A stretch of DNA of 64,000 bases from Candidatus Bathyarchaeota archaeon (lineage in GTDB: Archaea > Thermoproteota > Bathyarchaeia > Bathyarchaeales > Bathycorpusculaceae): contig JAOZIE010000002.1 of assembly GCA_026014485.1 (NCBI GenBank), forward strand, positions 109,081-173,080, given 5' to 3'. Under the pieces are notes generated by a model. It did no database searches. It saw nothing but the letters and a program-made list of their open reading frames with translations, and had not been told where the DNA came from. The translations under genes and the position numbers were made by a program. Of this stretch, positions 1-64,000 are shown in pieces (position 1 is the first letter of the stretch; each line of letters begins with the position of its first letter).

Positions 1-315
1 AACACATTTGGCTGCGATTTCAAAGTTTTCTCCGTGGTCAAGGTGTACACTCATGGGGACAGGGGCATTCTGCGCGGCGGTTTTTGCCATGCCCGAAATG
101 TAGGGGAGTCCAGCATATTTTACGACGCTGGGGCTGATGGCGAGAATAACGGGGGATTTTTCTTCAACTGCGGCTTCCGCGACTGCAGTTAAGCTTTCCA
201 AGTTTTGTACATTGAGGGCTGGGATTGCGTAGCCGTTTTTTCTGGCGGGAACCATTAAATCCTTATTTGTAACAAGCAAACGTGTCTCTTCTCCAAGTTT
301 TGGGTTCTGAGGCAT
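1..315 (-). CDS. fba: class II fructose-bisphosphate aldolase, N-terminal part (runs off window)
   Basis: The ORF is not in the track because it is cut by the left edge; I read it by reverse translation from an ATG at 313-315. The visible 105 residues start MPQNPKLGEETRLLV and contain VPARKNGYAIPALNVQNLE and SVHLDHGENFE. The first matches the N-terminal strand of class II aldolases (usually VPAFNVNN); in the second, HLDHG carries the catalytic Asp and a zinc-binding His. The enzyme interconverts fructose 1,6-bisphosphate with the two triose phosphates. Class II enzymes are uncommon in archaea, which mostly use class IA or FBP aldolase/phosphatase, so this may be acquired. A related class II ketose-bisphosphate aldolase (tagatose type) cannot be excluded from this fragment. 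It is divergent from hsp20. Confidence 0.85.
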   Translation of the reverse strand, partial: MPQNPKLGEETRLLVTNKDLMVPARKNGYAIPALNVQNLESLTAVAEAAVEEKSPVILAISPSVVKYAGLPYISGMAKTAAQNAPVPMSVHLDHGENFEIAAKCV

Positions 316-436
316 TAATCAAGTCTTCAGTCTAATTAGTTTTTCTAAAGCACACCGCCGCCTTCGGGTGTGTGTAGTGTTGCTAGCTTGATGCAGTCAC
401 ATATCTTAATACAATAATTGTAGAAAATCCTCTTCT

Positions 437-443
437 AGGAGGA
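437..443 (+). promoter_or_regulatory. strong Shine-Dalgarno site that decides the TTG start of hsp20
   Basis: AGGAGGA lies nine to ten bases before TTG at 453. No ATG or GTG in the same frame gives an intact N-terminus, so this site fixes the start. Confidence 0.75.
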
Positions 444-452
444 TATACGATT

Positions 453-1013
453 TTGTCTGAAAACCAAAAGAAAAAGGCACAATATTATAGCGGCAAAGAG
501 AAGAAAGCAAGCGAAATAACGAAAACCGACGAAGGCATAGCTCCCTACGCGTTTTTTGATGTCCAACTGGATTTTGACCGAATGATGGAGCGGTTCCAGC
601 GCGAATTTGAAGACTTCTGGGAGTTACCCCCATGGAGGCATGGAAGACGTTGGCGGCACCGCTTTCCTTTGATGCCCCAAGAAGTCATGGCGCCATCCCT
701 GGATTTGGAGGACTGCGGCAGCACCTTCCATTTAACCTTGGATTTGCCTGGATTCAAGAAGGAGAACGTAGACATAGAAGTAGACGAAGACGCAGTGATT
801 GTTCATGCAGAAACAGCCCGCTCTGAGGAAGAAACGAAAAAGAATTACGTCCGAAGGGAAAGAACCTCACAGACCTTCTACAGACGGATACCGTTGCCTG
901 AAAAGGTACGGTCAGAAGAAGCGAAGGCATGCTTAAACAATGGTGTACTGGAAATAACTTTACCCAAAAAGCAACCTAAAGAAGCTAAAGCTAAGAAACT
1001 TAAAATCGACTAA
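453..1013 (+). CDS. hsp20: small heat shock protein, Hsp20/alpha-crystallin family
   Basis: A 186-residue sHSP that holds unfolding proteins for refolding by DnaK-type systems; it forms cytosolic oligomers. Residues 1-75 are a charged N-terminal arm. About 76-175 form the alpha-crystallin domain, visible in FHLTLDLPGFKKENVDIEVD, YVRRERTSQTFYRRIPLP and the hallmark GVLEITLPKK. The tail is Lys-rich without a clear I-x-I motif. The start is TTG at 453, supported by a strong AGGAGG about ten bases upstream. A grpE-dnaK-dnaJ operon lies 25 kb away. A T-rich stretch follows the stop. Confidence 0.95.
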   Translation: MSENQKKKAQYYSGKEKKASEITKTDEGIAPYAFFDVQLDFDRMMERFQREFEDFWELPPWRHGRRWRHRFPLMPQEVMAPSLDLEDCGSTFHLTLDLPGFKKENVDIEVDEDAVIVHAETARSEEETKKNYVRRERTSQTFYRRIPLPEKVRSEEAKACLNNGVLEITLPKKQPKEAKAKKLKID

Positions 1014-1016
1014 CAC

Positions 1017-1036
1017 ACCTCTTTTTCTTTTCTCTA
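1017..1036 (+). terminator. T-rich terminator between convergent genes
   Basis: Runs of T (CTCTTTTTCTTTTCTC) directly follow the hsp20 stop, in front of the convergent end of the next gene. Oligo-T without a hairpin is the usual archaeal terminator. Confidence 0.5.
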
Positions 1037-1073
1037 TTTGCAGCATCTTGCAAAGCCACACAAAAGCGGATGT

Positions 1074-2249
1074 TTAGTAGACCGTTTGGTTCCAGTAGTA
1101 GACTGTTTGGTACTTGTCGGTAACTGGAAGCGCGGGGTCATCGTAGACTATGTCCAGCCGTGCACCGTACATCCAGATGAGTGTACGCGTTATGTTCAAG
1201 ATTTGAGCGGAATACTCGTCTGCACCCCAAAAACCCCAAATCCTATCGTTTGCGTTTCTCAGACCAAACCCATAATTTTTTGGCAGAACTAAGGCAGCCT
1301 GAGCTTGGCTGAAGTTCAGGTTGGTCGTGTCGGTTGCCGCTGGGGAATCGTTCATGACAGTGTTCCAAAGCTTCTCCAGGGCGACGAAGTGCTGGTCTGT
1401 CAATAAACCGTATTTGTTGTCGTCTGGGTAGGTTGGGTAATTGAAAATTGTCAGGTACTTGGCGCCTGACTGGTAGGCAAGCAGCAGTTGGTTGTAGATT
1501 TCTTCTGCCGTATCCAAGTACGGCGGGTTCTCATATCTCCAGGTTACTATTGCACCCCAGCTTTTGTTAGTCATCTGCGCCGCGCCCCTTGTTAAGGCAA
1601 TGTTTTGGGCGGTGCTCATGTTCCACCCGAATTGGGTGAGCACAACGTCAAACCCTGCTTTATAGTCGAACCAGTAGAGGGCGTAGTCAGAAGTGTAGAC
1701 GGTAACTGGGCATTGCTTTAACGCTTTGAAGTTAGGGTAGTTTTGGAAGCTGTGGATGAAGCCTGCTGCGGCTTTGTCGTAGTCTCGGGTGGTGTTTGCG
1801 TAGTTGGGAACTGAACTTGTGGTGCTGTTTGCCCAGTTGTAATCTAGTTGAATCCCGCCTGGTTCGTCGTAGTAGTAGATTCCTAAGAATTGGTCGCCTA
1901 ACTCCTGTTTGGTTGCGTTTACCCAGCCCAGCTGCCACGGGAGGTTGAAGTCGCCGAAATAAACCATCAGATACAAGCCTTGGGAGACGACGTAGTTGCA
2001 TATTTCGGTTAGAGCCGTTTCGTTCTTGTTGACGACTATGGAGTCCACAATGAAGATGTTCGTGTAGGATTTTACTTTGTCAACCAGCAGTTTTCCCTCG
2101 GCGGTGGTGTTGCCGCAGAAGGCGACGCCTATGAAGTAGTCTGGAGTGGACGTGGCGTCTTTTTCTTCTCCGAAGTTGTAGGTAACCAAAAACCCCGCTG
2201 TCACCACAATTACGATGGCAAACACGGCGAAGGCTACCGTGCCTTTCAT
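1074..2249 (-). CDS. membrane-anchored extracellular protein, possibly a TIM-barrel glycosidase-like domain
   Basis: 391 residues. The N-terminus (MKGTVAFAVFAIVIVVTAGFL) is one hydrophobic segment that acts as signal or anchor. The rest is rich in Tyr, Trp, Asn and N-x-S/T sequons, as expected for a glycosylated archaeal exoprotein. The pattern of alternating hydrophobic strands, the acidic FLGIYYYDEPGG stretch near 125 and the conserved-looking GAIVTWRYENPPYLDTAEE and GAKYLTIFNYPTYPDD segments resemble a (beta/alpha)8 glycoside-hydrolase-like fold, but I do not recognise a family and the substrate is unknown. It stands alone and converges on hsp20. Confidence 0.55.
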   Translation of the reverse strand: MKGTVAFAVFAIVIVVTAGFLVTYNFGEEKDATSTPDYFIGVAFCGNTTAEGKLLVDKVKSYTNIFIVDSIVVNKNETALTEICNYVVSQGLYLMVYFGDFNLPWQLGWVNATKQELGDQFLGIYYYDEPGGIQLDYNWANSTTSSVPNYANTTRDYDKAAAGFIHSFQNYPNFKALKQCPVTVYTSDYALYWFDYKAGFDVVLTQFGWNMSTAQNIALTRGAAQMTNKSWGAIVTWRYENPPYLDTAEEIYNQLLLAYQSGAKYLTIFNYPTYPDDNKYGLLTDQHFVALEKLWNTVMNDSPAATDTTNLNFSQAQAALVLPKNYGFGLRNANDRIWGFWGADEYSAQILNITRTLIWMYGARLDIVYDDPALPVTDKYQTVYYWNQTVY

Positions 2250-2648
2250 TTGCTGAGCACCCTGTGAATCCTCTGTTTTATTTTGTTGTGCTGCGTTTTC
2301 TTCGATTAATTGGGTTCTGTTAATCGTAAATAGGTTATGGTTACGGGTGTCAAGAGGTCTTCTTTTGGTGTTGAGGCAGAAAAAGCTCCTAAAATCTTAC
2401 CTGCGCTGCGGTTAATCCCTTGGAAGATGGGTCTTGGCTTAGTGGATTAGTGTATAATAGTGTGTTCTTAATTTTGATTGTCTGTTTTTTGCTTTCGGAA
2501 ACAGGCTTTTCTCAATGTTGTTTTCTAAAATTTTGTTGGTAATTAGCATGCGAAGCCGAGTTCGCATTTTACTTAGTGCCAGTTTGCAGTAATTATTAAG
2601 TTTTTCAGGGCTAATAGGGGAGTATCAAAATGAGGGGCCTATGAACAA
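2250..2648. other. intergenic region, no gene seen
   Basis: About 400 bases between a divergently read pair. It is T-rich with short interrupted frames only. I see no RNA gene or repeat. AT-rich stretches that could serve as TATA boxes are present on both strands, but none stands out. Confidence 0.4.
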
Positions 2649-3032
2649 ATGGTTAGAAGATCAATATTTGACCAAATCTTCAGGGAAATGCAGAATATCC
2701 GTTTTCGGCTGGATGACCTTGAAAATAATATATCTCGATGGAATCCGCAGCCTCTGGAGGTTTCTGAATCAGAGCTTATTTCTTTACCTGACCACCTTCG
2801 GAGAACATACATGATTGTTTTATCTAAGGGCGAATGTAGCGCCGTGGCTGTTTCAAACACTTCTGGACGCTGCCGCGCCATCGAAAGCAACTACCTAAAT
2901 CAGCTTTGCCGCATGGGCTGGCTAAACAAACGCCGCATATCCAAAGCAACCCATTTCCGTGCGGTTTCACAAAAACTCGTGGCGGAACACGCAGCGGCTA
3001 GCCCCAATCTGCCGCCTTCCCGATTTAAATAA
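2649..3032 (+). CDS. winged-helix DNA-binding protein
   Basis: 127 residues. An N-terminal helical stretch (about 1-35, possibly coiled coil: QIFREMQNIRFRLDDLENN) precedes a winged-helix domain in residues 45-110: LPDHLRRTYMIVLSKGECSA, then a recognition-helix region RCRAIESNYLNQLCRMGWL and the wing KRRISKATHFRAV. The arrangement resembles archaeal ArsR/TrmB-like regulators in which a strand or helix binds the promoter of nearby genes; the target is unknown. Start ATG at 2649 is the only in-frame choice. It converges on the large helicase gene. Confidence 0.65.
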   Translation: MVRRSIFDQIFREMQNIRFRLDDLENNISRWNPQPLEVSESELISLPDHLRRTYMIVLSKGECSAVAVSNTSGRCRAIESNYLNQLCRMGWLNKRRISKATHFRAVSQKLVAEHAAASPNLPPSRFK

Positions 3033-3063
3033 ACAGCAAGTGCCGTCTGGAGGGGTTCATGGG

Positions 3064-6000
3064 TCATTTGGATTTAGCGTAGACCTCTACTTTCACTTCG
3101 GGCGCTTTTTGCCCCGTGAACTCTGTTAAGGTGCCGCTCCATTTCGGCGTCGAGTTTGCCGTGAACTCCACGGTCTCGGCGATGCCCCTCCACAGAAGCG
3201 CTTTGTCGTAGTCTCTTGCATCTTGGGGCATAAACTGGAAAATGGATTTACTGGCAACAATTATGAGCTTCTTTTTCATTCGGGAGACGGCGACGTTTAT
3301 GCGGTTCATGTTCAGCAGAAAGTCGCTTTCGCCTCGGACGTAGTCGGGGTCGCTGACTGTGGAGGAGATAACTATGAAGTCACCTTCGCCGCCTTGATAG
3401 CGTTCCACAGTGTCCACGCGGACATCGCCAAAGCCGTCGGAGAGCAGATTCTTAATTAAGCCCCTTTGCGCGTTGTGAGGCGTTACAATTCCCACGGCGT
3501 CACATGGGGAGTTTCTGACTATAGATTCGATGATTTTCGCTTCAACCATGTTAGACTGGAAGCTCTCCGCTTCGTCATGGACAACCAGTACAAACACGTT
3601 CTCAGGTTTCAATGTGACCCCTAACCCCGCTGTTTGAGGGTTCGATGGCGGCAGAGTTTCTGTTTGGTCAGAGCGGAAATCGATTCCGTCGTTCTTGTAA
3701 ACCCACTCTCTCAGAAACTCAGCAACCACTTGATGGCAACGGTGGCTTTCGCTAAGACGCTCCGCGGGAATATCCGCTTTATTCTTGCACTTCACGTGTT
3801 CTCTGCCTAAATCCTCCTGCCGCAGTAAGCGAAGGAAATCCTGCGCGGACAAAAACGAAGCCATCTCCTCAATGGTTCGCCGGTCTTCCTTTTCCCAGTT
3901 GTGCGCCTGAATCGGAGGGAGCTGTCGGTGGTCGCCTGCGACGAGAATCTGGGCGTTCTTTTTGATGAATGCACCTGACAAAATCAGTTCAGGCAGCCGC
4001 ATCATGCTGGCTTCATCCACGGCAAGCAAGTCAAAGAAGCCTTCGCCCCATGGAGGTTCGCCTTCGCCGATTTTCTTCATAAGACCATACATGCCTGGCG
4101 GCGTAACGCACAGAATAAGAGGCTGCAAATCGGCGCTGTTTGAGAGGAGTTTTCCCTGATTTACAAGGCTGTCTCTGAGTTCCTCCACGGCGTCTTTGTC
4201 CTCGTTGTAGTTGAGGTATTTGACGCCGTCGATGGTTTGCCCTCCTGAAACGTCGCTGCTCAGAACACGATAAATGGAAAGATCAGCCAAGCCGCCGTTG
4301 CCTTCCCTGCAGTAGTTCAGCCATGAATCCGCCAGCTTGCTTACAAATTCGTGGATGGCTTTGTGGGTGGGCGCAACCATCAGCACTCGGCACCTGCCCC
4401 CTGCTTTATGTGCGGCGATGTGTGCCAGAACCGCGAGTTGTAGGGATTCGGTTTTGCCTGTTCCTGGGGGACCTTGAAGCAGCACGATTTGTTCGGCGCC
4501 GAATATGCGGTTGATGAACTCTTTCTGTTCAGGTTTTGGCGGAAAACGCCTTTGTTGCTCTGCCCACTGCAGAAATGCTTCTGCTGAGGCTTTGGGTAGC
4601 GCCTTGTATTCTGATGGTTCGGTTTTGCCTGCTAAAAAGCCTGTTAGCAGCCGGTAGAGTGCGTTGCTGTCGATGTAGTCGAGGCATTTGACTGCTCTCT
4701 CCGAGATGATGTCGTCTGCCAACTCATCCAAGATGTAGGTTCTCCCCGCCTCAAAAAGCTGATGGCACCTGCTGCGGCTGGCTTTCTCGGGGTCGGTGGT
4801 GGGCAGGTTATGCCACGCACTGTATTTTCTGTGTTTGCCGCTTGGCCATGTTAGGACTTTGATTGTTATCTGCATTTTGCGCAGGTTCACGGTGTCGACG
4901 ATGGCGCGTGCGGATTTCTCAACTTCTGAGGGCGACCGCTCTTGGGCTTCCTCAAACAGTCCCTGCTCGTTCCGTTTGACTTCCGTGACCACCAGCCAGT
5001 CGCCTGAGCCTGAGCTGTCGGAGCCTTTGAGCCTGCAGGCGTTGGCGGTGCAGTCCACGTTCTGCAGCCCGATGCCCTCATAAACCAGCTTTCCACGAAC
5101 GATGAAATCGCGTTCCACTTCCTCCACGTCTGTGCACTCGAAAATTACTGATCTGCCTGTTGCTACCCGCTGGTAGGGCAGCAAAGCGTAATGTTGATAC
5201 AGTTCTTGGCGTTTTGCGAAGTATTCTAAGTCGAGGAATTCTCTGCAGCTCCGCTCCAGTGTTGCGGCTCCAAGGGTGAACTCCGCGATTTTGGGGACTG
5301 CTATGGGTTTTTTGCCTAGCCGCCTGTTTCTTATGCTCAGCGAGCGTTCGATGCATTCTAAGGCGAGGCAGAGTCGGCTGCCCAGCAGCGTGAGTTCCTC
5401 TTCGGTTATGCGGCGGGTTTTCTGAGGGTAATCGGCCCACATGCGCTTCTCAATCAGCAGCTTTGACCAGCCTTTCTCGTTGTGGTTGTTTAGGCGACCT
5501 TTCGCTGCCCACACGTATTCGATGGGGATTTGGTTTCCGAAGCGGGCGCGCGCAGGGTAATGGCCGTCACTTCGCCGCCTGTCCTCGAAGCCGAGAATAA
5601 ACGAGACTTCTCCGTCAGGGCTCCTAGTATAGGGTAAGGAAAAGTTGAAGAAACCGTAGTGGAAGATGCGGCGTAAATCCGCCCGTGAGCCGTCTTGACG
5701 TATTGCGTTCCAGTTGTTTCTGTCAAAGTAGCAGGCTTGCTCCAGAACCGGCAGAAGACCCGTGCTGTGGTAGCCAGCGGCTTTTCTGAGCATGACTTCG
5801 TTTTGGACGATGGAGAACATGGGTTGGTCAATGGCTTGCCGAAGACCCAGCAGGTCCCTGACGGCTTGAGCGCTCATAAGCGAGGGTTGTCGGCGGACGG
5901 CTTCCATGAGTATGTCTCGTTCATGTTGCGTGTAGAAGTAAAGGTGAATGGGCGCTTCATCGGGGCTTTCCACTTCCGAGGCGACCTTGTTGATTGCCTT

Positions 6001-7425
6001 GGTGACTTCTGAAAAGAACTCTTCCATCATCAGCCTTTCTTCTTCAACGCATTTTTCGTGCGTATCGGGTAGGCTGCGGATAACTTTGGATATGCTGATT
6101 GATTCGCCGCGGTATCTTGTGCAGCTGACTCGGGCGCTTAGCATCGACAGGACATCAAGCATGTAGTCCCACTGGATGTGGAAGTAAACGCGTATCATGC
6201 CGTCTGGCTTAAACAGAAGCGCCCTGTTAGTGCCCTCTTGCGGGCTGTCCTCAGGTAAGCCTCCGTAACCTGTGCCTGTAAGCCAAGGCATCCACCGAGT
6301 CTTATTCACGTAGGGGCTGCTGGGACGAATCCAGCCGAGCATGAACTGGGCACGCTGAATTATCCTGTCAAGTTTAGGTCCGATGATAAGGTCTGATGAC
6401 AGCGCCTTGACCTTTTGGGTTTCGCGAGCGGGGATTTCCTTGAAGTTATAGGGTTTCTGCGAATAGGAGTCGGGCACAAACTTTAGACGGGCTAAATCCT
6501 CCAGTTTCCGTATACCATACTGCTCCAGCGCATGTTGCTCGCCCCGCGTCAAGTTAAGCAGGGAGATGCTTTCGTTTTCCACTGCGCGGATGATGCAGCA
6601 TTCGTTGAATCCGCAGGTGTCGCATCTCCAGCAAAGCTGATACTCCACCTCTGGCAGCGGGGTCTTGTGGATTCGGTAGAGTTCGCCTTCTTTACATAGG
6701 AGCCTTTCCACGTCTTGAATGAGCGGTTTGAGCCTAAAGCTGGGTAGGCTATCGTAGGTTAACGAGGTTAAATCGGAGTCCTTGTTGATTACGCCGCCTT
6801 CTATATCCACCCCAGAACCGAGGTCTTCCAGCCCACGGGAAAGCAGCAACGCGTAAATTGCCACTTGAATTCGGTGGGCCGTCTGCTCCTTCCATGAAGC
6901 TTTGATTTCAAAAATCTTCACTTTAACCTTGCCGTTTCGTGAGGGCCAGATGCCGATGAGGTCTGCGAGTCCTTTAAGCTCCCAGACACCGATGTGCCCC
7001 GTCATGGGAACCTGATACAGCAGCACAGGTCTCGCGGTGCCGTCATCTTGCAGGGTAAGCTGATGCTCGATAATTTCCCTTATCTTCCGCAGGGATTCCC
7101 TCCACGCGGGGTCCCAATCCGCCCTTTTTGTGTCTATACTGTCGAAGCTGTGGTAGTCGGCGGCTTTCTGTTTGAGTTCAGCTACTTTGGCGGCTTCAAG
7201 TTCTCTGCCTGCGCCATACAGTAGAGGGCTGAGGGGCTTGAAGGCTTCGGGCCACTTGCGGCTGTGCTCCTCAGTTTTTCCTTCAAATTTAAGCTTAAAG
7301 TACCGTGGGCAGCAGTCAAAACGGATGTACTCGGCTATACCCGAGGCGTAAAGCGAAGGCAACTTTGCGGAGTCGTTGCTGTCTGCTTCGTTTTTCTTCT
7401 CGGCTGTCGAGTTGTCGGCGCTCAT
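3064..7425 (-). CDS. large Fe-S PD-(D/E)XK nuclease / SF1B helicase (Dna2- or TM0106-like)
   Basis: 1453 residues. Residues about 25-290 look like a RecB/Cas4-type nuclease with an Fe-S cluster: an early Cys pair (FDCCPRYFKL), the active-site pair GLADLIGIW and KIFEIKASW, then YALLL and the Cys cluster CWRCDTCGFNECC. The middle (about 370-620) resembles an RNase H-like exonuclease segment, with IHLYFYTQHERDILMEA. The C-terminal ~450 residues are a UvrD/Dna2/Upf1-type helicase: LLQGPPGTGKTE (Walker A), LLAVDEASMM (motif II), VAGDHRQLPPI (III), ESHRC (IV), VGIVTPHNAQ (V) and TVERYQGGEGDFIVISS plus NRINVAVSRMKKKL (VI). It likely processes DNA flaps or recombination intermediates, or RNA; a defence role is possible. 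It reads in the same direction as cca and thpR, 155 bases downstream. Confidence 0.8.
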   Translation of the reverse strand: MSADNSTAEKKNEADSNDSAKLPSLYASGIAEYIRFDCCPRYFKLKFEGKTEEHSRKWPEAFKPLSPLLYGAGRELEAAKVAELKQKAADYHSFDSIDTKRADWDPAWRESLRKIREIIEHQLTLQDDGTARPVLLYQVPMTGHIGVWELKGLADLIGIWPSRNGKVKVKIFEIKASWKEQTAHRIQVAIYALLLSRGLEDLGSGVDIEGGVINKDSDLTSLTYDSLPSFRLKPLIQDVERLLCKEGELYRIHKTPLPEVEYQLCWRCDTCGFNECCIIRAVENESISLLNLTRGEQHALEQYGIRKLEDLARLKFVPDSYSQKPYNFKEIPARETQKVKALSSDLIIGPKLDRIIQRAQFMLGWIRPSSPYVNKTRWMPWLTGTGYGGLPEDSPQEGTNRALLFKPDGMIRVYFHIQWDYMLDVLSMLSARVSCTRYRGESISISKVIRSLPDTHEKCVEEERLMMEEFFSEVTKAINKVASEVESPDEAPIHLYFYTQHERDILMEAVRRQPSLMSAQAVRDLLGLRQAIDQPMFSIVQNEVMLRKAAGYHSTGLLPVLEQACYFDRNNWNAIRQDGSRADLRRIFHYGFFNFSLPYTRSPDGEVSFILGFEDRRRSDGHYPARARFGNQIPIEYVWAAKGRLNNHNEKGWSKLLIEKRMWADYPQKTRRITEEELTLLGSRLCLALECIERSLSIRNRRLGKKPIAVPKIAEFTLGAATLERSCREFLDLEYFAKRQELYQHYALLPYQRVATGRSVIFECTDVEEVERDFIVRGKLVYEGIGLQNVDCTANACRLKGSDSSGSGDWLVVTEVKRNEQGLFEEAQERSPSEVEKSARAIVDTVNLRKMQITIKVLTWPSGKHRKYSAWHNLPTTDPEKASRSRCHQLFEAGRTYILDELADDIISERAVKCLDYIDSNALYRLLTGFLAGKTEPSEYKALPKASAEAFLQWAEQQRRFPPKPEQKEFINRIFGAEQIVLLQGPPGTGKTESLQLAVLAHIAAHKAGGRCRVLMVAPTHKAIHEFVSKLADSWLNYCREGNGGLADLSIYRVLSSDVSGGQTIDGVKYLNYNEDKDAVEELRDSLVNQGKLLSNSADLQPLILCVTPPGMYGLMKKIGEGEPPWGEGFFDLLAVDEASMMRLPELILSGAFIKKNAQILVAGDHRQLPPIQAHNWEKEDRRTIEEMASFLSAQDFLRLLRQEDLGREHVKCKNKADIPAERLSESHRCHQVVAEFLREWVYKNDGIDFRSDQTETLPPSNPQTAGLGVTLKPENVFVLVVHDEAESFQSNMVEAKIIESIVRNSPCDAVGIVTPHNAQRGLIKNLLSDGFGDVRVDTVERYQGGEGDFIVISSTVSDPDYVRGESDFLLNMNRINVAVSRMKKKLIIVASKSIFQFMPQDARDYDKALLWRGIAETVEFTANSTPKWSGTLTEFTGQKAPEVKVEVYAKSK

Positions 7426-7580
7426 TTGACTGTTTCCCCTTTCGTTTTGTTAATCAGCGGGTTGCCGTCGTGGTTCAGATAGGCTCCTTATATTGTGTTC
7501 GCAGTTAAAAGGAGTTATCTACAAGCATATGATAACTTGGAAACCCGAAAAAGGGAAAAAAGCAAGCGCCGTTTAAGGGG

Positions 7581-9011
7581 CTAAGTGTCTGTGTGCAGCC
7601 AGAAGGGTTTGCCTGAGAGGAAGTCAGTTAAGAACTCCGCGAACCCCTCATTGTAAATGTAGTGCTCTGTGACTTCTTCGCATACCAACACCAAAAAATG
7701 CTCTTTCAGCGCTTTTGCGATGAGTTCTGCTACGCCAGCGTTTCTTCCGCCTCCCGCGACTCGTGCCTTTAGCAGTTCGGTGGCGTCGGTGAATTTCCGC
7801 GTCAACTCCACTACCCAGCGCCCTTGGTCTATGAAGGGTCCCGCTGAGACTGTGGGTTTTTCTGTGTATTTCGACAAAAAGTTTTCGCATTCCCTCTGAA
7901 GCTCAAGCGGCGGACCCAAATGCTTCTTGACATCGGGTAGGGTGCGCTGTTCCAGTTCAAACACGAAAACGGCGTCTTTTGCGTGCTCTTCGCTCCAGAC
8001 GGCGTCTCTGAGAACTTTAAAGTCGCCAAGTTCAAGCTGTTTTCGAAGAGCCTTTTGTGTACGGTACAGTTGCCCCCAAAGCACATCTGGCACGGCTTGG
8101 ATTTTACTGAAAGCCAAGAAAACCAATGTGGAGCCTCGGTTTTGCAGGGTCTGGTGCAGTTCCTCCACGGTTAACGGCTGGGTTTTGAGCGGAGTAAAAA
8201 ATTCTTTGTTTGGCTGCTTTTGGAAGGCGCGGCTTGCAGCGACAAATGCGTGGAGCCTCTGCGGCTGGACGGCGGAAGCTACGTTTCTGGCTTTGTCCAC
8301 GGGGTCCACGACGACAAGGGTCTCGGGGAAAAGCATGTCCAGTTCACGTTGCCTGCCTTGGTAGTAGCCTTCGATGTCTATGACGCGGCGGGGCTGATGC
8401 TGCGCGAGGGTTTGCAGCGCCTTTTGGAATCCCCCGTAATGCAGAACCAGTAGTTCACAGAGGTAGCCGCTAAATCCCCCCACCTTTATCTCTGCGCCGT
8501 AAACGCCTATGCCCTTCATGAACCGCTTTAGCAACCGCACATCCCCCCGAAGCTCCTTGGCGAGGTGTTGGTTGATGTATTCGGTGTGGTAGGGGGTGCG
8601 GTCGGTTGCGCTTAGCCACTCGCTGGGCTTAGCGTCGTAGCAGGGTACAATGTTTACTCGTGTGTCATCCACGAAAGCCTCAAGATAAGGATGCTCGGCA
8701 AAACGTTCCACCTGCTGTGCGCCTTGGGTGGCTTTGCGGGCTATTTCTAGGGCGACTTCGCCCAGCGACTTTCGAGGAACCGACGTGGGCAACCGCATGA
8801 AAACGTCGATGTCGGGGTCGCCTCTGAGCCACGTGTCCTTTGCAAAGGAGCCCTCTACCCGCACGGTAGCTTCAACGCCGAGTTCTTTGCATGCAGCCGA
8901 AACCTTAAGCTCCAGTTCCCTTGCCAACGCCGACATTTTCTGTCTGTCCGCTGGGGAAGGCGTGATTTCCTCCAGAACTTGGCGGGTTACGGTGTCGATT
9001 TCTTTTTGCAT
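7581..9011 (-). CDS. cca: CCA-adding tRNA nucleotidyltransferase, archaeal class I
   Basis: 476 residues, close to the usual 440-480 of the class. It adds or repairs the 3' CCA of tRNAs without a nucleic acid template. The nucleotidyltransferase core shows VRVEGSFAKDTWLRGDPDID, giving the GS motif and the two metal-binding Asp residues (DPDID), plus DTRVNIVPCYD with the third carboxylate. The central domain has HLAKELRGDVRLLKRFMKGIGVYGAEIKVGGFSGY (quoted in part: RLLKRFMKG, GGFSGYLCELL), typical of the tRNA-NucTransf2 domain. It lies 21 bases after thpR, a pairing common in archaea, so the two are probably one operon. The tRNA-Ser gene in this window already encodes CCA, so here the enzyme would mainly act in repair. 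Confidence 0.95.
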   Translation of the reverse strand: MQKEIDTVTRQVLEEITPSPADRQKMSALARELELKVSAACKELGVEATVRVEGSFAKDTWLRGDPDIDVFMRLPTSVPRKSLGEVALEIARKATQGAQQVERFAEHPYLEAFVDDTRVNIVPCYDAKPSEWLSATDRTPYHTEYINQHLAKELRGDVRLLKRFMKGIGVYGAEIKVGGFSGYLCELLVLHYGGFQKALQTLAQHQPRRVIDIEGYYQGRQRELDMLFPETLVVVDPVDKARNVASAVQPQRLHAFVAASRAFQKQPNKEFFTPLKTQPLTVEELHQTLQNRGSTLVFLAFSKIQAVPDVLWGQLYRTQKALRKQLELGDFKVLRDAVWSEEHAKDAVFVFELEQRTLPDVKKHLGPPLELQRECENFLSKYTEKPTVSAGPFIDQGRWVVELTRKFTDATELLKARVAGGGRNAGVAELIAKALKEHFLVLVCEEVTEHYIYNEGFAEFLTDFLSGKPFWLHTDT

Positions 9012-9032
9012 GGCGCTACCTTTCTGGCTGAG

Positions 9033-9599
9033 CTATTTTGGACAGTACTCTTTGAGTGTGGAGTAGATGGGTCCCTTCGGCGTTAGCTGGCTGCGTTTAA
9101 GCCGTAGGCATCGGGCTTCGACAGCGCCAAAGTCATACTTCGCGTTTTTGGTCACGAACTCCGCCAGCTGAGGCTTGTTTCGGGCTGACCGCACGCGGGC
9201 TATGGTTAGATGGGGGCTGAAGGCCTTGTTGTCTGGTGTTAAGCCCAGCTTCTGCAGTCGCGGCTCAATCTGTTCAAAGACGTTCTGCAGCTGATCTGCG
9301 CCCAGTGCTATGCCCGCCCAAACCACGCGTGGATAGCTTAAACTGGGGAAAACACCCAACCCCGTCAGCTGAACGGGAAACGGCTTAAACTGAGTCTTCT
9401 GCATCTCCTCAAAAATCTTGTCTGCCATGTTCAAGGTGATGTCGCCAAGGAAACGGATGGTCATATGGATGTTTTCAGGCTCAACCAGCTTCAGGTCGGC
9501 ACCTGTCTGAACCGCCTGCGTCTGCATGTAGGTCAGTTTCTTCTTGACGGCGTCGCTGTCTATGTCGAACGCCAGAAACGCTCTCACGAACTCAGACAT
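9033..9599 (-). CDS. thpR: RNA 2',3'-cyclic phosphodiesterase (2'-5' RNA ligase family)
   Basis: 188 residues of the 2H phosphoesterase superfamily. Both His motifs are present: HMTIRFLGD (about 45) and HLTIARVRS (about 130). The first is preceded by LVEPENI, as usual. Family members open 2',3'-cyclic phosphates on RNA and can ligate tRNA halves in vitro. Start ATG gives MSEFVRAFLAFDID, a normal family N-terminus. It is first in an apparent operon with cca, which suits a tRNA repair or maturation role. Confidence 0.93.
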   Translation of the reverse strand: MSEFVRAFLAFDIDSDAVKKKLTYMQTQAVQTGADLKLVEPENIHMTIRFLGDITLNMADKIFEEMQKTQFKPFPVQLTGLGVFPSLSYPRVVWAGIALGADQLQNVFEQIEPRLQKLGLTPDNKAFSPHLTIARVRSARNKPQLAEFVTKNAKYDFGAVEARCLRLKRSQLTPKGPIYSTLKEYCPK

Positions 9600-9721
9600 C
9601 TACGTGTTCCTCACGGTAGCTTTATGCTTTCCTTCATAAATGCTTTTTATCCTTCACATGTTGCTTTTTGCCGTTTACTCAACATACCATTATAAGACCG
9701 CAAAACCGTTCTGGCTATCAT

Positions 9722-9838
9722 ATGACTGAAGCGCCAAATTGCCCCTGCCCCAAACGGGACTGCCCCCGCCACGGCAAATGCACCGAATGCACCGCATACC
9801 ACAGGGCTAAAGGCGAATGGCCCTACTGCGCACGATAA
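9722..9838 (+). CDS. 38-residue Cys-rich protein, DUF6485-like
   Basis: Too short for the ORF track. ATG at 9722 reads 38 codons to TAA at 9836. The protein has seven Cys in a regular pattern: CPCPKRDCPRHGKCTEC, then YHRAKGEWPYC. This C-x-C, C-x4-HGxC-x2-C, YHR-x5-P-x-C arrangement resembles small widespread Cys-rich proteins annotated as DUF6485 or similar, thought to bind zinc or an Fe-S cluster. It stands alone, between the divergent thpR and the UPF0200 gene. Assignment to that family is by motif memory only. Confidence 0.6.
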   Translation: MTEAPNCPCPKRDCPRHGKCTECTAYHRAKGEWPYCAR

Positions 9839-10008
9839 CGCGTGTATCCCGATTTTAAGAGACCCGCCCACTTCCGTGTCTTTTCTTTGCGTAGTCGCAG
9901 GCGAAGAAAACAGCGCTGCTGAAGTCTTGTTGTTGAACAGGAATCTGTTGCAAATGCTTTTTAATTGTGAACGAGGCTAATGACTAAAACAGCAACGAGG
10001 ATACTTAC

Positions 10009-10575
10009 GTGAACGCTAACAAACTTGTAATCGGCTTAACTGGTATGCCGGGCTCGGGCAAAAGCCTTGTCGTAGCAGCCGCCAAGAACCTTGGCTACCA
10101 AGTCGTAACGATGGGCGACGTGATACGGGAAGAAACCGCTAAACGCGGGTTGGAGCCGACGCCGCAGAACGTGGGCAAAGTCATGCTGGAACTCCGCGCG
10201 GAGCGAGGTGCAGGCGTGGTCGCTGAAAAGTGCCTCCCAAAAATCGGGGAGACCCAAAGCGCAAAGATTATTGTTGATGGCTTGCGCAGCTACTTTGAGG
10301 CGGAGGTTTTTCAAGCGAATCTTGCTAACTTTACGCTTGTGACGGTGCATTCTTCTCCGCTGGTCAGGTTTGAGCGGCTTTCCACGCGGGGCAGAAGCGA
10401 TGACCCCCCAACCTGGGATGTCTTTCATGAGCGGGATATGCGCGAGTTAGGGGTAGGTATAGGTAACGCCATTTCTTTATCCGAATACGTCATAATTAAC
10501 GACGGTTCCATGGAGTGCTTGAACGCCAAGGTGGCGGAGGTTTTGCGGAGGGCAGAGGAACAATGGTTCAAGTGA
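10009..10575 (+). CDS. UPF0200 nucleotide kinase (dephospho-CoA kinase-like)
   Basis: 188-residue P-loop kinase. Walker A is GLTGMPGSGKS at residues 9-19. It then has TMGDVIREE, which is the nucleotide or acceptor region seen in adenylate-kinase-like folds, and a lid-like RFERLSTRGRSDDP. UPF0200 proteins are nearly universal in archaea; they look like dephospho-CoA or cytidylate kinases but their substrate is not firmly established. Start is GTG at 10009. The stop overlaps the start of the UPF0201 gene by 13 bases, the standard archaeal gene order, so the two are co-translated. Confidence 0.9.
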   Translation: MNANKLVIGLTGMPGSGKSLVVAAAKNLGYQVVTMGDVIREETAKRGLEPTPQNVGKVMLELRAERGAGVVAEKCLPKIGETQSAKIIVDGLRSYFEAEVFQANLANFTLVTVHSSPLVRFERLSTRGRSDDPPTWDVFHERDMRELGVGIGNAISLSEYVIINDGSMECLNAKVAEVLRRAEEQWFK

Positions 10576-10970
10576 CGATGCACGTAGAAGCCGACGTTAA
10601 CCCAACCGAATCTGAGGATAAAGTCAAAAGGGCAGTTTGGAACCTTTTCGGTGATGTGCCCACGGCGCTAAAACCCGCCGAGAAAGGCAGCGTCTTAACG
10701 GTGGACGTGAAGGGTCAGCAAAACCTTAGCACGCTACGCAGCATCCTGAGCAGGGATCGCATCCGCGACGCCTCCCGAAGAGCCCTCCGCCAAGGATTAC
10801 GCGGCAACACCCTAACTTTCTATGTCAACAAGCAGGTGGCGTTTGCAGGGCACGTTTCCTTCTGCGAAGCCGAATCGGAGTCGCCACTGGGACCCATCAA
10901 AATCACCATTCAAACCGACGAGCCCCTGCAGCTCATTGACTGGCTGGCGCCCAAAACAACTAAGCCCTGA
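10563..10970 (+). CDS. UPF0201 RNA-binding protein
   Basis: The track starts this ORF at 10515, but the family N-terminus is MVQVTMHVEADVNPTE from ATG 10563 (135 residues), overlapping the end of the upstream kinase. The family is a small alpha/beta protein, related to the L5-like fold and proposed to bind RNA (exosome-associated in some annotations). The sequence has VNPTESEDKVKRAVWNLFG and RDRIRDASRRALRQGLRGNT, the basic helix thought to contact RNA. It lies between the UPF0200 kinase and an MBL-fold nuclease, both probably in the same transcript. Confidence 0.85.
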   Translation: MVQVTMHVEADVNPTESEDKVKRAVWNLFGDVPTALKPAEKGSVLTVDVKGQQNLSTLRSILSRDRIRDASRRALRQGLRGNTLTFYVNKQVAFAGHVSFCEAESESPLGPIKITIQTDEPLQLIDWLAPKTTKP

Positions 10971-10980
10971 GTGTGACTGC

Positions 10981-12000
10981 TTGATTGAAAAAGCCTCGGT
11001 GACGCATCGCGGCGCGGTCTTGCTTGGCAACTCGGTCGCCTGTGACGCCTACCACGAAAAACGCCCCGTCAGAATTGTGACGCACGCGCACGCGGACCAC
11101 ACGGGCGGATTGCGGTGGAGTCTTCGGGAATGTCAAAAAGTTGTCATGACCGCAGCTACACGTGACCTTATCGGCGTCTTGGAGGGGCTGGAGTCACGGC
11201 TAAGCGGCGTCCACACACTGGAGTATGGGAAGCCTTTGCGGTTTGACGGGGAGCAGGTTACGCTTTTTCGGGCGGAGCATATTTTGGGTGCCGCGCAGGT
11301 TCTTGTGGAGTCTGCGGAGGGCGAGCGGGTGGCTTGGACGGGTGACTTCAAGCTGGATGGTACGCCCGTGATGGACTGCGATACGCTGGTGGTGGAATCC
11401 ACCTACGGTAGCCCCATGTGCAGGCGGAACTTTGATGTGGACGTTCACAAACTGCTGGTTCATATGGTTGAGCAGCGTCTCAAAGACGGCGTAGTCTACG
11501 TTTTCGGATATCATGGCAAGCTACAGGAAATCATGCAGATTCTCCACGACGCCGACGTTTCAGTGCCGTTTGTTATGCCTGAAAAAGTCTACAACGTCAG
11601 CAAAGTCTGCGAGCGCCACGGCATGCGGCTGGGGTGCCTGACGCAGTCACTGAGTAAAGAGGGGAAGGTGATGCTGGAAGAGAACCTGCCGTGCGTGGCG
11701 TTTTATCATATGAATACCCGCGGAAAAGTCGGTTTAAGCAACGAACGCATCTGCGTGAGCGGCTGGGAATTCCGCAAGCCCTGCAGACGCATAGGAGAAA
11801 AAGAGCACGTTATCGCGTTAAGTGACCACTCGGACTTCGACGGGCTGGTCGAGTACGTGCGGCAAGCAAAACCCAAACGGGTAATAACAGACAACCACGG
11901 CGGACGCCACGGAGAAGCCTTAGCAAAAGAAATTGAGCGGCGCCTCGGCATACCCGCAGTGGCGATGCCCTGCAAAAGCTACCAAGCAACCTTCCCGTAA
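10981..12000 (+). CDS. MBL-fold (beta-CASP-like) nuclease, archaeal exonuclease family
   Basis: The track begins at 10822 inside the upstream gene; the first sensible start after the UPF0201 stop is TTG at 10981 (about 340 residues). The metallo-beta-lactamase core is clear: THAHADHTGG (zinc motif II), GAAQVLVES, AWTGDFKLDG (the motif III/IV Asp) and ESTYGSP. A later ALSDHSDFDGL and RVITDNHGGRHGEAL correspond to the C-terminal metal-binding motifs of RNA-processing MBL nucleases such as those related to CPSF73/YSH1 or the archaeal ligase-associated exonuclease. It likely cleaves or trims RNA or DNA ends. It sits ten bases after the UPF0201 gene. Confidence 0.8.
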   Translation: MIEKASVTHRGAVLLGNSVACDAYHEKRPVRIVTHAHADHTGGLRWSLRECQKVVMTAATRDLIGVLEGLESRLSGVHTLEYGKPLRFDGEQVTLFRAEHILGAAQVLVESAEGERVAWTGDFKLDGTPVMDCDTLVVESTYGSPMCRRNFDVDVHKLLVHMVEQRLKDGVVYVFGYHGKLQEIMQILHDADVSVPFVMPEKVYNVSKVCERHGMRLGCLTQSLSKEGKVMLEENLPCVAFYHMNTRGKVGLSNERICVSGWEFRKPCRRIGEKEHVIALSDHSDFDGLVEYVRQAKPKRVITDNHGGRHGEALAKEIERRLGIPAVAMPCKSYQATFP

Positions 12001-12584
12001 TCCTTGTTTCTGCTGCGATTTTTGTTCATCTCCCTCTTTTCTGTGGGCTTGTTTTGGTTTGCTTTTTTGTTTCTGGGCTTGAAGCGGGGTTTTTCCACGG
12101 TTTAAAATGGCTTGGAAAGACGGGTTTCGGCTCTGTTTGGCTTTGTTTGGCTGCGTCTCATTGTTTCTGCTGTTGTTCACATCTGGTTTTCCGTGCGGTT
12201 TCTTAGTGCTTGCTTTTCTTTTGGCATATTGGTTTGGCTTGAAAAACCGCCAATGGCGACCCTCCCCCTATAGATTTCTGCAATGAATCGCTATTGGCAT
12301 CCAAATATGTCCACGTTTTTGCGTTTTATCGGTTGCATTGGGCGCTTTCTCAGAATACCCCCTAAACCAAAATACACTTACCTTTTTGCGTTCATCTTCC
12401 CTGAGGTTCAAACCTGAAATCACCTGCCAAAACCCCAAAACAGACCCACTTAAAAGCCCGAAATTGCGAAGAAATTTGTAAATCTGCAAAGAAATTTTTT
12501 CGGCTTCAAACAGACTGCGCTGGGTGCTTACTCAGAACTGCTACCGCTTTTTGCTGTGCTTGATTTCTTGTACTTCTATTCGAG
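12001..12584. other. long intergenic region, T/G-rich
   Basis: 584 bases between an MBL nuclease and a toxin gene. The first 120 bases are T/G-rich and have a weak resemblance (GGTTTGCTTTTTTG core) to the dispersed repeat at 57764-57909. No ORF, tRNA or clear hairpin could be found. Confidence 0.35.
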
Positions 12585-12851
12585 TTATTCATAGGCTTTT
12601 TTTCTTGCGCCTATGTAGTGAATCAGTATTGTTTTTTCTTTCCATAGAACTTCGTAGACTACTCTTTGGTTTTCGATTGACCTGATTCTGTAGGTGCTGT
12701 CGTAGCCCCTCATTTTACAGATGTTTGTTTTCTTGTAGGGAATGGGGTCCTTCTTCAAAATCAGAATAACGTCTTTTATATCCTGTTTTTGTTTGCTGCT
12801 TGCTTTTTCAAGGCTTTTAAGAGCTTTTCTTTTGATTTTAATGGTGAACAT
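12585..12851 (-). CDS. RelE/ParE-type toxin
   Basis: 88 residues from ATG at 12851 (the track uses TTG at 12866, which would overlap the antitoxin stop). The sequence MFTIKIKRKALKSLEKAS, KQKQDIKDVILILKKDP and YRIRSIENQRVVYEVLWK followed by LIHYIGARKKAYE fits the RelE fold, in which a basic helix and C-terminal strand cut mRNA on the ribosome. It starts seven bases after the antitoxin stop, so the pair is an operon. Basic residues that act in catalysis in RelE (Arg in RIRS, Arg in GARKKAY) are present. Confidence 0.85.
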   Translation of the reverse strand: MFTIKIKRKALKSLEKASSKQKQDIKDVILILKKDPIPYKKTNICKMRGYDSTYRIRSIENQRVVYEVLWKEKTILIHYIGARKKAYE

Positions 12852-12858
12852 TGCGTGT

Positions 12859-13035
12859 TCAGCCAAGAATTTTCATCAGTTCTTCTTCATCAGCAACTTC
12901 ATCTTTTTGCTCGATGGCTTTCTTCTCTTTCTTGGTCGGTTCCTCTACTGGAACTAGTTTGTCAACTAGCTCTTTGTAAAGGAGTTTGATTTCAAGCAGT
13001 TCTTCGCGGATATCTTCTAAAACTTTGGTGCTCAC
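12859..13035 (-). CDS. antitoxin partner of the RelE-type toxin, 58 residues
   Basis: Missed by the ORF track because it is below its length limit. GTG at 13035 reads to TGA at 12859 and gives MSTKVLEDIREELLEIKL followed by YKELVDKLVPVEEPTKK, then an acidic tail ADEEELMKILG. An N-terminal helix of this kind followed by a flexible acidic segment is typical of archaeal RelB-like antitoxins, where the tail covers the toxin. A TATA-like TTTAAAC lies about 35 bases upstream on the minus strand. Family not identified; the assignment rests on position and composition. Confidence 0.7.
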   Translation of the reverse strand: MSTKVLEDIREELLEIKLLYKELVDKLVPVEEPTKKEKKAIEQKDEVADEEELMKILG

Positions 13036-13069
13036 ACCTAAAGCCTCAACTAAACCTATGCACTAATTT

Positions 13070-13082
13070 GCGTTTAAATCTA
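13070..13082 (-). promoter_or_regulatory. TATA box of the toxin-antitoxin operon
   Basis: On the minus strand the sequence reads GATTTAAACG, about 35-40 bases before the antitoxin GTG. This is an ordinary archaeal box A position for a nearly leaderless transcript. Confidence 0.5.
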
Positions 13083-13406
13083 TCGCGAAACAGCCAATCA
13101 AACCCAAGAAGACCCAAGCCCGAATATCCCAGAGAAAACTTGACTTGGTTATGCACTCGGGTGTGACCGTTGCACCTTAACAAAAGCTACAACCCGACCT
13201 CTCTTGTTGTTCTAAGATTTTCGTGTTTAGCTGTATGCCGTTTCACGTGGCATTCTGGACAATTTTAAGTTTTTGCATTGCTGGCTTTTGGGGAAAGACG
13301 CCTGACCGCTTATTCTTTTCTGTTGGGTATCTTAACTTGCCCTTTTTTTGTTGAGTTAACACTTAAAAGCAGATGTATATTATGTTAGAAGTCTGGTGCA
13401 ATATGC
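13083..13406. other. intergenic region with HMG-CoA reductase promoter
   Basis: About 320 bases without a gene. Near its right end two TATA candidates, CTTAAAAGC (13360-13368) and TGTATATTA (13372-13380), precede the ATG of HMG-CoA reductase at 13407 by 30-45 bases. Nothing else was seen. Confidence 0.45.
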
Positions 13407-14681
13407 ATGACGGCATCTTCAGCTATTTCAGGTTTCTACAAACTCACCCCAAACGAGAGACTTACTAAAGTCAAGGAATTCGCGGCCTTAACCGATGAGG
13501 AAGCGGCGGTGCTGGCGAACACGGGCGCGCTGCCCATAGAGGTAGCTGACCGCATGATAGAAAACGTCGTCGGCGCTTTCCCTCTTCCGCTGGGTATGGC
13601 TGTGAACTTTCAGATAAACGGCAAAGACTACCTTATTCCGATGGCTATCGAGGAGCCCTCAGTGGTGGCGGCGGCAAGCTACGCGGCGAAGATGGTGCGG
13701 GACAGCGGCGGCTTCCAAACAAGCAGCACGACGCCTGTTATGATTGGGCAAATTCAAGCCGTGGGCATCAAAGACCCCTACGCTGCACGCCAGCGGGTGC
13801 TCGCCGCGAAAACGGAGCTTCTCAAGAAAGCCAACGACCAAGACCCAGTTTTGAACAGCTTTGGTGGAGGCGCCAAAGACCTTGATGTGAAAGTAATCCA
13901 AACCACCCAGGGCGCTATGCTTATCACGGAGTTGCAGGTGGACTGCCGTGACGCCATGGGCGCAAACGCCGTAAACACCATGGCTGAAGCCGTGGCACCC
14001 CTGATTGAGGAATTAACAGGCGGCAAAGTGCTGCTGCGGATAATCACAAACCTTGCTGTGAAGCGGCTTGCACGCGCCTCATGCACTGTCTCCAAGCAAG
14101 CTGTCGGAGGCGAAGAAGTCGTCGACGGCATCGTAAATGCCTCGGCATTCGCCGCGGCTGACCCATACCGCGGAGCAACCCACAACAAGGGCGCCATGAA
14201 CGGCATAATTGCTGTCGTCGTCGCTACAGGTAACGACCATCGCGCCATCGAAGCAGGCGGACACGCTTACGCGGCAAGAAACGGCGCCTACACCACGCTT
14301 TCGCAGTGGGAGAAAAACGCGAAAGGTGACCTTGTTGGCTCCATCGAGATGCCCATGGCGGTTGGGCTCATCGGCGGCGCAGTCAAGACGCATCCAACCG
14401 CGAAAGTCTGCATGAAAATCCTCGGCGTCAAGTCAGCAAACGAGTTTGGTGAAGTTCTCGCAGCAGTCGGCTTAGCCCAGAACCTCGCGGCGTTACGTGC
14501 ACTGGCGCATGAAGGCATCCAGAGAGGACACATGTCGCTTCACGCCCGAAACATAGCCGTCCAAGCAGGCGCCACAGGAACCGCAATCGACCTCGTCGCT
14601 GAACGCATGGTGAAAGAACGAAAAGTACGCGTGGACAAAGCAAAAGAAATCCTTGCCGAATTGAACTCAGCCCAGAAATAA
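13407..14681 (+). CDS. hmgA: hydroxymethylglutaryl-CoA reductase, class II type
   Basis: 424 residues, the size of class II enzymes (Pseudomonas mevalonii type, ~428). It reduces HMG-CoA to mevalonate for archaeal isoprenoid lipids. Class II signatures are clear: ENVVGAFPLPLGMAVNF, VEEPSVVAAAS with the catalytic Glu (here IEEPSVVAAAS), DCRDAMGANAVNTMAEAVAP, DPYRGATHNKGAMNGI with the catalytic Lys and Asn, VATGND, and the C-terminal catalytic His in EGIQRGHMSLHARNIA. Most archaea have class I; Archaeoglobus and Thermoplasmata are known class II exceptions, so transfer is likely. Class II enzymes may prefer NADH. Confidence 0.95.
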   Translation: MTASSAISGFYKLTPNERLTKVKEFAALTDEEAAVLANTGALPIEVADRMIENVVGAFPLPLGMAVNFQINGKDYLIPMAIEEPSVVAAASYAAKMVRDSGGFQTSSTTPVMIGQIQAVGIKDPYAARQRVLAAKTELLKKANDQDPVLNSFGGGAKDLDVKVIQTTQGAMLITELQVDCRDAMGANAVNTMAEAVAPLIEELTGGKVLLRIITNLAVKRLARASCTVSKQAVGGEEVVDGIVNASAFAAADPYRGATHNKGAMNGIIAVVVATGNDHRAIEAGGHAYAARNGAYTTLSQWEKNAKGDLVGSIEMPMAVGLIGGAVKTHPTAKVCMKILGVKSANEFGEVLAAVGLAQNLAALRALAHEGIQRGHMSLHARNIAVQAGATGTAIDLVAERMVKERKVRVDKAKEILAELNSAQK

Positions 14682-14707
14682 CAAACGCCTTTTCTTCAGG
14701 CGCTGGA

Positions 14708-15637
14708 TTACTGTTCTTGAAAAAGCATGGTGCTTAAGTACCGCTCTCCAGTATCTGGCAGGATAACCACGATGAGTTTCCCCTCATTTTCTGCTCTTTT
14801 TGCCAATTCTAAAGCGGCAAACGTGGCTGCCCCCGAGGAGATTCCTGCAAGTATGCCTTCTTTCTTGGCAAGCAACCGCGCAGTCTCAAAAGCCTCTGCA
14901 TCTTTTACTTTGAAGACTTCATCCACCAAATCCAACTGTAGCACCTCAGGAACAAAACCTGCACCTATCCCCTGAATCCCGTGGGCACCCTTCGAGCCGC
15001 CGCTGAGCACAGGTGACCCCTCAGGCTCCACCGCCACCGCTTTGAATGCGGGTTTAAGCGGCTTAATGTACTGTGCTATGCCCGTGATTGTTCCGCCTGT
15101 TCCCACGCCTGCAACGACAAAGTCTACTTTCCCGTCTGTATCCTCGTAGATTTCTGGACCCGTGGTTTCCCTGTGGGCTTTCGGGTTTGCTAAGTTCGTG
15201 AACTGGTGGGTAAGAAACGAGTTAGGCGTCTGAGCGGCGAGTTCCTCGGCTTTATTGACGGCTCCACTTATGCCCTCCGCGCCCGACGTGAGGACAACTT
15301 TTGCGCCGTAGGCTTTTAGCAGGGTGCGGCGTTCAACACTCATGGTCTCTGGCATGGTGAGGATGAGGCGGTAACCTTTTACGGCGGCAATCACGGCTAA
15401 GCCGATTCCCGTGTTCCCGCTGGTGGATTCAATCAGGGTGTCTCCTGGCTTGATTAACCCCTGCTTTTCGGCTTCGGTAACCATGCTATCGCAGGCGCGG
15501 TCTTTGATGCTTCCTCCAGGATTGCGGGATTCAAGTTTAACCAGAACCGTAGCTTTTGTGTCCGCAGCCAAACAATTCAGTTTTACAAGGGGCGTTTTCC
15601 CAATGGTTTCCAAAACGGAGTCGTAAATTTTCGCCAT
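14708..15637 (-). CDS. cysK: cysteine synthase (O-acetylserine sulfhydrylase)
   Basis: 309 residues, a PLP fold type II enzyme making cysteine from O-acetylserine (or O-phosphoserine) and sulfide. The PLP Lys lies in [13 protein letters not shown]; the substrate loop is [13 protein letters not shown], the phosphate-binding loop is [10 protein letters not shown], and the substrate-helix GISSGAA is present near the C-terminus. These follow the bacterial CysK/CysM pattern. No CBS domains are attached, which argues against cystathionine beta-synthase. Convergent with HMG-CoA reductase, 26 bases apart. Confidence 0.93.
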
Positions 15638-15749
15638 TGACTCACCAGCAATCCAATGACATCGTTACAATCGGTGGGCATATAAAACTGTTATCTTCAA
15701 CCCGCCAGCACCACCTTTGAATGCGGAAGCGGCGAAGACAGATTGCAGG

Positions 15750-16796
15750 TTAATCTGTGGGGGTTTGCTGGATGGTTTTTTTCAGTTCCTGCGCCGCCGT
15801 CTCAGGCGTCACGGTGTTGATGTATATCCCCGTGCTTTTCTCAAAACCCGCCCAAATCGCCAGCTTCGGATAAACCTCCAGATGCCAGTGATAGCTGTCT
15901 TGAGCGTCTTTGTTGATGGCTAAGTGTATGCCAAAGTTGTAGGGCGGGTCATTCACTAAATCTTTGAGCGCTTTTAGCGTCGTCTTTAACGTTTGCGCGA
16001 ACGCCTCCGTTTCTTCTTTAGTGAGGCTCAGAAAGTTCGGGGTATGCCGCTTTGGAACAATCCAAAATTCCAAGGGGTGAACGCTGGCGTAAGGCGCAAA
16101 AACCGTGAAATGCCCGCCGTCCAATATGAGCCGTGGGGTCTGCGCTTCCTGCTTTATGAGGTCACAGAAAAAGCATCGTCCATGCTCTTTGTGGTAGTTT
16201 CTGCTTGCCTCCATTTCGTCGCTTACAACGGGCGGTATGAAGGGCGTGGCGACTATTTGGCTGTGGGCATGGGAAAGGGAAGCGCCTGCTTCTAAGCCGT
16301 GGTTGCGAAAAATCTGGACGTATCGAACGTAGGGTTTCTGCGACAAATCCCGCAGGCGGTCTTTGTAAGCGTTAACCACAAGCACAAGCTGCCCCAACTC
16401 CATGTTTGCAGGGTGGTCAGTGTGGTTTGGGGATTCCACCAGCACTTCATGATGCCCCACCGCGTAACCAAAATTGCGGCTCTTCATTATCTTCGAGTCG
16501 TCGGCGTCTTTTGGCGGAGAAAACGCAGGGTACAAGTTTGGGATGTTGCGGAGAAGCCAGTTTTTGCTTCGGAAATCGCCCTGCTCCTTGTCTTTGCGGA
16601 TTCCCCCCTCTGACGGCAAATAAACCAGCATAGCAGGCGGAGTTACATGTTCGTTGCCTGGGCAAAGTGGGCAATTAACCGTTTTTGGTTGTTCAGTTTT
16701 GTTTTTCGCAAAATCGGTTGGTCTTCGGGCGCGTTCCGTGGCGATTACTACCCAGCGGTTTAGCAGGTAGTCTTTTCTGAGTTCGTTATGTGCCAT
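15750..16796 (-). CDS. galT: galactose-1-phosphate uridylyltransferase family
   Basis: About 348 residues from ATG 16796 (MAHNELRKDYLLNRWVVIA), which has an AAGGTG Shine-Dalgarno sequence upstream; the track uses TTG 16850. The HIT-fold protein exchanges UMP between UDP-glucose and galactose 1-phosphate. It shows the N-terminal zinc Cys pair NCPLCPGNE, the active-site HAHSQIVATPFIP, and C-terminal HPLEFWIVPKRH and YHWHLEVYPKLA. The family also contains ADP-sugar phosphorylases, so substrate specificity is inferred. Its neighbour on the same strand is methylglyoxal synthase. Confidence 0.88.
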   Translation of the reverse strand: MAHNELRKDYLLNRWVVIATERARRPTDFAKNKTEQPKTVNCPLCPGNEHVTPPAMLVYLPSEGGIRKDKEQGDFRSKNWLLRNIPNLYPAFSPPKDADDSKIMKSRNFGYAVGHHEVLVESPNHTDHPANMELGQLVLVVNAYKDRLRDLSQKPYVRYVQIFRNHGLEAGASLSHAHSQIVATPFIPPVVSDEMEASRNYHKEHGRCFFCDLIKQEAQTPRLILDGGHFTVFAPYASVHPLEFWIVPKRHTPNFLSLTKEETEAFAQTLKTTLKALKDLVNDPPYNFGIHLAINKDAQDSYHWHLEVYPKLAIWAGFEKSTGIYINTVTPETAAQELKKTIQQTPTD

Positions 16797-16876
16797 TCCA
16801 GCTTGCACCTTACCAAAGACAGGGGGCTGGAGCAATTTTAGCGTTTCCAAACCCTGCGGGTTGGCGGCATCCTTGT

Positions 16877-17356
16877 TTATGTTTCGAAGTGGTTCTGCTT
16901 TTCCTTAGACCGCTGTCTATACGCTTCGTAGTCAGGCAGCATCCGCGTGTACTCTTTGGCCATAAGCGGCGACGAAACCATAAAATCCGCAGAAGTCCGG
17001 TTGCATGCTACGGGGATATTCCAGACGGCGGCGACACGCAGCAGCGCCTTTATGTCTGGGTCATGTGGCAGCGGCTCTAGGGGGTCCCAGAAGAAAATCA
17101 GAAAATCGATGAAGCCTTCTGCGATGCGGGAGCCGATTTGCTGGTCTCCGCCTAAAGGTCCGCTTTCAAAGACTGTGATTTGGCAGCCGAGTTCTTTTGA
17201 TAAGATTTTGCCTGTGGTGCCTGTTGCGTAAAGTTCATGTTTAAGCAAGGTTTCCCTGTTAAATTTCACCCACTCCAGCAGGTCCCCTTTCTTGTTGTCA
17301 TGAGCAATTAAAGCAATTTTTTTCCTTTCGCTTATGAGAGCGTTTGCCTTTGCCAA
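16877..17356 (-). CDS. mgsA: methylglyoxal synthase
   Basis: 159 residues, typical length about 150. It converts dihydroxyacetone phosphate to methylglyoxal and phosphate. Diagnostic motifs: ALIAHDNKK, ATGTTGKIL, SGPLGGDQQIGSRIAEG, the catalytic Asp region FFWDPLEPLPHDPDIKALLR and PVACNRTSADF. The start is TTG at 17356; GGTGAG lies just upstream and there is no in-frame ATG. It reads in the same direction as galT. The enzyme relieves triose-phosphate stress in bacteria and is sparsely distributed in archaea. Confidence 0.95.
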   Translation of the reverse strand: MAKANALISERKKIALIAHDNKKGDLLEWVKFNRETLLKHELYATGTTGKILSKELGCQITVFESGPLGGDQQIGSRIAEGFIDFLIFFWDPLEPLPHDPDIKALLRVAAVWNIPVACNRTSADFMVSSPLMAKEYTRMLPDYEAYRQRSKEKQNHFET

Positions 17357-17528
17357 GTTAACTCACCCTTTAACTACTGCCTTCATACCAAACGTGCCTA
17401 TAACCGTTTTCGCTATAAAAACAAGCAGCTATAGAAACCAAAAGGCGTACGCGTGGTTCCGCCAAGAAACACCTTCGCTGCCCTCACGTTGGCAAACCTT
17501 ATTTTCGCCCAGATGGTATTGTCTGGAT

Positions 17529-18158
17529 ATGATGTTGAAAAGGGATTTCTATCAAAGAGACCCGCTGACTGTGGCAAAGGAGTTGCTGGGGAAAACTCTG
17601 GTTTACGAATCTTCTGAGGGCGTTATGTCTGGAAAAATCGTTGAAACCGAAGCGTATCTGGGACCTGAAGATAAAGCTTCGCATGCCTACCAAAACCGCC
17701 GTACCGCACGCACAGAAATCCAGTTTGGCCCAAAAGGACACGCCTACCTATACCTCATCTACGGCATGTACTACTGCTTTAACGTAACCGCAGGAGAAAT
17801 CCCAAAGAAACCTGAAGCGGTTTTCTTTCGCGCAATGGAGCCACTGGAAGGCGTCGAATTCATGAAAAAACGGCGTCCTTGCGCAAAAGGGGACATCGCG
17901 CGTTTAGCTAACGGTCCAAGCAGGCTTTGCATGGCGTTGGGTTTATCAAAGCAGCAAAACGGAACCGACCTGTGTGCGCCGCCTTTTTACATCCGAGACG
18001 ACGCCGTTTCTGTTGCCAAAGAAGACATAGTTCAAACTACGCGGATAGGCGTAGACTACGCGGATGAGTGGAAAACTAAGCCTTGGCGGTTTTACATAAG
18101 AGGAAACCCATTCGTGTCCGTTAAAGAGAAAAAACCTGCTCGCCGTTCCGCTGAATAG
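17529..18158 (+). CDS. mpg: 3-methyladenine DNA glycosylase (AAG/MPG family)
   Basis: The track starts at 17334, but that overlaps mgsA; the family N-terminus is MMLKRDFYQRDPLTVAKELLG from ATG 17529 (209 residues). It excises alkylated and deaminated purines. Visible motifs are GKIVETEAYLGPEDKASHAY, which contains the catalytic Glu and the Tyr/His pocket, then GPKGHAYLYLIYGMYYCFNV with the intercalating Tyr region, and LANGPSRLCMALGL. Divergent from mgsA with a short shared spacer. Confidence 0.9.
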   Translation: MMLKRDFYQRDPLTVAKELLGKTLVYESSEGVMSGKIVETEAYLGPEDKASHAYQNRRTARTEIQFGPKGHAYLYLIYGMYYCFNVTAGEIPKKPEAVFFRAMEPLEGVEFMKKRRPCAKGDIARLANGPSRLCMALGLSKQQNGTDLCAPPFYIRDDAVSVAKEDIVQTTRIGVDYADEWKTKPWRFYIRGNPFVSVKEKKPARRSAE

Positions 18159-18312
18159 CTGAGCGTTTTCGGTGCCTATTTTTGTTGGTTCTGTTGGGTG
18201 TGTCAAAGACAAGTGGGTGTTTTTTCCCTTTTAGGTGTTAGGACAATTGTGCACTAATTTGCTGGTGGCTTCTGATTATTGTGCACATTTGTTCTGTTTT
18301 TGTGAAGAAATG

Positions 18313-18323
18313 TTTATATAAAG
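18313..18323 (+). promoter_or_regulatory. TATA box of the Lrp-type regulator gene
   Basis: TTTATATAAAG is a near-consensus archaeal TATA box, about 38 bases upstream of the ATG at 18361 with a purine-rich BRE-like stretch (GAAGAAATG) before it. AGGTGCAG just before the start serves as Shine-Dalgarno sequence. Confidence 0.75.
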
Positions 18324-18360
18324 TTTTATTCCATGAACAAGCATTTCAGGTGCAGCCCCC

Positions 18361-18849
18361 ATGAAACACACTTTGGACAACTGTGACGTCGCCTTAAGCG
18401 GCAAGATTGATAATGTGGATTTGCAAATCCTCAATGTTCTCCAAGAAGAATGCCGCTTAAGCTACAACAAAATCGCCGCAAGAGTCCAAATCTCTGTAGG
18501 CACCGCCTACAATCGCGTCAAAAACTTGGAAGCAAAGGGGCTGCTCAAGGGCTGCTCAGTACTCCTTGAACCGTTGAAGCTGGGCTACCCTTTGACTGCT
18601 GTTGTTTTCGTCCAAGCTGAAGGGGGACACTTTGCATCTGCCGAACAGGAAATTGCAGAAACTGACGGCGTTGTTGCAGTATACGATGTTACAGGGGAAT
18701 TTGATGCTGCCGTAATTGCCAAATTCAAAGACCGCAACGGCTTAAACGCCTTCATTAAACACATAGCCGCTTTACCGTACGTGAAGCGAACCATCACAAA
18801 TGTATCCCTGAACACAGTTAAAGAGGACTTCAGAATTAAACTCCCTTAA
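18361..18849 (+). CDS. Lrp/AsnC family transcriptional regulator
   Basis: 162 residues. The N-terminal HTH is LDLQILNVLQEECRLSYNKI (here DNVDLQILNVLQEECRLS) with recognition helix SVGTAYNRVKNLEAKGLL. The C-terminal RAM/effector domain has TAVVFVQAEGGHF, VVAVYDVTGEFDAAVIAKF and VKRTITNVSLNTVKEDFRI. Such proteins form octamers and respond to amino acids. A strong TATA box lies upstream. An RHH protein follows 30 bases later and a stand-alone RAM protein converges nearby, so this corner is regulatory. Confidence 0.92.
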   Translation: MKHTLDNCDVALSGKIDNVDLQILNVLQEECRLSYNKIAARVQISVGTAYNRVKNLEAKGLLKGCSVLLEPLKLGYPLTAVVFVQAEGGHFASAEQEIAETDGVVAVYDVTGEFDAAVIAKFKDRNGLNAFIKHIAALPYVKRTITNVSLNTVKEDFRIKLP

Positions 18850-18887
18850 CACAAACCTAAAATTCAGAAAATAACGAAGTGTATACT

Positions 18888-19442
18888 ATGCCTAGAAACC
18901 CAACCCGAATTACAGTTGCTTTCGATTCGGCAACGGCGAGTTTGCTAGAGAAAATCACTAAGGAAACGGAGCTTTCCCAAAGCGAAATAATGCGGCGCGC
19001 CCTGAAATTCTACAGCGACAACCAAGCTTTAACGGATCCTGCAACTCGCAAGAAAGCTTACGCCTACATGGAGTTACTGCTGGACGGCGAACACATAATC
19101 CTTGACGTTGACCACTGGCTGCTATTTCTGCGGCTAATCGAGAGCACCCCTGAAAAAGAAAAATTCTGGAACGAACACCGAGAAGTAGCGCGAGCACACA
19201 AAGACCAACTGAAAACCAAAGTGCTTTCGGCAGAGGAGCTTCTTACACGGTTAGAGACCTGCAACTTTTATCGGTTGACCAAAAACTCGGAGCGGGACTA
19301 CACGTTGATTTTCGGTTCTGAGCTGCCAAAGAAGTTTGTTCGCGTGTTTCTGGAAGAATTCTTCTCAGCTATGGCTATCAAAGCGGAAATCAAAGAAAAC
19401 TTCACCAAACTTAACGTAACAGTAAAGCCGACGCCAAGATAA
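18888..19442 (+). CDS. ribbon-helix-helix DNA-binding protein with unknown C-terminal domain
   Basis: 184 residues from ATG 18888 (GTG at 18879 is possible). The N-terminus PRNPTRITVAFDSATASLLE followed by SQSEIMRRALKFYSDN is a CopG/MetJ-type ribbon-helix-helix. The remaining ~130 residues are an acidic mixed alpha/beta domain with LTRLETCNFYRLTKNSERDY and FVRVFLEEFFSAMAIKAEIK. They resemble a sensing domain attached to archaeal RHH regulators, but I do not know its ligand. Likely co-transcribed with the Lrp gene. Confidence 0.75.
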   Translation: MPRNPTRITVAFDSATASLLEKITKETELSQSEIMRRALKFYSDNQALTDPATRKKAYAYMELLLDGEHIILDVDHWLLFLRLIESTPEKEKFWNEHREVARAHKDQLKTKVLSAEELLTRLETCNFYRLTKNSERDYTLIFGSELPKKFVRVFLEEFFSAMAIKAEIKENFTKLNVTVKPTPR

Positions 19443-19479
19443 CCTAGAAAATATAAGAGTACTTTTGGCTGGTTGAAGC

Positions 19480-19713
19480 TTATTCTTCCATCATAATCAG
19501 CGTTAATGTAGAACGGACTTTAGACAGCGAACGAACCTTGTTTGTCACCATCTCTTTTAGTTGATCCATTGTTTCCGCTTTAATCTTTGCGATTATGTCA
19601 TAGACGCCATAAGAGAAGTAGGCTTCTTCAATGCTTGGAACACTTCTCAACTTCTGCAGAACGGTGTCTTCAAATCCAGACTCAACGTTTATCAATACAA
19701 AAGCTCTTGGCAT
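19480..19713 (-). CDS. stand-alone RAM (Lrp effector-binding) domain protein
   Basis: 77 residues with no HTH: FVLINVESGFEDTVLQKL, EAYFSYGVYDIIAKIKAETM and SLSKVRSTLTLIMMEE match the AsnC_trans_reg/RAM fold alone. Such single-domain proteins bind amino acids and can modulate Lrp partners by mixed oligomers. It converges on the RHH gene. Confidence 0.85.
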   Translation of the reverse strand: MPRAFVLINVESGFEDTVLQKLRSVPSIEEAYFSYGVYDIIAKIKAETMDQLKEMVTNKVRSLSKVRSTLTLIMMEE

Positions 19714-19856
19714 ACAACTCTCCCTTAGCTATTGATACAAAGCTTCACCATTAAAATATTTTGCTAGAAAAAACCCAAAGTTGCAGACTTATCCGTTTCA
19801 AGTTTTTGGACTCATGTTTGCATGGGCTTCAGCAGCTAAACCCGAACATCAAGTTC

Positions 19857-20459
19857 TTACAGGTCAAATTTTTGGAGTATCCGTTGCTTGTTGGTCTTAA
19901 CTTTTTTGTCAACTTCAAAATAGAGGTTTCCCCCGTGAGCGTCGATGGCAACAACCAACGGCCCAAACTCTTTCACTTCCAGAACCCACATCGCTTCAGG
20001 CATACCTAAATCCAGCCACTCCACATCCCGAACGCAACATATCGCTTTGGCAGCTAAAACGGCTGCCCCTCCCGTAAACGCGCAGTACACCGCGCCCTCC
20101 TCCGCCATGGCGTCCGTGGTTCGTTGACCCATGCCACCCTTGCCAATGATTATTCGAGGCTTAAAGGCTGATATGAATTCCGCCTCGTAACGGTCCAGTC
20201 TCGTGCTGGTGGTGGGTCCAGCGGCGACCGCAACCCAACTGCCGTCAGGCTGTTTTTTCATAACCGGACCACAATGGTAAACCGCTTGCCCCTCCAAGTC
20301 AACAGGCAAAGGTTTTCCTTCCTTTAGGTATTCTAAAGCGCGTCTGTGCGCTTGGTCGCGGGCAGTCACTACAACGCCAGTGACGTAAAGTACATCGTTA
20401 ACTTTGAGTCGACGCGCATCCTTCTCAGAAATTGGCATCTGCAGTCTATGAATCGCCAT
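19857..20459 (-). CDS. fumB: fumarate hydratase class I, beta subunit
   Basis: About 200 residues from ATG 20459, whose TGATG overlap with the alpha-subunit stop shows translational coupling; GTG 20465 in the track is an alternative. With the alpha subunit it forms the Fe-S fumarase that interconverts fumarate and malate. Motifs: GVVVTARDQAHRRA, YHCGPV, GPTTSTRLDRYE, IIGKGGMG and CAFTGGAA are those of the C-terminal domain of class I hydro-lyases. L-tartrate dehydratase beta subunits are very similar, so the substrate is inferred from the common archaeal role. Confidence 0.9.
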   Translation of the reverse strand: MAIHRLQMPISEKDARRLKVNDVLYVTGVVVTARDQAHRRALEYLKEGKPLPVDLEGQAVYHCGPVMKKQPDGSWVAVAAGPTTSTRLDRYEAEFISAFKPRIIIGKGGMGQRTTDAMAEEGAVYCAFTGGAAVLAAKAICCVRDVEWLDLGMPEAMWVLEVKEFGPLVVAIDAHGGNLYFEVDKKVKTNKQRILQKFDL

Positions 20460-21364
20460 CAGCACTTCCCTGCCCCATTTTTGGTGAGGTATTCAACTGT
20501 TCCGTCAGCGCTGATTTTGGCGGAGGCACGCCTGCAAGCCCAACAGCTAAACGCAACTGCCACGGGGAAAGACGCTGGATGCCTAAACGCAAAATCCACA
20601 TGCGCACCTAGAACCGTTGTTTTTCCTCCTAACCCCATCGGACCGATGTCCGTCAAGTTCGCCGCCTCAACCAGTTCTTTTTCAAGCGCCGCAATTTCGG
20701 GGTCAGCATTAGCTTCGTTTAGAGGTTTCAGCAGTGCCTTCTTTGCCAAAATCATCGCCGCGTCAGCGCCGCCCCCAACCCCTACACCTAATATGGTTGG
20801 AGGACAAGGCTGCGCCCCCGCCTTAACAACGGCATCTAATACAAACCGCTTGAGCCCTTTGACGCCTTCGCCTGGAGAAAGCATGCCCAACGCAGACACG
20901 TTTTCGGAGCCTCCGCCCTTAGGAAAAACCGTAATTTCCACGCTGTCGCCTGAAACGATTTCCCAGTGCACCAGCGGAACCAGCCGCCCTGTGTTGTCGC
21001 CGCTATTCTTAGCTGTGAAAGGATTAACAGCGTTGGGTCTAAGCGGCACCTCAACCGTGGCTCTTCTTGTCGCCTCCACCAAGGCTTTCTCCAGCAGGTT
21101 TAGGTTTTCTGCCTTTGTCCCTGCTTTAACAAAGAAGGTTAAGGTGCCTGTGTCTTGGCAAATGGGAACTTGCTTCTCCTCAGCTAAGGCTACGTTCGCC
21201 AATATGGCTTGGAGCTGAGTTCTGCCGATTTCGCTTGTTTCTTCCCCACACGCTCTGTTTATAGCGTTCTTGATGTCAACGGGCAAGTAAACGACTGCCT
21301 GTTTGATTAAGTTGAACGCGACTGCTTCAAGACTTCTGTTTTCCAGCTTCAACACGTTTCCCAT
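20459..21364 (-). CDS. fumA: fumarate hydratase class I, alpha subunit
   Basis: 301 residues carrying the [4Fe-4S] cluster. The three ligand Cys regions are visible: VPICQDTGTLTFF, AQPCPPTILGVGVGG and the C-terminal FSCWACRRAS. Between them GSENVSALGMLSPGEG and GPMGLGGKTTVLG are family motifs. The oxygen-labile cluster suits an anaerobe. It is first in a two-gene operon with the beta subunit, divergent from radA. The 234-base upstream spacer holds promoters for both. Confidence 0.92.
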   Translation of the reverse strand: MGNVLKLENRSLEAVAFNLIKQAVVYLPVDIKNAINRACGEETSEIGRTQLQAILANVALAEEKQVPICQDTGTLTFFVKAGTKAENLNLLEKALVEATRRATVEVPLRPNAVNPFTAKNSGDNTGRLVPLVHWEIVSGDSVEITVFPKGGGSENVSALGMLSPGEGVKGLKRFVLDAVVKAGAQPCPPTILGVGVGGGADAAMILAKKALLKPLNEANADPEIAALEKELVEAANLTDIGPMGLGGKTTVLGAHVDFAFRHPASFPVAVAFSCWACRRASAKISADGTVEYLTKNGAGKC

Positions 21365-21541
21365 AAAACATTTGATGTTTTGTCTAATAAAATAAGACTG
21401 TACTTATAGTTTGGCATCACCCAACCGCATTCGTACTCCCAAAAGGGCAAAGTTCCTTAAACTATACCTGAGTGTACCCGTGTAGTTTTTCACTTTAACC
21501 TGCCTCTCCCTAAGGGCTAAGCCGTCAGGTTCTTCGCCTAT

Positions 21542-21553
21542 TTTAAATATACC
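21542..21553 (+). promoter_or_regulatory. TATA box of radA
   Basis: TTTAAATATACC, about 50 bases before the radA ATG at 21599, fits the archaeal box A consensus. Confidence 0.6.
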
Positions 21554-21598
21554 TTAAATCAATGTTCCCGTATTCACCTATACAGAATGTGAGACCTA

Positions 21599-22642
21599 AT
21601 GCCCGAAGACGAAAGCATAAACGTTGAAGCCGAAGAAAAAGAAGAATCTGCTGCCCCAAAAAAGCCCAAGTATGAATTCATCGAAGACATTCCTGGAGTG
21701 GGACCCGCCACTTCACAGAAGCTCCGAGAGTTAGGCTACCACACCGTGGAATCGTTAGCTATGGCTACATCCCGTGAACTGGAGCCTGTGGGCGTCAGCG
21801 AAAAGAAATCCTTCCAAATAATCAACGCTGCCCGTTCCGCCGTAGGCATAAACTTCATTCGTGCTGATGAACTATACAACATGCGCAAAGATGTTTTGCG
21901 TTTGACGTCAGGCAGCAAAGCTCTGGACAAGATGATTAACGGCGGCTTAGAAAGCCAGACTATAACCGAATTCTACGGCGAATACGGTAGCGGCAAAAGC
22001 CAGTTCTGCCACCAACTGTGCGTAAACGTTCAGTTGCCGCCTGAACGTGGAGGACTCGGCGGCGGCGCCTTGTACGTGGACACTGAGAATACCTTCAGGC
22101 TGGAAAGAATTATCCAGATGGCTACCCATTTAGGTCTAGACCCCGAGCAGGTGGTCAAAAACATCATTTACGCTGAAGCCTTCACTTCAGACCATCAGAT
22201 GTTCCTCTTGGAGAACGCAGACGAGATAATCAAAGCAAACAACATTAAAATAATCATCATAGACTCGCTTACGGCTCACTTCAGAAGTGAATACATAGGA
22301 CGCGAAATGCTAGCCAGCAGGCAGCAGAAACTCAACAAGCACATGCACAAGCTTATCTCGCTGGCTCGCGCCTTCAACGCCGTTGCCGTGGTGACGAATC
22401 AGGTTATGGCTAAACCAGACCAGTTTTTCGGCGACGCCACACACCCCATCGGCGGACACATAGTCGGGCACACAAGTAACACGAGGATTTACCTGAGGCG
22501 TTCCTCTCGCGGTCCAGTGCGCATCGCACGGCTGGTTTCAAGTCCATATTTGCCTGAGGGCGAGGAAATCCTTAAAGTAACCGAAAACGGTATAGAAGAC
22601 ATCACCGAAGAGGAGAAAGCAGCCAAGACTCGTGGTCGTTAA
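21599..22642 (+). CDS. radA: DNA repair and recombination protein RadA
   Basis: 347 residues, the archaeal RecA/Rad51 recombinase that forms filaments on single-stranded DNA. Residues 1-25 are an acidic tail. A helix-hairpin-helix domain (IEDIPGVGPATSQKLRELGY) is followed by the polymerisation motif region NAARSAVGINFIRADEL. The core has Walker A GEYGSGKSQ, the GGALYVDTENTFR strand, Walker B IKIIIIDSLTAHF and the L2-adjacent NQVMAKPD and GHTSNTRIYLRR. The stop is followed two bases later by a gene for a PIP-box protein, most likely in the same operon. Confidence 0.97.
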   Translation: MPEDESINVEAEEKEESAAPKKPKYEFIEDIPGVGPATSQKLRELGYHTVESLAMATSRELEPVGVSEKKSFQIINAARSAVGINFIRADELYNMRKDVLRLTSGSKALDKMINGGLESQTITEFYGEYGSGKSQFCHQLCVNVQLPPERGGLGGGALYVDTENTFRLERIIQMATHLGLDPEQVVKNIIYAEAFTSDHQMFLLENADEIIKANNIKIIIIDSLTAHFRSEYIGREMLASRQQKLNKHMHKLISLARAFNAVAVVTNQVMAKPDQFFGDATHPIGGHIVGHTSNTRIYLRRSSRGPVRIARLVSSPYLPEGEEILKVTENGIEDITEEEKAAKTRGR

Positions 22643-22644
22643 AC

Positions 22645-23148
22645 ATGCCGGTACCTCAAGCTTTAGTTGCACGATACTTCCAACTTATAGGCTCAAGACA
22701 GTTCACCGAAGCAGAACGCGAACTGGAACGGCTCAAACAGAAAATGCAGAAAACCGAATGGAACAGAGGCTACTTCAGAGCGCTGTACGGCATGTTGCGT
22801 TCCCGAAAAACATCCAACGACAACTACTCTTTTCTCTCAAAGCTTGACTTATCAGATAAACCCGCGCTGCACGGTTACAGACGCGAATTTCTGGATCACA
22901 CAAGAAACGGGCTGCACGGCGATTTTGACCGCGGCTTTTTCTCCGCTTGGGCTGACTGCATGCGCGTTTTTGCCCGCATAGAACTAGCAACGCCCACTTC
23001 TAAGAAATCAGAAGCCGCAACAACCGCAAACGCCCCAGAGGCTCAAATCGAGACGCTCAGAAGCGACAAAAGTCAGGCTACAATCGCTAATTTTTTGAAA
23101 AAGAACGCCGCAGACGCTGAGAAAGCTGGAACTAAAAAAGAAGAATAA
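22645..23148 (+). CDS. RadA-linked protein with C-terminal PCNA-interacting motif
   Basis: 167 residues, not recognised as a named family. Residues 1-115 are a compact helical domain rich in aromatic and basic residues (ARYFQLIGSRQFTEAEREL, NRGYFRALYGML, GDFDRGFFSAWADCMRVF). Residues 116-143 are a low-complexity linker. At about 144 the sequence QATIANFLKK fits the PIP-box consensus Q-x-x-[I/L/M]-x-x-F-[F/L], followed by a charged tail. It follows radA by two bases, so a replication or recombination role at the clamp is a fair inference. Confidence 0.75.
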   Translation: MPVPQALVARYFQLIGSRQFTEAERELERLKQKMQKTEWNRGYFRALYGMLRSRKTSNDNYSFLSKLDLSDKPALHGYRREFLDHTRNGLHGDFDRGFFSAWADCMRVFARIELATPTSKKSEAATTANAPEAQIETLRSDKSQATIANFLKKNAADAEKAGTKKEE

Positions 23149-23160
23149 TTTTTTCTTCTC
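23147..23160. terminator. T-rich terminator between convergent genes
   Basis: TTTTTTCTTCTCTT separates the convergent radA operon and a membrane-protein gene. Confidence 0.4.
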
Positions 23161-23514
23161 TTAAAGTGGACCAAGGATTGCGGTTAGGCTTAGCACCCAG
23201 ACAATTATCCACGTGAAGAAGTAGATGAATATGCCCATGCTCATGAGTTTTGACTGTTTCTCTATTCTTGTGGCGTATTTTGCTTTGATTACGTAGTAAC
23301 TGATTATGTACACGAATAGGGCGATGGTGATTCCGTTTAGCAGCGTGTTAAGCGGCGGGGCACCACCTCCAACAGGTGCAACCAAGTCACGAATCGTCAT
23401 GCTGGGATCTAGTATTGGCCATACTGCAAGTAACCCTGTGCATAATAGCCCCGCGACTGCGCCTAACGCGACTCTTGTCCAGTAAATCTTTGTGAGCGCT
23501 TCCACATTTTTCAT
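23161..23514 (-). CDS. small integral membrane protein
   Basis: 117 residues with three predicted transmembrane segments: about 15-33 (VALGAVAGLLCTGLLAVW), 60-80 (ITIALFVYIISYYVI) and 93-112 (MGIFIYFFTWIIVWVLSLTA). A basic loop KAKYATRIEKQSK lies between the last two. The loop with PVGGGAPPLNTLLNG would face outward. I do not recognise a family; similar three-helix proteins are common in archaeal genomes of this type. Confidence 0.6.
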   Translation of the reverse strand: MKNVEALTKIYWTRVALGAVAGLLCTGLLAVWPILDPSMTIRDLVAPVGGGAPPLNTLLNGITIALFVYIISYYVIKAKYATRIEKQSKLMSMGIFIYFFTWIIVWVLSLTAILGPL

Positions 23515-23657
23515 CCTCGTGAGCGATGCCTTTTGGATTTACATTAAACCTGCAAGTTAATAACTGTTTCAGGAGTCTCCCACAATTAGCTATAGTTTAC
23601 TTGGCGCTTTAGGCTTCTCTAAAAGACGTGTCCAGAAAAATTAGGTGTGAAGAAGGT

Positions 23658-23883
23658 TTGCAGGTTGAGTCTAAGCCTTAATATGTTCGCGGTCCATTGA
23701 GGCGTTGTTTTGGTCGCACCGTGGTCTTTCACCGTTTTGACCACGTCACTCAAAGCCTCGATGCAACATCGCATGTCCAGCCCATCGAGGCAAAGTCTTT
23801 GTCGCGTACCAGTTTTTCGCTGTTTGAACCAGTACGCTCTATGTCTCAATGCATCGCGTTAAAGCGTGCTCCTCAACCTGCAA
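23658..23883. repeat. 226 bp segment bounded by a 12 bp inverted repeat
   Basis: TTGCAGGTTGAG at 23658-23669 returns as its reverse complement CTCAACCTGCAA at 23872-23883. Weaker similarity continues inward (GCCTTAA versus GCTTTAA). The inside holds a 76-codon minus-strand frame (TTG start, no recognised family). It could be a MITE, an insertion-sequence relic or a structured RNA. No target-site duplication was seen at the ends. Confidence 0.45.
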
Positions 23884-24170
23884 TCTATACATATGGGCTT
23901 GGTTTGATATAACTTGTCTTGCACAAAAATTCAGCAAATAAACGTGTATTTCGTGGTGTAATGGTCTGTTTTCTAAATAAATGCGGGATGCGTGCATCAA
24001 CTAATCCCGAGCGGTTGTTTTCGTCGGCAGCGGTTTTAACATAAACTACGCAATTTAACATGAACATGGCAATTTACTGCGAAAAAAGGCTTGCAATCAA
24101 AGGCACCCCAAATTTCGGAAAACAAAAAACTGAAAAAAAACGACACCAAATAGGCGGATACGGCTTGAAA
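23884..24170. other. rest of intergenic region 23515-24170, no gene seen
   Basis: Together with the inverted-repeat element, 656 bases separate two minus-strand genes. This part is A/T-rich with only short frames on either strand. Confidence 0.35.
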
Positions 24171-24536
24171 TTATGTGCTCTCATCTGGCTTTGCTGCTGG
24201 CTGCGCTTCAGACAAGCTTTTGCCACATTGGAAACAGTAAACCGCACTGGCGGCGTTTTTCTCTCCACAGTTTGAGCAAACCACGGGTTCCTTGTACCCT
24301 GCCTTTTGCATGTTTTCCCTTGCCGTTTTAAATGCTACCTGCACTTGTTTGGCAGCTATGTTGAAGGCTTTCTCCATTTCAACGCTCATTTTTGTGAGAG
24401 CCTCCTTAAGTTCCTCTGACGGGGCACCCACCGCTGATGTGTCGGTAACAACTTTTGAACCACAGTTCGAGCAGTACAAGGCGTCTTTTGGGAGTTCTTT
24501 GCCGCAACTAAAGCAATAAGTCATATTTTTCCCCAT
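24171..24536 (-). CDS. double zinc-ribbon protein
   Basis: About 121 residues from ATG 24536 (MGKNMTYCFSCGKELP); the track starts further upstream without a ribosome site. Two zinc ribbons, CFSCGKELPKDALYCSNCG near the N-terminus and CSNCGEKNAASAVYCFQCG near the C-terminus, flank an amphipathic helical stretch (KEALTKMSVEMEKAFNIAAK). The layout suggests a dimerising adaptor or nucleic-acid-binding protein. Function unknown. Confidence 0.7.
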   Translation of the reverse strand: MGKNMTYCFSCGKELPKDALYCSNCGSKVVTDTSAVGAPSEELKEALTKMSVEMEKAFNIAAKQVQVAFKTARENMQKAGYKEPVVCSNCGEKNAASAVYCFQCGKSLSEAQPAAKPDEST

Positions 24537-24620
24537 GCGAGATTGGCGGTTCAAAAATTTAAACTTTGCCTGAATCAAAAATTTCAGAAAAGAAAAAGGA
24601 GAGGGATAGGTTTGTACTGG

Positions 24621-24983
24621 TTAAAGTGCGAGGGCGAGCGAACCCCAAACTACGAAGCCGATTAATCCTAGTATGACTGCTATTGCAGCAAATAACAGTA
24701 TAGTAATGATGCTTATTGCAAATGCTTTTAGCCATCCGCAGTCGAAGAAGTGCTTCACCAGCGCCAGCCAAATGAATAGCACGATGATTGCTGAAGTCCA
24801 GCCTATGAAGAAGTATTCTATTATGCCGCCTATGACTGTTCCCAGAACAACAATCCAAATTGCGTCGGTGAATTTTGCTTTGTCTCTGCTTACCAAGAGT
24901 CTGCCTGCAATCCAAAGAACTGGCGACAGAATTATTATGCGGATGATTAAAGACAGGATTACTGCATCTAAGTTAACTGACAT
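24621..24983 (-). CDS. small four-helix membrane protein
   Basis: 120 residues, nearly all hydrophobic: segments around 5-30, 42-62, 64-80 and 88-116 (IISIITILLFAAIAVILGLI-type). No catalytic motif is visible. It lies between the zinc-ribbon gene and dnaJ, all on the minus strand. Not recognised. Confidence 0.6.
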   Translation of the reverse strand: MSVNLDAVILSLIIRIIILSPVLWIAGRLLVSRDKAKFTDAIWIVVLGTVIGGIIEYFFIGWTSAIIVLFIWLALVKHFFDCGWLKAFAISIITILLFAAIAVILGLIGFVVWGSLALAL

Positions 24984-25085
24984 ATCTTTCGGTCTCCCAA
25001 TTTCTTCCGTTTTCTATAGTCGTGTTGTTTGTTCTTTAAAATTTTTCCGTTCAACGCTCCAAACGGGAAAAGATGACGTTTCACT

Positions 25086-26222
25086 TCAAAACATGAATTT
25101 ATGTCGTTTAGGCTTCACTTCTTCGCCGAACTCTTTAGCCAACTCCTGAAGCAGTTCCCTTTGTTTGGCGGTCAATTTTTCTGGAACAGCAATCCCCACC
25201 TGAACCAGCAGGTCGCCTTTGCCGTAGCCTCTAAACCGCGGCATCCCTTTCCCCTTCAACTTCATGATGTCGCCGACTTGGGTTCCAGGTTGAATCTTAA
25301 CTTTAGTGGGGCCATCCAATGTGGGCACTTCCACTTCGGTTCCTAGCGCAGCTTGCGGGTAACCGATTATCTGCACGTAATGCAAGTCGTCTCCGTCTCT
25401 GACGAACTCTTCATGGGGGATGATGTGAACCAAAACGTACAGGTCGCCTGATTCGCCGCCGTTTCCTGCCATACTGCCTTCGCTTCTGAGCCTAAGCTGG
25501 TAGCCTTCGTCTATGCCAACAGGTATGTTAACCGTGATTTTTCGGCGTCGATTAACTAAGCCTGAGCCTTTGCAGTCCTTGCAGGGCGACTCAACTATCT
25601 TGCCTTTTCCCCTACACTGAGAGCACGGCGCCACCTGAACAAACGTGCCAAAGGCGCTTCTGCGCATATGCTGAATTCTGCCTGCGCCATTGCATTGTGG
25701 GCAAGTTTTGGGTTGTGTGCCTGGAGCCGCTCCTGAACCTCCGCAGACATCGCAACGTTCTGTTCGGGGGATTTCAATTTCTTTTTGAGCCCCTTTAGCG
25801 GCTTCTTCTAACGTGATGTTTAGGTCATAGAGGAGGTCCTGTCCACGGTTAACGCGTTCACCAAAGCCTCCAAACCCTCCGCCGCCGAATCCTCCGCCGA
25901 AAAACATGCGGAATATGTCGCTGAAGCCGCCTCCTATATCTCTGAATATGTCGCTGAAGTCGGCGCCGCGGAATATGTCTTCTTGAGTGTACCGCTGGTC
26001 AAATCCTGCGTGTCCTAATGTGTCGTATTGCTGGCGTTTTTGGTCGTCTGAAAGAACAGCGTAGGCTTCGGAAACTTCTTTGAATTTTTCTTCTGCTTCT
26101 GGTGCCTTGTTCCTGTCAGGGTGGTACTTCATAGCAAGTTTTCGGTAAGAGTCTTTAATCTGGTCTTTCGTGGCGCTTCTTTCAACGCCGAGTACCTCGT
26201 AGAAATCCCTTTTTTCAGCCAT
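25086..26222 (-). CDS. dnaJ: co-chaperone DnaJ
   Basis: 378 residues, full length. J domain 1-70 with YHPDRNK (the HPD that stimulates DnaK); a Gly/Phe-rich linker [16 protein letters not shown]; then four zinc-finger repeats [24 protein letters not shown] and CKDCKGSG; and the C-terminal substrate-binding domains ending [10 protein letters not shown]. It follows dnaK by 57 bases on the same strand, completing a bacterial-style grpE-dnaK-dnaJ operon, which archaea are thought to have gained from bacteria. Confidence 0.97.
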
Positions 26223-26279
26223 ACAGATTAACCGCGGTAAACAAAAAATAAAGGTGGTAGATTAAGACTGTTTCGCTTC

Positions 26280-28187
26280 TTATTTCACATTGTAGTCTTT
26301 GGAGTCAACCACTTTTTCTCCGCTTGGACCTGTGGCTTCTTGACTTGGCTGCCCTTGGGGTCCAGCTTGACCCTGTTGAGCCTGTGCACCTTGAGCTTGC
26401 TGCTGAGCCTGCGCTTCTGCTGCTGCCTGCTGGTAAATCACCGTGCCAACTTCCTGTAGCACTTTGCCCAACTCTTCTGTCTTTGCTTTGATTTCTGTTA
26501 AGTCTCCTTTGGCTGAAGCATCTTTCAGCACTGTAACTGCAGCGTCGATTTTGCCTGACTGCTCAGCGGTAAGTTTGTCCCCTAGGTCTTTCTTGGTTTT
26601 CTCTGCGGTGTAGAGCATGCTGTCGGCGTTGTTTCGCAGTTCTGCTTCTTCCCGCTTCTTCTTGTCTTGGTCAGCAAATTGTTCTGCTTCTTTAACCATG
26701 CGCTCTTTGTCTTCCTGTGAGAGCTTAGTGGAAGCTGTGATGCGGATTTTCGCTTCTTTGCCTGTTCCTCGGTCTTTTGCGGTTACGTTGAGGATGCCGT
26801 TGGCGTCTATGTCAAACGTCACTTCAATCTGTGGAACCCCTCTGGGTGCAGGTGGGATACCTTCAAGGTTGAAAATGCCCAGCGAAACGTTGTCTGTAGC
26901 CATCTGGCGTTCTCCTTGCAGTACATGGATAGTTACGGCGGTCTGGAAGTCTGCGGCGGTCGTGAATACTTGGCTTTTCTTGGTGGGTATGGTTGTGTTT
27001 TTGTCTATGACTTTAGTGAAGATGCCTCCCATCGTTTCTACACCCAGCGACAGCGGTGTAACATCCAAAAGCAGGATATCGTGGACTTCACCTGTCATGA
27101 CTCCGCCCTGTATGGATGCTCCGATGGCGACGCATTCCATGGGGTCTAACCCACGTTCAGGTGCCTTACCCAGAATCTGCTCCACGAACCTTTGAACAAG
27201 GGGCATTCGAGTCATACCGCCGATAAGAATGATTTTATCAACGCCCGTAGGTGTGAGTTTCGCGTCCTCAAGTGCCTTCAGAATGGTTTTTTCGGTTTTC
27301 TGAACGACAGGCTGCGCAAGTGACTCAAGTTTTGTCCGTGTCAAAGTCAAATGCAGGTGCTTAGGTCCTGAGGCATCTGATGTTATGAAGGGCAAGTCTA
27401 TGTCGGTGGACATGAGCGTGGTGAGTTCAATTTTAGCTTTCTCTGAGGCTTCTTTTAGCCTTGCCTGAGCCATCTGGTCTCCTGCGAGGTCTACGCCTGT
27501 TTGCCGTTTGAACTCCTCCTCGACGTATCCCATGACTGCTTTGTCAACGTCAGTTCCGCCCAGCTGGGTGTCTCCGCTGGTGCTAAGTACTTGGAAGACT
27601 CCTTTGCCAAAATCCATGACGGTAACATCGTGGGTTCCGCCGCCGAAGCTGAAAACCAAGATTTTCATCTCTTTTTCCAGCTTGTCTATGCCGTAGGCGA
27701 GGCAGGCAGCAGTCGGCTCGTTAATTATACGCATAACTTCGAATCCTGCGATTTCGCCTGCATCTTTGGTGGCTTGGCGCTGGTTGTCATCGAAGTGGGC
27801 GGGTACAGTTATGACCGCTTTGTTGACGGTTGTTCCCAAATAGGTTTCCGCGTCTTTCTTGATTTTCTGCAAAATAAACGCGCTGATCTGCTGAGGCGTG
27901 TATTCTTTGCCGTGCACTGTAACTTTCTGGTTGGTTCCCATTTTGCGTTTTATCTCAAAAATGGTTCCTTCAGGGTTTGCTGTGGCTTGGCGCTTCGCGG
28001 GTTCACCAATTAAGAGTTGCCCGTCTTTGGTGAAGGCAACCACTGATGGAAACATTTTTCCAGCCATTGTGGGTCCCTCAGCGCTGGGTATAACTGTGGG
28101 TCTCCCATTTTCGTATAAGGCTGCTGCTGAGTTTGTGGTTCCAAGGTCAATTCCTAAAATTTTTACTCCTGTTTTAACTTCACTCAT
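26280..28187 (-). CDS. dnaK: molecular chaperone DnaK (Hsp70) with altered phosphate-2 loop
   Basis: 635 residues. The ATPase domain has [13 protein letters not shown] and [15 protein letters not shown]; the peptide-binding domain begins [14 protein letters not shown]; the tail is an Ala/Gln-rich helix and linker. It binds unfolded peptides in an ATP cycle with DnaJ and GrpE. One oddity I checked in the DNA: the phosphate-2 loop, normally DLGGGTFD, reads SFGGGTHD. The first Asp, which coordinates Mg in E. coli DnaK (D194), is Ser, while the second Asp (D201 position) is kept. It overlaps grpE by four bases. Confidence 0.95.
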
Positions 28188-28732
28188 TCTTGCTTTTTCT
28201 CCTTGTCTTGTGACTGTGATTTTTTAACTGCGACCTTAACTATACTTGGTCTAATCACTTTGGCTTTCATCATATAGCCTTTTCTGACCTCTTCAGTCAC
28301 GACGCAGTTTTCCACGTCATCGCGTTCCTCCGCGGCGATGGCGTTATGCTTGCAGGGGTCGAAAGCTTTACCTGCGCTTTCTATTGGAGTGACTCCTTCT
28401 AGCTCAAGAACTTTTCGCAGACGCCTAAGCGTCATCTGAACGCCCTCAATGAGCGTTTGACCCGAATTTGAAGCTTGAGCGGTTTTGATTGCCATCTCCA
28501 ACTCATCCACCACTTCAAGTAACTGAATTACTAGGCGTTCAGTGCTATATTGACTGACTTCTTGTATTTGTCGGTCACACCGTTTCCGCAGGTTCTCAAC
28601 GTCTGCCTGCATGTACTTTAATCGTGTTAGGTACTCTTCACTGCGCCTTTTCTCCTCAAGCAGCAGTCGCTCCAAATCCTTCTTGTTCAACTGGGACTGC
28701 TTGGGCTCTCCGAAAGTGTTATCATGATTCAT
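28184..28732 (-). CDS. grpE: nucleotide exchange factor GrpE
   Basis: 182 residues. The long N-terminal coiled coil ([20 protein letters not shown]) leads into the four-helix and beta-wing region with [31 protein letters not shown] and [14 protein letters not shown], then [20 protein letters not shown], the family signature. It swaps ADP on DnaK. First gene of the chaperone operon, with the four-base ATGA overlap into dnaK. Confidence 0.95.
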
Positions 28733-28775
28733 AACTTGTCGCCTTCTTGGCTTTATAGAATTTTAGCTGTCTAAA

Positions 28776-28790
28776 CGAAAATATAGGTTT
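28776..28790 (-). promoter_or_regulatory. TATA box of the grpE-dnaK-dnaJ operon
   Basis: Read on the minus strand this is AAACCTATATTTTCG: a BRE-like AAACC next to a TATA core, about 45-55 bases before the grpE start. Confidence 0.6.
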
Positions 28791-28959
28791 TGCTTTTGTG
28801 TATGCCTGATGCTTAACTAAATTGGTGTTTTTATTGTTCATCGGGGTTTTGATGGCTGTTTGAGGGTGGAGATTTGGGTTTTGGCAAAACTTTTATGCTT
28901 CCCCCGTCTACTTTAGACTTAACGTTTTATCTTATAATTAAACCGAGAGCGTATGGAGA

Positions 28960-31383
28960 ATGGTTAACGAATTATCCCCTACCCAACTCCGAAGAACCTG
29001 TGACCCAAACTTCATAAAATGCAAAAGCACCAGTGAATTGGTTCCGCTCCAAGAAATAATAGGGCAGGAACGAGCAGTCCGAGCGCTAAAATTCGGCTTA
29101 GGTATCAAAGATAAAGGCTTCAACGTCTACGTTGCAGGTTACCCGGGAACAGGCAGAACCACTGCCGTCAAGAACTTTCTAGAAGAAATAGCCAAAAACC
29201 AGCCCGTGCCTCTGGACTGGTGCTACGTCAACAACTTCAGCGACGAATATACCCCTAAAGCCATTAAGCTACCGCCGGGCAAAGGGAAAGTTTTCCAGAA
29301 AGACATGAAGACCTTTATCGAAGACGCCAAACGGGGCTTACGCAAGGTCTTTGAAAGCGAGGACTATGCCATAAGAAGAGAGAACACTGTGAAACAGGTG
29401 GAGGCAAAGCGGAAACAACTCATCGAGCAGCTAAACATTGAAGCTCAAAAAGAAGGTTTCGTTATTCATAGCAGCTCCATCGGCTTGCTTATCATACCCG
29501 TAATTAAGGGTAAACCCGTCTCAGACGAGGAACTTTTGACCATGTCCCCGCAGGTTAGAAGCCAAATTCAGGATAAACGTGCCAAACTGGAATCCGACCT
29601 GAGAACTGCCATGCGTCAATTCATGGATTTAGACCGGCAAGCGCGTGGAGAAATCGACAAGCTGAACCGTGAAATCGCGCTTTACGCCATCGGAAACTTG
29701 GTTTCGGAGCTCACAGAGCGATACAAAGGCTTTCCTGATGTGGCAACCTACCTTAAAGACGCGCAAAACGACATACTGGAAAACATTGTCCAATTCATAA
29801 AAAACCCTGAGGAGAACCAGCGTTTGTCTTTGACGCTGCCTTGGATGGCAAAGGAACCCTCATTCAGGAAATACGAGGTCAACGTGGTCGTGGATAACTC
29901 AGAGGCGAAAGGGGCGCCAGTAGTAATTGCCTCTAACCCAACTTACCATCACCTTTTTGGGCGAATCGAGCGGGAAGCCCAGTTCGGCGCGCTCATAACT
30001 GACTTCACGATGATTCGTGGGGGGTTTCTGCATCAAGCTAACGGCGGCTACCTGATTGTGCCCGTTGAGGAATTGCTCACTAACTCCTTCTCGTATGAAG
30101 GCTTAAAACGTGCCTTGAAGAGCGAGCATATAAACATTGAAGAGTTAGAGGAAAGATTCGGGTTCGCAGTTACCAAAAGCCTCAAACCTGAACCCATACC
30201 GCTTGCCACTAAAGTGATACTCATCGGCGACCCCTACATTTACCAGAAGCTATACGCGTTGGATAGAGAATTTAATGAGCTCTTCAAAGTCAAAGCTGAA
30301 TTCGACACCAGCATGAAGCGAACCGACGAATACCTAGAAAAGTACGCAGCTTTTGTCTGCGCTATATGCGAAAAAGAGACGCTTAAGCACATGGACGGTT
30401 CAGGCTTAGCTAAAATAATCGAACACAGTAGCCGCCTCGCAGGCGACCAGACGAAGCTGTCAACTCGTTTCGCCGAAGTCGCAGATATCGTCCGCGAAGC
30501 AAATTTCTACGCACACCAACAAAACGCCCAGTTCGTAACCGGCGAGCACGTCAAAAAAGCCATCGAAGAAAAAATCTACCGCAGCAAAATGATTCAGGAA
30601 AAAATCCAAGAGATGATTAACCGTGACTTCCTGTTAATTGACACTGAAGGCGAAAAAATCGGGCAAGTCAACGGGTTATCAGTTGCCAGTCTGGGCGACT
30701 TTGCTTTCGGCATGCCAAGCCGCGTAACCGTCAGCGTCGGCTTAGGTAAAGAGGGCGTGATGGACATTGAGCGAGAAGCAAAGATGGGCGGACCCATCCA
30801 CACCAAGGGCGTTTTGATTTTAAGTGGCTACTTAAACGAGAAATACGCAAAAGACAAGCCGCTAACGCTTTCGGCGAGGTTGGTGTTTGAGCAGAACTAC
30901 GAAGGCGTCGAAGGCGACAGCGCATCCAGCACGGAGCTTTACTCGATTTTGTCAAATCTGAGCGGGTTACCCATAAAACAGAGCATCGCCGTCACAGGTT
31001 CAGTTAACCAGAAGGGCCAAGTGCAAGCCATAGGCGGCGTAAACGAGAAAATCGAAGGGTTCTTTGAGGTCTGCAAGGCAAAGGGGCTATCAGGCAAACA
31101 AGGTGTGATGATTCCAGCAAGCAACATGCAAAACCTTATGCTGAAAGAGGAAATTGTGGACGCTGTTAAGCAGGGTAACTTCCACATTTACTCTGTGAAA
31201 ACCATAGATGAAGGCATTGAAGTTCTCACGGGCATGAAAGCCGGCGTAAGAGGCAGCGACGGAGAATTCGAAGCAGGCAGCGTAAATGCGCTTGTCAATA
31301 AGCGGTTTAGTGACCTGTCCAAAAAGTATGCTGAGTACTCAAATCTTGAGAAAGAAGGAAAACGCAAACACGCAGAAAGCTAA
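28960..31383 (+). CDS. Lon-like protease, AAA_32 type (S16 family)
   Basis: 807 residues. An AAA+ ATPase region is interrupted by a long helical insertion at about 115-260. The Walker A is GYPGTGRTT with Arg in place of the usual Lys, a feature of the AAA_32/YcbZ-like branch. Later IRGGFLHQANGGYLIVP is the sensor/Walker B area. The C-terminal ~200 residues are the Lon protease domain: catalytic Ser in EGDSASSTE and Lys in GGVNEKIEGF. No membrane helices are present, so it is not the usual membrane-bound archaeal LonB. Divergent from grpE, which suggests linked protein-quality control. Confidence 0.88.
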   Translation: MVNELSPTQLRRTCDPNFIKCKSTSELVPLQEIIGQERAVRALKFGLGIKDKGFNVYVAGYPGTGRTTAVKNFLEEIAKNQPVPLDWCYVNNFSDEYTPKAIKLPPGKGKVFQKDMKTFIEDAKRGLRKVFESEDYAIRRENTVKQVEAKRKQLIEQLNIEAQKEGFVIHSSSIGLLIIPVIKGKPVSDEELLTMSPQVRSQIQDKRAKLESDLRTAMRQFMDLDRQARGEIDKLNREIALYAIGNLVSELTERYKGFPDVATYLKDAQNDILENIVQFIKNPEENQRLSLTLPWMAKEPSFRKYEVNVVVDNSEAKGAPVVIASNPTYHHLFGRIEREAQFGALITDFTMIRGGFLHQANGGYLIVPVEELLTNSFSYEGLKRALKSEHINIEELEERFGFAVTKSLKPEPIPLATKVILIGDPYIYQKLYALDREFNELFKVKAEFDTSMKRTDEYLEKYAAFVCAICEKETLKHMDGSGLAKIIEHSSRLAGDQTKLSTRFAEVADIVREANFYAHQQNAQFVTGEHVKKAIEEKIYRSKMIQEKIQEMINRDFLLIDTEGEKIGQVNGLSVASLGDFAFGMPSRVTVSVGLGKEGVMDIEREAKMGGPIHTKGVLILSGYLNEKYAKDKPLTLSARLVFEQNYEGVEGDSASSTELYSILSNLSGLPIKQSIAVTGSVNQKGQVQAIGGVNEKIEGFFEVCKAKGLSGKQGVMIPASNMQNLMLKEEIVDAVKQGNFHIYSVKTIDEGIEVLTGMKAGVRGSDGEFEAGSVNALVNKRFSDLSKKYAEYSNLEKEGKRKHAES

Positions 31384-31688
31384 AAAATCCTTGACGATTA
31401 GAGTATTATGGCTGTGAAGGGGCGACGATACGTTGCTATTTTCTCATTGAGCACTTAGATTGCGGATATATGATGCATTATGGCTGCTTTCTTCAATTTT
31501 TGAAGCTGTTTGATTGTATTAGCTTTTAATGTTGCAACTGTTAGTTGGCATTCCATCTAATGTGCTATGGTTTTTTCTATGGTTCAATAAATCCAAATCG
31601 GATACTTGTCAAAAATGGGAAAAAGCTTAAACGTAAGACTGTCTAACAATTGCTTTAGGGAGAAGGCGAAAAGGAGCAATTTGATAAA
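31384..31688. other. intergenic region, no gene seen
   Basis: About 305 bases, A/T-rich. AAGCTTAAACG at about 31623 could be a TATA box for the next gene and AAGGAG precedes its GTG. Nothing else was seen. Confidence 0.35.
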
Positions 31689-32027
31689 GTGAGTCGCGAA
31701 ACAAACGATAAACGATACGTTCTGTCTAGGCTCAATGAATGTAAAAACACAGATGAGGCGGTCGCTCTGATAAGGTCCCTTGTTGAGGGCCCAAAATTTT
31801 TTGCTCTTTTCCGCAATTTTGCAGACGCCAAGAGAGCTGCAGCGAAAATTCCCTACATAGACAAGCAGGGCACAGTTACCTACATTAAGTCAACAGATGA
31901 AGGCTACCAGTTGTTCACGGGCGGCATAATATCTGACAAAGATGCCGCACAAGTTTTCAGCGTAGTAAATGACCCCAAAAGCCGACAAATAGCCCTATCC
32001 TTTTATGACTGGGCACCCCAAGTTTAA
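31689..32027 (+). CDS. hypothetical protein
   Basis: 112 residues from GTG. The order is a helical N-terminus (ECKNTDEAVALIRSLVEG), a mixed middle (FADAKRAAAKIPYIDKQ) and an alternating-strand C-terminus (GTVTYIKSTDEGYQLFTGG, QIALSFYDWAPQV). No Cys, no membrane segment. I do not recognise it; the codon pattern looks real and an AAGGAG lies upstream. Confidence 0.5.
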   Translation: MSRETNDKRYVLSRLNECKNTDEAVALIRSLVEGPKFFALFRNFADAKRAAAKIPYIDKQGTVTYIKSTDEGYQLFTGGIISDKDAAQVFSVVNDPKSRQIALSFYDWAPQV

Positions 32028-32215
32028 TTTTTAGTGTTATTAATTCAGAATCAGTTAATCGGTATAGTTTTTTCAGAGAGAGATAAACTGGTTATTTTCG
32101 CGGTGTGTATGTACGTGTAAACTTTGTTTCAAAAATATGTTTTTTGTGCAGTGCGGTAATGATAACCCTCTCTTTTTCCCCTTTACTGTTGAGCAAAATC
32201 TGCAGTGTGAGTGTA

Positions 32216-32641
32216 ATGAGCATACTACGGCGTATACCCCTGAAAGAAATTTCTGTTGCAGCCAGCACAGTATGGTCGGATAAAGCGACGGCTAGCAAAG
32301 TGGCCTTGGACGCTGACGAAATCATAAGTCGAACTTACAAGCGGAAATTTGCGTTTTTCACCGGCAAAAGCTCAAAATGCCTCGTCAGCGGGCTCTTCTA
32401 TATTCTGGGGTTTAGATACGATGCCGTGGTTAAGCAGAGGGCACTTGCGGATAAAATGGGAACCAGTGATGTTACAATACGTGCTTCGTACAAGCAGTGG
32501 CTGGAGACCTTTCCTGATTTGTTCTTAGATGTCCTTGGCAAACTTGCGCAGAACGCCGCTTTCCGCTGTTATGTCCTGTCAGAGTTGAAACTCAAACAAA
32601 ACTTGTCTATGACTGCTTCGTCTGCTGCTCTAAGTAACTGA
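32216..32641 (+). CDS. single cyclin-repeat TFB-like protein
   Basis: The track starts at 32105 with a hydrophobic stretch that looks like untranslated leader; ATG 32216 gives about 141 residues (MSILRRIPLKEIS). The part SGLFYILGFRYDAVVKQ and ALADKMGTSDVTIRASYKQW matches the second cyclin repeat of archaeal TFB, where the last helix pair contacts the BRE. There is no zinc ribbon, B-finger or first cyclin repeat. It may be a regulator or a decoy of the basal machinery. An HTH gene follows. Confidence 0.65.
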   Translation: MSILRRIPLKEISVAASTVWSDKATASKVALDADEIISRTYKRKFAFFTGKSSKCLVSGLFYILGFRYDAVVKQRALADKMGTSDVTIRASYKQWLETFPDLFLDVLGKLAQNAAFRCYVLSELKLKQNLSMTASSAALSN

Positions 32642-32845
32642 CCGCCTATCCAGTTTGTAGCCCGTTTGCTTCTTGGGTCTGTGACGCTTTTCCATACTTA
32701 CCGTGTGTTTTATGAAACTCGTAATTTGTAGTTTGTTTCTTATTTACGAAATAAAAATAGGCTATGTCTATACTAATTACGAAAAAACATTATTATATCT
32801 GCAGGGCGAAGTAGTTACAGTTTAGACACTTTACAGGAAGGAACT

Positions 32846-33133
32846 TTGTCTTTGTCTTCTGATGAAATGGTGGTTTCAAACGACAGCGCATTCGCGGTAG
32901 CTGAAGCTCTCACCGCAACCACATTGCGAATACTTAGGTTGCTTTCACAGGAACGCTTAGATGTTTCGACAATCGGGGAACGACTTGCTTTGAGTGAAGC
33001 GTACATAAGCGAGCAGATACGCATACTTGAAGAACTTAAACTTGTGAACGTTTCCTATGAGCGCGGCAAAAGAGGTATCCGAAAAATTTGCCAAACGGCT
33101 GTCAAAAAAATAACCCTCGTCATAAGTCAATAG
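32846..33133 (+). CDS. ArsR-type winged-helix regulator
   Basis: 95 residues from TTG 32846, with AGGAAGGAA directly before it. The HTH covers residues 22-75: TATTLRILRLLSQERLDVS, then ERLALSEAYISEQIRILEEL and the wing VNVSYERGKRGIRKICQ. No metal-binding Cys is present except one near the end, so a metal sensor is unlikely. It stands alone between the mini-TFB and a cation exchanger. Confidence 0.75.
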   Translation: MSLSSDEMVVSNDSAFAVAEALTATTLRILRLLSQERLDVSTIGERLALSEAYISEQIRILEELKLVNVSYERGKRGIRKICQTAVKKITLVISQ

Positions 33134-33180
33134 CCAAATACTAGCGTGGCTTCTGGCGGCGGTTGTCCTTTGGAAGTTTA

Positions 33181-33217
33181 CTAACTGTTTCTCTTTTTCT
33201 TTTTCTTCGTGTTTTTC
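33181..33217. terminator. T-rich tract between convergent genes
   Basis: TTTCTCTTTTTCTTTTTC and following T runs lie between the HTH gene and the convergent exchanger gene. Confidence 0.4.
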
Positions 33218-33269
33218 TTGGCTTAGTTTATTGGTTACGCTGTGAGAGAAGGGGGTTTGCTTAGCTTTG

Positions 33270-34346
33270 TTAAAGCCAGTTTAGTAAAATAATTCCTGGT
33301 GTTGCAGTGAGGTTGGCGGCGCTGGCTGCTGCAATTGTTGTGTAGATGAAGAGCGCGTATATGCAAAGGAATATTGCTCCTTCTTTCCAGCTTATTTTGC
33401 CTTGGGATAGGAAGTACCAGAAGAACAGGTTTGTGATTATGGAGAAGATGACTAGGTTTTCGTAAACTGACATGTTCATGACTATTGGTCTTCCCAGTAC
33501 TGCGGGCAAGAACAAGGTGATTCCCAAAATCAGGGTTATGTTCATGAAGCTGCTTCCGATGATGTCGCCAAGTGCAAGCGCTGAGTGTCCCCCTAGGAAA
33601 GCCTTTAAGTCCAAGGTGAGTTCTGGCAGGCTGGTTCCGATGGCCACGATGGTTGCGCCTACTATGGTTTGGGGAATTCCAACGGCGCCCGCTATCACTA
33701 CTGCTGACTCAACAAGGAAATTAGCGCTTATAACAACGCCTATGGCGCCAAGAATCGTGAACATAACGAACCGTCTGAGTTTGCTTTTTTCCTCATCCGT
33801 TACGGGGTCGCTGTCCTCTTCGGGAATTCTCACTTTAGCCATCTGGAACATGTAGACCGCGCAGATTGAGATTAAAACAAAACCCACCGCCCACGTGGCG
33901 TTCCCTACGTAGATTAACCCGAGGGGAATTATTGAAGAAACCAGCAGTCCAAAATGGATGTTGCTTAACTCTTGTTTGGCAAAGGTCGGAACGATGCTTA
34001 CACACTTTGATTTGTCTTTGTTTCCTTTACGGGAATACCGCAGATAGATAATGAGCGTTGCAAGACCCACTACCAAGCAAATGTTAACTATATTTGAACC
34101 TAAAACGTTGCCAACAGACAGGGGCGCACCGCCTGAAATCACCGCGGCAACCGCCACTGTGAGTTCAGGAAGCGAAGTGGAAAAGGCGATTAGGGTGAAG
34201 CCAACAGCTGTTTTGCCTAGTCGCGTTATTCTGGAGACTTTAAGCGCGTTTTGGATGGCAACGTTGCTGGCCCAGTTTAAAACTAGAAAAGCGACAGCTA
34301 TGATTACCACGTTGATTATTAAAGTACTGACTGTTGTTTCTGCCAT
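33270..34346 (-). CDS. Ca2+/cation antiporter (CaCA family)
   Basis: 358 residues, about ten transmembrane helices in two inverted halves. The alpha repeats are explicit: GFTLIAFSTSLPELTVAV with GNVLGSNIVNICLVVG, and GATIVAIGTSLPELTLDL with GDIIGSSFMNITLILG. The Glu in each SLPEL binds the ion. Cytoplasmic loop between the halves is short and charged (RIPEEDSDPVTDEEKSK), without Ca-binding domains, as in bacterial YrbG and archaeal NCX. It likely exports Ca2+ against Na+ or H+. Confidence 0.92.
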   Translation of the reverse strand: MAETTVSTLIINVVIIAVAFLVLNWASNVAIQNALKVSRITRLGKTAVGFTLIAFSTSLPELTVAVAAVISGGAPLSVGNVLGSNIVNICLVVGLATLIIYLRYSRKGNKDKSKCVSIVPTFAKQELSNIHFGLLVSSIIPLGLIYVGNATWAVGFVLISICAVYMFQMAKVRIPEEDSDPVTDEEKSKLRRFVMFTILGAIGVVISANFLVESAVVIAGAVGIPQTIVGATIVAIGTSLPELTLDLKAFLGGHSALALGDIIGSSFMNITLILGITLFLPAVLGRPIVMNMSVYENLVIFSIITNLFFWYFLSQGKISWKEGAIFLCIYALFIYTTIAAASAANLTATPGIILLNWL

Positions 34347-34655
34347 TTTCTTTCTGCACCCAACATTGTGCTCCGCACATAGGCGTCTCAGCTGTCTAAG
34401 GGAATGTGCGGTTTTGTTTTAATAAGCGTTGCTGCCAAAATATCAAATAACTTGTATTTAGAAGTATTGAAAATCTAAGTGTTTTCCAAAATTGTGTTTC
34501 TTTATGCTTTGGGTTCATTCAGGGTATACGCGAAATGGCGGTGCGTGATGAGTGATGGATTTGTTGCTACTGGGTAGCTATTTATTAATATCACTTAAGC
34601 GCTATTGGTACCTATAATTTTGCCAGCTTGCTTTAGGCGGCAGGTGATTTGAAAC
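34347..34655. other. divergent promoter region, no gene seen
   Basis: About 309 bases between the exchanger and the glycosyltransferase. TTATTAATATC at about 34582 and CCTATAATTTTG at about 34611 are TATA candidates for the plus-strand operon; AGGCGGCAGGTGAT before 34656 contains its ribosome site. Confidence 0.4.
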
Positions 34656-35843
34656 ATGGAGTTTGATCAAGAAAAAATTACCCGAATACACGAAGTTTGT
34701 ACGGATTTTAATGCGATGGAAGCAAAGCTTGAGGACCTTAAGAGTGTGCATCCTTGTGGAGTGATTATTCCTGTTCTTGGAGATGCCTTCAGGAAGCCAA
34801 CTTTTGGCAAGATAATTGAAGGCTTAAACGAATGTCAGTACCTGAAAAAGGTGTTTATTGCTCTTTCAACGGTGAATGATGGCGACTATGATCGTGCTAT
34901 GCAGATGTCACATAAGTTTGAAGTTCCCTGCGAGATAGTCTGGTGTAACAAACCCGAAGTTGAGGTCATTCTAAAGGGATTAAAAAGCAAAGGTCTTGAT
35001 GTTACTATATCCAAAGGAAAAGGAAAAGACCTCTGGATTGCGACTGGAATTGCCTCTTTGGATCTTCACGCCTTTGCACTACATGATGCAGACATAGTAA
35101 CGTATTCTGGGTCTATACCTACCAAGCTTCTCTACTCGATAGTGGAGCCCCGTCTTGATTTCTCCTTCGCTAAAGGTTACTATGCTCGAATTAACCTTGA
35201 TAAAAAGAAGATGTATGGACGAGTATGCAGGCTTTTCATAAGCCCAATAATCGACGCATTACAGAAAAAACTTGGTCACCGCTCGGATTTTCTGCGGTAT
35301 TTAAAATCCTTCAGTTATGCCCTGTCAGGAGAAATTGCCATTTACAGCGACTTGGCGTTGAACCTGCGGATTCCTGGAGGTTGGGGTCTGGAAATGGGTA
35401 TGCTTGCTGAACTTTACCGAAACGTCTCAACCAAACGCATCTGCGAGGTTGACCTTGGCTTCTTTGACCACTACCATAAGAGAGTTAGTCAGGGGTCTTT
35501 GATTAAAACCGCTCAGGACTGCTTTATCACCTTATTGAGAACTCTAACAGAAACAGAGGGCATAGACATTTCTGAACCGTTTCTGCTGAGCCTTCAAGTT
35601 ACTTATCTACGTTTTGCTCAGGATAGAATACGGCAATACAACGCTGATGCCATCTGCAACGGCTTACACTTTGACCGGCACGAAGAAGAATCAAGTGTTG
35701 AGGCATTATCCCAAGTCATAATGGATGCTGGCAGACAGTACATGTCAACCCCGACGAGCGCTCAGTTGCCCGATTGGTTGCGCACGATTTCAGCTATGCC
35801 CGATGCTAGAGAACAGCTGAGGGACGCAGCCATTGAAAAGTAG
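34656..35843 (+). CDS. gpgS: glucosyl-3-phosphoglycerate synthase-like GT81 glycosyltransferase
   Basis: 395 residues. The GT-A-type fold begins CGVIIPVLGDAFRKPTFGKI and continues with the DAD metal site region HDADIVTYSGSIP. LNLRIPGGWGLEMGMLAEL and a later ICEVDLGFFDHYHK match glucosyl- and mannosyl-3-phosphoglycerate synthases, which transfer a sugar from NDP-sugar to 3-phosphoglycerate. The gene overlaps by 11 bases a HAD phosphatase of the matching pathway, so the product is a glucosyl- or mannosylglycerate compatible solute. The size agrees with GpgS of Methanococcoides (~393); the donor sugar is not certain. Confidence 0.78.
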   Translation: MEFDQEKITRIHEVCTDFNAMEAKLEDLKSVHPCGVIIPVLGDAFRKPTFGKIIEGLNECQYLKKVFIALSTVNDGDYDRAMQMSHKFEVPCEIVWCNKPEVEVILKGLKSKGLDVTISKGKGKDLWIATGIASLDLHAFALHDADIVTYSGSIPTKLLYSIVEPRLDFSFAKGYYARINLDKKKMYGRVCRLFISPIIDALQKKLGHRSDFLRYLKSFSYALSGEIAIYSDLALNLRIPGGWGLEMGMLAELYRNVSTKRICEVDLGFFDHYHKRVSQGSLIKTAQDCFITLLRTLTETEGIDISEPFLLSLQVTYLRFAQDRIRQYNADAICNGLHFDRHEEESSVEALSQVIMDAGRQYMSTPTSAQLPDWLRTISAMPDAREQLRDAAIEK

Positions 35844-36609
35844 CGCCGCCAAAGCGGTTGTTTTCGCAGACCTCGACGGCACCCTGATAAACGAAGAATA
35901 CAGCTACGAAGGTACCCAACAGACCCTTGAACGTCTTTTGGCGTTGAATACCTCAATTGTGCTTTGCAGTAGCAAAACATCCGCGGAAATCGAGTATTAC
36001 CAAAAAGAGTTAGGCATAGCTGACCCCTTCAGTTCTGAGAATGGCGCCGCCGTTTTCATCCCAAAAGGCTACTTTGGTGTTAGCTACGATTGCAGCAGGC
36101 AAACCGAAAAGTACAACGTGGTTGAGTTAGGTACACCGTACTCCAAATTAAGAGACGCGCTGGCGCAGGTTCGAATGGAAACAGGCGCCGAAATTGTGGG
36201 GTTTGGTGACTTAACCACCGCAGAAGTCGCAGAGGACACCGGCTTAAGTTTTGAGTTAGCTAAACTTGCCCAGCTAAGAGAATACGATGAACCCTTCCGT
36301 ATAATTGAAGGCGACCAAAAACGGGTAGTTGCCCTGCTCGAACGCAAAGGCTTAAGCGTCACGCAGGGCGACCGATACTTTCACCTAACTGGCAGCCACA
36401 ACAAAGGAAAAGCAGTGGCTTTGCTAACGAAACTGTATTTGAAAACCTTTAGGAAAATTCGCACTTTCGGAGTTGGAAATGGACCAAACGACTTAGAGAT
36501 GCTGAAAGTGGTAGATATGCCCTTTTTTGTGCAGAAAACCATGAACCTCTCTGAGGTTTGGCAAACGATTTTAGCCGACATCACGCATTTGGCTTCTGGG
36601 ATGCCTTAG
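35833..36609 (+). CDS. gpgP: HAD phosphatase, glucosyl/mannosyl-3-phosphoglycerate phosphatase type
   Basis: 258 residues from TTG 35833, inside the end of the synthase gene (GAGGGA upstream). HAD motifs: FADLDGTLI (nucleophile), LCSSKTSAEIEYY (motif II), SENGAAVF, DRYFHLTGSHNKGKA (Lys motif III) and FGVGNGPNDLEML (motif IV). These match the MpgP/GpgP subfamily of Cof-type phosphatases. It removes the phosphate made by the upstream synthase. No other solute genes adjoin. Confidence 0.85.
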   Translation: MKSSAAKAVVFADLDGTLINEEYSYEGTQQTLERLLALNTSIVLCSSKTSAEIEYYQKELGIADPFSSENGAAVFIPKGYFGVSYDCSRQTEKYNVVELGTPYSKLRDALAQVRMETGAEIVGFGDLTTAEVAEDTGLSFELAKLAQLREYDEPFRIIEGDQKRVVALLERKGLSVTQGDRYFHLTGSHNKGKAVALLTKLYLKTFRKIRTFGVGNGPNDLEMLKVVDMPFFVQKTMNLSEVWQTILADITHLASGMP

Positions 36610-36705
36610 TGTGATGCATGTTGCCTTTTGGTTTTGCCATGTTGTTTGATAAGGCTTAATAGACGCCTGCCCCGTTGTTTTTTATCTGTACTCGTGTGAG
36701 TTATA

Positions 36706-38013
36706 ATGGTTGATGTTTGGCTTCCCTACGGAAAAACAGACGTTTGCGTCAGAATTCCCGCGCGAAACTTCGTTGGCTCAATTGAACCTACAGAGCAAAA
36801 GGCTTGCCCAGACGCAAAAGCAGAAGTGGAACGTGCACTCAGAGAACCTGTACCCGCTGGATCCAAACGCCTAAACGAAATTGTTCAACCCCAAAGCAAA
36901 GTAGCCATAGTCATTGATGACGCAACCCGAAAATCTCCCAGCGGCATAATGCTTCTTCCTGTTCTTGACGAGCTAAATCAAGCTGGCGTGAAAGACGAGG
37001 CAGTTACGGTAATTTTCGGATGCGGAACACATCGCGCTGTTAAACCTGATGAAGCCCGCTTACTTTTGGGTGAAGCGTTTGAACGAGTGAAAGCGGTAAG
37101 CCACAACTGCAAAGCAGACGACCTCGTTTATGTGGGCACAACCAAACACGGCAACAAGGTCATGATTAACCGCATCTTCGCTGAAGCGGATGTCCGCATA
37201 GTCTTGGGTGATGTGGGCTTCCACTATTACGCTGGATACGGCGGCGGCAGAAAAAGCGTTTTACCCGCAGTCGCCGGCGAAGAAACTATCAAATGCAACC
37301 ATGCGTTGATGCTAAATGCCGCTGCACGCACAGGCGTATTGGAGGGTAACCCCGTGCATGAGGACATGGCGGAGGCTGCGCGGTTGGCAAAGGTGGATTT
37401 TGCTGTGAACGTTGTAACCAACAGCAAGTGCGAGGTGGTTGGGGCTTTCGCTGGGGACGTGGAGCAGGCGTTTTTGGAGGGCGTAACAGTTGTGGACGAC
37501 ATGTTTCGAGTGATGGTGGACCGCAGAGCCGACATCGTGGTGGTTAGCTGCGGGGGACGCCCAGCAGACCTCAACCTGTACCAAGCCTACAAAGCAGTTG
37601 ACGGCGCATTAGAGGTGGTTAAACGCGGCGGCGTCATAATTCTTGTGGCTGAATGCGCTGAAGGACACGGTAACCAGGTATTTTACGATTGGATGGTGCG
37701 GTTTGGCGATTTGAAGGCAGTGGAACGCGAAATTAAACGCAACTTCATGTTGGGTGGACACAAGGCGTATTACCTGCTAAAAGCGTTGCAGCACCACAAG
37801 ATAATTTTGGTTTCTTCACTGCCTGACTACTACGCGAGCAACATTTTCAGATTGAAGACCGCCCGCGCAGTAAACGACGCGTTGAACGATGCATTCACAA
37901 TCGCGGGAAAAGCCGCTCGGGTTTGGACCATCCCCCAGGGCAACTACACGTTGCCACAAGTAGGAGTTCCAAATGCAGAATCCAATGGCTCAGCAACGTC
38001 AGATAAAACGTAA
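36706..38013 (+). CDS. larA: LarA-family nickel-dependent racemase/epimerase
   Basis: 435 residues. LarA uses a nickel pincer cofactor joined to a Lys. Family signatures: IDDATRKSPS (the DxTR substrate site), VIFGCGTHRAVK (catalytic His), VGFHYYAGYGGGRKSVLPAV (second His and the cofactor Lys), NHALML (nickel His) and GHKAYYLLKAL. Substrates of the family include lactate and other 2-hydroxyacids. LarB, LarC and LarE needed to make the cofactor are not in this window. A NikR gene lies 1.7 kb downstream. Confidence 0.9.
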   Translation: MVDVWLPYGKTDVCVRIPARNFVGSIEPTEQKACPDAKAEVERALREPVPAGSKRLNEIVQPQSKVAIVIDDATRKSPSGIMLLPVLDELNQAGVKDEAVTVIFGCGTHRAVKPDEARLLLGEAFERVKAVSHNCKADDLVYVGTTKHGNKVMINRIFAEADVRIVLGDVGFHYYAGYGGGRKSVLPAVAGEETIKCNHALMLNAAARTGVLEGNPVHEDMAEAARLAKVDFAVNVVTNSKCEVVGAFAGDVEQAFLEGVTVVDDMFRVMVDRRADIVVVSCGGRPADLNLYQAYKAVDGALEVVKRGGVIILVAECAEGHGNQVFYDWMVRFGDLKAVEREIKRNFMLGGHKAYYLLKALQHHKIILVSSLPDYYASNIFRLKTARAVNDALNDAFTIAGKAARVWTIPQGNYTLPQVGVPNAESNGSATSDKT

Positions 38014-38055
38014 ACTTTAAGTTCCGTCTGGAAAACTGGATAAAGAAGGATAAAA

Positions 38056-38532
38056 ATGCAAGAGACTTTCACGTTGCGGAAGTTCAAGCCCGACGATTTG
38101 CAGAAAGTGATGCGGATAAACCGCGTTTGCCTACCCGAGAACTACACAGACATGTTCTTCATGGATTTACATGAGCGTTTCTCGGAAACCTTCATTGTGG
38201 CTGAAGAAAACAGGGAAATCGTGGGTTACATCATGTGCCGCATCGAAGTAGGCTTGGGCAGCTTCGGACTAGGCGGCTTGATACGCAAGGGCCACGTAGT
38301 TTCGCTTGCGGTTCTGCCTAAGTCTAGACACCACGGCATGGCATCAGCGCTGCTTGAGGCGGCAATGGCAGGCATGAGCAACTACAAAGCCAAACAAATC
38401 TACCTAGAAGTCCGAGTAACCAACGAAGCAGGCGTGAACCTATACCGAAAAGTCGGTCTATCCATAACACGGACAATTCCCGGCTACTACAGCGACGGCG
38501 AAAACGCCTACGTGATGAGCAAAAAACTCTAA
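38056..38532 (+). CDS. GNAT N-acetyltransferase, RimI/Ard1 type
   Basis: 158 residues. FTLRKFKPDDLQKVMRINRV begins the fold; VVSLAVLPKSRHHGMASALL holds the acetyl-CoA loop, where the usual R/Q-x-x-G-x-G/A is HHGMA; EVRVTNEAGVNLYRKVGLS and GYYSDGENAYVMSKKL are typical of N-alpha acetyltransferases. Archaeal members acetylate protein N-termini, and the ENYTDMFFMDLHER part is the substrate lip. It stands 42 bases after larA. Confidence 0.9.
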   Translation: MQETFTLRKFKPDDLQKVMRINRVCLPENYTDMFFMDLHERFSETFIVAEENREIVGYIMCRIEVGLGSFGLGGLIRKGHVVSLAVLPKSRHHGMASALLEAAMAGMSNYKAKQIYLEVRVTNEAGVNLYRKVGLSITRTIPGYYSDGENAYVMSKKL

Positions 38533-38567
38533 ACAACCCCTTTTGTCACCTGTCCCACAACAGACCG

Positions 38568-38709
38568 ACCTACCATTTTTGAGCCAGAATACGCCAGTTT
38601 TTGCCGAATCGCGCCTTTTCTGTACGCAACATAAACCCAAATCAAGTTCTGAAGTAAAAAAGCAACCCAAAACAGACGCTGCAGAAAACGAGGGGGTAGG
38701 TTGCACAAA
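38568..38709 (+). repeat. dispersed ~140 bp intergenic repeat, copy A
   Basis: This segment has a closely matching reverse complement at 57764-57909. The middle, from CCTTTTCTGTACGCAACATA to AGACGCTGCAGAAAAC, is nearly identical. Differences include one-base indels, which argue against coding. Copy A ends carry a short inverted repeat, ACCTACC and GGTAGGT. It lies between the acetyltransferase and nadA. Candidates are a non-coding RNA, a MITE or a repeated regulatory element. Confidence 0.75.
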
Positions 38710-38770
38710 GCAACAAAGTGTAAAGGTTTTTGGACTGCTAAAATGTTTATTTTGTCCTGCTTCAGGGTAA

Positions 38771-38781
38771 AAGCATATATC
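38771..38781 (+). promoter_or_regulatory. TATA box of nadA
   Basis: AAGCATATATC, about 50 bases before the nadA ATG at 38827. Confidence 0.5.
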
Positions 38782-38826
38782 TTGACTTGTTCCCTTGTAT
38801 TTCTTCAAACTTACAGGCGCAACACG

Positions 38827-39738
38827 ATGTCCGATTTAACCGCTAAAATTCAGAAGCTGAAAAAAGAAAAGAACGCCATTATACTTGCCCATAATTATCA
38901 GCGTGCAGAAATTCAGGATATAGCCGACTACGTGGGTGACAGCATTGAGCTCAGTCGTAAAGCTATGCATGAGGAAGACGCGAAAATCATCGTTTTCTGC
39001 GCGGTAGATTTCATGGCGCAATCTGCAGCTATCCTTAATCCGACAAAGAAGGTGCTTCTGCCGACCCTTGGCGCAAGATGTCCCATGGCGCAGATGCTCA
39101 CGACGGACGAAATTAAACGTGCCAAGAAGAAGTATCCGGGTGCACCCGTGGTTTTGTACGTGAACACCCTTGCGGAAGCCAAAGCGGAATGCGATGTGTG
39201 TTGCACCAGTGCTAACGTTGTTGAAGTCGTAAATTCGTTGAATTCTGAGACAGTGCTTTTTGGTCCTGACCGTAACCTTGCCAAGTATGCAGCGCATAAA
39301 ACAGGCAAAAAAGTCATTTCAATTCCTGAACATGGTTTCTGCCCCACGCATCTGTTGTTCCAGCCAGAAGATGTAACTGTGCAAAAACAGCAACACCCAA
39401 AAGCGGAGGTTATGGCCCATCCTGAGTGCAGTATGGAAATGCAGAAAATCGCGGATTTCATAGGCAGCACCAGCAAGATGTGCCGCTACGCCAAAGAAGC
39501 CGACGCAACAGAATTCATAGTGGGCACCGAAGATGGTATTCTACATCGGTTACGCAAGGAGAATCCAACGAAACGCTTTTACTTGGCGTACGAAGGCGCA
39601 GTTTGCCCAAACATGAAGCTCACCACGCTGGATAGACTCTATGCTTCGCTTAAAGAAGAAAAGCATATAGTGAAAGTTCCCAAGAACGCCTCTGCTAAAG
39701 CGAGACGTTCCCTTGAACGCATGTTCCTTGTGAACTAA
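38827..39738 (+). CDS. nadA: quinolinate synthase
   Basis: 303 residues from ATG 38827 (MSDLTAKIQKLKKEKNAIIL); the track extends 42 codons upstream through the promoter. It condenses iminoaspartate with dihydroxyacetone phosphate, step two of NAD synthesis. Motifs: AHNYQRAEIQDIADYVGDS, FCAVDFMAQSA, the first cluster Cys near ARCPMAQM or DVCCTS, HPECSMEMQKIAD (second) and GAVCPNMKLTTL (third). The [4Fe-4S] enzyme is oxygen sensitive. No nadB or nadC adjoins. The stop codons of nadA and nikR overlap. Confidence 0.93.
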   Translation: MSDLTAKIQKLKKEKNAIILAHNYQRAEIQDIADYVGDSIELSRKAMHEEDAKIIVFCAVDFMAQSAAILNPTKKVLLPTLGARCPMAQMLTTDEIKRAKKKYPGAPVVLYVNTLAEAKAECDVCCTSANVVEVVNSLNSETVLFGPDRNLAKYAAHKTGKKVISIPEHGFCPTHLLFQPEDVTVQKQQHPKAEVMAHPECSMEMQKIADFIGSTSKMCRYAKEADATEFIVGTEDGILHRLRKENPTKRFYLAYEGAVCPNMKLTTLDRLYASLKEEKHIVKVPKNASAKARRSLERMFLVN

Positions 39739-40145
39739 ACCGTTACTACAACGGTTTTGAGGATTTTTACACCCCGCTTCGTGGCTAGCTCGTCGCTTAC
39801 GTGCCTAATTTCTGAGGCTTTGCCTTTTACAGCGATGGCTTCTAGGCAATCGCGTTCGCCGATGTGGATGTGCAGCGTGGAAGTCACGATGTCGGTGTGG
39901 TGATGCTGAACGTCAGTTAAGCCGCTTTCCAAGCCTCGAACGTCATGGTCGTAGACCATAAGGATTACTCCTGTGTGCTCAGTTTTAGGTTCTTGCTGAA
40001 GCCATTTCCGTTCGGAGACAAAAAGGCGAACCGCATCCTGAATGGCTTTGCTTCGGCTTTCGTACCCCATTTTCCCGATTATGGAATCAAAATCTTGAAG
40101 AAGCTCAGGTGGGAACGTTACGCCAATACGCGTAATTTTTGTCAT
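39735..40145 (-). CDS. nikR: nickel-responsive regulator NikR
   Basis: 136 residues from ATG 40145 (MTKITRIGVTFPPELLQDFD), the family N-terminus; the track uses GTG 40175. The ribbon-helix-helix is followed by the ACT-like domain with the high-affinity nickel ligands: VYDHDVRGLE, HHHTDIVTSTLHIHIGERDC gives the His-His-Cys set. It represses nickel uptake when Ni is plentiful. Its nearness to larA, a nickel enzyme, is suggestive of local nickel metabolism. No nikABCDE or NiCoT gene is in the window. Confidence 0.92.
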   Translation of the reverse strand: MTKITRIGVTFPPELLQDFDSIIGKMGYESRSKAIQDAVRLFVSERKWLQQEPKTEHTGVILMVYDHDVRGLESGLTDVQHHHTDIVTSTLHIHIGERDCLEAIAVKGKASEIRHVSDELATKRGVKILKTVVVTV

Positions 40146-40371
40146 ATCTATCGCTATGGATTGGGTGTTTGGCACCTAAAAGCTTTTACATCCCCCGTTA
40201 CCTGCGTCTGCAAGTCAGCGTTACCCAAGGCACCCCAAAAGGGCGTTTAATCAGCCCCCTAACTCGAATGCATGCCCACAAAGCGTTTTCTTCTGAATGT
40301 CTCTCAGCAAAAAAGAAAAGCAAGGTATGATTCTGTAGTCTTGGAAGACTCACCAGAAAACCGATTTCGCG

Positions 40372-40632
40372 TTATCCGAAGTTGTAGTGCTTTCGAATTT
40401 TCTCTTTTATCTGCCAAGTACATTTTAGCCCTACGGGAAAAACAACATAGTCTCCCGCTGCGAACTCCACCGTTTCTTCAGAACACTTAACAGCTGCTTT
40501 TCCCTCAAGGATAAGACATGTTTCCTGTTCGTCGTACTCCCACGGAAAAGTTGATTCCTCTTTTTCCCAGATTGGCCAAGTTTGAGCTGTTTGTTTTTCT
40601 TCTTGGCTAGGTTTCTTCACGGTCGGCTTCAT
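40372..40632 (-). CDS. cupin-domain protein (EutQ/DUF861-like)
   Basis: 86 residues. The small beta-barrel shows WPIWEKEESTFPWEYDEQET, CLILEGKAAV and FAAGDYVVFPVGLKCTW, the typical cupin_3 pattern with the G-D-x-V-x-F-P-x-G strand. Metal-binding His residues are not obvious, so it may lack a metal. The function is unknown. It lies between nikR and a RibD-like reductase on the same strand. Confidence 0.8.
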   Translation of the reverse strand: MKPTVKKPSQEEKQTAQTWPIWEKEESTFPWEYDEQETCLILEGKAAVKCSEETVEFAAGDYVVFPVGLKCTWQIKEKIRKHYNFG

Positions 40633-40675
40633 TTAACCACCTTCAGGTGTTTATGCGAACAGAAGTTTTTGAGGG

Positions 40676-41398
40676 TTACGCTGGTGAGCGTTCGGTTTCG
40701 CTGTCTGCATGAAGCGGCGTTAAATGCGTGATGTTGGTCAGCACCCTGTAAACTACCAGCAGATGATTGCTTCTAAGTCGTTCACTTCTAATCAACTCTA
40801 AGTTCACGGTGCTTTCCAGATACCTGAAAAGGTTGGTTGAGCCTTTTCCGACCACTACAGGAGAAATCAGCAGAGCCACCTCGTCAACCAAGCCCTCTTT
40901 AAGCAGGATGCTGTTTAAGCCACCGCCGCTGTCGGTTAACACCGTCCGTATGCCAAATGACATGTCAAGATAGTCAAGAGCGCCTCGGAAGTCAATTGTT
41001 TCTTCTCCAGAAACAAGCACGTTGTAGTTTCTCTCTTTCAAGTAGCGGATGTAGTCTTCGGGAGTTTTGTGGGTAACCAAAACGATTACGTCTTTGCAGT
41101 AGCAGGACCTTCGGTAGACATGCAACAGCCCCTTCAGTTTGCCTTTGCTGTCAGAAAGTACCCAGAAAGGCTTTGTTTCCCCTTTTTTCATTATCGGCTT
41201 GTTAAAGTCCGCTGGCTCTTCGGGCGGAACGTTCTCTGTAAACATCTCTACGCCTGTTTTCGCAGTTTCAGAGCCAATCAGGTGGGCGTCGGCTTTGATT
41301 TTGTCGGCGATTTCATAATGTAGACCGATGTCTAATTCAAAATCCTTAATTGAGCCGTCGGCGCTGATGGTGTTAAACATGATTACTCTCGGGGACAT
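40676..41398 (-). CDS. RibD C-terminal/DHFR-like reductase
   Basis: 240 residues from ATG 41398 (MSPRVIMFNTISADGSI), with GAGG upstream; GTG 41413 is the track start. NAD(P)H-binding reductase fold: GLHYEIADKIKADAHLIGSET, RTVLTDSGGGLNSILLKEGL, DEVALLISPVVVGKG. Homologues reduce the pyrimidine in riboflavin synthesis or other pterin-like substrates. The archaeal ArfC enzyme looks somewhat different at the N-terminus, so this may be a paralogue with another substrate. RibK and RibL are elsewhere in the window. Confidence 0.75.
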   Translation of the reverse strand: MSPRVIMFNTISADGSIKDFELDIGLHYEIADKIKADAHLIGSETAKTGVEMFTENVPPEEPADFNKPIMKKGETKPFWVLSDSKGKLKGLLHVYRRSCYCKDVIVLVTHKTPEDYIRYLKERNYNVLVSGEETIDFRGALDYLDMSFGIRTVLTDSGGGLNSILLKEGLVDEVALLISPVVVGKGSTNLFRYLESTVNLELIRSERLRSNHLLVVYRVLTNITHLTPLHADSETERSPA

Positions 41399-41492
41399 TT
41401 TTTTCTGCCTCACTTCAAGTTAAGTATAAAATGGTCTATGCATGAGTCTTCTGTAGCTTGAGAGCTATAATTGTTTCTACACCCGCAAAAGT

Positions 41493-42258
41493 TTAGCATA
41501 CTCTCATTACAGCTTCAAGAACTGCCTTTGTTGAACTTATCTCCGCCAAGGTGCATTTTCGGTTTAGCTCCAACGTTACTGGTCCAGTGTAGCGGTATTT
41601 TGAAAGTTTGGTTATGAAATCTTTAAGCTGCGACGTTTCTTCAAGGCAGGGTTTATGGGCGCGGTTGCTCATGTGCACGTTGCAAAGGCGTTTATGATAG
41701 GTTTCCAGCAGGCTTTGAGTGACCCCTGTGGCTGTTGCGTGGCAAAAATCCAATGTCACAGCAATTTCCCCTCCGTCGATTACACTGAAGACTTCATCCA
41801 TTTCAGCCACATTTTTACCAAACCCCATCGATGCATAAGAGAGGTTCTCTAACGCAAGAGTCAGGTTTAGACTCTCCGCGTAAGGCTTAATCTCTTTGAA
41901 AATTCTTGCCAGCAACAAGTTTCTTTGGTCGTGCGGGAGCCTGCGAAAAACGTTGGAGTGCACAACCATAACGGACGCGCCGAGTTTGTAGGCGAAGTCG
42001 GCGGAGATTTTTCCATAGTAAACTGCCCGATGCACTTCCACTGCATCTTTTACGGGTAGGGTGGCTGCGTGAAGCGTTAAGCAGGTTAACCCGTGCTCAC
42101 GGACGAGTTTTTGGGCGGCATAAATGGACAGGTCATCTTTCTGTTTCTACGCTTTTCATGTTGAACTCGATGTTTTCAAAGCCGAGTTTTCTAATTTCCG
42201 CAAGGTTCTGCTCCAACGGAAGAGCAGAAAAGGTTCCTGTAGAAAAGCTCAGTTTCAA
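41493..42258 (-). pseudogene. sugar phosphate isomerase/epimerase-like TIM barrel, frameshifted
   Basis: The track reports only 182 residues (41493-42041). Reading further upstream on the minus strand shows the missing N-terminus in another frame: TTG 42258, behind AGGTGA, gives KLSFSTGTFSALPLEQNLAE and ENIEFNMKSVETER, then a stop. The two parts join at CAGAAAGATGACC if one base is removed; the second frame then reads DDLSIYAAQKLVREHGLTC. The whole is an AP-endonuclease-2/xylose isomerase-like fold with HSNVFRRLPHDQRN, LENLSYASMGFG, LDFCHA, NVHMSNR and VTLELN. Either a true frameshift or a sequence error. Confidence 0.75.
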
Positions 42259-42396
42259 TGGCTGTCACCTGCGTGCAGTGTACACTAAAAAGCGTTTTAC
42301 CTATTTTAGTTCCCCCTTCTTTGCGGCGTTTAATCAATTTGTTAAGTGTAAAGGCTGGGCATTCAACTTAATAATAAGCATGTAAGTTCTTAAGTT

Positions 42397-43173
42397 ATGA
42401 ACGCTGAGATAAAAATTCTGAAGCCCTTCAAACCCAGCGAGTTAACCCTTATCGTGGGGTTACCGGGCATGGCATACATTGGAAAACTCTCTGTTGACTA
42501 CCTCATCCAGCAGCTTAAAGCCGACTTAATCGGGGAAGTTTACTCCAAGTTCTTCCCCCCCTACGTCATCATAAAAGAAGATGGCTTGGTTGAACTTCTC
42601 CGCAATGAACTGCACGTTTTCGCTGATGCTGCAGGGCGGACAATCGTTTTTCTCTCAGGCAACTCGCAGGCGTTCTCCCCTGAGGGTCAATACGAAATCT
42701 CCGAGAAAGTCATTGATTGGGCGATTGAAAACGGCGTGAAAAAAGTTTACGCTGTTGCTGCTTTAGTTACAGACAAGCAGTTTGACACCCCCAACGTTTA
42801 CGTTACCGCCACCTCGGCAGATATGCTGGAGGAAGCCAAAGCCCAAGGCGCAAAATTGCTGGACCACGGCATAATCGGCGGAGAAAACGGGCTGGTTGTG
42901 GGCTTAGCCAAAAAAAGAAACTTGGAGGGTGCATGTTTGCTGGCGGAAACCCACGGGTACCAAGCTCCGACTGGCGAATACGTGATTGACCCGCGAGCTG
43001 CAAAGGCCGCTCTGAATGTGCTCACGCAGATTCTAGACATCAAAGTAGACATGGAACCCATGGAGAAACAAGCCCTCGAGATGGACGAAGCGTTCGCGAA
43101 GATGGCTGAAATCGAGAGGCGCGTACGCGAAGAAATGGCTCAATCAGGTAAAAGACCCAGCTACGTAACCTAA
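42397..43173 (+). CDS. PAC2 family protein (proteasome assembly chaperone-like)
   Basis: 258 residues. LIVGLPGMAYIGKLSVDYLI opens the fold, followed by FFPPYVIIKEDGLVELLRNE and VYAVAALVTDKQFD; HGIIGGENGLVVGLAKKRNLEGACLLAETHG is the typical PAC2 C-terminal half. A coiled-coil tail (QALEMDEAFAKMAEIERRVR) follows. Related proteins assist proteasome assembly in eukaryotes; in archaea the role is open. A second PAC2 gene follows 14 bases later, suggesting a heteromeric complex. Confidence 0.85.
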   Translation: MNAEIKILKPFKPSELTLIVGLPGMAYIGKLSVDYLIQQLKADLIGEVYSKFFPPYVIIKEDGLVELLRNELHVFADAAGRTIVFLSGNSQAFSPEGQYEISEKVIDWAIENGVKKVYAVAALVTDKQFDTPNVYVTATSADMLEEAKAQGAKLLDHGIIGGENGLVVGLAKKRNLEGACLLAETHGYQAPTGEYVIDPRAAKAALNVLTQILDIKVDMEPMEKQALEMDEAFAKMAEIERRVREEMAQSGKRPSYVT

Positions 43174-43187
43174 ACGAGGCGCATATC

Positions 43188-43874
43188 ATGGAAAACGACA
43201 GCGGCATCTGGATAAAGCGGCATTCAACTTTGGCGCTGCAAGAACCCGTAGCTATTGCAGGGTCGCCTGGACTGCGCAGCGTGGGTAAACTCGTTGTGGA
43301 CAGCCTCATAGCTCAAACAGGCGCAAAGCTGTTTGCAGAATTGTATTCTACACATTTGCCGTCGGTTTACCAAACTAAACCGTCTTATGCTGCCCACCCC
43401 TCGATGCCTGGTATGGGTGGCGCCGTGGTTGAGTCGGGAAATTTGGATTTTCCCAAAGTACAGTTTTATGCATGTTCCAGTCCGCCACTGATTCTAGTCA
43501 GAGGGTACCACCCCAACTTTGAGGGACAGTACACGGTAGCGGAAAATGTTTTGGACCTACTCAGAGAGGCGCAGGTGAAGCGGATGATTGTGGCTGCGGG
43601 ATACGGCTCAAAAGAAACAAAAATTTGCTGTGCAGCTAGCAGCCAAAACGGCATTGAGGAAATGAAAAAGTACGAAGTTGGAGTTGGCTATAAGGGTCCG
43701 TTCATGGGTTTTTCGGGTTTGGTTTTTGGGTTAGCAAAGCAGAAGGGTATCGAGGCAGTTTGCCTTTTCGCGGGGACTGCGCCAAAAGAAGATGACCTGG
43801 AGTTCCCCGATAAAGAAGCCTCAGGCAGAATCGTGGAATTGTTGAACCGAATTTTAGGTTTGCAGGCACCGTAG
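43188..43874 (+). CDS. PAC2 family protein, second copy
   Basis: 228 residues. PVAIAGSPGLRSVGKLVVDSLI, FAELYSTHLPSVYQTKPSYAA, GYHPNFEGQYTVAENVLDLL, AGYGSKETKICCAA and GFSGLVFGLAKQKGIEAVCL keep the PAC2 layout. It lacks the coiled-coil tail of the first copy. Likely co-translated with its neighbour as partner subunit. Confidence 0.85.
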   Translation: MENDSGIWIKRHSTLALQEPVAIAGSPGLRSVGKLVVDSLIAQTGAKLFAELYSTHLPSVYQTKPSYAAHPSMPGMGGAVVESGNLDFPKVQFYACSSPPLILVRGYHPNFEGQYTVAENVLDLLREAQVKRMIVAAGYGSKETKICCAASSQNGIEEMKKYEVGVGYKGPFMGFSGLVFGLAKQKGIEAVCLFAGTAPKEDDLEFPDKEASGRIVELLNRILGLQAP

Positions 43875-43926
43875 AGGCAACAAGCTTTATTGTAGCAAAC
43901 GCGTGTGTTAATGTTAGGGATTCAAA

Positions 43927-44289
43927 GTGAGCCTGCCCAAATATCACCTATACATAGAATACGCGCAGGACCCTGAGAAATCAGGCATACGGTTTAACCT
44001 CTCCGAAGAAGAACTCGTGCGAACCTTCGTGAACCCATACGAGACGGGCAAACCATTCTGGTTCTGCGGCAGACTCCTAAAACCCGCCAAAGTCGAAAAA
44101 ACCATAATCTTCTGGTCATTTGAAGACGGCAGCACAATAGTTTTACCCAACAGAGAGATGGTGGCGGGGCACCCAAACAAAAAGTTCGTGATGGAAAAAA
44201 TCTGCGCAGGACGCGTAAAAGGCGTTAACATCTGCACAGACAAATTCCTGAAAAACAACACGGACACGACAACCGCAAAAAGCAAATAA
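43927..44289 (+). CDS. hypothetical protein
   Basis: 120 residues from GTG 43927. It has PKYHLYIEYAQDPEKSGIRF, EEELVRTFVNPYETGKPFWF and RLLKPAKVEKTIIFWSFEDG, an alpha/beta pattern with a Thr/Lys-rich tail. It resembles small N-terminal modules seen at the front of some multi-domain proteins, but I could not place it. It is the last gene before the tRNA. Confidence 0.5.
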   Translation: MSLPKYHLYIEYAQDPEKSGIRFNLSEEELVRTFVNPYETGKPFWFCGRLLKPAKVEKTIIFWSFEDGSTIVLPNREMVAGHPNKKFVMEKICAGRVKGVNICTDKFLKNNTDTTTAKSK

Positions 44290-44705
44290 CAGTCGACGAA
44301 CACGCAGATAAACCGAAAACTGCTCATATTCAGTACCAATCCCTGATTGAAGAGATTACGCGCAGTTGCCGCTCTTTACGGTTAGTTAAATTTTCTTGAC
44401 CTATAACATAATAGAGTTTAGCGCAGTCGCTCTATGTATCTGGCCTGTTTTGTTTTTCTTTTTGTAGACTATTACACCTACCCTGCTAGGGCAAGGCATA
44501 AAAACAATCAATGCTTTTCTACCATCCGCAAACAGTGGAATACGCTGCACAGAAGCTAAGCGAACTGAAAACAGACACAAGCAGCATTGTTCATGCGTCG
44601 GGGAAACAGCAAAGACGGTCAAGTGTCTAATCAGCATCATCCAGCAACCTTAGATAACCTTAAATCAAGCCTAGAAACTGTAAATAGCGAAGCTAAACAA
44701 GGCGT
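44290..44705. other. intergenic region before tRNA-Ser
   Basis: About 416 bases, A/T-rich. The track ORF 44587-44811 runs through the tRNA and is not a gene. No other feature could be supported. Confidence 0.4.
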
Positions 44706-44792
44706 GCGGGATTGCCCAAGCCTGGTATGGGGCAGGCCTGCTAAGTCTGTGGTCGAAAGGCCGCGGGGGTTCAAATCCCCCATCCCGCGCCA
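44706..44792 (+). tRNA. tRNA-Ser (anticodon GCT), CCA encoded
   Basis: Acceptor GCGGGAT pairs with ATCCCGC; discriminator G and CCA follow. D arm CCCA/TGGG, anticodon stem CAGGC/GTCTG with loop CTGCTAA (anticodon GCT), a long class II variable arm (TGGTCGAAAGGCCGC) and T arm GGGGG-TTCAAAT-CCCCC all fold. No intron. It reads AGY Ser codons. Two 3' copies of this gene occur downstream, at 46952 and 50742. Confidence 0.95.
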
Positions 44793-45045
44793 ATATCCTT
44801 TTGCCAATTAAAGCCTATTTATTGCCTTTATTGGTGAAGGGGCTTAAATATGGCGTAAGCCTTGGGCTGCGGGGTGTAGGTTACTATGTATAGCGGTTTT
44901 TTTATCGCAAATTAGAATCTGCTTAAAGTTGGCAGTTGGTTTAGCTGCACATCAGCCTAAGAGTATTCAGTTTGACAAACGTTGGTAACCCGCGGTGTGC
45001 TTTAGCAAGACAAAAAAAGTGAGAGGGAGCTGTTGAAGGCTCGTT

Positions 45046-46762
45046 TTATTGATTTATTTGTGGCTGCGGTGGAGGTGGAGACTGTTCAGCTTTTGGCTTT
45101 GGCGCTGTTCGGACTATGATGCCTCCCACGACCCTCAGTATGGCGGCGATTATGAACAGGTAAGCTCCTAAGCCAAGTCCCCACGTCACGGTTGTTGATC
45201 CGATTATTGGGAACAGCGTAGTCGCGGTTCCACCGATTGGGGATGCTCCCACTGACTGTATCAGATTTGAAACTTGTTCAGGTATTTGTCCGCCAGGTAC
45301 TAGCCCTGAAGTCATAGGTAGAAGTGATGGCAGCAACATAATGACAGCTATGACAAAGATTACGGGTAACAAGAGTCCTGTTATGCCGAAAATGAGCTTG
45401 TTGCCTAAGCTGTTCTTGTTTTTTAGCCCAATTATGTCTAAAGCAAACAAGATGATGCCTGCTGCGATAACGATGGCAAAGGGCATCTGCGCCGAAGCAA
45501 AGCTTGCAAAGCCCGACGTGGAATCACTTGATACATCGCCCAAAAACAGGTTTACTTGAAGTCCATTGACGCCGTTTATAGTCATCAGCGTAGTTCCGCC
45601 CTGGTTAGCTAAAGGTCCAGCTTCAGAAGTAGCGGTCATAGTGTACCAGGGTACAAAAAACGCAGCTATCGAGAGGGCAATTGCCGCAACTCCAATTAGT
45701 AAGCCAACAGCCACTCTACCCTTAATTATCTTATGGGCAAGTAAACCACTTTTTCTGAGTTTGGCTATGCCCCAACCCTTCCATGCAGCCCTAATCAAAA
45801 TGTAGGCTAAGAAGATTGTCAGAAAGTTAGCGACCAATAATGCCAAAACGAAGTAAGTTCCATCTACATTCAACGTTGAATCCACGTAGTATTCTGGTTC
45901 TGCCCATCTTATGCCGTCTTGATTGAATACGGGTCCTAACGGTCCAGCAGACCCTAAGGCAACTTCTTGTTCAGTGCCCCAGTATCCCCATCTGCCCTCA
46001 AAGCTTAGCCAACTCTGATCCTCAGGCAAATTACCCAGCTCACCTAGCATAATCAGGTTCAGGTCTGCTGGCTGTATGGTTTTTCCGTCGTTGGCTACCA
46101 TATCGTTTTCTATGCCGATTTTGCCTTGGTATGACCTGAAGTAGTTGGCGTGTGAGCCTTGAGCGACGTAGACTATTGGGTGGTTGCCTTGCTTTTCTAC
46201 GTCTATCCATGCTGCGTTTTCGCCTGAGCCATGTTGGGAGTACAGCGCTTTTTCGGGCTTACCGGTGTTGTCTAGGAAGATTTGGATTACTTCCCAATCT
46301 CCCTGATGGTTGTTTAGAGGTCCGTTATTGTACCGCGTATAGAAGCCAGTATTGAATGACCTTGTGTTGTCCGCTATTCTCGATGTGAACGTAGGCATGA
46401 TAACCCAAACTTGCGGCGTTTATGCTGTAGTCTGCGGCAATTGCATCCAAATCCCCTAAGGTGTTATCCAAAAACAGGTCGTTTCCAGTAAACGAGCCCA
46501 AGTTAGATGCGGTTGGATTGGAGCTGATGGTGGTTGAGTATAAGCCGGCGATTGCTCTCTGCTTTAGCGTTGAGCTTTCAATGACGTAGTCAACACTTGT
46601 TGGGTAAAATGTTTCTCCACCTGTAAATTTTAGGACAGGAGCATATTCTGCTGCCAAATCGGTGTTAGTTTGTGCGGTAAGAGTTTGCGCTGAAGCTGTT
46701 AACAGTATGACCAGAAGCAGGGCTCCTGCCGCGGTTAAACAGAGGTGTTTCTTGTTTGACAA
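45046..46762 (-). pseudogene. Vps62-like secreted membrane protein, single-base frameshift
   Basis: The track splits this into 46325-46762 (145 residues, ending YWLLYAVQ) and 45046-46398 (450 residues, entering at YNNGPLNNHQGDWE). Removing one G in TACGCGGTACAAT joins them as YWLLYAYNNGPLNNHQGDWE, the Vps62 family core. The N-terminus is a signal peptide (LLLVILLTASAQTLTAQ), then EYAPVLKFTGGETFYPTSVD. Further family motifs are ALYSQHGSGE and VYVAQGSHANYF. The C-terminal half has about six transmembrane segments and a Pro/Gln tail. Extracellular enzyme-like or binding role unknown. Confidence 0.8.
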
Positions 46763-47150
46763 TTTTCTCCCCCAGATTCTCTCTTTTACTCTCAGGTTTG
46801 GGTATAAATGACTTGCTCCAGTCTGCGGGTGACGCTAAAACTATTCTAAAGCAAATCTTGTGGTATGCGGCAATTTGACTAGTCTATCTAAAATATGAAC
46901 GCCCAATAGCTGTGAATGTATGTTACCGACAGTTTTGCATAGTTAGCAATTGAAAAGCCGCGTGGGTTCAACTCCCCTCCCGCGTTTTATTCCGCCGCTG
47001 TCTGTTTTTCTGGCGGTTCATTTTTCGTTCGGTGCACTTTTGTTGAAGCAACAACATTCTTGATGATTAAACGGCTTTGAGAATCTTTTTCTACCTCTCT
47101 GGAAGAAAACCTAGTAATCCATAGCTTTCGATTTGACCGTTTTTGTCTTG
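46763..47150. other. intergenic region holding a tRNA-Ser fragment
   Basis: About 388 bases between two minus-strand genes. The only recognisable item is the tRNA 3' copy at 46952-46984 (own entry). Confidence 0.5.
46952..46984 (+). repeat. tRNA-Ser 3' fragment 1 (candidate att site)
   Basis: GAAAAGCCGCGTGGGTTCAA and following bases match the variable arm, T arm and acceptor 3' strand of tRNA-Ser(GCT), with three mismatches and a two-base deletion. Same strand as the tRNA. The 5' half of the tRNA is absent. Confidence 0.7.
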
Positions 47151-47852
47151 TTATTGGAAGTATTTGCAGTATCTGTTTTTGCAGAACTTTCTGTAATTGC
47201 CGTATTTCTGGAAGGCAGCGTAGTCTATTCTTGTTATTTGTTTTCGGGATTCAATGAATCGGTCAATTGATTCGAGTTGCTGATTAATCATCTTTGACTG
47301 GGTAGGCGTAATTTTTGAGATTACAGAAGCAAAATGTATAGCATAAAACGCATCCGTCTCAATCTCTATTTCAGGCGGGAAAAAGATATTGAGCAGTTGC
47401 AACGTAAAGTCTAATCCAGAGTATTCAGCATTAACAGTGTTGTTTTCTTCTTTTACTTTCACTGGAAGAAGCATATGGCCAACCAACCACGTGGGGTGGT
47501 CAGTTATGGGGCAATTTTTAGTTATTGCATAGCTAGATGCAAGGGCGTCTTCAGCCATATTCCAATGTGCCACGCTGCAAAAATGGCTGTATATGTCGCC
47601 TTTAGTTATTACCTCGTCCTCTGAATCATTTTTTGAACAAACGCAGAAATCTCTTAACCTGTGAAATGCAGTCTCACCACAGGATTCACCAACAATATCG
47701 AGCATTTGTTTGAAATCAAAACAGTCGCCATTACTGTGCGTGTGGTAATGCTGAATTATTTCTTTTTCTGCCGCCAAACTGATTGGGCATTGGCAACTAA
47801 GCAGCACTTTTATCAGCAGTTTTGCAGCTTCGCTTTCGATTTCCAACAGCAT
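47151..47852 (-). CDS. unknown Cys-rich cytosolic protein
   Basis: 233 residues with ten Cys, some paired: LSCQCPIS near 20, a CVCS pair near 70, and FCKNRYCKYF at the C-terminus. The rest is helical (EAAKLLIKVLL, WNMAEDALASSYAITKNCPI). No signal peptide or membrane segment. I do not recognise it. The Cys pattern may bind metal or a cluster. It is divergent from the membrane-protein gene and shares a motif-bearing promoter with it. It lies in the same island as the hydrogenase. Confidence 0.5.
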   Translation of the reverse strand: MLLEIESEAAKLLIKVLLSCQCPISLAAEKEIIQHYHTHSNGDCFDFKQMLDIVGESCGETAFHRLRDFCVCSKNDSEDEVITKGDIYSHFCSVAHWNMAEDALASSYAITKNCPITDHPTWLVGHMLLPVKVKEENNTVNAEYSGLDFTLQLLNIFFPPEIEIETDAFYAIHFASVISKITPTQSKMINQQLESIDRFIESRKQITRIDYAAFQKYGNYRKFCKNRYCKYFQ

Positions 47853-47888
47853 ACTTAGCCCTTCTGTATCATCATTTTTCCCGTAAAC

Positions 47889-47897
47889 ACATATATA
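47889..47897. promoter_or_regulatory. shared divergent TATA box
   Basis: ACATATATA reads as a TATA box on both strands. It is about 40 bases from each start (47852 minus, 47928 plus). Confidence 0.55.
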
Positions 47898-47927
47898 GGT
47901 GTTACTTTCCTAAAAAATAGTAATACC
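47898..47927. promoter_or_regulatory. operator-like inverted repeat, site 1
   Basis: GGTGTTACT and AGTAATACC form an inverted repeat (8 of 9 match) with a 12-base spacer TTCCTAAAAAAT. It abuts the GTG at 47928 and the shared TATA box, a good position for a regulator. Confidence 0.55.
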
Positions 47928-48578
47928 GTGGGCGGTATGATGAAAAAGACATCTCACAAACACCTCTTCCACCTCAGGCCTTTTGATTTGGCTCTAATCG
48001 GAATCATGTCGGCAACAAATTTTGTAATATCGCTATCTGTTGCTCCCGCGTTAAAGGCAATCATACCTCACGTTTTCTTGGGTGCTTTTCTGATGGTTCC
48101 CTTGGACATTTTTCTTGCCTACCTAGTTTGGGCTGTTACACACAAAAACATTTTCACGTTATATTTTCTCATCTATGGCCTACTCACTGCACCAACAACA
48201 ATCTGGGGAAACATGCCCGGTTTATTCAAGCCCTTTCTGGGGATAGCAATAGGCTTATCACTGGACCTTTTAACTTTGAAATTTAATCCTCAACATAAGA
48301 GCGCCCGCTATCTAATGGGCACAGTTTTCCCTGTAGTTTATTGGAGCTGGACTGCCTTTGTCTGGATGATAGCAGGTCTGCCGATTGTGCAATTATTCCA
48401 AATGATGATGCAAACCACACCCATATTAAACTCGATAATCCCCTCCGGATTCATAGCAACCTTTGCCGCCCTAGCCTTCCTAACAATCCCCTCATCAGTT
48501 ATCGCAGTAAATCTTGCGGTTTCACTATCAAAAAGGGTGAAAAAAATTGTTCCCGTCCAAGTACCGGAGGAGCCATAA
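47928..48578 (+). CDS. six-helix membrane protein, possibly ECF-type transporter S component
   Basis: 216 residues from GTG 47928 (ATG 47937 or 47940 possible). Transmembrane segments lie around 20-40, 50-72, 78-100, 105-118, 130-155 and 165-195. The pattern DLALIGIMSATNFVISLSVA with later GNMPGLFKPFLGIAIGLSLD resembles substrate-binding subunits of ECF transporters, but no family match can be claimed. It sits behind an operator-like repeat next to the Cys-rich gene and upstream of the hydrogenase, all in the tRNA island. Confidence 0.5.
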   Translation: MGGMMKKTSHKHLFHLRPFDLALIGIMSATNFVISLSVAPALKAIIPHVFLGAFLMVPLDIFLAYLVWAVTHKNIFTLYFLIYGLLTAPTTIWGNMPGLFKPFLGIAIGLSLDLLTLKFNPQHKSARYLMGTVFPVVYWSWTAFVWMIAGLPIVQLFQMMMQTTPILNSIIPSGFIATFAALAFLTIPSSVIAVNLAVSLSKRVKKIVPVQVPEEP

Positions 48579-48792
48579 CGAAAATTTCCTGCATCAAAAC
48601 CGCCTCTCTGTATCCAGAAGAATCAAAGTAACTCAGTTGAACAAAACAGTTTATGCCGACGTTACAGCTGCTTCCCGCCTTTCTATCTGTTTTTCCGTCT
48701 TTTTATGAACGCTGAAGCTGCGCATCTGGCTTTGGTTCAGTGGATGTTGCTATAAGTTGATTATTGCGTAGAGGCAGCAACACTAAAATAGT

Positions 48793-48819
48793 GCTACCTT
48801 TTTTAAGAACAGTAACACC
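48793..48819. promoter_or_regulatory. operator-like motif in front of hydA, site 2
   Basis: Read on the minus strand this is GGTGTTACTGTTCTTAAAAAA followed by GGTAGC, closely matching site 1 (GGTGTTACT-TTCCTAAAAAA). It lies 16-40 bases before the hydA ATG, between a possible TATA box (CTATAAG at about 48750) and the start. Confidence 0.55.
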
Positions 48820-48834
48820 TCGTGGTGAAGGGAC

Positions 48835-50646
48835 ATGCAAGTAACCATTAATAAAAAAATAGTTCAAATACCCGACAACACCTCCATTTTGGAAGCTATT
48901 GAATCTGTTCATGAAACCGTTCTGTCACCAGATTTAGGCGATGCCAAAGATTGGGTACGTAACCCGTCTTGCCCACTGATGGGGTTGGCTGAAGTAGATG
49001 GAAAACTTGTTTCGCTTCCGGCTTTGAAGAAACGTCTAGCAATGGATGGGATGTCAATACTAACTCATTCTCCAAAAGCAGAAGAAGCCGTTGCTGAGCG
49101 TGCTCATTTGCTTACAGATCATCATGAATGCTATTTCATGAATGAATGGCAAAAAAAGATAGCAATTGAGGGCGTGAATGCGGGTTTTATTACGCAAGAA
49201 GAATATGAACAGTTTTCTTTTCCTGAGCGTGGAGCTAAACCATCGATTGTCCACGACCCCAACAGGTGCATCCGATGCCAAGCTTGTGTGGAAACCTGCA
49301 GACTGCAAGGTGTAGAAGCGTTAAAGTTTGATGAAGAAACCGGCGTAATTGTTGATGAAGAACGCTGTGTCAGATGCGGCCAATGCATCCTTCATTGCCC
49401 CGTCGGCGCAATAACAAACCATAACCCATTAGCTGAATTTTTAAACTGTGAAGAATGCGCTTTCACTACCCCACCCGGAGCTATGCGAGAACATGATAAC
49501 ACCTTCAAAGTTTGGAATTTGCTCCAAGACCCCAACGCTTATTGTGTTGCAGAATTTGCTCCTGCTGTCCGCGCGTCTCTGGGCGAAGAGTTCGACATTC
49601 CCGCAGGGGAATTAGTTACCGAAAAAATCTATGCAGCCCTTCGCCGATTAGGCTTCAAAAAAATATGGGATACCAACTTCGCCGCTGACCTCACCATCAT
49701 GGAGGAAGGCACAGAATTCATCGACCGTTTCGCCAATGGCGGCGTCCTGCCACTTTTCACGTCCTGTTGCCCCGCTTGGGTCAGGTTTGCCGAAAGGTTC
49801 TACCCTGAATTACTGCCGCACATTTCTTCTGCGAAAAGTCCTCAACAGATGTTTGGAGCAGTAGCCAAAACCTTCGGAGCTAAGTCCCTAAACGTGACGC
49901 CCCAATCAATGAGGGTAACATCTATTATGCCCTGTACCTCAAAGAAGACCGAAGCTAAACGTCCAGAAATGAACAGCGCCTCCACATACTGGAAGAAACA
50001 AGACGGCGGGACCAGCGACAAATCCTTCCAAGATGTCGATGTGGTTCTTACTTCAAGAGAATTAGCGCGTCTCCTCAAACTGTCGGGTATTGACCTGCGT
50101 CAGATGCCTAAAGAAAACGCTGATCCGCTTTTGGGCAGTTACACGGGCGCAGCACCTATCTTTGGTAGGACAGGCGGCGTTATGGAAGCGGCACTTCGAA
50201 CAGCCATCACTTTGCTTTCAGGAAAACCCCCTGCCAATCTAGAGTTCAATAACTTAGCAAGCTTGGACGGAATAAAACGGGGCGAAATTCTGATAGGCGG
50301 CAAAGTTGTAAAAGTGGCGGTTGCTCATGGCTTGGACAACATTCGAAAGGTTTGTGAGTCGGTTCTTTTAGGCGGCGAGTTTTCTGATTATCACTTCATT
50401 GAGTTCATGGCGTGCCCCGGCGGCTGTATTGGAGGCGGCGGACAACCTTTGCCAACAAATGTTTGCACTAGAAAAGCGCGCACTACGGGATTAAATCGTG
50501 ATGACAGCGAAGTCTGCGATTTGCGTATGAGCCACGAGAACCCTGAGATAAAAGCGTTATATGAAGAATTTCTGGAAAAACCCCTTAGCCACACAGCGCA
50601 TCAGCTTTTACACACCAGGTACACTGCGTATTCTCTTCGTGACTAA
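48835..50646 (+). CDS. hydA: [FeFe] hydrogenase, soluble monomeric type with two ferredoxin-like clusters
   Basis: 603 residues. Residues 1-115 keep the fold of the plant-type ferredoxin and His-Cys modules but have only C46 and C99, so those clusters are probably lost. Two [4Fe-4S] sites follow: CIRCQACVETC (145-155) and CVRCGQCILHC (178-188). The H-cluster domain is complete: PAVR at 243-246, MEEGTE, L1 TSCCPAW (C311, C312), L2 MPCTSKK (C367), L3 MACPGGCIGGGGQP (C527, C531), then the small-subunit segment ALYEEFLEKPLSHTAHQLLH. The second Cys of L1 is the proton donor. It makes or oxidises H2 with ferredoxin. Maturases are not in the window. It lies between two tRNA 3' copies. Confidence 0.95.
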   Translation: MQVTINKKIVQIPDNTSILEAIESVHETVLSPDLGDAKDWVRNPSCPLMGLAEVDGKLVSLPALKKRLAMDGMSILTHSPKAEEAVAERAHLLTDHHECYFMNEWQKKIAIEGVNAGFITQEEYEQFSFPERGAKPSIVHDPNRCIRCQACVETCRLQGVEALKFDEETGVIVDEERCVRCGQCILHCPVGAITNHNPLAEFLNCEECAFTTPPGAMREHDNTFKVWNLLQDPNAYCVAEFAPAVRASLGEEFDIPAGELVTEKIYAALRRLGFKKIWDTNFAADLTIMEEGTEFIDRFANGGVLPLFTSCCPAWVRFAERFYPELLPHISSAKSPQQMFGAVAKTFGAKSLNVTPQSMRVTSIMPCTSKKTEAKRPEMNSASTYWKKQDGGTSDKSFQDVDVVLTSRELARLLKLSGIDLRQMPKENADPLLGSYTGAAPIFGRTGGVMEAALRTAITLLSGKPPANLEFNNLASLDGIKRGEILIGGKVVKVAVAHGLDNIRKVCESVLLGGEFSDYHFIEFMACPGGCIGGGGQPLPTNVCTRKARTTGLNRDDSEVCDLRMSHENPEIKALYEEFLEKPLSHTAHQLLHTRYTAYSLRD

Positions 50647-50741
50647 CAAATGGCAGAACATAATTAACCCCCTGCAGAAAAAACAATCCGGCGCTACCGT
50701 GCACCTCAAAAAACGTGAGCCATAAGCCTTAATTCAAAACC

Positions 50742-50791
50742 CTAAGTTTGTGGTTGAAAGGCCGCGGGGGTTCAAAGGTGCATCCCGCGCC
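50742..50791 (+). repeat. tRNA-Ser 3' fragment 2 (candidate att site)
   Basis: Fifty bases from CTAAG of the anticodon loop to the acceptor end match tRNA-Ser 44741-44791, including GAAAGGCCGCGGGGGTTCAA. Only a few substitutions occur, except in the 3' strand of the T arm (CCCCC is GTGC-like), so the copy cannot fold. It starts exactly at the anticodon loop, a common archaeal integration point. Same orientation as the tRNA. Confidence 0.8.
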
Positions 50792-50863
50792 GTGACCACG
50801 TATCTATATTCCTTTTGCTGTTTCAGTCTTTCGCGTTTTGCTTCTGAGTGAGTTTGTTTTCTG

Positions 50864-53800
50864 TTATGGTTTGCTCTTGTTTCGTCTGACGAGAATCGCT
50901 GCCAAAACCAGAATTACTGCGGTGACCACTATGGCTACAACTACAAGAGTTATAAGCGCCGTGGGGGCCGCTGGTGGTTCCGTCGTAGTTGGGGTTGGCG
51001 ATGCTGTTGTTTTGGTTGGACTCGGCGTTGGGGAGGCTGTGGGTTCTGTTGGTGTCGGAGTTGGCGTAGTGGTTGTTGTGAACTTTATTGACATTTCGTG
51101 AATTGAGAACTGTGTTGTGTACCACACGTAAAAGTTGTCGGCGTCTTGCGTGTATCCCTGATTTGCCGCTTGCTGTCCATCTACGAATAAGACGGGTGTG
51201 TCTCCGAAGGGGATGGCGGCTTTTGGAATAGTTACGTTACTGAAACCTGCGGTGCCGCTTGTTCCTGTTATCGTAAACGACAGGGTTGTTGTGGCTGCCG
51301 CTTGGTCAGAGGTTATAGCGATGTTGGAGAGTTGCGGAGCAGTTATGTTTCCGTAGATTGTAAGTGTAACTTCAGTGGCATCCGTTTTCACGGCGGTTAC
51401 AGTTTCAGTTGTGTACGGTATGATTACTATTGAGAAGTTAACCGTTATTGTTCCTGCCCCATTCACCGTTGCTGTTGTCAAAAGTGACGATGGAGACGAG
51501 AGAGTAATGGATTCTGTCGCCAACCACGAGGAGAATACGTATCCCGCGTTTGGCGTGGCAGATATTGAAAGGCTTCCTGCGGTAACCCACACGCTTGCCC
51601 CCGAAGGCGTAATCATGCCGCTTCCGCTGGGATTCAGATTAAAGGCTACTTGGTATTGCGTATTGTATGCGGCAGCAATGGTCAGTGGAGAAGTAACTGT
51701 TAGAGGAGAAGTCACGTTAACATTTGAAAGGGCGTACCGTTTACCCTGAATGCTGCTTGATATCGTTCCAGAATAGCTGAAAGATAACGAGGTGCCGCTG
51801 TCAACCCAAACATCGCAGGGTAAAGCGTTGTATGTATAGGTATTAGAGCCAACCGTCAAGATAGTGTTAGAGCCAGTGCTGCCATCCAAGCCCTGCTGCT
51901 CAAAACTCACCCTGTACTGAGTCTCGTAGGTGCCTGTAACAGTTGCCGAACTGGTTATGGATAGTGGCGAAGTGGCGTCTGCTCCTATTAGGGTGAACTG
52001 TTTATCGGAATTACTGCTTGAAACCGTAGCGGTGTAGCTGAACGTCACGGAATCTGAAGGATTCACCCACAAACAGAAAGGTAATTCACTGTATGTCTTG
52101 GCAACTCCGTTTACTGTAACTATCGTGCCTGTTGCGTCGTAGTCTAAGTTTACTTGTGTAAACGTGACCTGACACTGATGAGTTATGCTTATAACTTGGC
52201 TCTCTGGAGAAGCGGCAGAAAAGCTATCAGGACTGGGAATCCAGCGTTCACCAGCACCCTGTGTAACTGTGCTGATTGTTATGTATCCTGATGCGTCAAA
52301 CCAATAAGCCGTCGGTGTGAGCGACAAAGCAGGTGCATACGGAGACCCTGAAGACAAACCTGTAGCCGTTGGTGCCACGGGTGACCCTCCGCCGACAACG
52401 GAGTAACTCAAGGTCTGCGGATATTGATGATAATACTGCTTTGAGTATGTGTTTCCACCGGTTGTTAACTCTGCCGTGGCGTAATCTGCACCGATAGACC
52501 AGCGTTCGCTTGACCCACTGTTGACGGTGACCGACGGGAAGGTAACGGATGTACCATAGTCGCGCCAAACTGAGGCATTCCAACTGTTGCTTGAGTTAAG
52601 CACTGTTGATGCACTGTTGCCGAGGTAGGTGCCTGTCAAGTAGACGGAGTCGCTTCCTGAAACCCCCAAGGCGCTGAAAGCATTATTCAGTTGTGTATAA
52701 GCAGTTACAGAAATTGGGGTTGTTGAAGAATTATATGCGGAGGAAGTTGCTGAGAAAGCATCTGATATAATAAAGCCACTTCGAACATTGCCGCTGTTGC
52801 TAAAAGAAAGCGTGAAGGGTGCTTCTTGGTCTATGATTATGATGTGTTGGTTTCCGTCTGCCAAGAACGTTGATGGCGAGGGGTTTCCGCCGATTATGGT
52901 CACGGTAGCTGAAGGAGCTGAACCGCTCAGGGAAACGGTGAGGGGCTGAAATACTGAGGTAACATTGTAGGAGCTGGCTGCCGCGTTTTGGTTGCTGTCA
53001 GTGACGACTATTGATTTGACGCCAGCTGTAGAATTTGGTACCGTAAACGTTGCTGAGAACGAGCCGCTACCATTTGTGCTTACTGTATTCGTCAAGGGCA
53101 GTGGCGAACCGTCGAATGTTGCGGTTATTTGAGAAGAAGCCGCAAATCCTGTACCGCTAATCACAAAGGTGGACTTGACTTGCCCGCTATTCGGGCTCAA
53201 ACTAACACTAGGGATGACCGTGTATGAATCATTTAGTGTGTTTATGCCGTCGGTCACCTGAATTGTCTTAGTGCCTGCGGGGGAGGCTGGTACTGTAAAC
53301 GTAGCTGATAAACTGCCTAACGAATTTGTGGTTGAATTGATTAACGTCAATTCCGCGCCGTCAAAGCTGGCTGTAACTGGGTGAGAACCAACTAAACCAG
53401 TGCCTGTAATGGTAACGGAGGAGCCAACAGTGCCGTTTGTAGAACTCAAACTAACCACGGGGGTGGTCCAGAAAGGGGCAGAGACGTTATGCACGCCGTC
53501 ATTCAAGGTGAACGTGTTGCTGCCATATGCAGAAGCGGGCACCTCAAAGGTAGCCGTTAGGTAACCAGAAGCATTCGTGGTAGCTGGCGTTAAAGTTACA
53601 GGTGTATCGCCGAGATAGCCCGTAACCCCAGTTGACGCAAGCAAACCTGAAGCCTGAAACATAACTGGGGAACCGACAGTGCCGCTTGTGGGGCTCAAAC
53701 TAATGGCGCCTAATGCATACAAAAATCCATCACGTGAACTGACATAAACAACCCCGTTAACGACCGTAGGTGAAGAAAAAACGTGTCTTCCGGTAGTGAA

Positions 53801-54850
53801 AGACCAGAGCATGCTGCCGTCAGCGGCGTTTAACGCGTAAATACGGCTGTCAACTGAGCCGATGTACACGATTCCTGAAGCAACCGCTGGAGAAGAGTAC
53901 CAATAACTTGTCGAGTATGGGGTAATAGGGGAACGGAACGTCCAATATTGAGCGCCTGTGGCTGCATTTAAGGCGTAAACAAGCTTGTCGCGTGAAGCGA
54001 TGTAAACAAAGCCCCCCGAAACAGCCGGAGATGAATCAACAGCGCCACCAGTAGTATAGTGCCACATTTGGGTGCCATCGGAAGCGTTCAAAGCGTAAAC
54101 ATTGGCATCTTCGGATCCAAAATAAACAATGCCTCCAACAATAGCCGGAGATGATAATACCCGGCCGTTTGTTTGGACTGACCAAATTTGCTGTCCCGTG
54201 GCGGCGTTCAAAGCGTAAACGTAGCCGTCATATGAACCGACAAAAACAACTCCATCAACAACTGCGGGAGACGAAAAGACAGAGCCGCCAGTAATAAACG
54301 TCCAGATTGGGGACCCGTTAGTTGCATTCAAAGCATACAAATTGCCAATGTATGAACCAAAGTAAACGATGCCATCAGCAACAGCAGGGGAGGACTCTAT
54401 GCCGCTGTTGGTGGTGAACTGCCAAATTTTTGTTCCGTTAGCGGCATTCAACGCATACAAATGGCCGCTGCTGTTGTCAAACAAAGAGCCCACATAGACG
54501 ACGCCATCGACAACTGTTGGTGATGACTCCACATAGGGGCTTGTAGTGGTGAATTGCCAGATTTTTGAGCCATCCGCGGCATTTATTGCGTAAACAAAGC
54601 CATCATAGGAGCCGACGTAAACGACGCCATTAACAACTGCTGGTGATGAACGTGAATTGTTACCTACGTATGTTTGCCAAAGCAGATGACCGTTAGATGC
54701 TGGGGACGCGGAGTTTCCTGAGTGCTGCAGGTCATGACGAAACATTGACCAATCGTCACCATATCCATCGACCGACGTAGCTGTAGTGGAAAACGCTACC
54801 AATATGGAGGAAAGGAAAAACGTAAGGAGTAAGATTTGTGCTTTATTCAT
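50864..54850 (-). CDS. giant cell-surface protein: PQQ-type beta-propeller, Ig-like repeats, C-terminal anchor
   Basis: 1328 residues. Signal peptide (LLTFFLSSILVAFSTTATS). Residues about 40-400 hold eight PQQ/BamB-like propeller blades repeating SSPAVVDGVVYVGS and YALNAATG. Three IPT/TIG-like repeats follow (GTVGSSVTITGTGL, SLSATFTVPASPAG). The region 890-1120 contains two ~85-residue beta repeats and a bacterial-type SGMITPSG-YVFSSW module. The C-terminus has a Thr/Pro/Ser stalk (TPTPTEPTASPTPSP) and one anchor helix before RRNKSKP. Propellers may bind ligands; surface binding or adhesion is a guess. It is directly downstream of the second tRNA fragment, in opposite orientation. Confidence 0.85.
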   Translation of the reverse strand: MNKAQILLLTFFLSSILVAFSTTATSVDGYGDDWSMFRHDLQHSGNSASPASNGHLLWQTYVGNNSRSSPAVVNGVVYVGSYDGFVYAINAADGSKIWQFTTTSPYVESSPTVVDGVVYVGSLFDNSSGHLYALNAANGTKIWQFTTNSGIESSPAVADGIVYFGSYIGNLYALNATNGSPIWTFITGGSVFSSPAVVDGVVFVGSYDGYVYALNAATGQQIWSVQTNGRVLSSPAIVGGIVYFGSEDANVYALNASDGTQMWHYTTGGAVDSSPAVSGGFVYIASRDKLVYALNAATGAQYWTFRSPITPYSTSYWYSSPAVASGIVYIGSVDSRIYALNAADGSMLWSFTTGRHVFSSPTVVNGVVYVSSRDGFLYALGAISLSPTSGTVGSPVMFQASGLLASTGVTGYLGDTPVTLTPATTNASGYLTATFEVPASAYGSNTFTLNDGVHNVSAPFWTTPVVSLSSTNGTVGSSVTITGTGLVGSHPVTASFDGAELTLINSTTNSLGSLSATFTVPASPAGTKTIQVTDGINTLNDSYTVIPSVSLSPNSGQVKSTFVISGTGFAASSQITATFDGSPLPLTNTVSTNGSGSFSATFTVPNSTAGVKSIVVTDSNQNAAASSYNVTSVFQPLTVSLSGSAPSATVTIIGGNPSPSTFLADGNQHIIIIDQEAPFTLSFSNSGNVRSGFIISDAFSATSSAYNSSTTPISVTAYTQLNNAFSALGVSGSDSVYLTGTYLGNSASTVLNSSNSWNASVWRDYGTSVTFPSVTVNSGSSERWSIGADYATAELTTGGNTYSKQYYHQYPQTLSYSVVGGGSPVAPTATGLSSGSPYAPALSLTPTAYWFDASGYITISTVTQGAGERWIPSPDSFSAASPESQVISITHQCQVTFTQVNLDYDATGTIVTVNGVAKTYSELPFCLWVNPSDSVTFSYTATVSSSNSDKQFTLIGADATSPLSITSSATVTGTYETQYRVSFEQQGLDGSTGSNTILTVGSNTYTYNALPCDVWVDSGTSLSFSYSGTISSSIQGKRYALSNVNVTSPLTVTSPLTIAAAYNTQYQVAFNLNPSGSGMITPSGASVWVTAGSLSISATPNAGYVFSSWLATESITLSSPSSLLTTATVNGAGTITVNFSIVIIPYTTETVTAVKTDATEVTLTIYGNITAPQLSNIAITSDQAAATTTLSFTITGTSGTAGFSNVTIPKAAIPFGDTPVLFVDGQQAANQGYTQDADNFYVWYTTQFSIHEMSIKFTTTTTPTPTPTEPTASPTPSPTKTTASPTPTTTEPPAAPTALITLVVVAIVVTAVILVLAAILVRRNKSKP

Positions 54851-55396
54851 TTTTCGTCACCAACTTTTTTATTAATAACGCTATCAATGAAGCGGATTTC
54901 TTGGCAAATACTTGAAAAATTGTTTCACGTATAAAAGACGACACGGAAGACAAAAGGAATCGAGTTGCCAAGGTCTGGCCCGGTTTCGTTATTTTCAAAT
55001 TCTGGACCTCCCAAAGGTACCTGTGTTTTCAGCCACGGTTATACCCGTGCGGATACTTCACACGTACATTCATGTTGACACCCATTTAACGGGATTGAAA
55101 TATTAATGTTTTTTGTCAATTTTTTTTGACAAAGTTTTTCTGTTTACTCCTAGACATTTCTTTTTTGCTAAAAATCCGAATCGGATGACTGAAACTCGAC
55201 TGGCGCGAGCAAATAAGGGGTTCGGTTTACTTCTTTGCTAAGGTTTGAAGCGAAACGGTATGTGGTCAAGTTTCACACGCCGCACAAATAAAGCAAGTGC
55301 CAACTAGTTTTTTGCCGTTAATGCGTGAAACATATTTTCTTTATTTATAATAAAATCAAAACACATATTAGCTGACTTGTCGTTGGCTCTGGATAT
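54851..55396. other. long intergenic region with promoters on both sides
   Basis: 546 bases. On the minus strand GTTATTAATAAAA and GGTGACG precede the surface-protein ATG. Towards the right end CACATATTAGC may be the TATA box for the sensor kinase. The 64-codon track ORF at 54912 has no family features and is not accepted. Confidence 0.4.
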
Positions 55397-56557
55397 ATGG
55401 GCATAAAGTCCAGTAAACACAGCACAAACGAACAAAAACTGGTGAAGGGGATGTCTGGGCAAACAACAAGTCATCCGAGTGATAAAATCTTAGTTCTCCA
55501 TGTAGATGATGACCCATCCGTTTTAGAAGTTTCAAGGCAGATTCTGGAATCAGAGGGTAAGTTTCGGGTTGAAGCAGCTTCATCCGTAGAGGATGCCCTC
55601 CAAAAAATTGGCACACAGCCTTTTGAGGCGATAATTTCAGACTACGAAATGCCTGGGAAAGATGGTCTTCAATTTCTAGAAGAGCTGCGTCAACAGAAGA
55701 ACGAGATAGCGTTTGTGATGTTCACTGGAAGAGGGCGTGAAGAAGTCGCGGTTAGGGCATTAAACCTGGGTGCTGACCGCTACATAAACAAAAACGGTGA
55801 CCCCGAGGCAGTTTACTGTGAACTAGGTTATGCAATAAGCAAAATTGTAGAGCGAAAGAAAGCTAAACGAATGATAGTTAATGACGCAAAGAGAATCATT
55901 GAACTTAACGAAAAACTCCGCGTCGTTGGAAGCCTCACAAGACACGATGTGCGAAATAAGCTTGTATCGTTGAGTGGACATGTTTTCTTGTTGAAAAAGA
56001 AGCTCGAACAGAATCCTGATTTGGCGAAACATGTTTCCGAGATCGAGTTTGCTTCCAAACAGATAGTTGAACTGCTAGAGTTTGCCCAGCTTTATGAAAA
56101 GTTAGGTGCAGAAGAGTTGACATATTTGGAGGTTGAGAAGTACGTGAATGACGCTGCGGCTCTTTTTCCTGACTTTAAAAACATACGGTTGATAAATCAG
56201 TGTCAGGGGCTAGTTGTTCTGGCGGATTCTTTGCTTAGACAGCTTTTCTATAATTTAATCGAGAATACAATGAAGCATGGTGGAAATGTTACAAGCATAC
56301 GCTTCCGTTACGAAGTGGATGATTCTCAAATTAAACTAATCTACGAAGACGACGGCGTTGGAATACCTGACGCTCTCAGAAAAGAACTGTTTGAGGAAAG
56401 AACCAGTCGAGGAATTAATCATGGTCTGTATGTGGTGAGCAGAATTTGCGAAGCCTACAATTGGGCTGTTAAAGAAACAGGAAAAACTGGTGAAGGTGCC
56501 CAATTCACTGTATACCTGCCAAGGCAACTCGTTAAAGACAGCGCCGCCCAACATTAG
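55397..56557 (+). CDS. receiver-histidine kinase hybrid
   Basis: 386 residues from ATG 55397 (ATG 55451, with GGTGAAGGGG, is possible). Receiver domain about 29-150: VLHVDDDPSVLEVS (acidic pair), ISDYEMPGKDGLQFL (phosphoacceptor Asp), FVMFTGRG (Thr) and RYINKNGD (Lys). A coiled-coil linker leads to the kinase: H box GSLTRHDVRNKLVSL, N box LIENTMKHGG, G1 EDDGVGIP, G2 RGINHGLYVVSR. No membrane segment, so it is a cytosolic sensor. Such receiver-kinase fusions are typical of archaea. Its partner is unknown. Confidence 0.92.
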   Translation: MGIKSSKHSTNEQKLVKGMSGQTTSHPSDKILVLHVDDDPSVLEVSRQILESEGKFRVEAASSVEDALQKIGTQPFEAIISDYEMPGKDGLQFLEELRQQKNEIAFVMFTGRGREEVAVRALNLGADRYINKNGDPEAVYCELGYAISKIVERKKAKRMIVNDAKRIIELNEKLRVVGSLTRHDVRNKLVSLSGHVFLLKKKLEQNPDLAKHVSEIEFASKQIVELLEFAQLYEKLGAEELTYLEVEKYVNDAAALFPDFKNIRLINQCQGLVVLADSLLRQLFYNLIENTMKHGGNVTSIRFRYEVDDSQIKLIYEDDGVGIPDALRKELFEERTSRGINHGLYVVSRICEAYNWAVKETGKTGEGAQFTVYLPRQLVKDSAAQH

Positions 56558-56792
56558 CAGTTAAATCGGCTGCCGGTGCTCTGTTTTTAGCGTTATAATC
56601 CGGTGAATGGGTAGCGGCAGGCACGGTTAACCTCAACAATGTTTTTGGACAGGTTTTAAGTTTTTTTGGAGAAAAGTATTTATGTGAATAACCTGTATGT
56701 AATTAGCATTACAATTGAACAGGTTATTGGAGTAAAAGTGAAAGGATGAACAACTGTGAAACTTGTGCTTGCTCGGCGAAGGGGGGAGCCAA

Positions 56793-57479
56793 ATGAAAGT
56801 TGCGGTGCTCTGGACTGGCGGCAAAGACTCCGCCTTAGCTTGCCACAAAACAATCAAAAGCGGCCACGAGGTTGCCTATGTTGCCACCTTAATCTGGAGC
56901 AAGCCTTCTTTAGCTCACTCCCTTTCCTTAATCAAACTCCAATCTGAAGCCATGAACATTCCTTTCCTCTGGGACAAACTTGAAGAACCCTACTTTGAAG
57001 CATACCGCGAAGCAATAATCGAAATGGCAAATGAATACGGCATCAAAGGAATCGTAACGGGTGACATCGCTTACGTGGACGATTTTCACGGTAACTGGAT
57101 AGATAAAGTCTGTGAAGGCACAGGGGTAGAAGTCATTAAGCCATTATGGGGTATGGAACGGGAAAAAATCCTACATGAACTTCTCTCTTACGGCTTCAAA
57201 GTCATCTTAACTTCAGTCACGGAACCTTGGCTGACCAAAGACTGGCTGGGCCGAACCATCGATTCAAAGAGCATAACAGAAATCCAACAACTACACGAAA
57301 AGAAAGGCTTGGACATGTGCGGCGAATTCGGGGAATACCACACCATGACAATTGACGCCCCGTTCTTCAAAAAAATCATAAAGATACCCCAGTTCAAGAA
57401 ACTAAAAACAGAAAAAGGCTACATCCTAAAACCCGCAGAGGTTTCCTTAGAAGCCAAATGGTCAAGTTACGTGAAGTAA
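56793..57479 (+). CDS. dph6: diphthine--ammonia ligase
   Basis: 228 residues from ATG 56793 (MKVAVLWTGGKDSALACH), behind a strong GGGGGGAG; the track start is 30 bases upstream. It amidates diphthine on elongation factor 2, the last step of diphthamide synthesis. Signatures: SGGKDS-type PP-loop as TGGKDSALA, GIVTGDIAYVDDFHGNW, PLWGMEREKILHELL and GEFGEYHTMTIDAPFF. No other diphthamide gene adjoins. Confidence 0.93.
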   Translation: MKVAVLWTGGKDSALACHKTIKSGHEVAYVATLIWSKPSLAHSLSLIKLQSEAMNIPFLWDKLEEPYFEAYREAIIEMANEYGIKGIVTGDIAYVDDFHGNWIDKVCEGTGVEVIKPLWGMEREKILHELLSYGFKVILTSVTEPWLTKDWLGRTIDSKSITEIQQLHEKKGLDMCGEFGEYHTMTIDAPFFKKIIKIPQFKKLKTEKGYILKPAEVSLEAKWSSYVK

Positions 57480-57763
57480 AGAAAACAATAAAAACCCCTC
57501 CTTCTAATCGGCATCAGCTGGACCTGAACAACTTCTGGTTTTGCCTCTTTTCATTTTGCGTGCTCCAAAAGCCACACCGACAAACTTTAACATTTATCGG
57601 GGTCATAAAAGAAACTCTACCTTTGCAGCCCATCCTTGACAGGTAAACCAGAAAAATCTCTAACTAACACATAGAACGTATTTGGTGAGCAAAAAACAAC
57701 CAGTGGTCGTGACGGGCAAATTCAGAGCCCCTGTAGGTTAATGTTACGGCTAATGCTTTGTGT
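57480..57763. other. left part of intergenic region 57480-57984, no gene seen
   Basis: The region between dph6 and the zinc-ribbon gene is about 505 bases; its main content is the repeat copy B. This left part holds no supported feature. Confidence 0.4.
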
Positions 57764-57909
57764 TTTGTGCAAAGCGGTCCCTCTCTTGTTTTCTGCAGCG
57801 TCTGCTTGGGGTTTGCTTTTTTGCTTCAGAACTTGATTTGGGTTTATGTTGCGTACAGAAAAGGCGCGATTTGGCAAAAACTGGGGCATTTTGGCTCAGA
57901 AGGGTAGGT
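57764..57909 (-). repeat. dispersed ~140 bp intergenic repeat, copy B
   Basis: Reverse complement of copy A at 38568-38709. Shared stretches include TCAGAACTTGATTTGGGTTT and ATGTTGCGTACAGAAAAGGC with only scattered substitutions and single-base indels. It sits well away from both neighbouring genes. Confidence 0.75.
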
Positions 57910-57984
57910 TGGCTGCTTTTGTTTCTGGGAAACCTTTAAACCCTCATGTTTCTACCCTTTCTTAAAACTGGGGTGTGTTTATTT

Positions 57985-58242
57985 ATGCCTCGACTTAAGT
58001 GTAAGAAATGTGGTGTTGTCTTTGAGCAGGGTTTGGGGGGCGCAGTTTTCTCTCCTCACGTGGGGCCCTACCATTACATTAAGTGTCCTGCCTGCGGTAA
58101 ACGGAGCTTTCTTAACGTGTATTCCTCGGTGACAGACCCAGTTACGTATCCCCCGCAGCAGAAGGAGCCTGAGGTGCAGCTGCTTTCCGAGGAAGAGCTC
58201 GAAAAGAGGCGCATCGAAGAATCTAAATACGAAAAAGCCTAA
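57985..58242 (+). CDS. small zinc-binding protein
   Basis: 85 residues from ATG 57985 (MPRLKCKKCGVVFEQG); the track start is 39 bases upstream. Two Cys pairs, CKKC and CPAC (in YIKCPACGKRSFLN), form a zinc ribbon. The C-terminal 30 residues are an acidic coiled tail (EELEKRRIEESKYEKA). It is 17 bases before an ABC ATPase. The role is unknown. Confidence 0.75.
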   Translation: MPRLKCKKCGVVFEQGLGGAVFSPHVGPYHYIKCPACGKRSFLNVYSSVTDPVTYPPQQKEPEVQLLSEEELEKRRIEESKYEKA

Positions 58243-58259
58243 CATACCTCATCCTCGGA

Positions 58260-59201
58260 GTGTCGTCTGAGATGATTGAAACCGAAAACTTGACCAGAAA
58301 ATTTGGCGGCTTAACCGCTGTCGAAAACCTCACGCTTCGTGTTGAGGAAGGTGAAGTTTTTGGTTTTCTTGGGCCAAACGCGGCGGGAAAAACCACCACT
58401 GTCCGCATGCTTTGCTGTCTTATTAGCAAAACCAGTGGGGAAGCCCGCATCGGCGACTACCACGTGGACAGGGAAGCCGATTGCCTTGCTATACGCAAGA
58501 TGGTGGGGTTTTTACCTGAGAACGTGGGTTTGTATGAGAACCTTAGCGCTTACAGGAACTTGGATTTTTATGGGAAACTCTATGAGGTTCCAGATGAGAA
58601 ACGCCGCGAAAACATAGAGCGGCTGCTTAAGTTGCTGGGTATCTGGGATCGTAGAAACGATAACGTCGGTGACTTCTCAAAGGGCACAAAGCAGAAAATT
58701 GCCATAGCCCGTGCTCTTATTCATGAACCCAAGGTGCTGTTTTTGGATGAACCTACTGCGAACTTGGATCCTGAAGCCTCCAAAACGGTGCGTGACTTCG
58801 TGTTGGAGCTCAAAAAGGAGAAACACACTATATTCCTTAACACGCATAACTTGGATGAGGCAGAGAAGCTCTGTGACCGCATCGGCATCCTGAAAACACG
58901 CCTGATAGCCGTCGGCGCACCTACCGAGCTGGAACGTAGCCTCTATAACCGCAAAACCATTGTGCACCTGCAAGCTGTAACTGCACAGGTCACCGAGGCA
59001 GTCAAGCAGTTTAATGCTGTTAAGAGCGTGCGTGAAGTCGACAACAAGCTTGTGCTGGATATGGACCACCCCGAACGGGACAACCCTGAACTGGTCCGAA
59101 CAATCGTGGCGGCGGGCGGAGACATCCAGTACGTGACAGAGCTTAAGTCCACGCTGGAAGACGTTTACCTCAAACTTATCCGGGAGGCGAAGACGCAGTG
59201 A
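58260..59201 (+). CDS. ABC transporter ATP-binding protein (ABC-2 exporter type)
   Basis: 313 residues from GTG 58260. Walker A GPNAAGKTTT, Q-loop FLPENVGLYENL (Pro-Glu, no Gln), signature DFSKGTKQKIAIARAL, Walker B VLFLDEPTANLD and H-loop LNTHNLDEAEKLC. The C-terminal ~80 residues are the extra domain of CcmA/NatA-type ATPases. It drives the adjacent permease, four-base overlap. Substrate unknown; drug, sodium or lipid export are typical. Confidence 0.92.
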   Translation: MSSEMIETENLTRKFGGLTAVENLTLRVEEGEVFGFLGPNAAGKTTTVRMLCCLISKTSGEARIGDYHVDREADCLAIRKMVGFLPENVGLYENLSAYRNLDFYGKLYEVPDEKRRENIERLLKLLGIWDRRNDNVGDFSKGTKQKIAIARALIHEPKVLFLDEPTANLDPEASKTVRDFVLELKKEKHTIFLNTHNLDEAEKLCDRIGILKTRLIAVGAPTELERSLYNRKTIVHLQAVTAQVTEAVKQFNAVKSVREVDNKLVLDMDHPERDNPELVRTIVAAGGDIQYVTELKSTLEDVYLKLIREAKTQ

Positions 59202-59950
59202 GGTTTGCAAAAAGCTGGATAGTCGCCACCAAAGACCTTTCTGTGTTCAAAAAGAACCGCTACATCTTGTACTCGCTGATTGGTTTGCCCCTTCTTATGG
59301 GTATCCTGATTCCTGGTATCCTGATTTTCTCGTTGCAGGCAGAATCCGCTGGGCTTACTCAAGCGCAGCTCACGGAAACCGCTAACATGCTCATCAACCT
59401 GTTCACGGCGTACTTTGTTATTATAGCAGCGGTGCTTCCCACAATAATTGCCTCCTATAGCTTTGTGGGTGAAAAACTTGAGAAAAGCCTTGAACCGTTG
59501 CTGGCGACACCCACAACTGACAGCGAGCTACTTTTCGGCAAGAGCTTAGCTGCATTTATCCCCTGTGTTGGAGCCACATACATCGGGACAGCGATATTTG
59601 TTGTTATAGTTGACGTGTGGTCATTTACGGAGTTGGGTGTTTTGTTGATGCCTAACCCGTACTGGGCAATAATTATAGGTGCCGTTACCCCGCTTGCATG
59701 TGTACTCAGCGTTGAAGCTAACGTCATCATATCCTCAAGAGTCAACGACATACGTGCAGCCCAGCAAATCGGCGGCTTAGTCATCCTTCCGCTGTTGCTT
59801 GTGATGATTTTGGCGTCTACCTCGCAGATTTTTCCCCTTGTGACCCTTGCGTTGATTGTATCGGGCGCTCTTGCTGTTGCTGACTTAGCGCTGTTTTATC
59901 TTGCAAAAGCCACGTTTAAACGCGAAGAAATCCTCACCAAATGGAAGTGA
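59198..59950 (+). CDS. ABC-2 type permease
   Basis: 250 residues from GTG 59198, overlapping the ATPase. Six transmembrane segments; conserved-type pieces are YSFVGEKLEKSLEPLLATPT (the cytosolic coupling helix, also in NatB-like permeases) and RAAQQIGGLVILPLLLVMIL. The first helix follows DLSVFKKNRYILYSL. It forms a homodimer or pairs with another permease to export an unknown substrate. Confidence 0.88.
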   Translation: MRFAKSWIVATKDLSVFKKNRYILYSLIGLPLLMGILIPGILIFSLQAESAGLTQAQLTETANMLINLFTAYFVIIAAVLPTIIASYSFVGEKLEKSLEPLLATPTTDSELLFGKSLAAFIPCVGATYIGTAIFVVIVDVWSFTELGVLLMPNPYWAIIIGAVTPLACVLSVEANVIISSRVNDIRAAQQIGGLVILPLLLVMILASTSQIFPLVTLALIVSGALAVADLALFYLAKATFKREEILTKWK

Positions 59951-59954
59951 CGCC

Positions 59955-60113
59955 TTGGCTGAAACTAAACTTGTTTGCTGCCAGCGATGCGGTAAACCCA
60001 TTGGTTATGTTACAGTCCGCGCTAAGACCCCGCTGGGCATCCAGACCATCAGGAATGCTGAAGTTGTTGCTGTCTGCGTGAACTGTCGTCGTAAAAAGTT
60101 CGTGGTGCCCTAG
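59955..60113 (+). CDS. 52-residue zinc-ribbon protein
   Basis: The track calls this from 59901 within the permease; the start is TTG 59955, four bases after the permease stop and behind GGAAGTGA. The two knuckles CCQRCGKPIG and CVNCRRKKF define a zinc ribbon, with GIQTIRNAEVVAV between. It is the last gene of the ABC operon. Role unknown. Confidence 0.65.
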   Translation: MAETKLVCCQRCGKPIGYVTVRAKTPLGIQTIRNAEVVAVCVNCRRKKFVVP

Positions 60114-60117
60114 CAGT

Positions 60118-60621
60118 TTACTCTGCCAGTGTTTTAGCGAAGTTCCAGACTTTGTCGCCCACGTAGTGTCTGCTTTTTATTACCGGTCCCTGATGTGTTG
60201 CCTTTGCTTGCTCATGGTCCAAAAGCGCTTCGCCCAAAGCCAACGGCTTTCCATGTTTAACGTCCACAACTACAATCGCCTCGCCTTTGGCAAAAGTGCC
60301 TTCGTAGCGTACCACGCCTGGTGCCATGATGTCGGCGCCGTTGCAGACAAAGCGAACCGCACCCATATCTACCACTGCCTTGGGCAGTTGAGCTAGAACT
60401 TCTTCAGCTAGAAGCGTCGGATAAACCGCATTGCCCAACCTGAACAGCAGAGGCTTTCCCTCAACGAGTAGTAACGCTCCAAAATCGGCTTCCACCGTTT
60501 CCACGCTGGGCTTTGCTTCCGCGGTGGCGCCCCAATCAATTTTTAGTTTCTCTGAGACGCCTTCAAGAATCTGCCGTGACTCTTTGGATTTCAACATGTA
60601 TCTTCGATGTTTCTGTGACAT
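60118..60621 (-). CDS. PUA-domain RNA-binding protein (MCT-1/Tma20-like)
   Basis: 167 residues. The N-terminal half (YMLKSKESRQILEGVSEKL) resembles the pre-PUA domain. The C-terminal PUA (GAVRFVCNGADIMAPGVVRY and DVKHGKPLALGEAL) has the GAD-I-MAPGV core. Homologues take part in translation initiation or tRNA modification. Convergent with the ABC operon, four bases apart. Confidence 0.88.
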   Translation of the reverse strand: MSQKHRRYMLKSKESRQILEGVSEKLKIDWGATAEAKPSVETVEADFGALLLVEGKPLLFRLGNAVYPTLLAEEVLAQLPKAVVDMGAVRFVCNGADIMAPGVVRYEGTFAKGEAIVVVDVKHGKPLALGEALLDHEQAKATHQGPVIKSRHYVGDKVWNFAKTLAE

Positions 60622-60677
60622 AGGTTTTCTGGTTTATTCGTGATTGCAAGGAGCCTATTTAGCCTTACCGATGGCGC

Positions 60678-61307
60678 CTACGAGGCAGTTGTAGAGGGCT
60701 TCTGTTCCGGTGTTGTGTGGGGTTTTTTGCCTTTGATTTTCTGGCTGATTTTCTCCACAAGTTTGCTTATATCCACTTTTAGCAAAATTACCGTGAAGAC
60801 TACCGTGAGGATGATAGAGAGCGCAATCATGGCTTCAGGGCTTAGTTGCTCTGAAAACGTACTTTGAGTCCAAGCTGCCAGAAACGCCCCCGCCACCGTT
60901 ATGGATAACTTGCCCAGAAAGAAAGCTGTGAAAAACTTGGCTGGGTTGTACTTCATTAGTCCCAGCGGGATGACCACGGGTTCGTCGGGGATGGGGGTTG
61001 CGGCAGCTGCGAAAAGCAGTAGAAACGCCCACCGCTTAACCTTCTGCGCCTCGACATCTAGCCGTTTGCGTCGTTTTTCACTGAGGTGCTGGCTCACGAA
61101 GAACGTGACCATGTAGTGTACACTTTTTGCTACTGATGCTCCTATGGCGACAAGGAAGCCGATGGCGACCAGAGTCGGGGAGTCTGTGACGCCTAACACC
61201 AGCACCCAATTTGAGGCTATGAACAGGTTCGAGGGACCCGCAAACGGGATGAGACCGAACCCTAAGGAGCTTAGCAGAACAAACAGTAACTCAATAATTG
61301 ACGCCAT
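60678..61307 (-). CDS. VTT/DedA-like membrane protein
   Basis: 209 residues, about five helices plus two re-entrant parts. The pattern GLIPFAGPSNLFIASNWVL, FLVAIGASVAKSVHYMVTFF and ATPIPDEPVVIPLGLMKYNP is that of SNARE-associated/VTT-domain proteins, which scramble lipids or move envelope intermediates. A basic, Ser/Thr-rich tail ends the protein. It reads away from ribL. Confidence 0.8.
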   Translation of the reverse strand: MASIIELLFVLLSSLGFGLIPFAGPSNLFIASNWVLVLGVTDSPTLVAIGFLVAIGASVAKSVHYMVTFFVSQHLSEKRRKRLDVEAQKVKRWAFLLLFAAAATPIPDEPVVIPLGLMKYNPAKFFTAFFLGKLSITVAGAFLAAWTQSTFSEQLSPEAMIALSIILTVVFTVILLKVDISKLVEKISQKIKGKKPHTTPEQKPSTTAS

Positions 61308-61491
61308 TCCACGGGTCCCACGCTTCAGAGTTTAAGAGAACCCCAAATTTATAAGTGTAGCATGTTTCCCGCATACGTTTTCGCTGTGGCAAGGCAGTTT
61401 ATCGGGTTCGCGGCATTCCTTTTCGGGACATAAAGCTGCTTCTGCTTGATAACCAAATTTTTATGTGGCGATAACAATAGTGAACATTCAA

Positions 61492-61950
61492 ATGCTGACC
61501 GAAAAGAAGAAGCGAACAACCGTTTTGGCTTCAGGCGTGTTTGACCTGCTGCATCTGGGACACGTGAAATTCCTTGAGGAAGCTAAAAAAGCAGGGGGCG
61601 AAAACGCGCAGTTAATAGTTATTATTGCTCGGGACAGCACTGTTGAGAAAACTAAGGGTAGAAAACCCGTAATTCCAGAGAACCAGCGGCGGGCGTTGGT
61701 GGAGTCGTTGAAGGTGGTTGATGAGGCGCTTCTGGGAACCGAAGGCTTCGGCATAGCCGATGTAGTTAGAGCCGTCAAGCCTGACATCATAGCTTTGGGG
61801 TATGACCAAGCAGACATGGAACGCCGCGTCAAAAAATATGTAGAGGACAACGGCTTACCCGTGAAGGTTCTTCGGGTGGGCAAATTTGAGGCGGAAGAGC
61901 TGGATAGTTCTTCTAAGATTAGGCAGAAAATTGTTGAGAAATTCACATGA
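61492..61950 (+). CDS. ribL: FAD synthetase (FMN adenylyltransferase), archaeal
   Basis: 152 residues from ATG 61492 (GTG 61465 is in the track). The nucleotidyltransferase motif FDLLHLGHVKFLEEAKK, then IARDSTVEKTKGRKPVIPEN, RRALVESLKVVDEALLG and SSSKIRQKI match RibL of archaea. It joins AMP from ATP to FMN. RibK, which makes the FMN, is convergent 600 bases away. Its stop overlaps the rhomboid start by four bases. Confidence 0.93.
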   Translation: MLTEKKKRTTVLASGVFDLLHLGHVKFLEEAKKAGGENAQLIVIIARDSTVEKTKGRKPVIPENQRRALVESLKVVDEALLGTEGFGIADVVRAVKPDIIALGYDQADMERRVKKYVEDNGLPVKVLRVGKFEAEELDSSSKIRQKIVEKFT

Positions 61951-62573
61951 TGATAAACGTCGTTAGCAGCAGCCAAAAATACAAAGTGACTTTCGTTCTG
62001 ATTGCCTTAAACGTTGCCATGTACATTTACACTTCCATCGCTGGCGGAGATTTCTTTGTTACCAACTATACTTTTACAACTTTTCAGCTAGCCCAATACA
62101 ATGCGCTAGTGTTTCAAGGGGCATACTATCAACTGTTAACTTCAATGTTTATTCACAGCAGCATCATACACTTAGCGGGCAACATGATGTTTCTGCTGAT
62201 TTTCGGTTTACGCGGCGAAGAAATGTTTTCTCTGCCCGAATACCTCGGCGTCTACCTACTCGGCGGCTTAGCAGGCAACGTGCTTTCTTTAGCGTTGGGT
62301 CCAAACTTGATTTCGGTTGGCGCTTCAGGCGCTGTGTTTGCCATGTTCGGAGCCTGCGCGGCATACGCTAGACGTAGTCTTGGGCAGTCGATTATGGGTG
62401 CGATAATCTTTGGTGTTTTTCTTTTGATGATTAGTTCAGGGGAAAACGTGAATTACTTAGCTCACATCGGGGGGATGGCTGCTGGTTTGGCATTTGGGTA
62501 TGTTTTGGCAAGAAGCCGCCGACCCCAAGCAGCATCCTACAGGGTTAGCTACTCTTATGCAACGCTGTTTTAG
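61947..62573 (+). CDS. rhomboid intramembrane serine protease
   Basis: 208 residues with six helices. The catalytic Ser lies in VGASGAVFAMFGA on helix 4 and the His in YLAHIGGMAAGLAFG on helix 6. Upstream, FIHSSIIHLAGNMMFLLIFG gives the conserved helix 2 His/Asn. It cleaves membrane substrates. It is overlapped by ribL, so it is co-transcribed though the reason is not clear. Confidence 0.93.
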   Translation: MMINVVSSSQKYKVTFVLIALNVAMYIYTSIAGGDFFVTNYTFTTFQLAQYNALVFQGAYYQLLTSMFIHSSIIHLAGNMMFLLIFGLRGEEMFSLPEYLGVYLLGGLAGNVLSLALGPNLISVGASGAVFAMFGACAAYARRSLGQSIMGAIIFGVFLLMISSGENVNYLAHIGGMAAGLAFGYVLARSRRPQAASYRVSYSYATLF

Positions 62574-62574
62574 G

Positions 62575-63264
62575 CTACGGCACAATTAAGACTTCTACCT
62601 TCACTTTGTTGCCGTCTTTGAGGTTCAACTGTTTTCGTAGGCAAACAGGCGCGATTATCTCCAGCACTGAAACGTCGTAGTGGCTTCTTAACGCCGTAAT
62701 CAATGCCCCTTTCACTTTGTTATTAACCAAAGCGGGGTAGCATTTGACTATGCCGAAGGTGCGGTCCTCGTTTCTGAAGCCTTCAATTTCAACGGCTGGG
62801 TACGCTTCAAGTTCAGAGCGGGCTTTGATGTCATAGTCGCTGCTTAACCTCAGATTCAACGTTCCCGAGTAGGGTTCGAAACCAAGTTTCTCAATGAACT
62901 GTTTGCGGTAACGGTCCTTTCCAATGTAGTATGCTCCCTCGCCTAATCCCGTGAAAACTATGCCTTCCAACGTGACGCTGGGCGGGTACGCAGTCTCCAT
63001 CAGAAATTTTAGGCTGTTGTAGATTTTTTGGAGCTCCACCGTTCCCGCAGCATCAATTCTCACGAGGCACCCATCGTGGGTTATGCTTCTTTCAATCCAG
63101 CCTTCCCGTTCAAGCTCTATTAAGTATCGGCTTGCAGTCTGCTGGCTGGTGCCCAGTTTCTCCGCCAAATATTCCGTGCTGACTTTCGCGGTTCGCTTAT
63201 GTGCCCCCATCTCAGCCAGCTTTAAAAGCGTGAAGATCTGCCGCCATTTTTGAGCATCTGTCAT
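62575..63264 (-). CDS. ribK: CTP-dependent riboflavin kinase with N-terminal HTH
   Basis: 229 residues. The winged HTH (STEYLAEKLGTSQQTASRYL, ELEREGWIERSI) is fused to the kinase: GIVFTGLGEGAYYIGKDRYR, GTLNLRLSSD, RTFGIVKCYPALV and ALRSHYDVSVLEIIAPVCLR are the archaeal RibK motifs. It makes FMN from riboflavin and CTP. The HTH may allow autoregulation. It converges on the ribL-rhomboid pair, completing FAD synthesis here. Confidence 0.92.
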   Translation of the reverse strand: MTDAQKWRQIFTLLKLAEMGAHKRTAKVSTEYLAEKLGTSQQTASRYLIELEREGWIERSITHDGCLVRIDAAGTVELQKIYNSLKFLMETAYPPSVTLEGIVFTGLGEGAYYIGKDRYRKQFIEKLGFEPYSGTLNLRLSSDYDIKARSELEAYPAVEIEGFRNEDRTFGIVKCYPALVNNKVKGALITALRSHYDVSVLEIIAPVCLRKQLNLKDGNKVKVEVLIVP

Positions 63265-63432
63265 TTTTATCCGCAGTTATGGTTTATGAAGTTAGATGTA
63301 TTAGATTTAGTGTTGAATATTTAAATAACTCGAAGAGTTCCGCAGCGAACACCCATAGACCCGTCAAAGGTATATCAAAACCGCAAACCGAAGCTAAAAC
63401 GGAGAGGCAGCGTCACGGCGCCAAAAGGCGAA

Positions 63433-64000
63433 TTGCCCACCCCCACAGTTTTCGAAGAAACAGCCTCCTACTGGACGGAGATAGCGGATGCTAACCACAC
63501 AGCGGAACAGGTGAGCTTCACAAAAAAAGCGCTTCCCGCCGAAGGGACTGTTTTGGATTTAGCCTGCTGCACAGGACGGCACCTTATTGAACTGTGCAAG
63601 TCAGGCTACCCTGTGGTGGGACTGGATTTCTCGCGGCGCCTACTCCACATAGCCCAAGACAAAGCCGCAGACGCCGGGGTAACAGCGTGGCTGGTGAGGG
63701 CGGACATGCGGTTTCTGCCTTTCCGCTCCGCGTCTTTTGGTTCAACGATAAGTTTGGATTCCAGCATCGGCTACTTGCCCTCCGAAGAAGCAGAATTGCA
63801 AAGCCTCAACGAGGTAGCGCGGACACTGCGGAACAGAGGCGCCTTTTTGGTTGATGTCTTCAACGGCGCTCGCATTGCTAAACGGCACAGACAAAACTAT
63901 GATTTGGGTTTGAGGTGGCTGATTCTGGGGTTGCTGCCAAGATTTCCTCTGCTTGCCGCCCTGTTCAAGTGGCGCGACTACCCAAGTTTTCGCCTGCTAC
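63433..64000 (+). CDS. SAM-dependent methyltransferase, N-terminal part (runs off window)
   Basis: Not in the track because it starts with TTG and leaves the window. Motif I is GTVLDLACCTGRHLIELCKS, followed by VVGLDFSRRLLHIAQDKA (motif II acidic) and RADMRFLPFRSASFGSTISL. The layout is that of class I methyltransferases (Methyltransf_25/11). The visible part ends in a hydrophobic stretch LRWLILGLLPRFPLLAALF. Substrate unknown. TTG 63433 is the first plausible start, but an upstream start is not ruled out. Confidence 0.8.
   Translation, partial: MPTPTVFEETASYWTEIADANHTAEQVSFTKKALPAEGTVLDLACCTGRHLIELCKSGYPVVGLDFSRRLLHIAQDKAADAGVTAWLVRADMRFLPFRSASFGSTISLDSSIGYLPSEEAELQSLNEVARTLRNRGAFLVDVFNGARIAKRHRQNYDLGLRWLILGLLPRFPLLAALFKWRDYPSFRLL

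Follow-up and report, generated by a model that had tools for sequence, protein, structure and literature searches.

The locus described here raises the question of what is done by the small protein encoded immediately behind the recombinase gene radA. In the window, i.e., the whole stretch of 64,000 nucleotides that was analysed, radA lies on the forward strand (21599..22642) and encodes an archaeal RadA recombinase of 347 aa, which matches the NCBIfam RadA equivalogs PRK04301 (E ~1e-136) and TIGR02236 (E ~1e-131) and has FIRA at residue 86 as its own FxxA motif for polymerisation. The ORF under study (22645..23148, forward strand) starts with an ATG at 22645 and is thus separated from the end of radA by two bases, as the initial annotation had stated. 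According to its translation and its homologues, the product is a RadA-linked helical protein of 167 aa with a C-terminal PIP box and the C-terminal end SDKSQATIANFLKKNAADAEKAGTKKEE. On balance, we consider it probable that this protein is a RadA accessory factor, either a mediator or a regulator, which in this lineage would be tethered to PCNA. Of this proposal, the pairing of the two genes is observed, as are the predicted domain and the tail, together with the conservation of all three.

Linkage to radA and the conserved neighbourhood

The window belongs to a Bathyarchaeia genome, and the named genomes closest to it are those of Candidatus Bathyarchaeota and Bathycorpusculum. The gene was present in 37 of 41 related genomes in a first search, including all 29 good ones, and a GTDB scan returned 50 loci of the family. 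Among the 89 first-round loci, which comprise sampled genomes and GTDB records with some overlap, radA is located upstream on the same strand in 88, and in 49 of these the two genes are exactly 2 bp apart. Profile searches extended the family to 108 of 110 good Bathyarchaeia genomes; a broader profile added many families of other Thermoproteota classes. The gene is single-copy, barring second copies in f6 (family codes of this analysis, with f1 as the family of the window) and a small number of additional matches that are weak or partial. Where some f6 genomes (L089, L155) encode a second member of the helical family, this copy is unlinked to radA and has no PIP tail.

The usual placement is directly downstream of radA on the same strand, at a distance of 1-5 bp. 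Other Bathyarchaeia orders keep this linkage except for f16, two genomes of which have the ORF without an adjoining radA. In other classes, a RadA-family gene adjoins the ORF in 26 of 40 loci and none does in 14. The genetic linkage extends beyond close relatives, with f16, f26, f27, f36, f47 and f48 as exceptions. In four of these 26 (genomes G280, G220, G245, G313) the adjoining gene is a divergent RadA paralogue (33-41% identity) and a better-matching RadA-family gene is found elsewhere. At loci L158, L163, L164 and L170 the paralogue beside the ORF is strongly divergent, and the RadA-family gene of better match lies in another part of the genome. Two further loci deserve mention. The RadA of L129:2-1936 (genome G056) contains an intein-like insertion of ~400 residues within GGHIVAHT/SHTR; the N-terminus of the insertion, CLHPDTLV, is of the splicing type, and its C-terminus carries HN. 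At L145:1137-2444 (gene orientation) RadA and its partner share a single frame; we set this aside as evidence of fusion since ~50 C-terminal RadA residues are missing and the assembly is fragmented, so that a deletion or an assembly error is the probable cause.

The pair is embedded in a wider conserved order consisting of fumarase (-), radA (+), the ORF (+), an EMC6-like gene (-) and an RqcH-like gene (+). In the window, the divergent neighbours are the fumarate hydratase subunits (Fumerase, Fumerase_C; 19857..21364, reverse strand). The convergent neighbour (23161..23514, reverse strand) encodes a small membrane protein that is EMC6-like by tblastn homology to proteins that occupy this position in other classes, and its L165 homologue matches Pfam EMC6. 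This protein is part of the conserved neighbourhood and stands outside the proposed complex. Because the wider neighbourhood is conserved too, part of the linkage between radA and the ORF is inherited order; the 14 other-class loci and the two f16 genomes in which no radA adjoins also make it possible that the linkage is in part inherited synteny.

Taken further, such inheritance would turn the ORF into a housekeeping gene unrelated to recombination, which follows radA because the old block fumAB-radA-ORF-EMC6-rqcH is slowly rearranged. This would agree with the conservation of the block in several classes, and with the families f26, f27, f36, f47 and f48, which have the ORF but no radA next to it, in most cases with the EMC6-like gene still adjacent (in f26, between fumarase and EMC6). 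Within the block, however, the ORF is the only gene that is directly behind radA and co-directional with it, abutting it or overlapping by a few bases. Moreover, the pair persists where neither an EMC6-like nor an RqcH gene was detected (f22; L121, L123, L125 and L142). In f41, f46 and f51 the ORF abuts divergent RadA paralogues, and the PIP box present in the order points to DNA metabolism. A role unrelated to recombination thus appears rather unlikely to us. Since f26 keeps the ORF without radA and f22 keeps the pair alone, the linkage supports a role with RadA without proving it, and it is solely from gene linkage that we infer the connection of the protein to RadA.

A PIP box on a disordered tail

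The predicted clamp half of the proposal is based on the conservation of a motif. Behind the helical domain, the product continues with a disordered and mostly variable linker (residues 114-140; 22984..23064, forward strand), followed by the conserved tail core DKSQATIANFL (residues 141-151; 23065..23097, forward strand). Herein, QATIANFL (residues 144-151; 23074-23097, forward strand) constitutes the PIP box. The AlphaFold2 model has a pLDDT < 50 at residues 117-139, placing the motif on a flexible terminal tail, and predicts a short helix of low confidence at residues 147-159 within this disordered tail. Directly before the motif, IETL is moderately conserved in the otherwise mostly variable linker. 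The tail region around the PIP box reads IETLRSDKSQATIANFLKKN, and the candidate PCNA-binding tail peptides are DKSQATIANFLKK and DKSQATIANFLKKN. QATIANFL fits the PIP consensus Qxxhxxaa/QxxLxxFx (PMC4858679; PMC7776575), and both this fit and the flexible linker bear out what had been read from the C-terminus at the outset. Among 117 ORFs of at least 100 codons in the window, real and spurious ones included, ORF 22645-23148 is the only one whose last 30 residues contain a motif of this type.

The motif occurs in 56 of 57 distinct f1 proteins, compared to a mean of 0.06 matches and a maximum of one in shuffled f1 tails. The 57th protein (L077) is frameshifted and truncated, and GQATIENFL is encoded in another frame of its DNA. 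Apart from L077, positions Q144, I147 (I/M/L) and F150 (F/Y) are invariant in f1, while residues 113-134 of the linker are mostly variable and contain indels. Given the count against shuffled tails and the free variation of the linker before it, the motif exceeds chance. We regard it as very likely a genuine PIP box, and predict that it binds PCNA. Outside f1, but within the order, a PIP box is present in 13 of 26 proteins (~0.2-0.4 expected from shuffled tails), differently worded as in QTDIFQFL, QITIEAFV, QRTLFDYS, QSLIVDYA, QTSIIQYA and QTSLANWQ. No PIP box is seen in the homologues from other orders (0 of 29) or from other classes (0 of 40), with shuffled tails giving at most ~0.4 expected matches in any group. 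Conservation of the QxxIxxFL motif, on which the initial annotation depended, therefore holds in f1 and, in altered form, in half of the order's other proteins, and does not extend to other orders and classes. Since the PIP box is missing from all 69 deeper homologues, we conclude that the clamp tether is younger than the helical domain linked to RadA, which is ancient. On the RadA tree the PIP trait requires five changes, and it may have a single origin. Two f22 homologues, L121 and L144, end in EGLTQYLAESS and EGLTPYLAESS, respectively, which is PIP-like without the glutamine.

The genome of the window carries genes for PCNA (PF00705/PF02747, at G000:C9:47572) and FEN1, and its FEN1 has the usual C-terminal PIP box KMTLEKWF (end KMTLEKWFG). 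A C-terminal PIP box was not found in the RFC large subunit of this genome, which served as another control, and a genome-wide nucleotide pattern for PIP boxes was not informative, as forward matches exceeded the reversed control only modestly. A close parallel in wording is provided by EndoQ of Thermococcus and Pyrococcus, which interacts with PCNA (~55 nM by SPR for T. kodakarensis), an interaction ascribed to the motifs QRSITEFL and QRTLLQYI that nearly coincide with the PIP boxes of the ORF family (PMC4858679). Like EndoQ and FEN1, the ORF protein bears Qxx[ILM]xx[FY][LI] at its C-terminus, within a flexible tail. It differs from these archaeal clients in that its body is an unassigned helical domain, with neither a nuclease domain nor any other domain of known catalytic activity, and in that its PIP box is confined to part of one order.

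The strict conservation of the box in f1 together with the re-worded boxes elsewhere in the order would also suit a clamp client that acts independently of RadA, either regulating PCNA or competing with other clients, with an operon position that reflects co-expression with repair genes. Yet most members outside the order have no PIP box and the same domain is still found beside radA, and we regard a clamp client of this kind as improbable.

The helical domain and a read-through model with RadA

AlphaFold2 (73 sequences) and the alignment of homologues delineate a conserved domain of five helices with a pLDDT of ~95 (residues 1-113; 22645..22983, forward strand). Nearly invariant are G42, Y43, A46, L47 and G49 on the one hand and D95, G97, F99 and A101 on the other. 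Most of these residues fall in WNRGYFRALYG of helix 3 and FDRGFFSAWAD of helix 5 (long helices counted), segments that echo each other when the two halves of the domain are compared with hhalign (18 columns aligned). Searches of Pfam, NCBIfam and PDB sequences with the ORF and distant homologues matched no family, in agreement with the earlier observation that the helical domain cannot be assigned. Foldseek of the AlphaFold model against the PDB gave no match with E < 1, and literature searches returned no description of the family. The Pfam and NCBIfam search likewise yielded no Rad51, RecA or KaiC match for this all-helical core of 113 residues. Some likeness to helical repeats was seen, namely to TPR_19 (E 0.0027) for a single distant member, to HrpB1_HrpK and ANAPC8 as weak matches of a few members, and to AimR in a PDB profile search (E 0.57). 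A TPR assignment was rejected, as the matches are weak, inconsistent and never above a curated cut-off. In addition, hhalign of the family against the designed TPR consensus fails and Foldseek shows no TPR fold.

In 25 loci the stop codon of radA shares its frame with the start of the ORF, which allowed a natural read-through to be modelled from paired rows. The model of RadA core and partner (22 paired rows, short linker) has both domains at high confidence and a pTM of 0.72, which by our own estimate is about the value for two well-folded, undocked domains. Judged by pTM, it contains no confident docking between RadA and its partner. Foldseek of this fusion model had only RadA/Rad51-family proteins among the matches listed. 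The model also bears on a BRC-like binding mode, in which FFSA/FxxA of the last helix would mimic FIRA of RadA to cap or load its protomers: the nearly invariant [FY]FxA at residues 98-101 and RadA's own FxxA at residue 86 invite this reading, but the segment is predicted to be helical and is echoed by GYFRAL in the third helix, so that packing of the fold explains its conservation, and the model, which left out RadA's own FxxA and hence had a free pocket, gave no confident docking, leaving such mimicry very improbable.

A proposed RadA accessory factor with a clamp tether

The accessory role that we propose can be pictured as follows. The ORF and radA are probably located on one transcript. 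RadA, or the DNA to which it is bound, is the most likely target of the ancient five-helix domain, which would serve as a mediator or regulator. Part of this Bathyarchaeia order would then have gained the disordered tail at the C-terminus, whose PIP box should dock the protein on the PCNA ring. Docked in this manner, the protein would deliver or restrain RadA at clamp-bearing sites, with stalled forks and D-loops under extension as candidates. The idea that the protein couples recombination to the sliding clamp, put forward by the initial annotation, gains from the retention of the PIP box in f1, with the contact to RadA inferred from linkage. Its reach is limited to at most part of one order, given that 0 of 29 other-order and 0 of 40 other-class homologues carry the box.

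In eukaryotes, PARI and RECQL5 are PCNA- and RAD51-linked regulators. As an idea, the combination of a PIP box and a recombinase contact in one protein is shared with them, whereas the ORF protein has no helicase domain. The archaeal recombination mediators RadB and SsoRal1 are RadA paralogues, and RadB occurs only in Euryarchaeota (PMC5480776). An accessory role towards RadA, proposed for the ORF protein, would be common to all three; in contrast to these paralogues, the ORF protein has neither a RecA fold nor Walker motifs and is encoded beside radA.

More tentatively, we suggest that part of the Thermoproteota possesses an ancient, non-paralogous mediator or regulator of RadA, with a clamp tether gained within one Bathyarchaeia order. 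Near-universal in Bathyarchaeia and present in related classes too, the RadA-linked family offers a candidate for the factor missing there, and its orthologues with and without a PIP box offer a natural contrast for the coupling of recombination to the sliding clamp. If true, a non-paralogue mediator with a gained tether would represent a visible evolutionary step in the wiring of recombination to the replisome.
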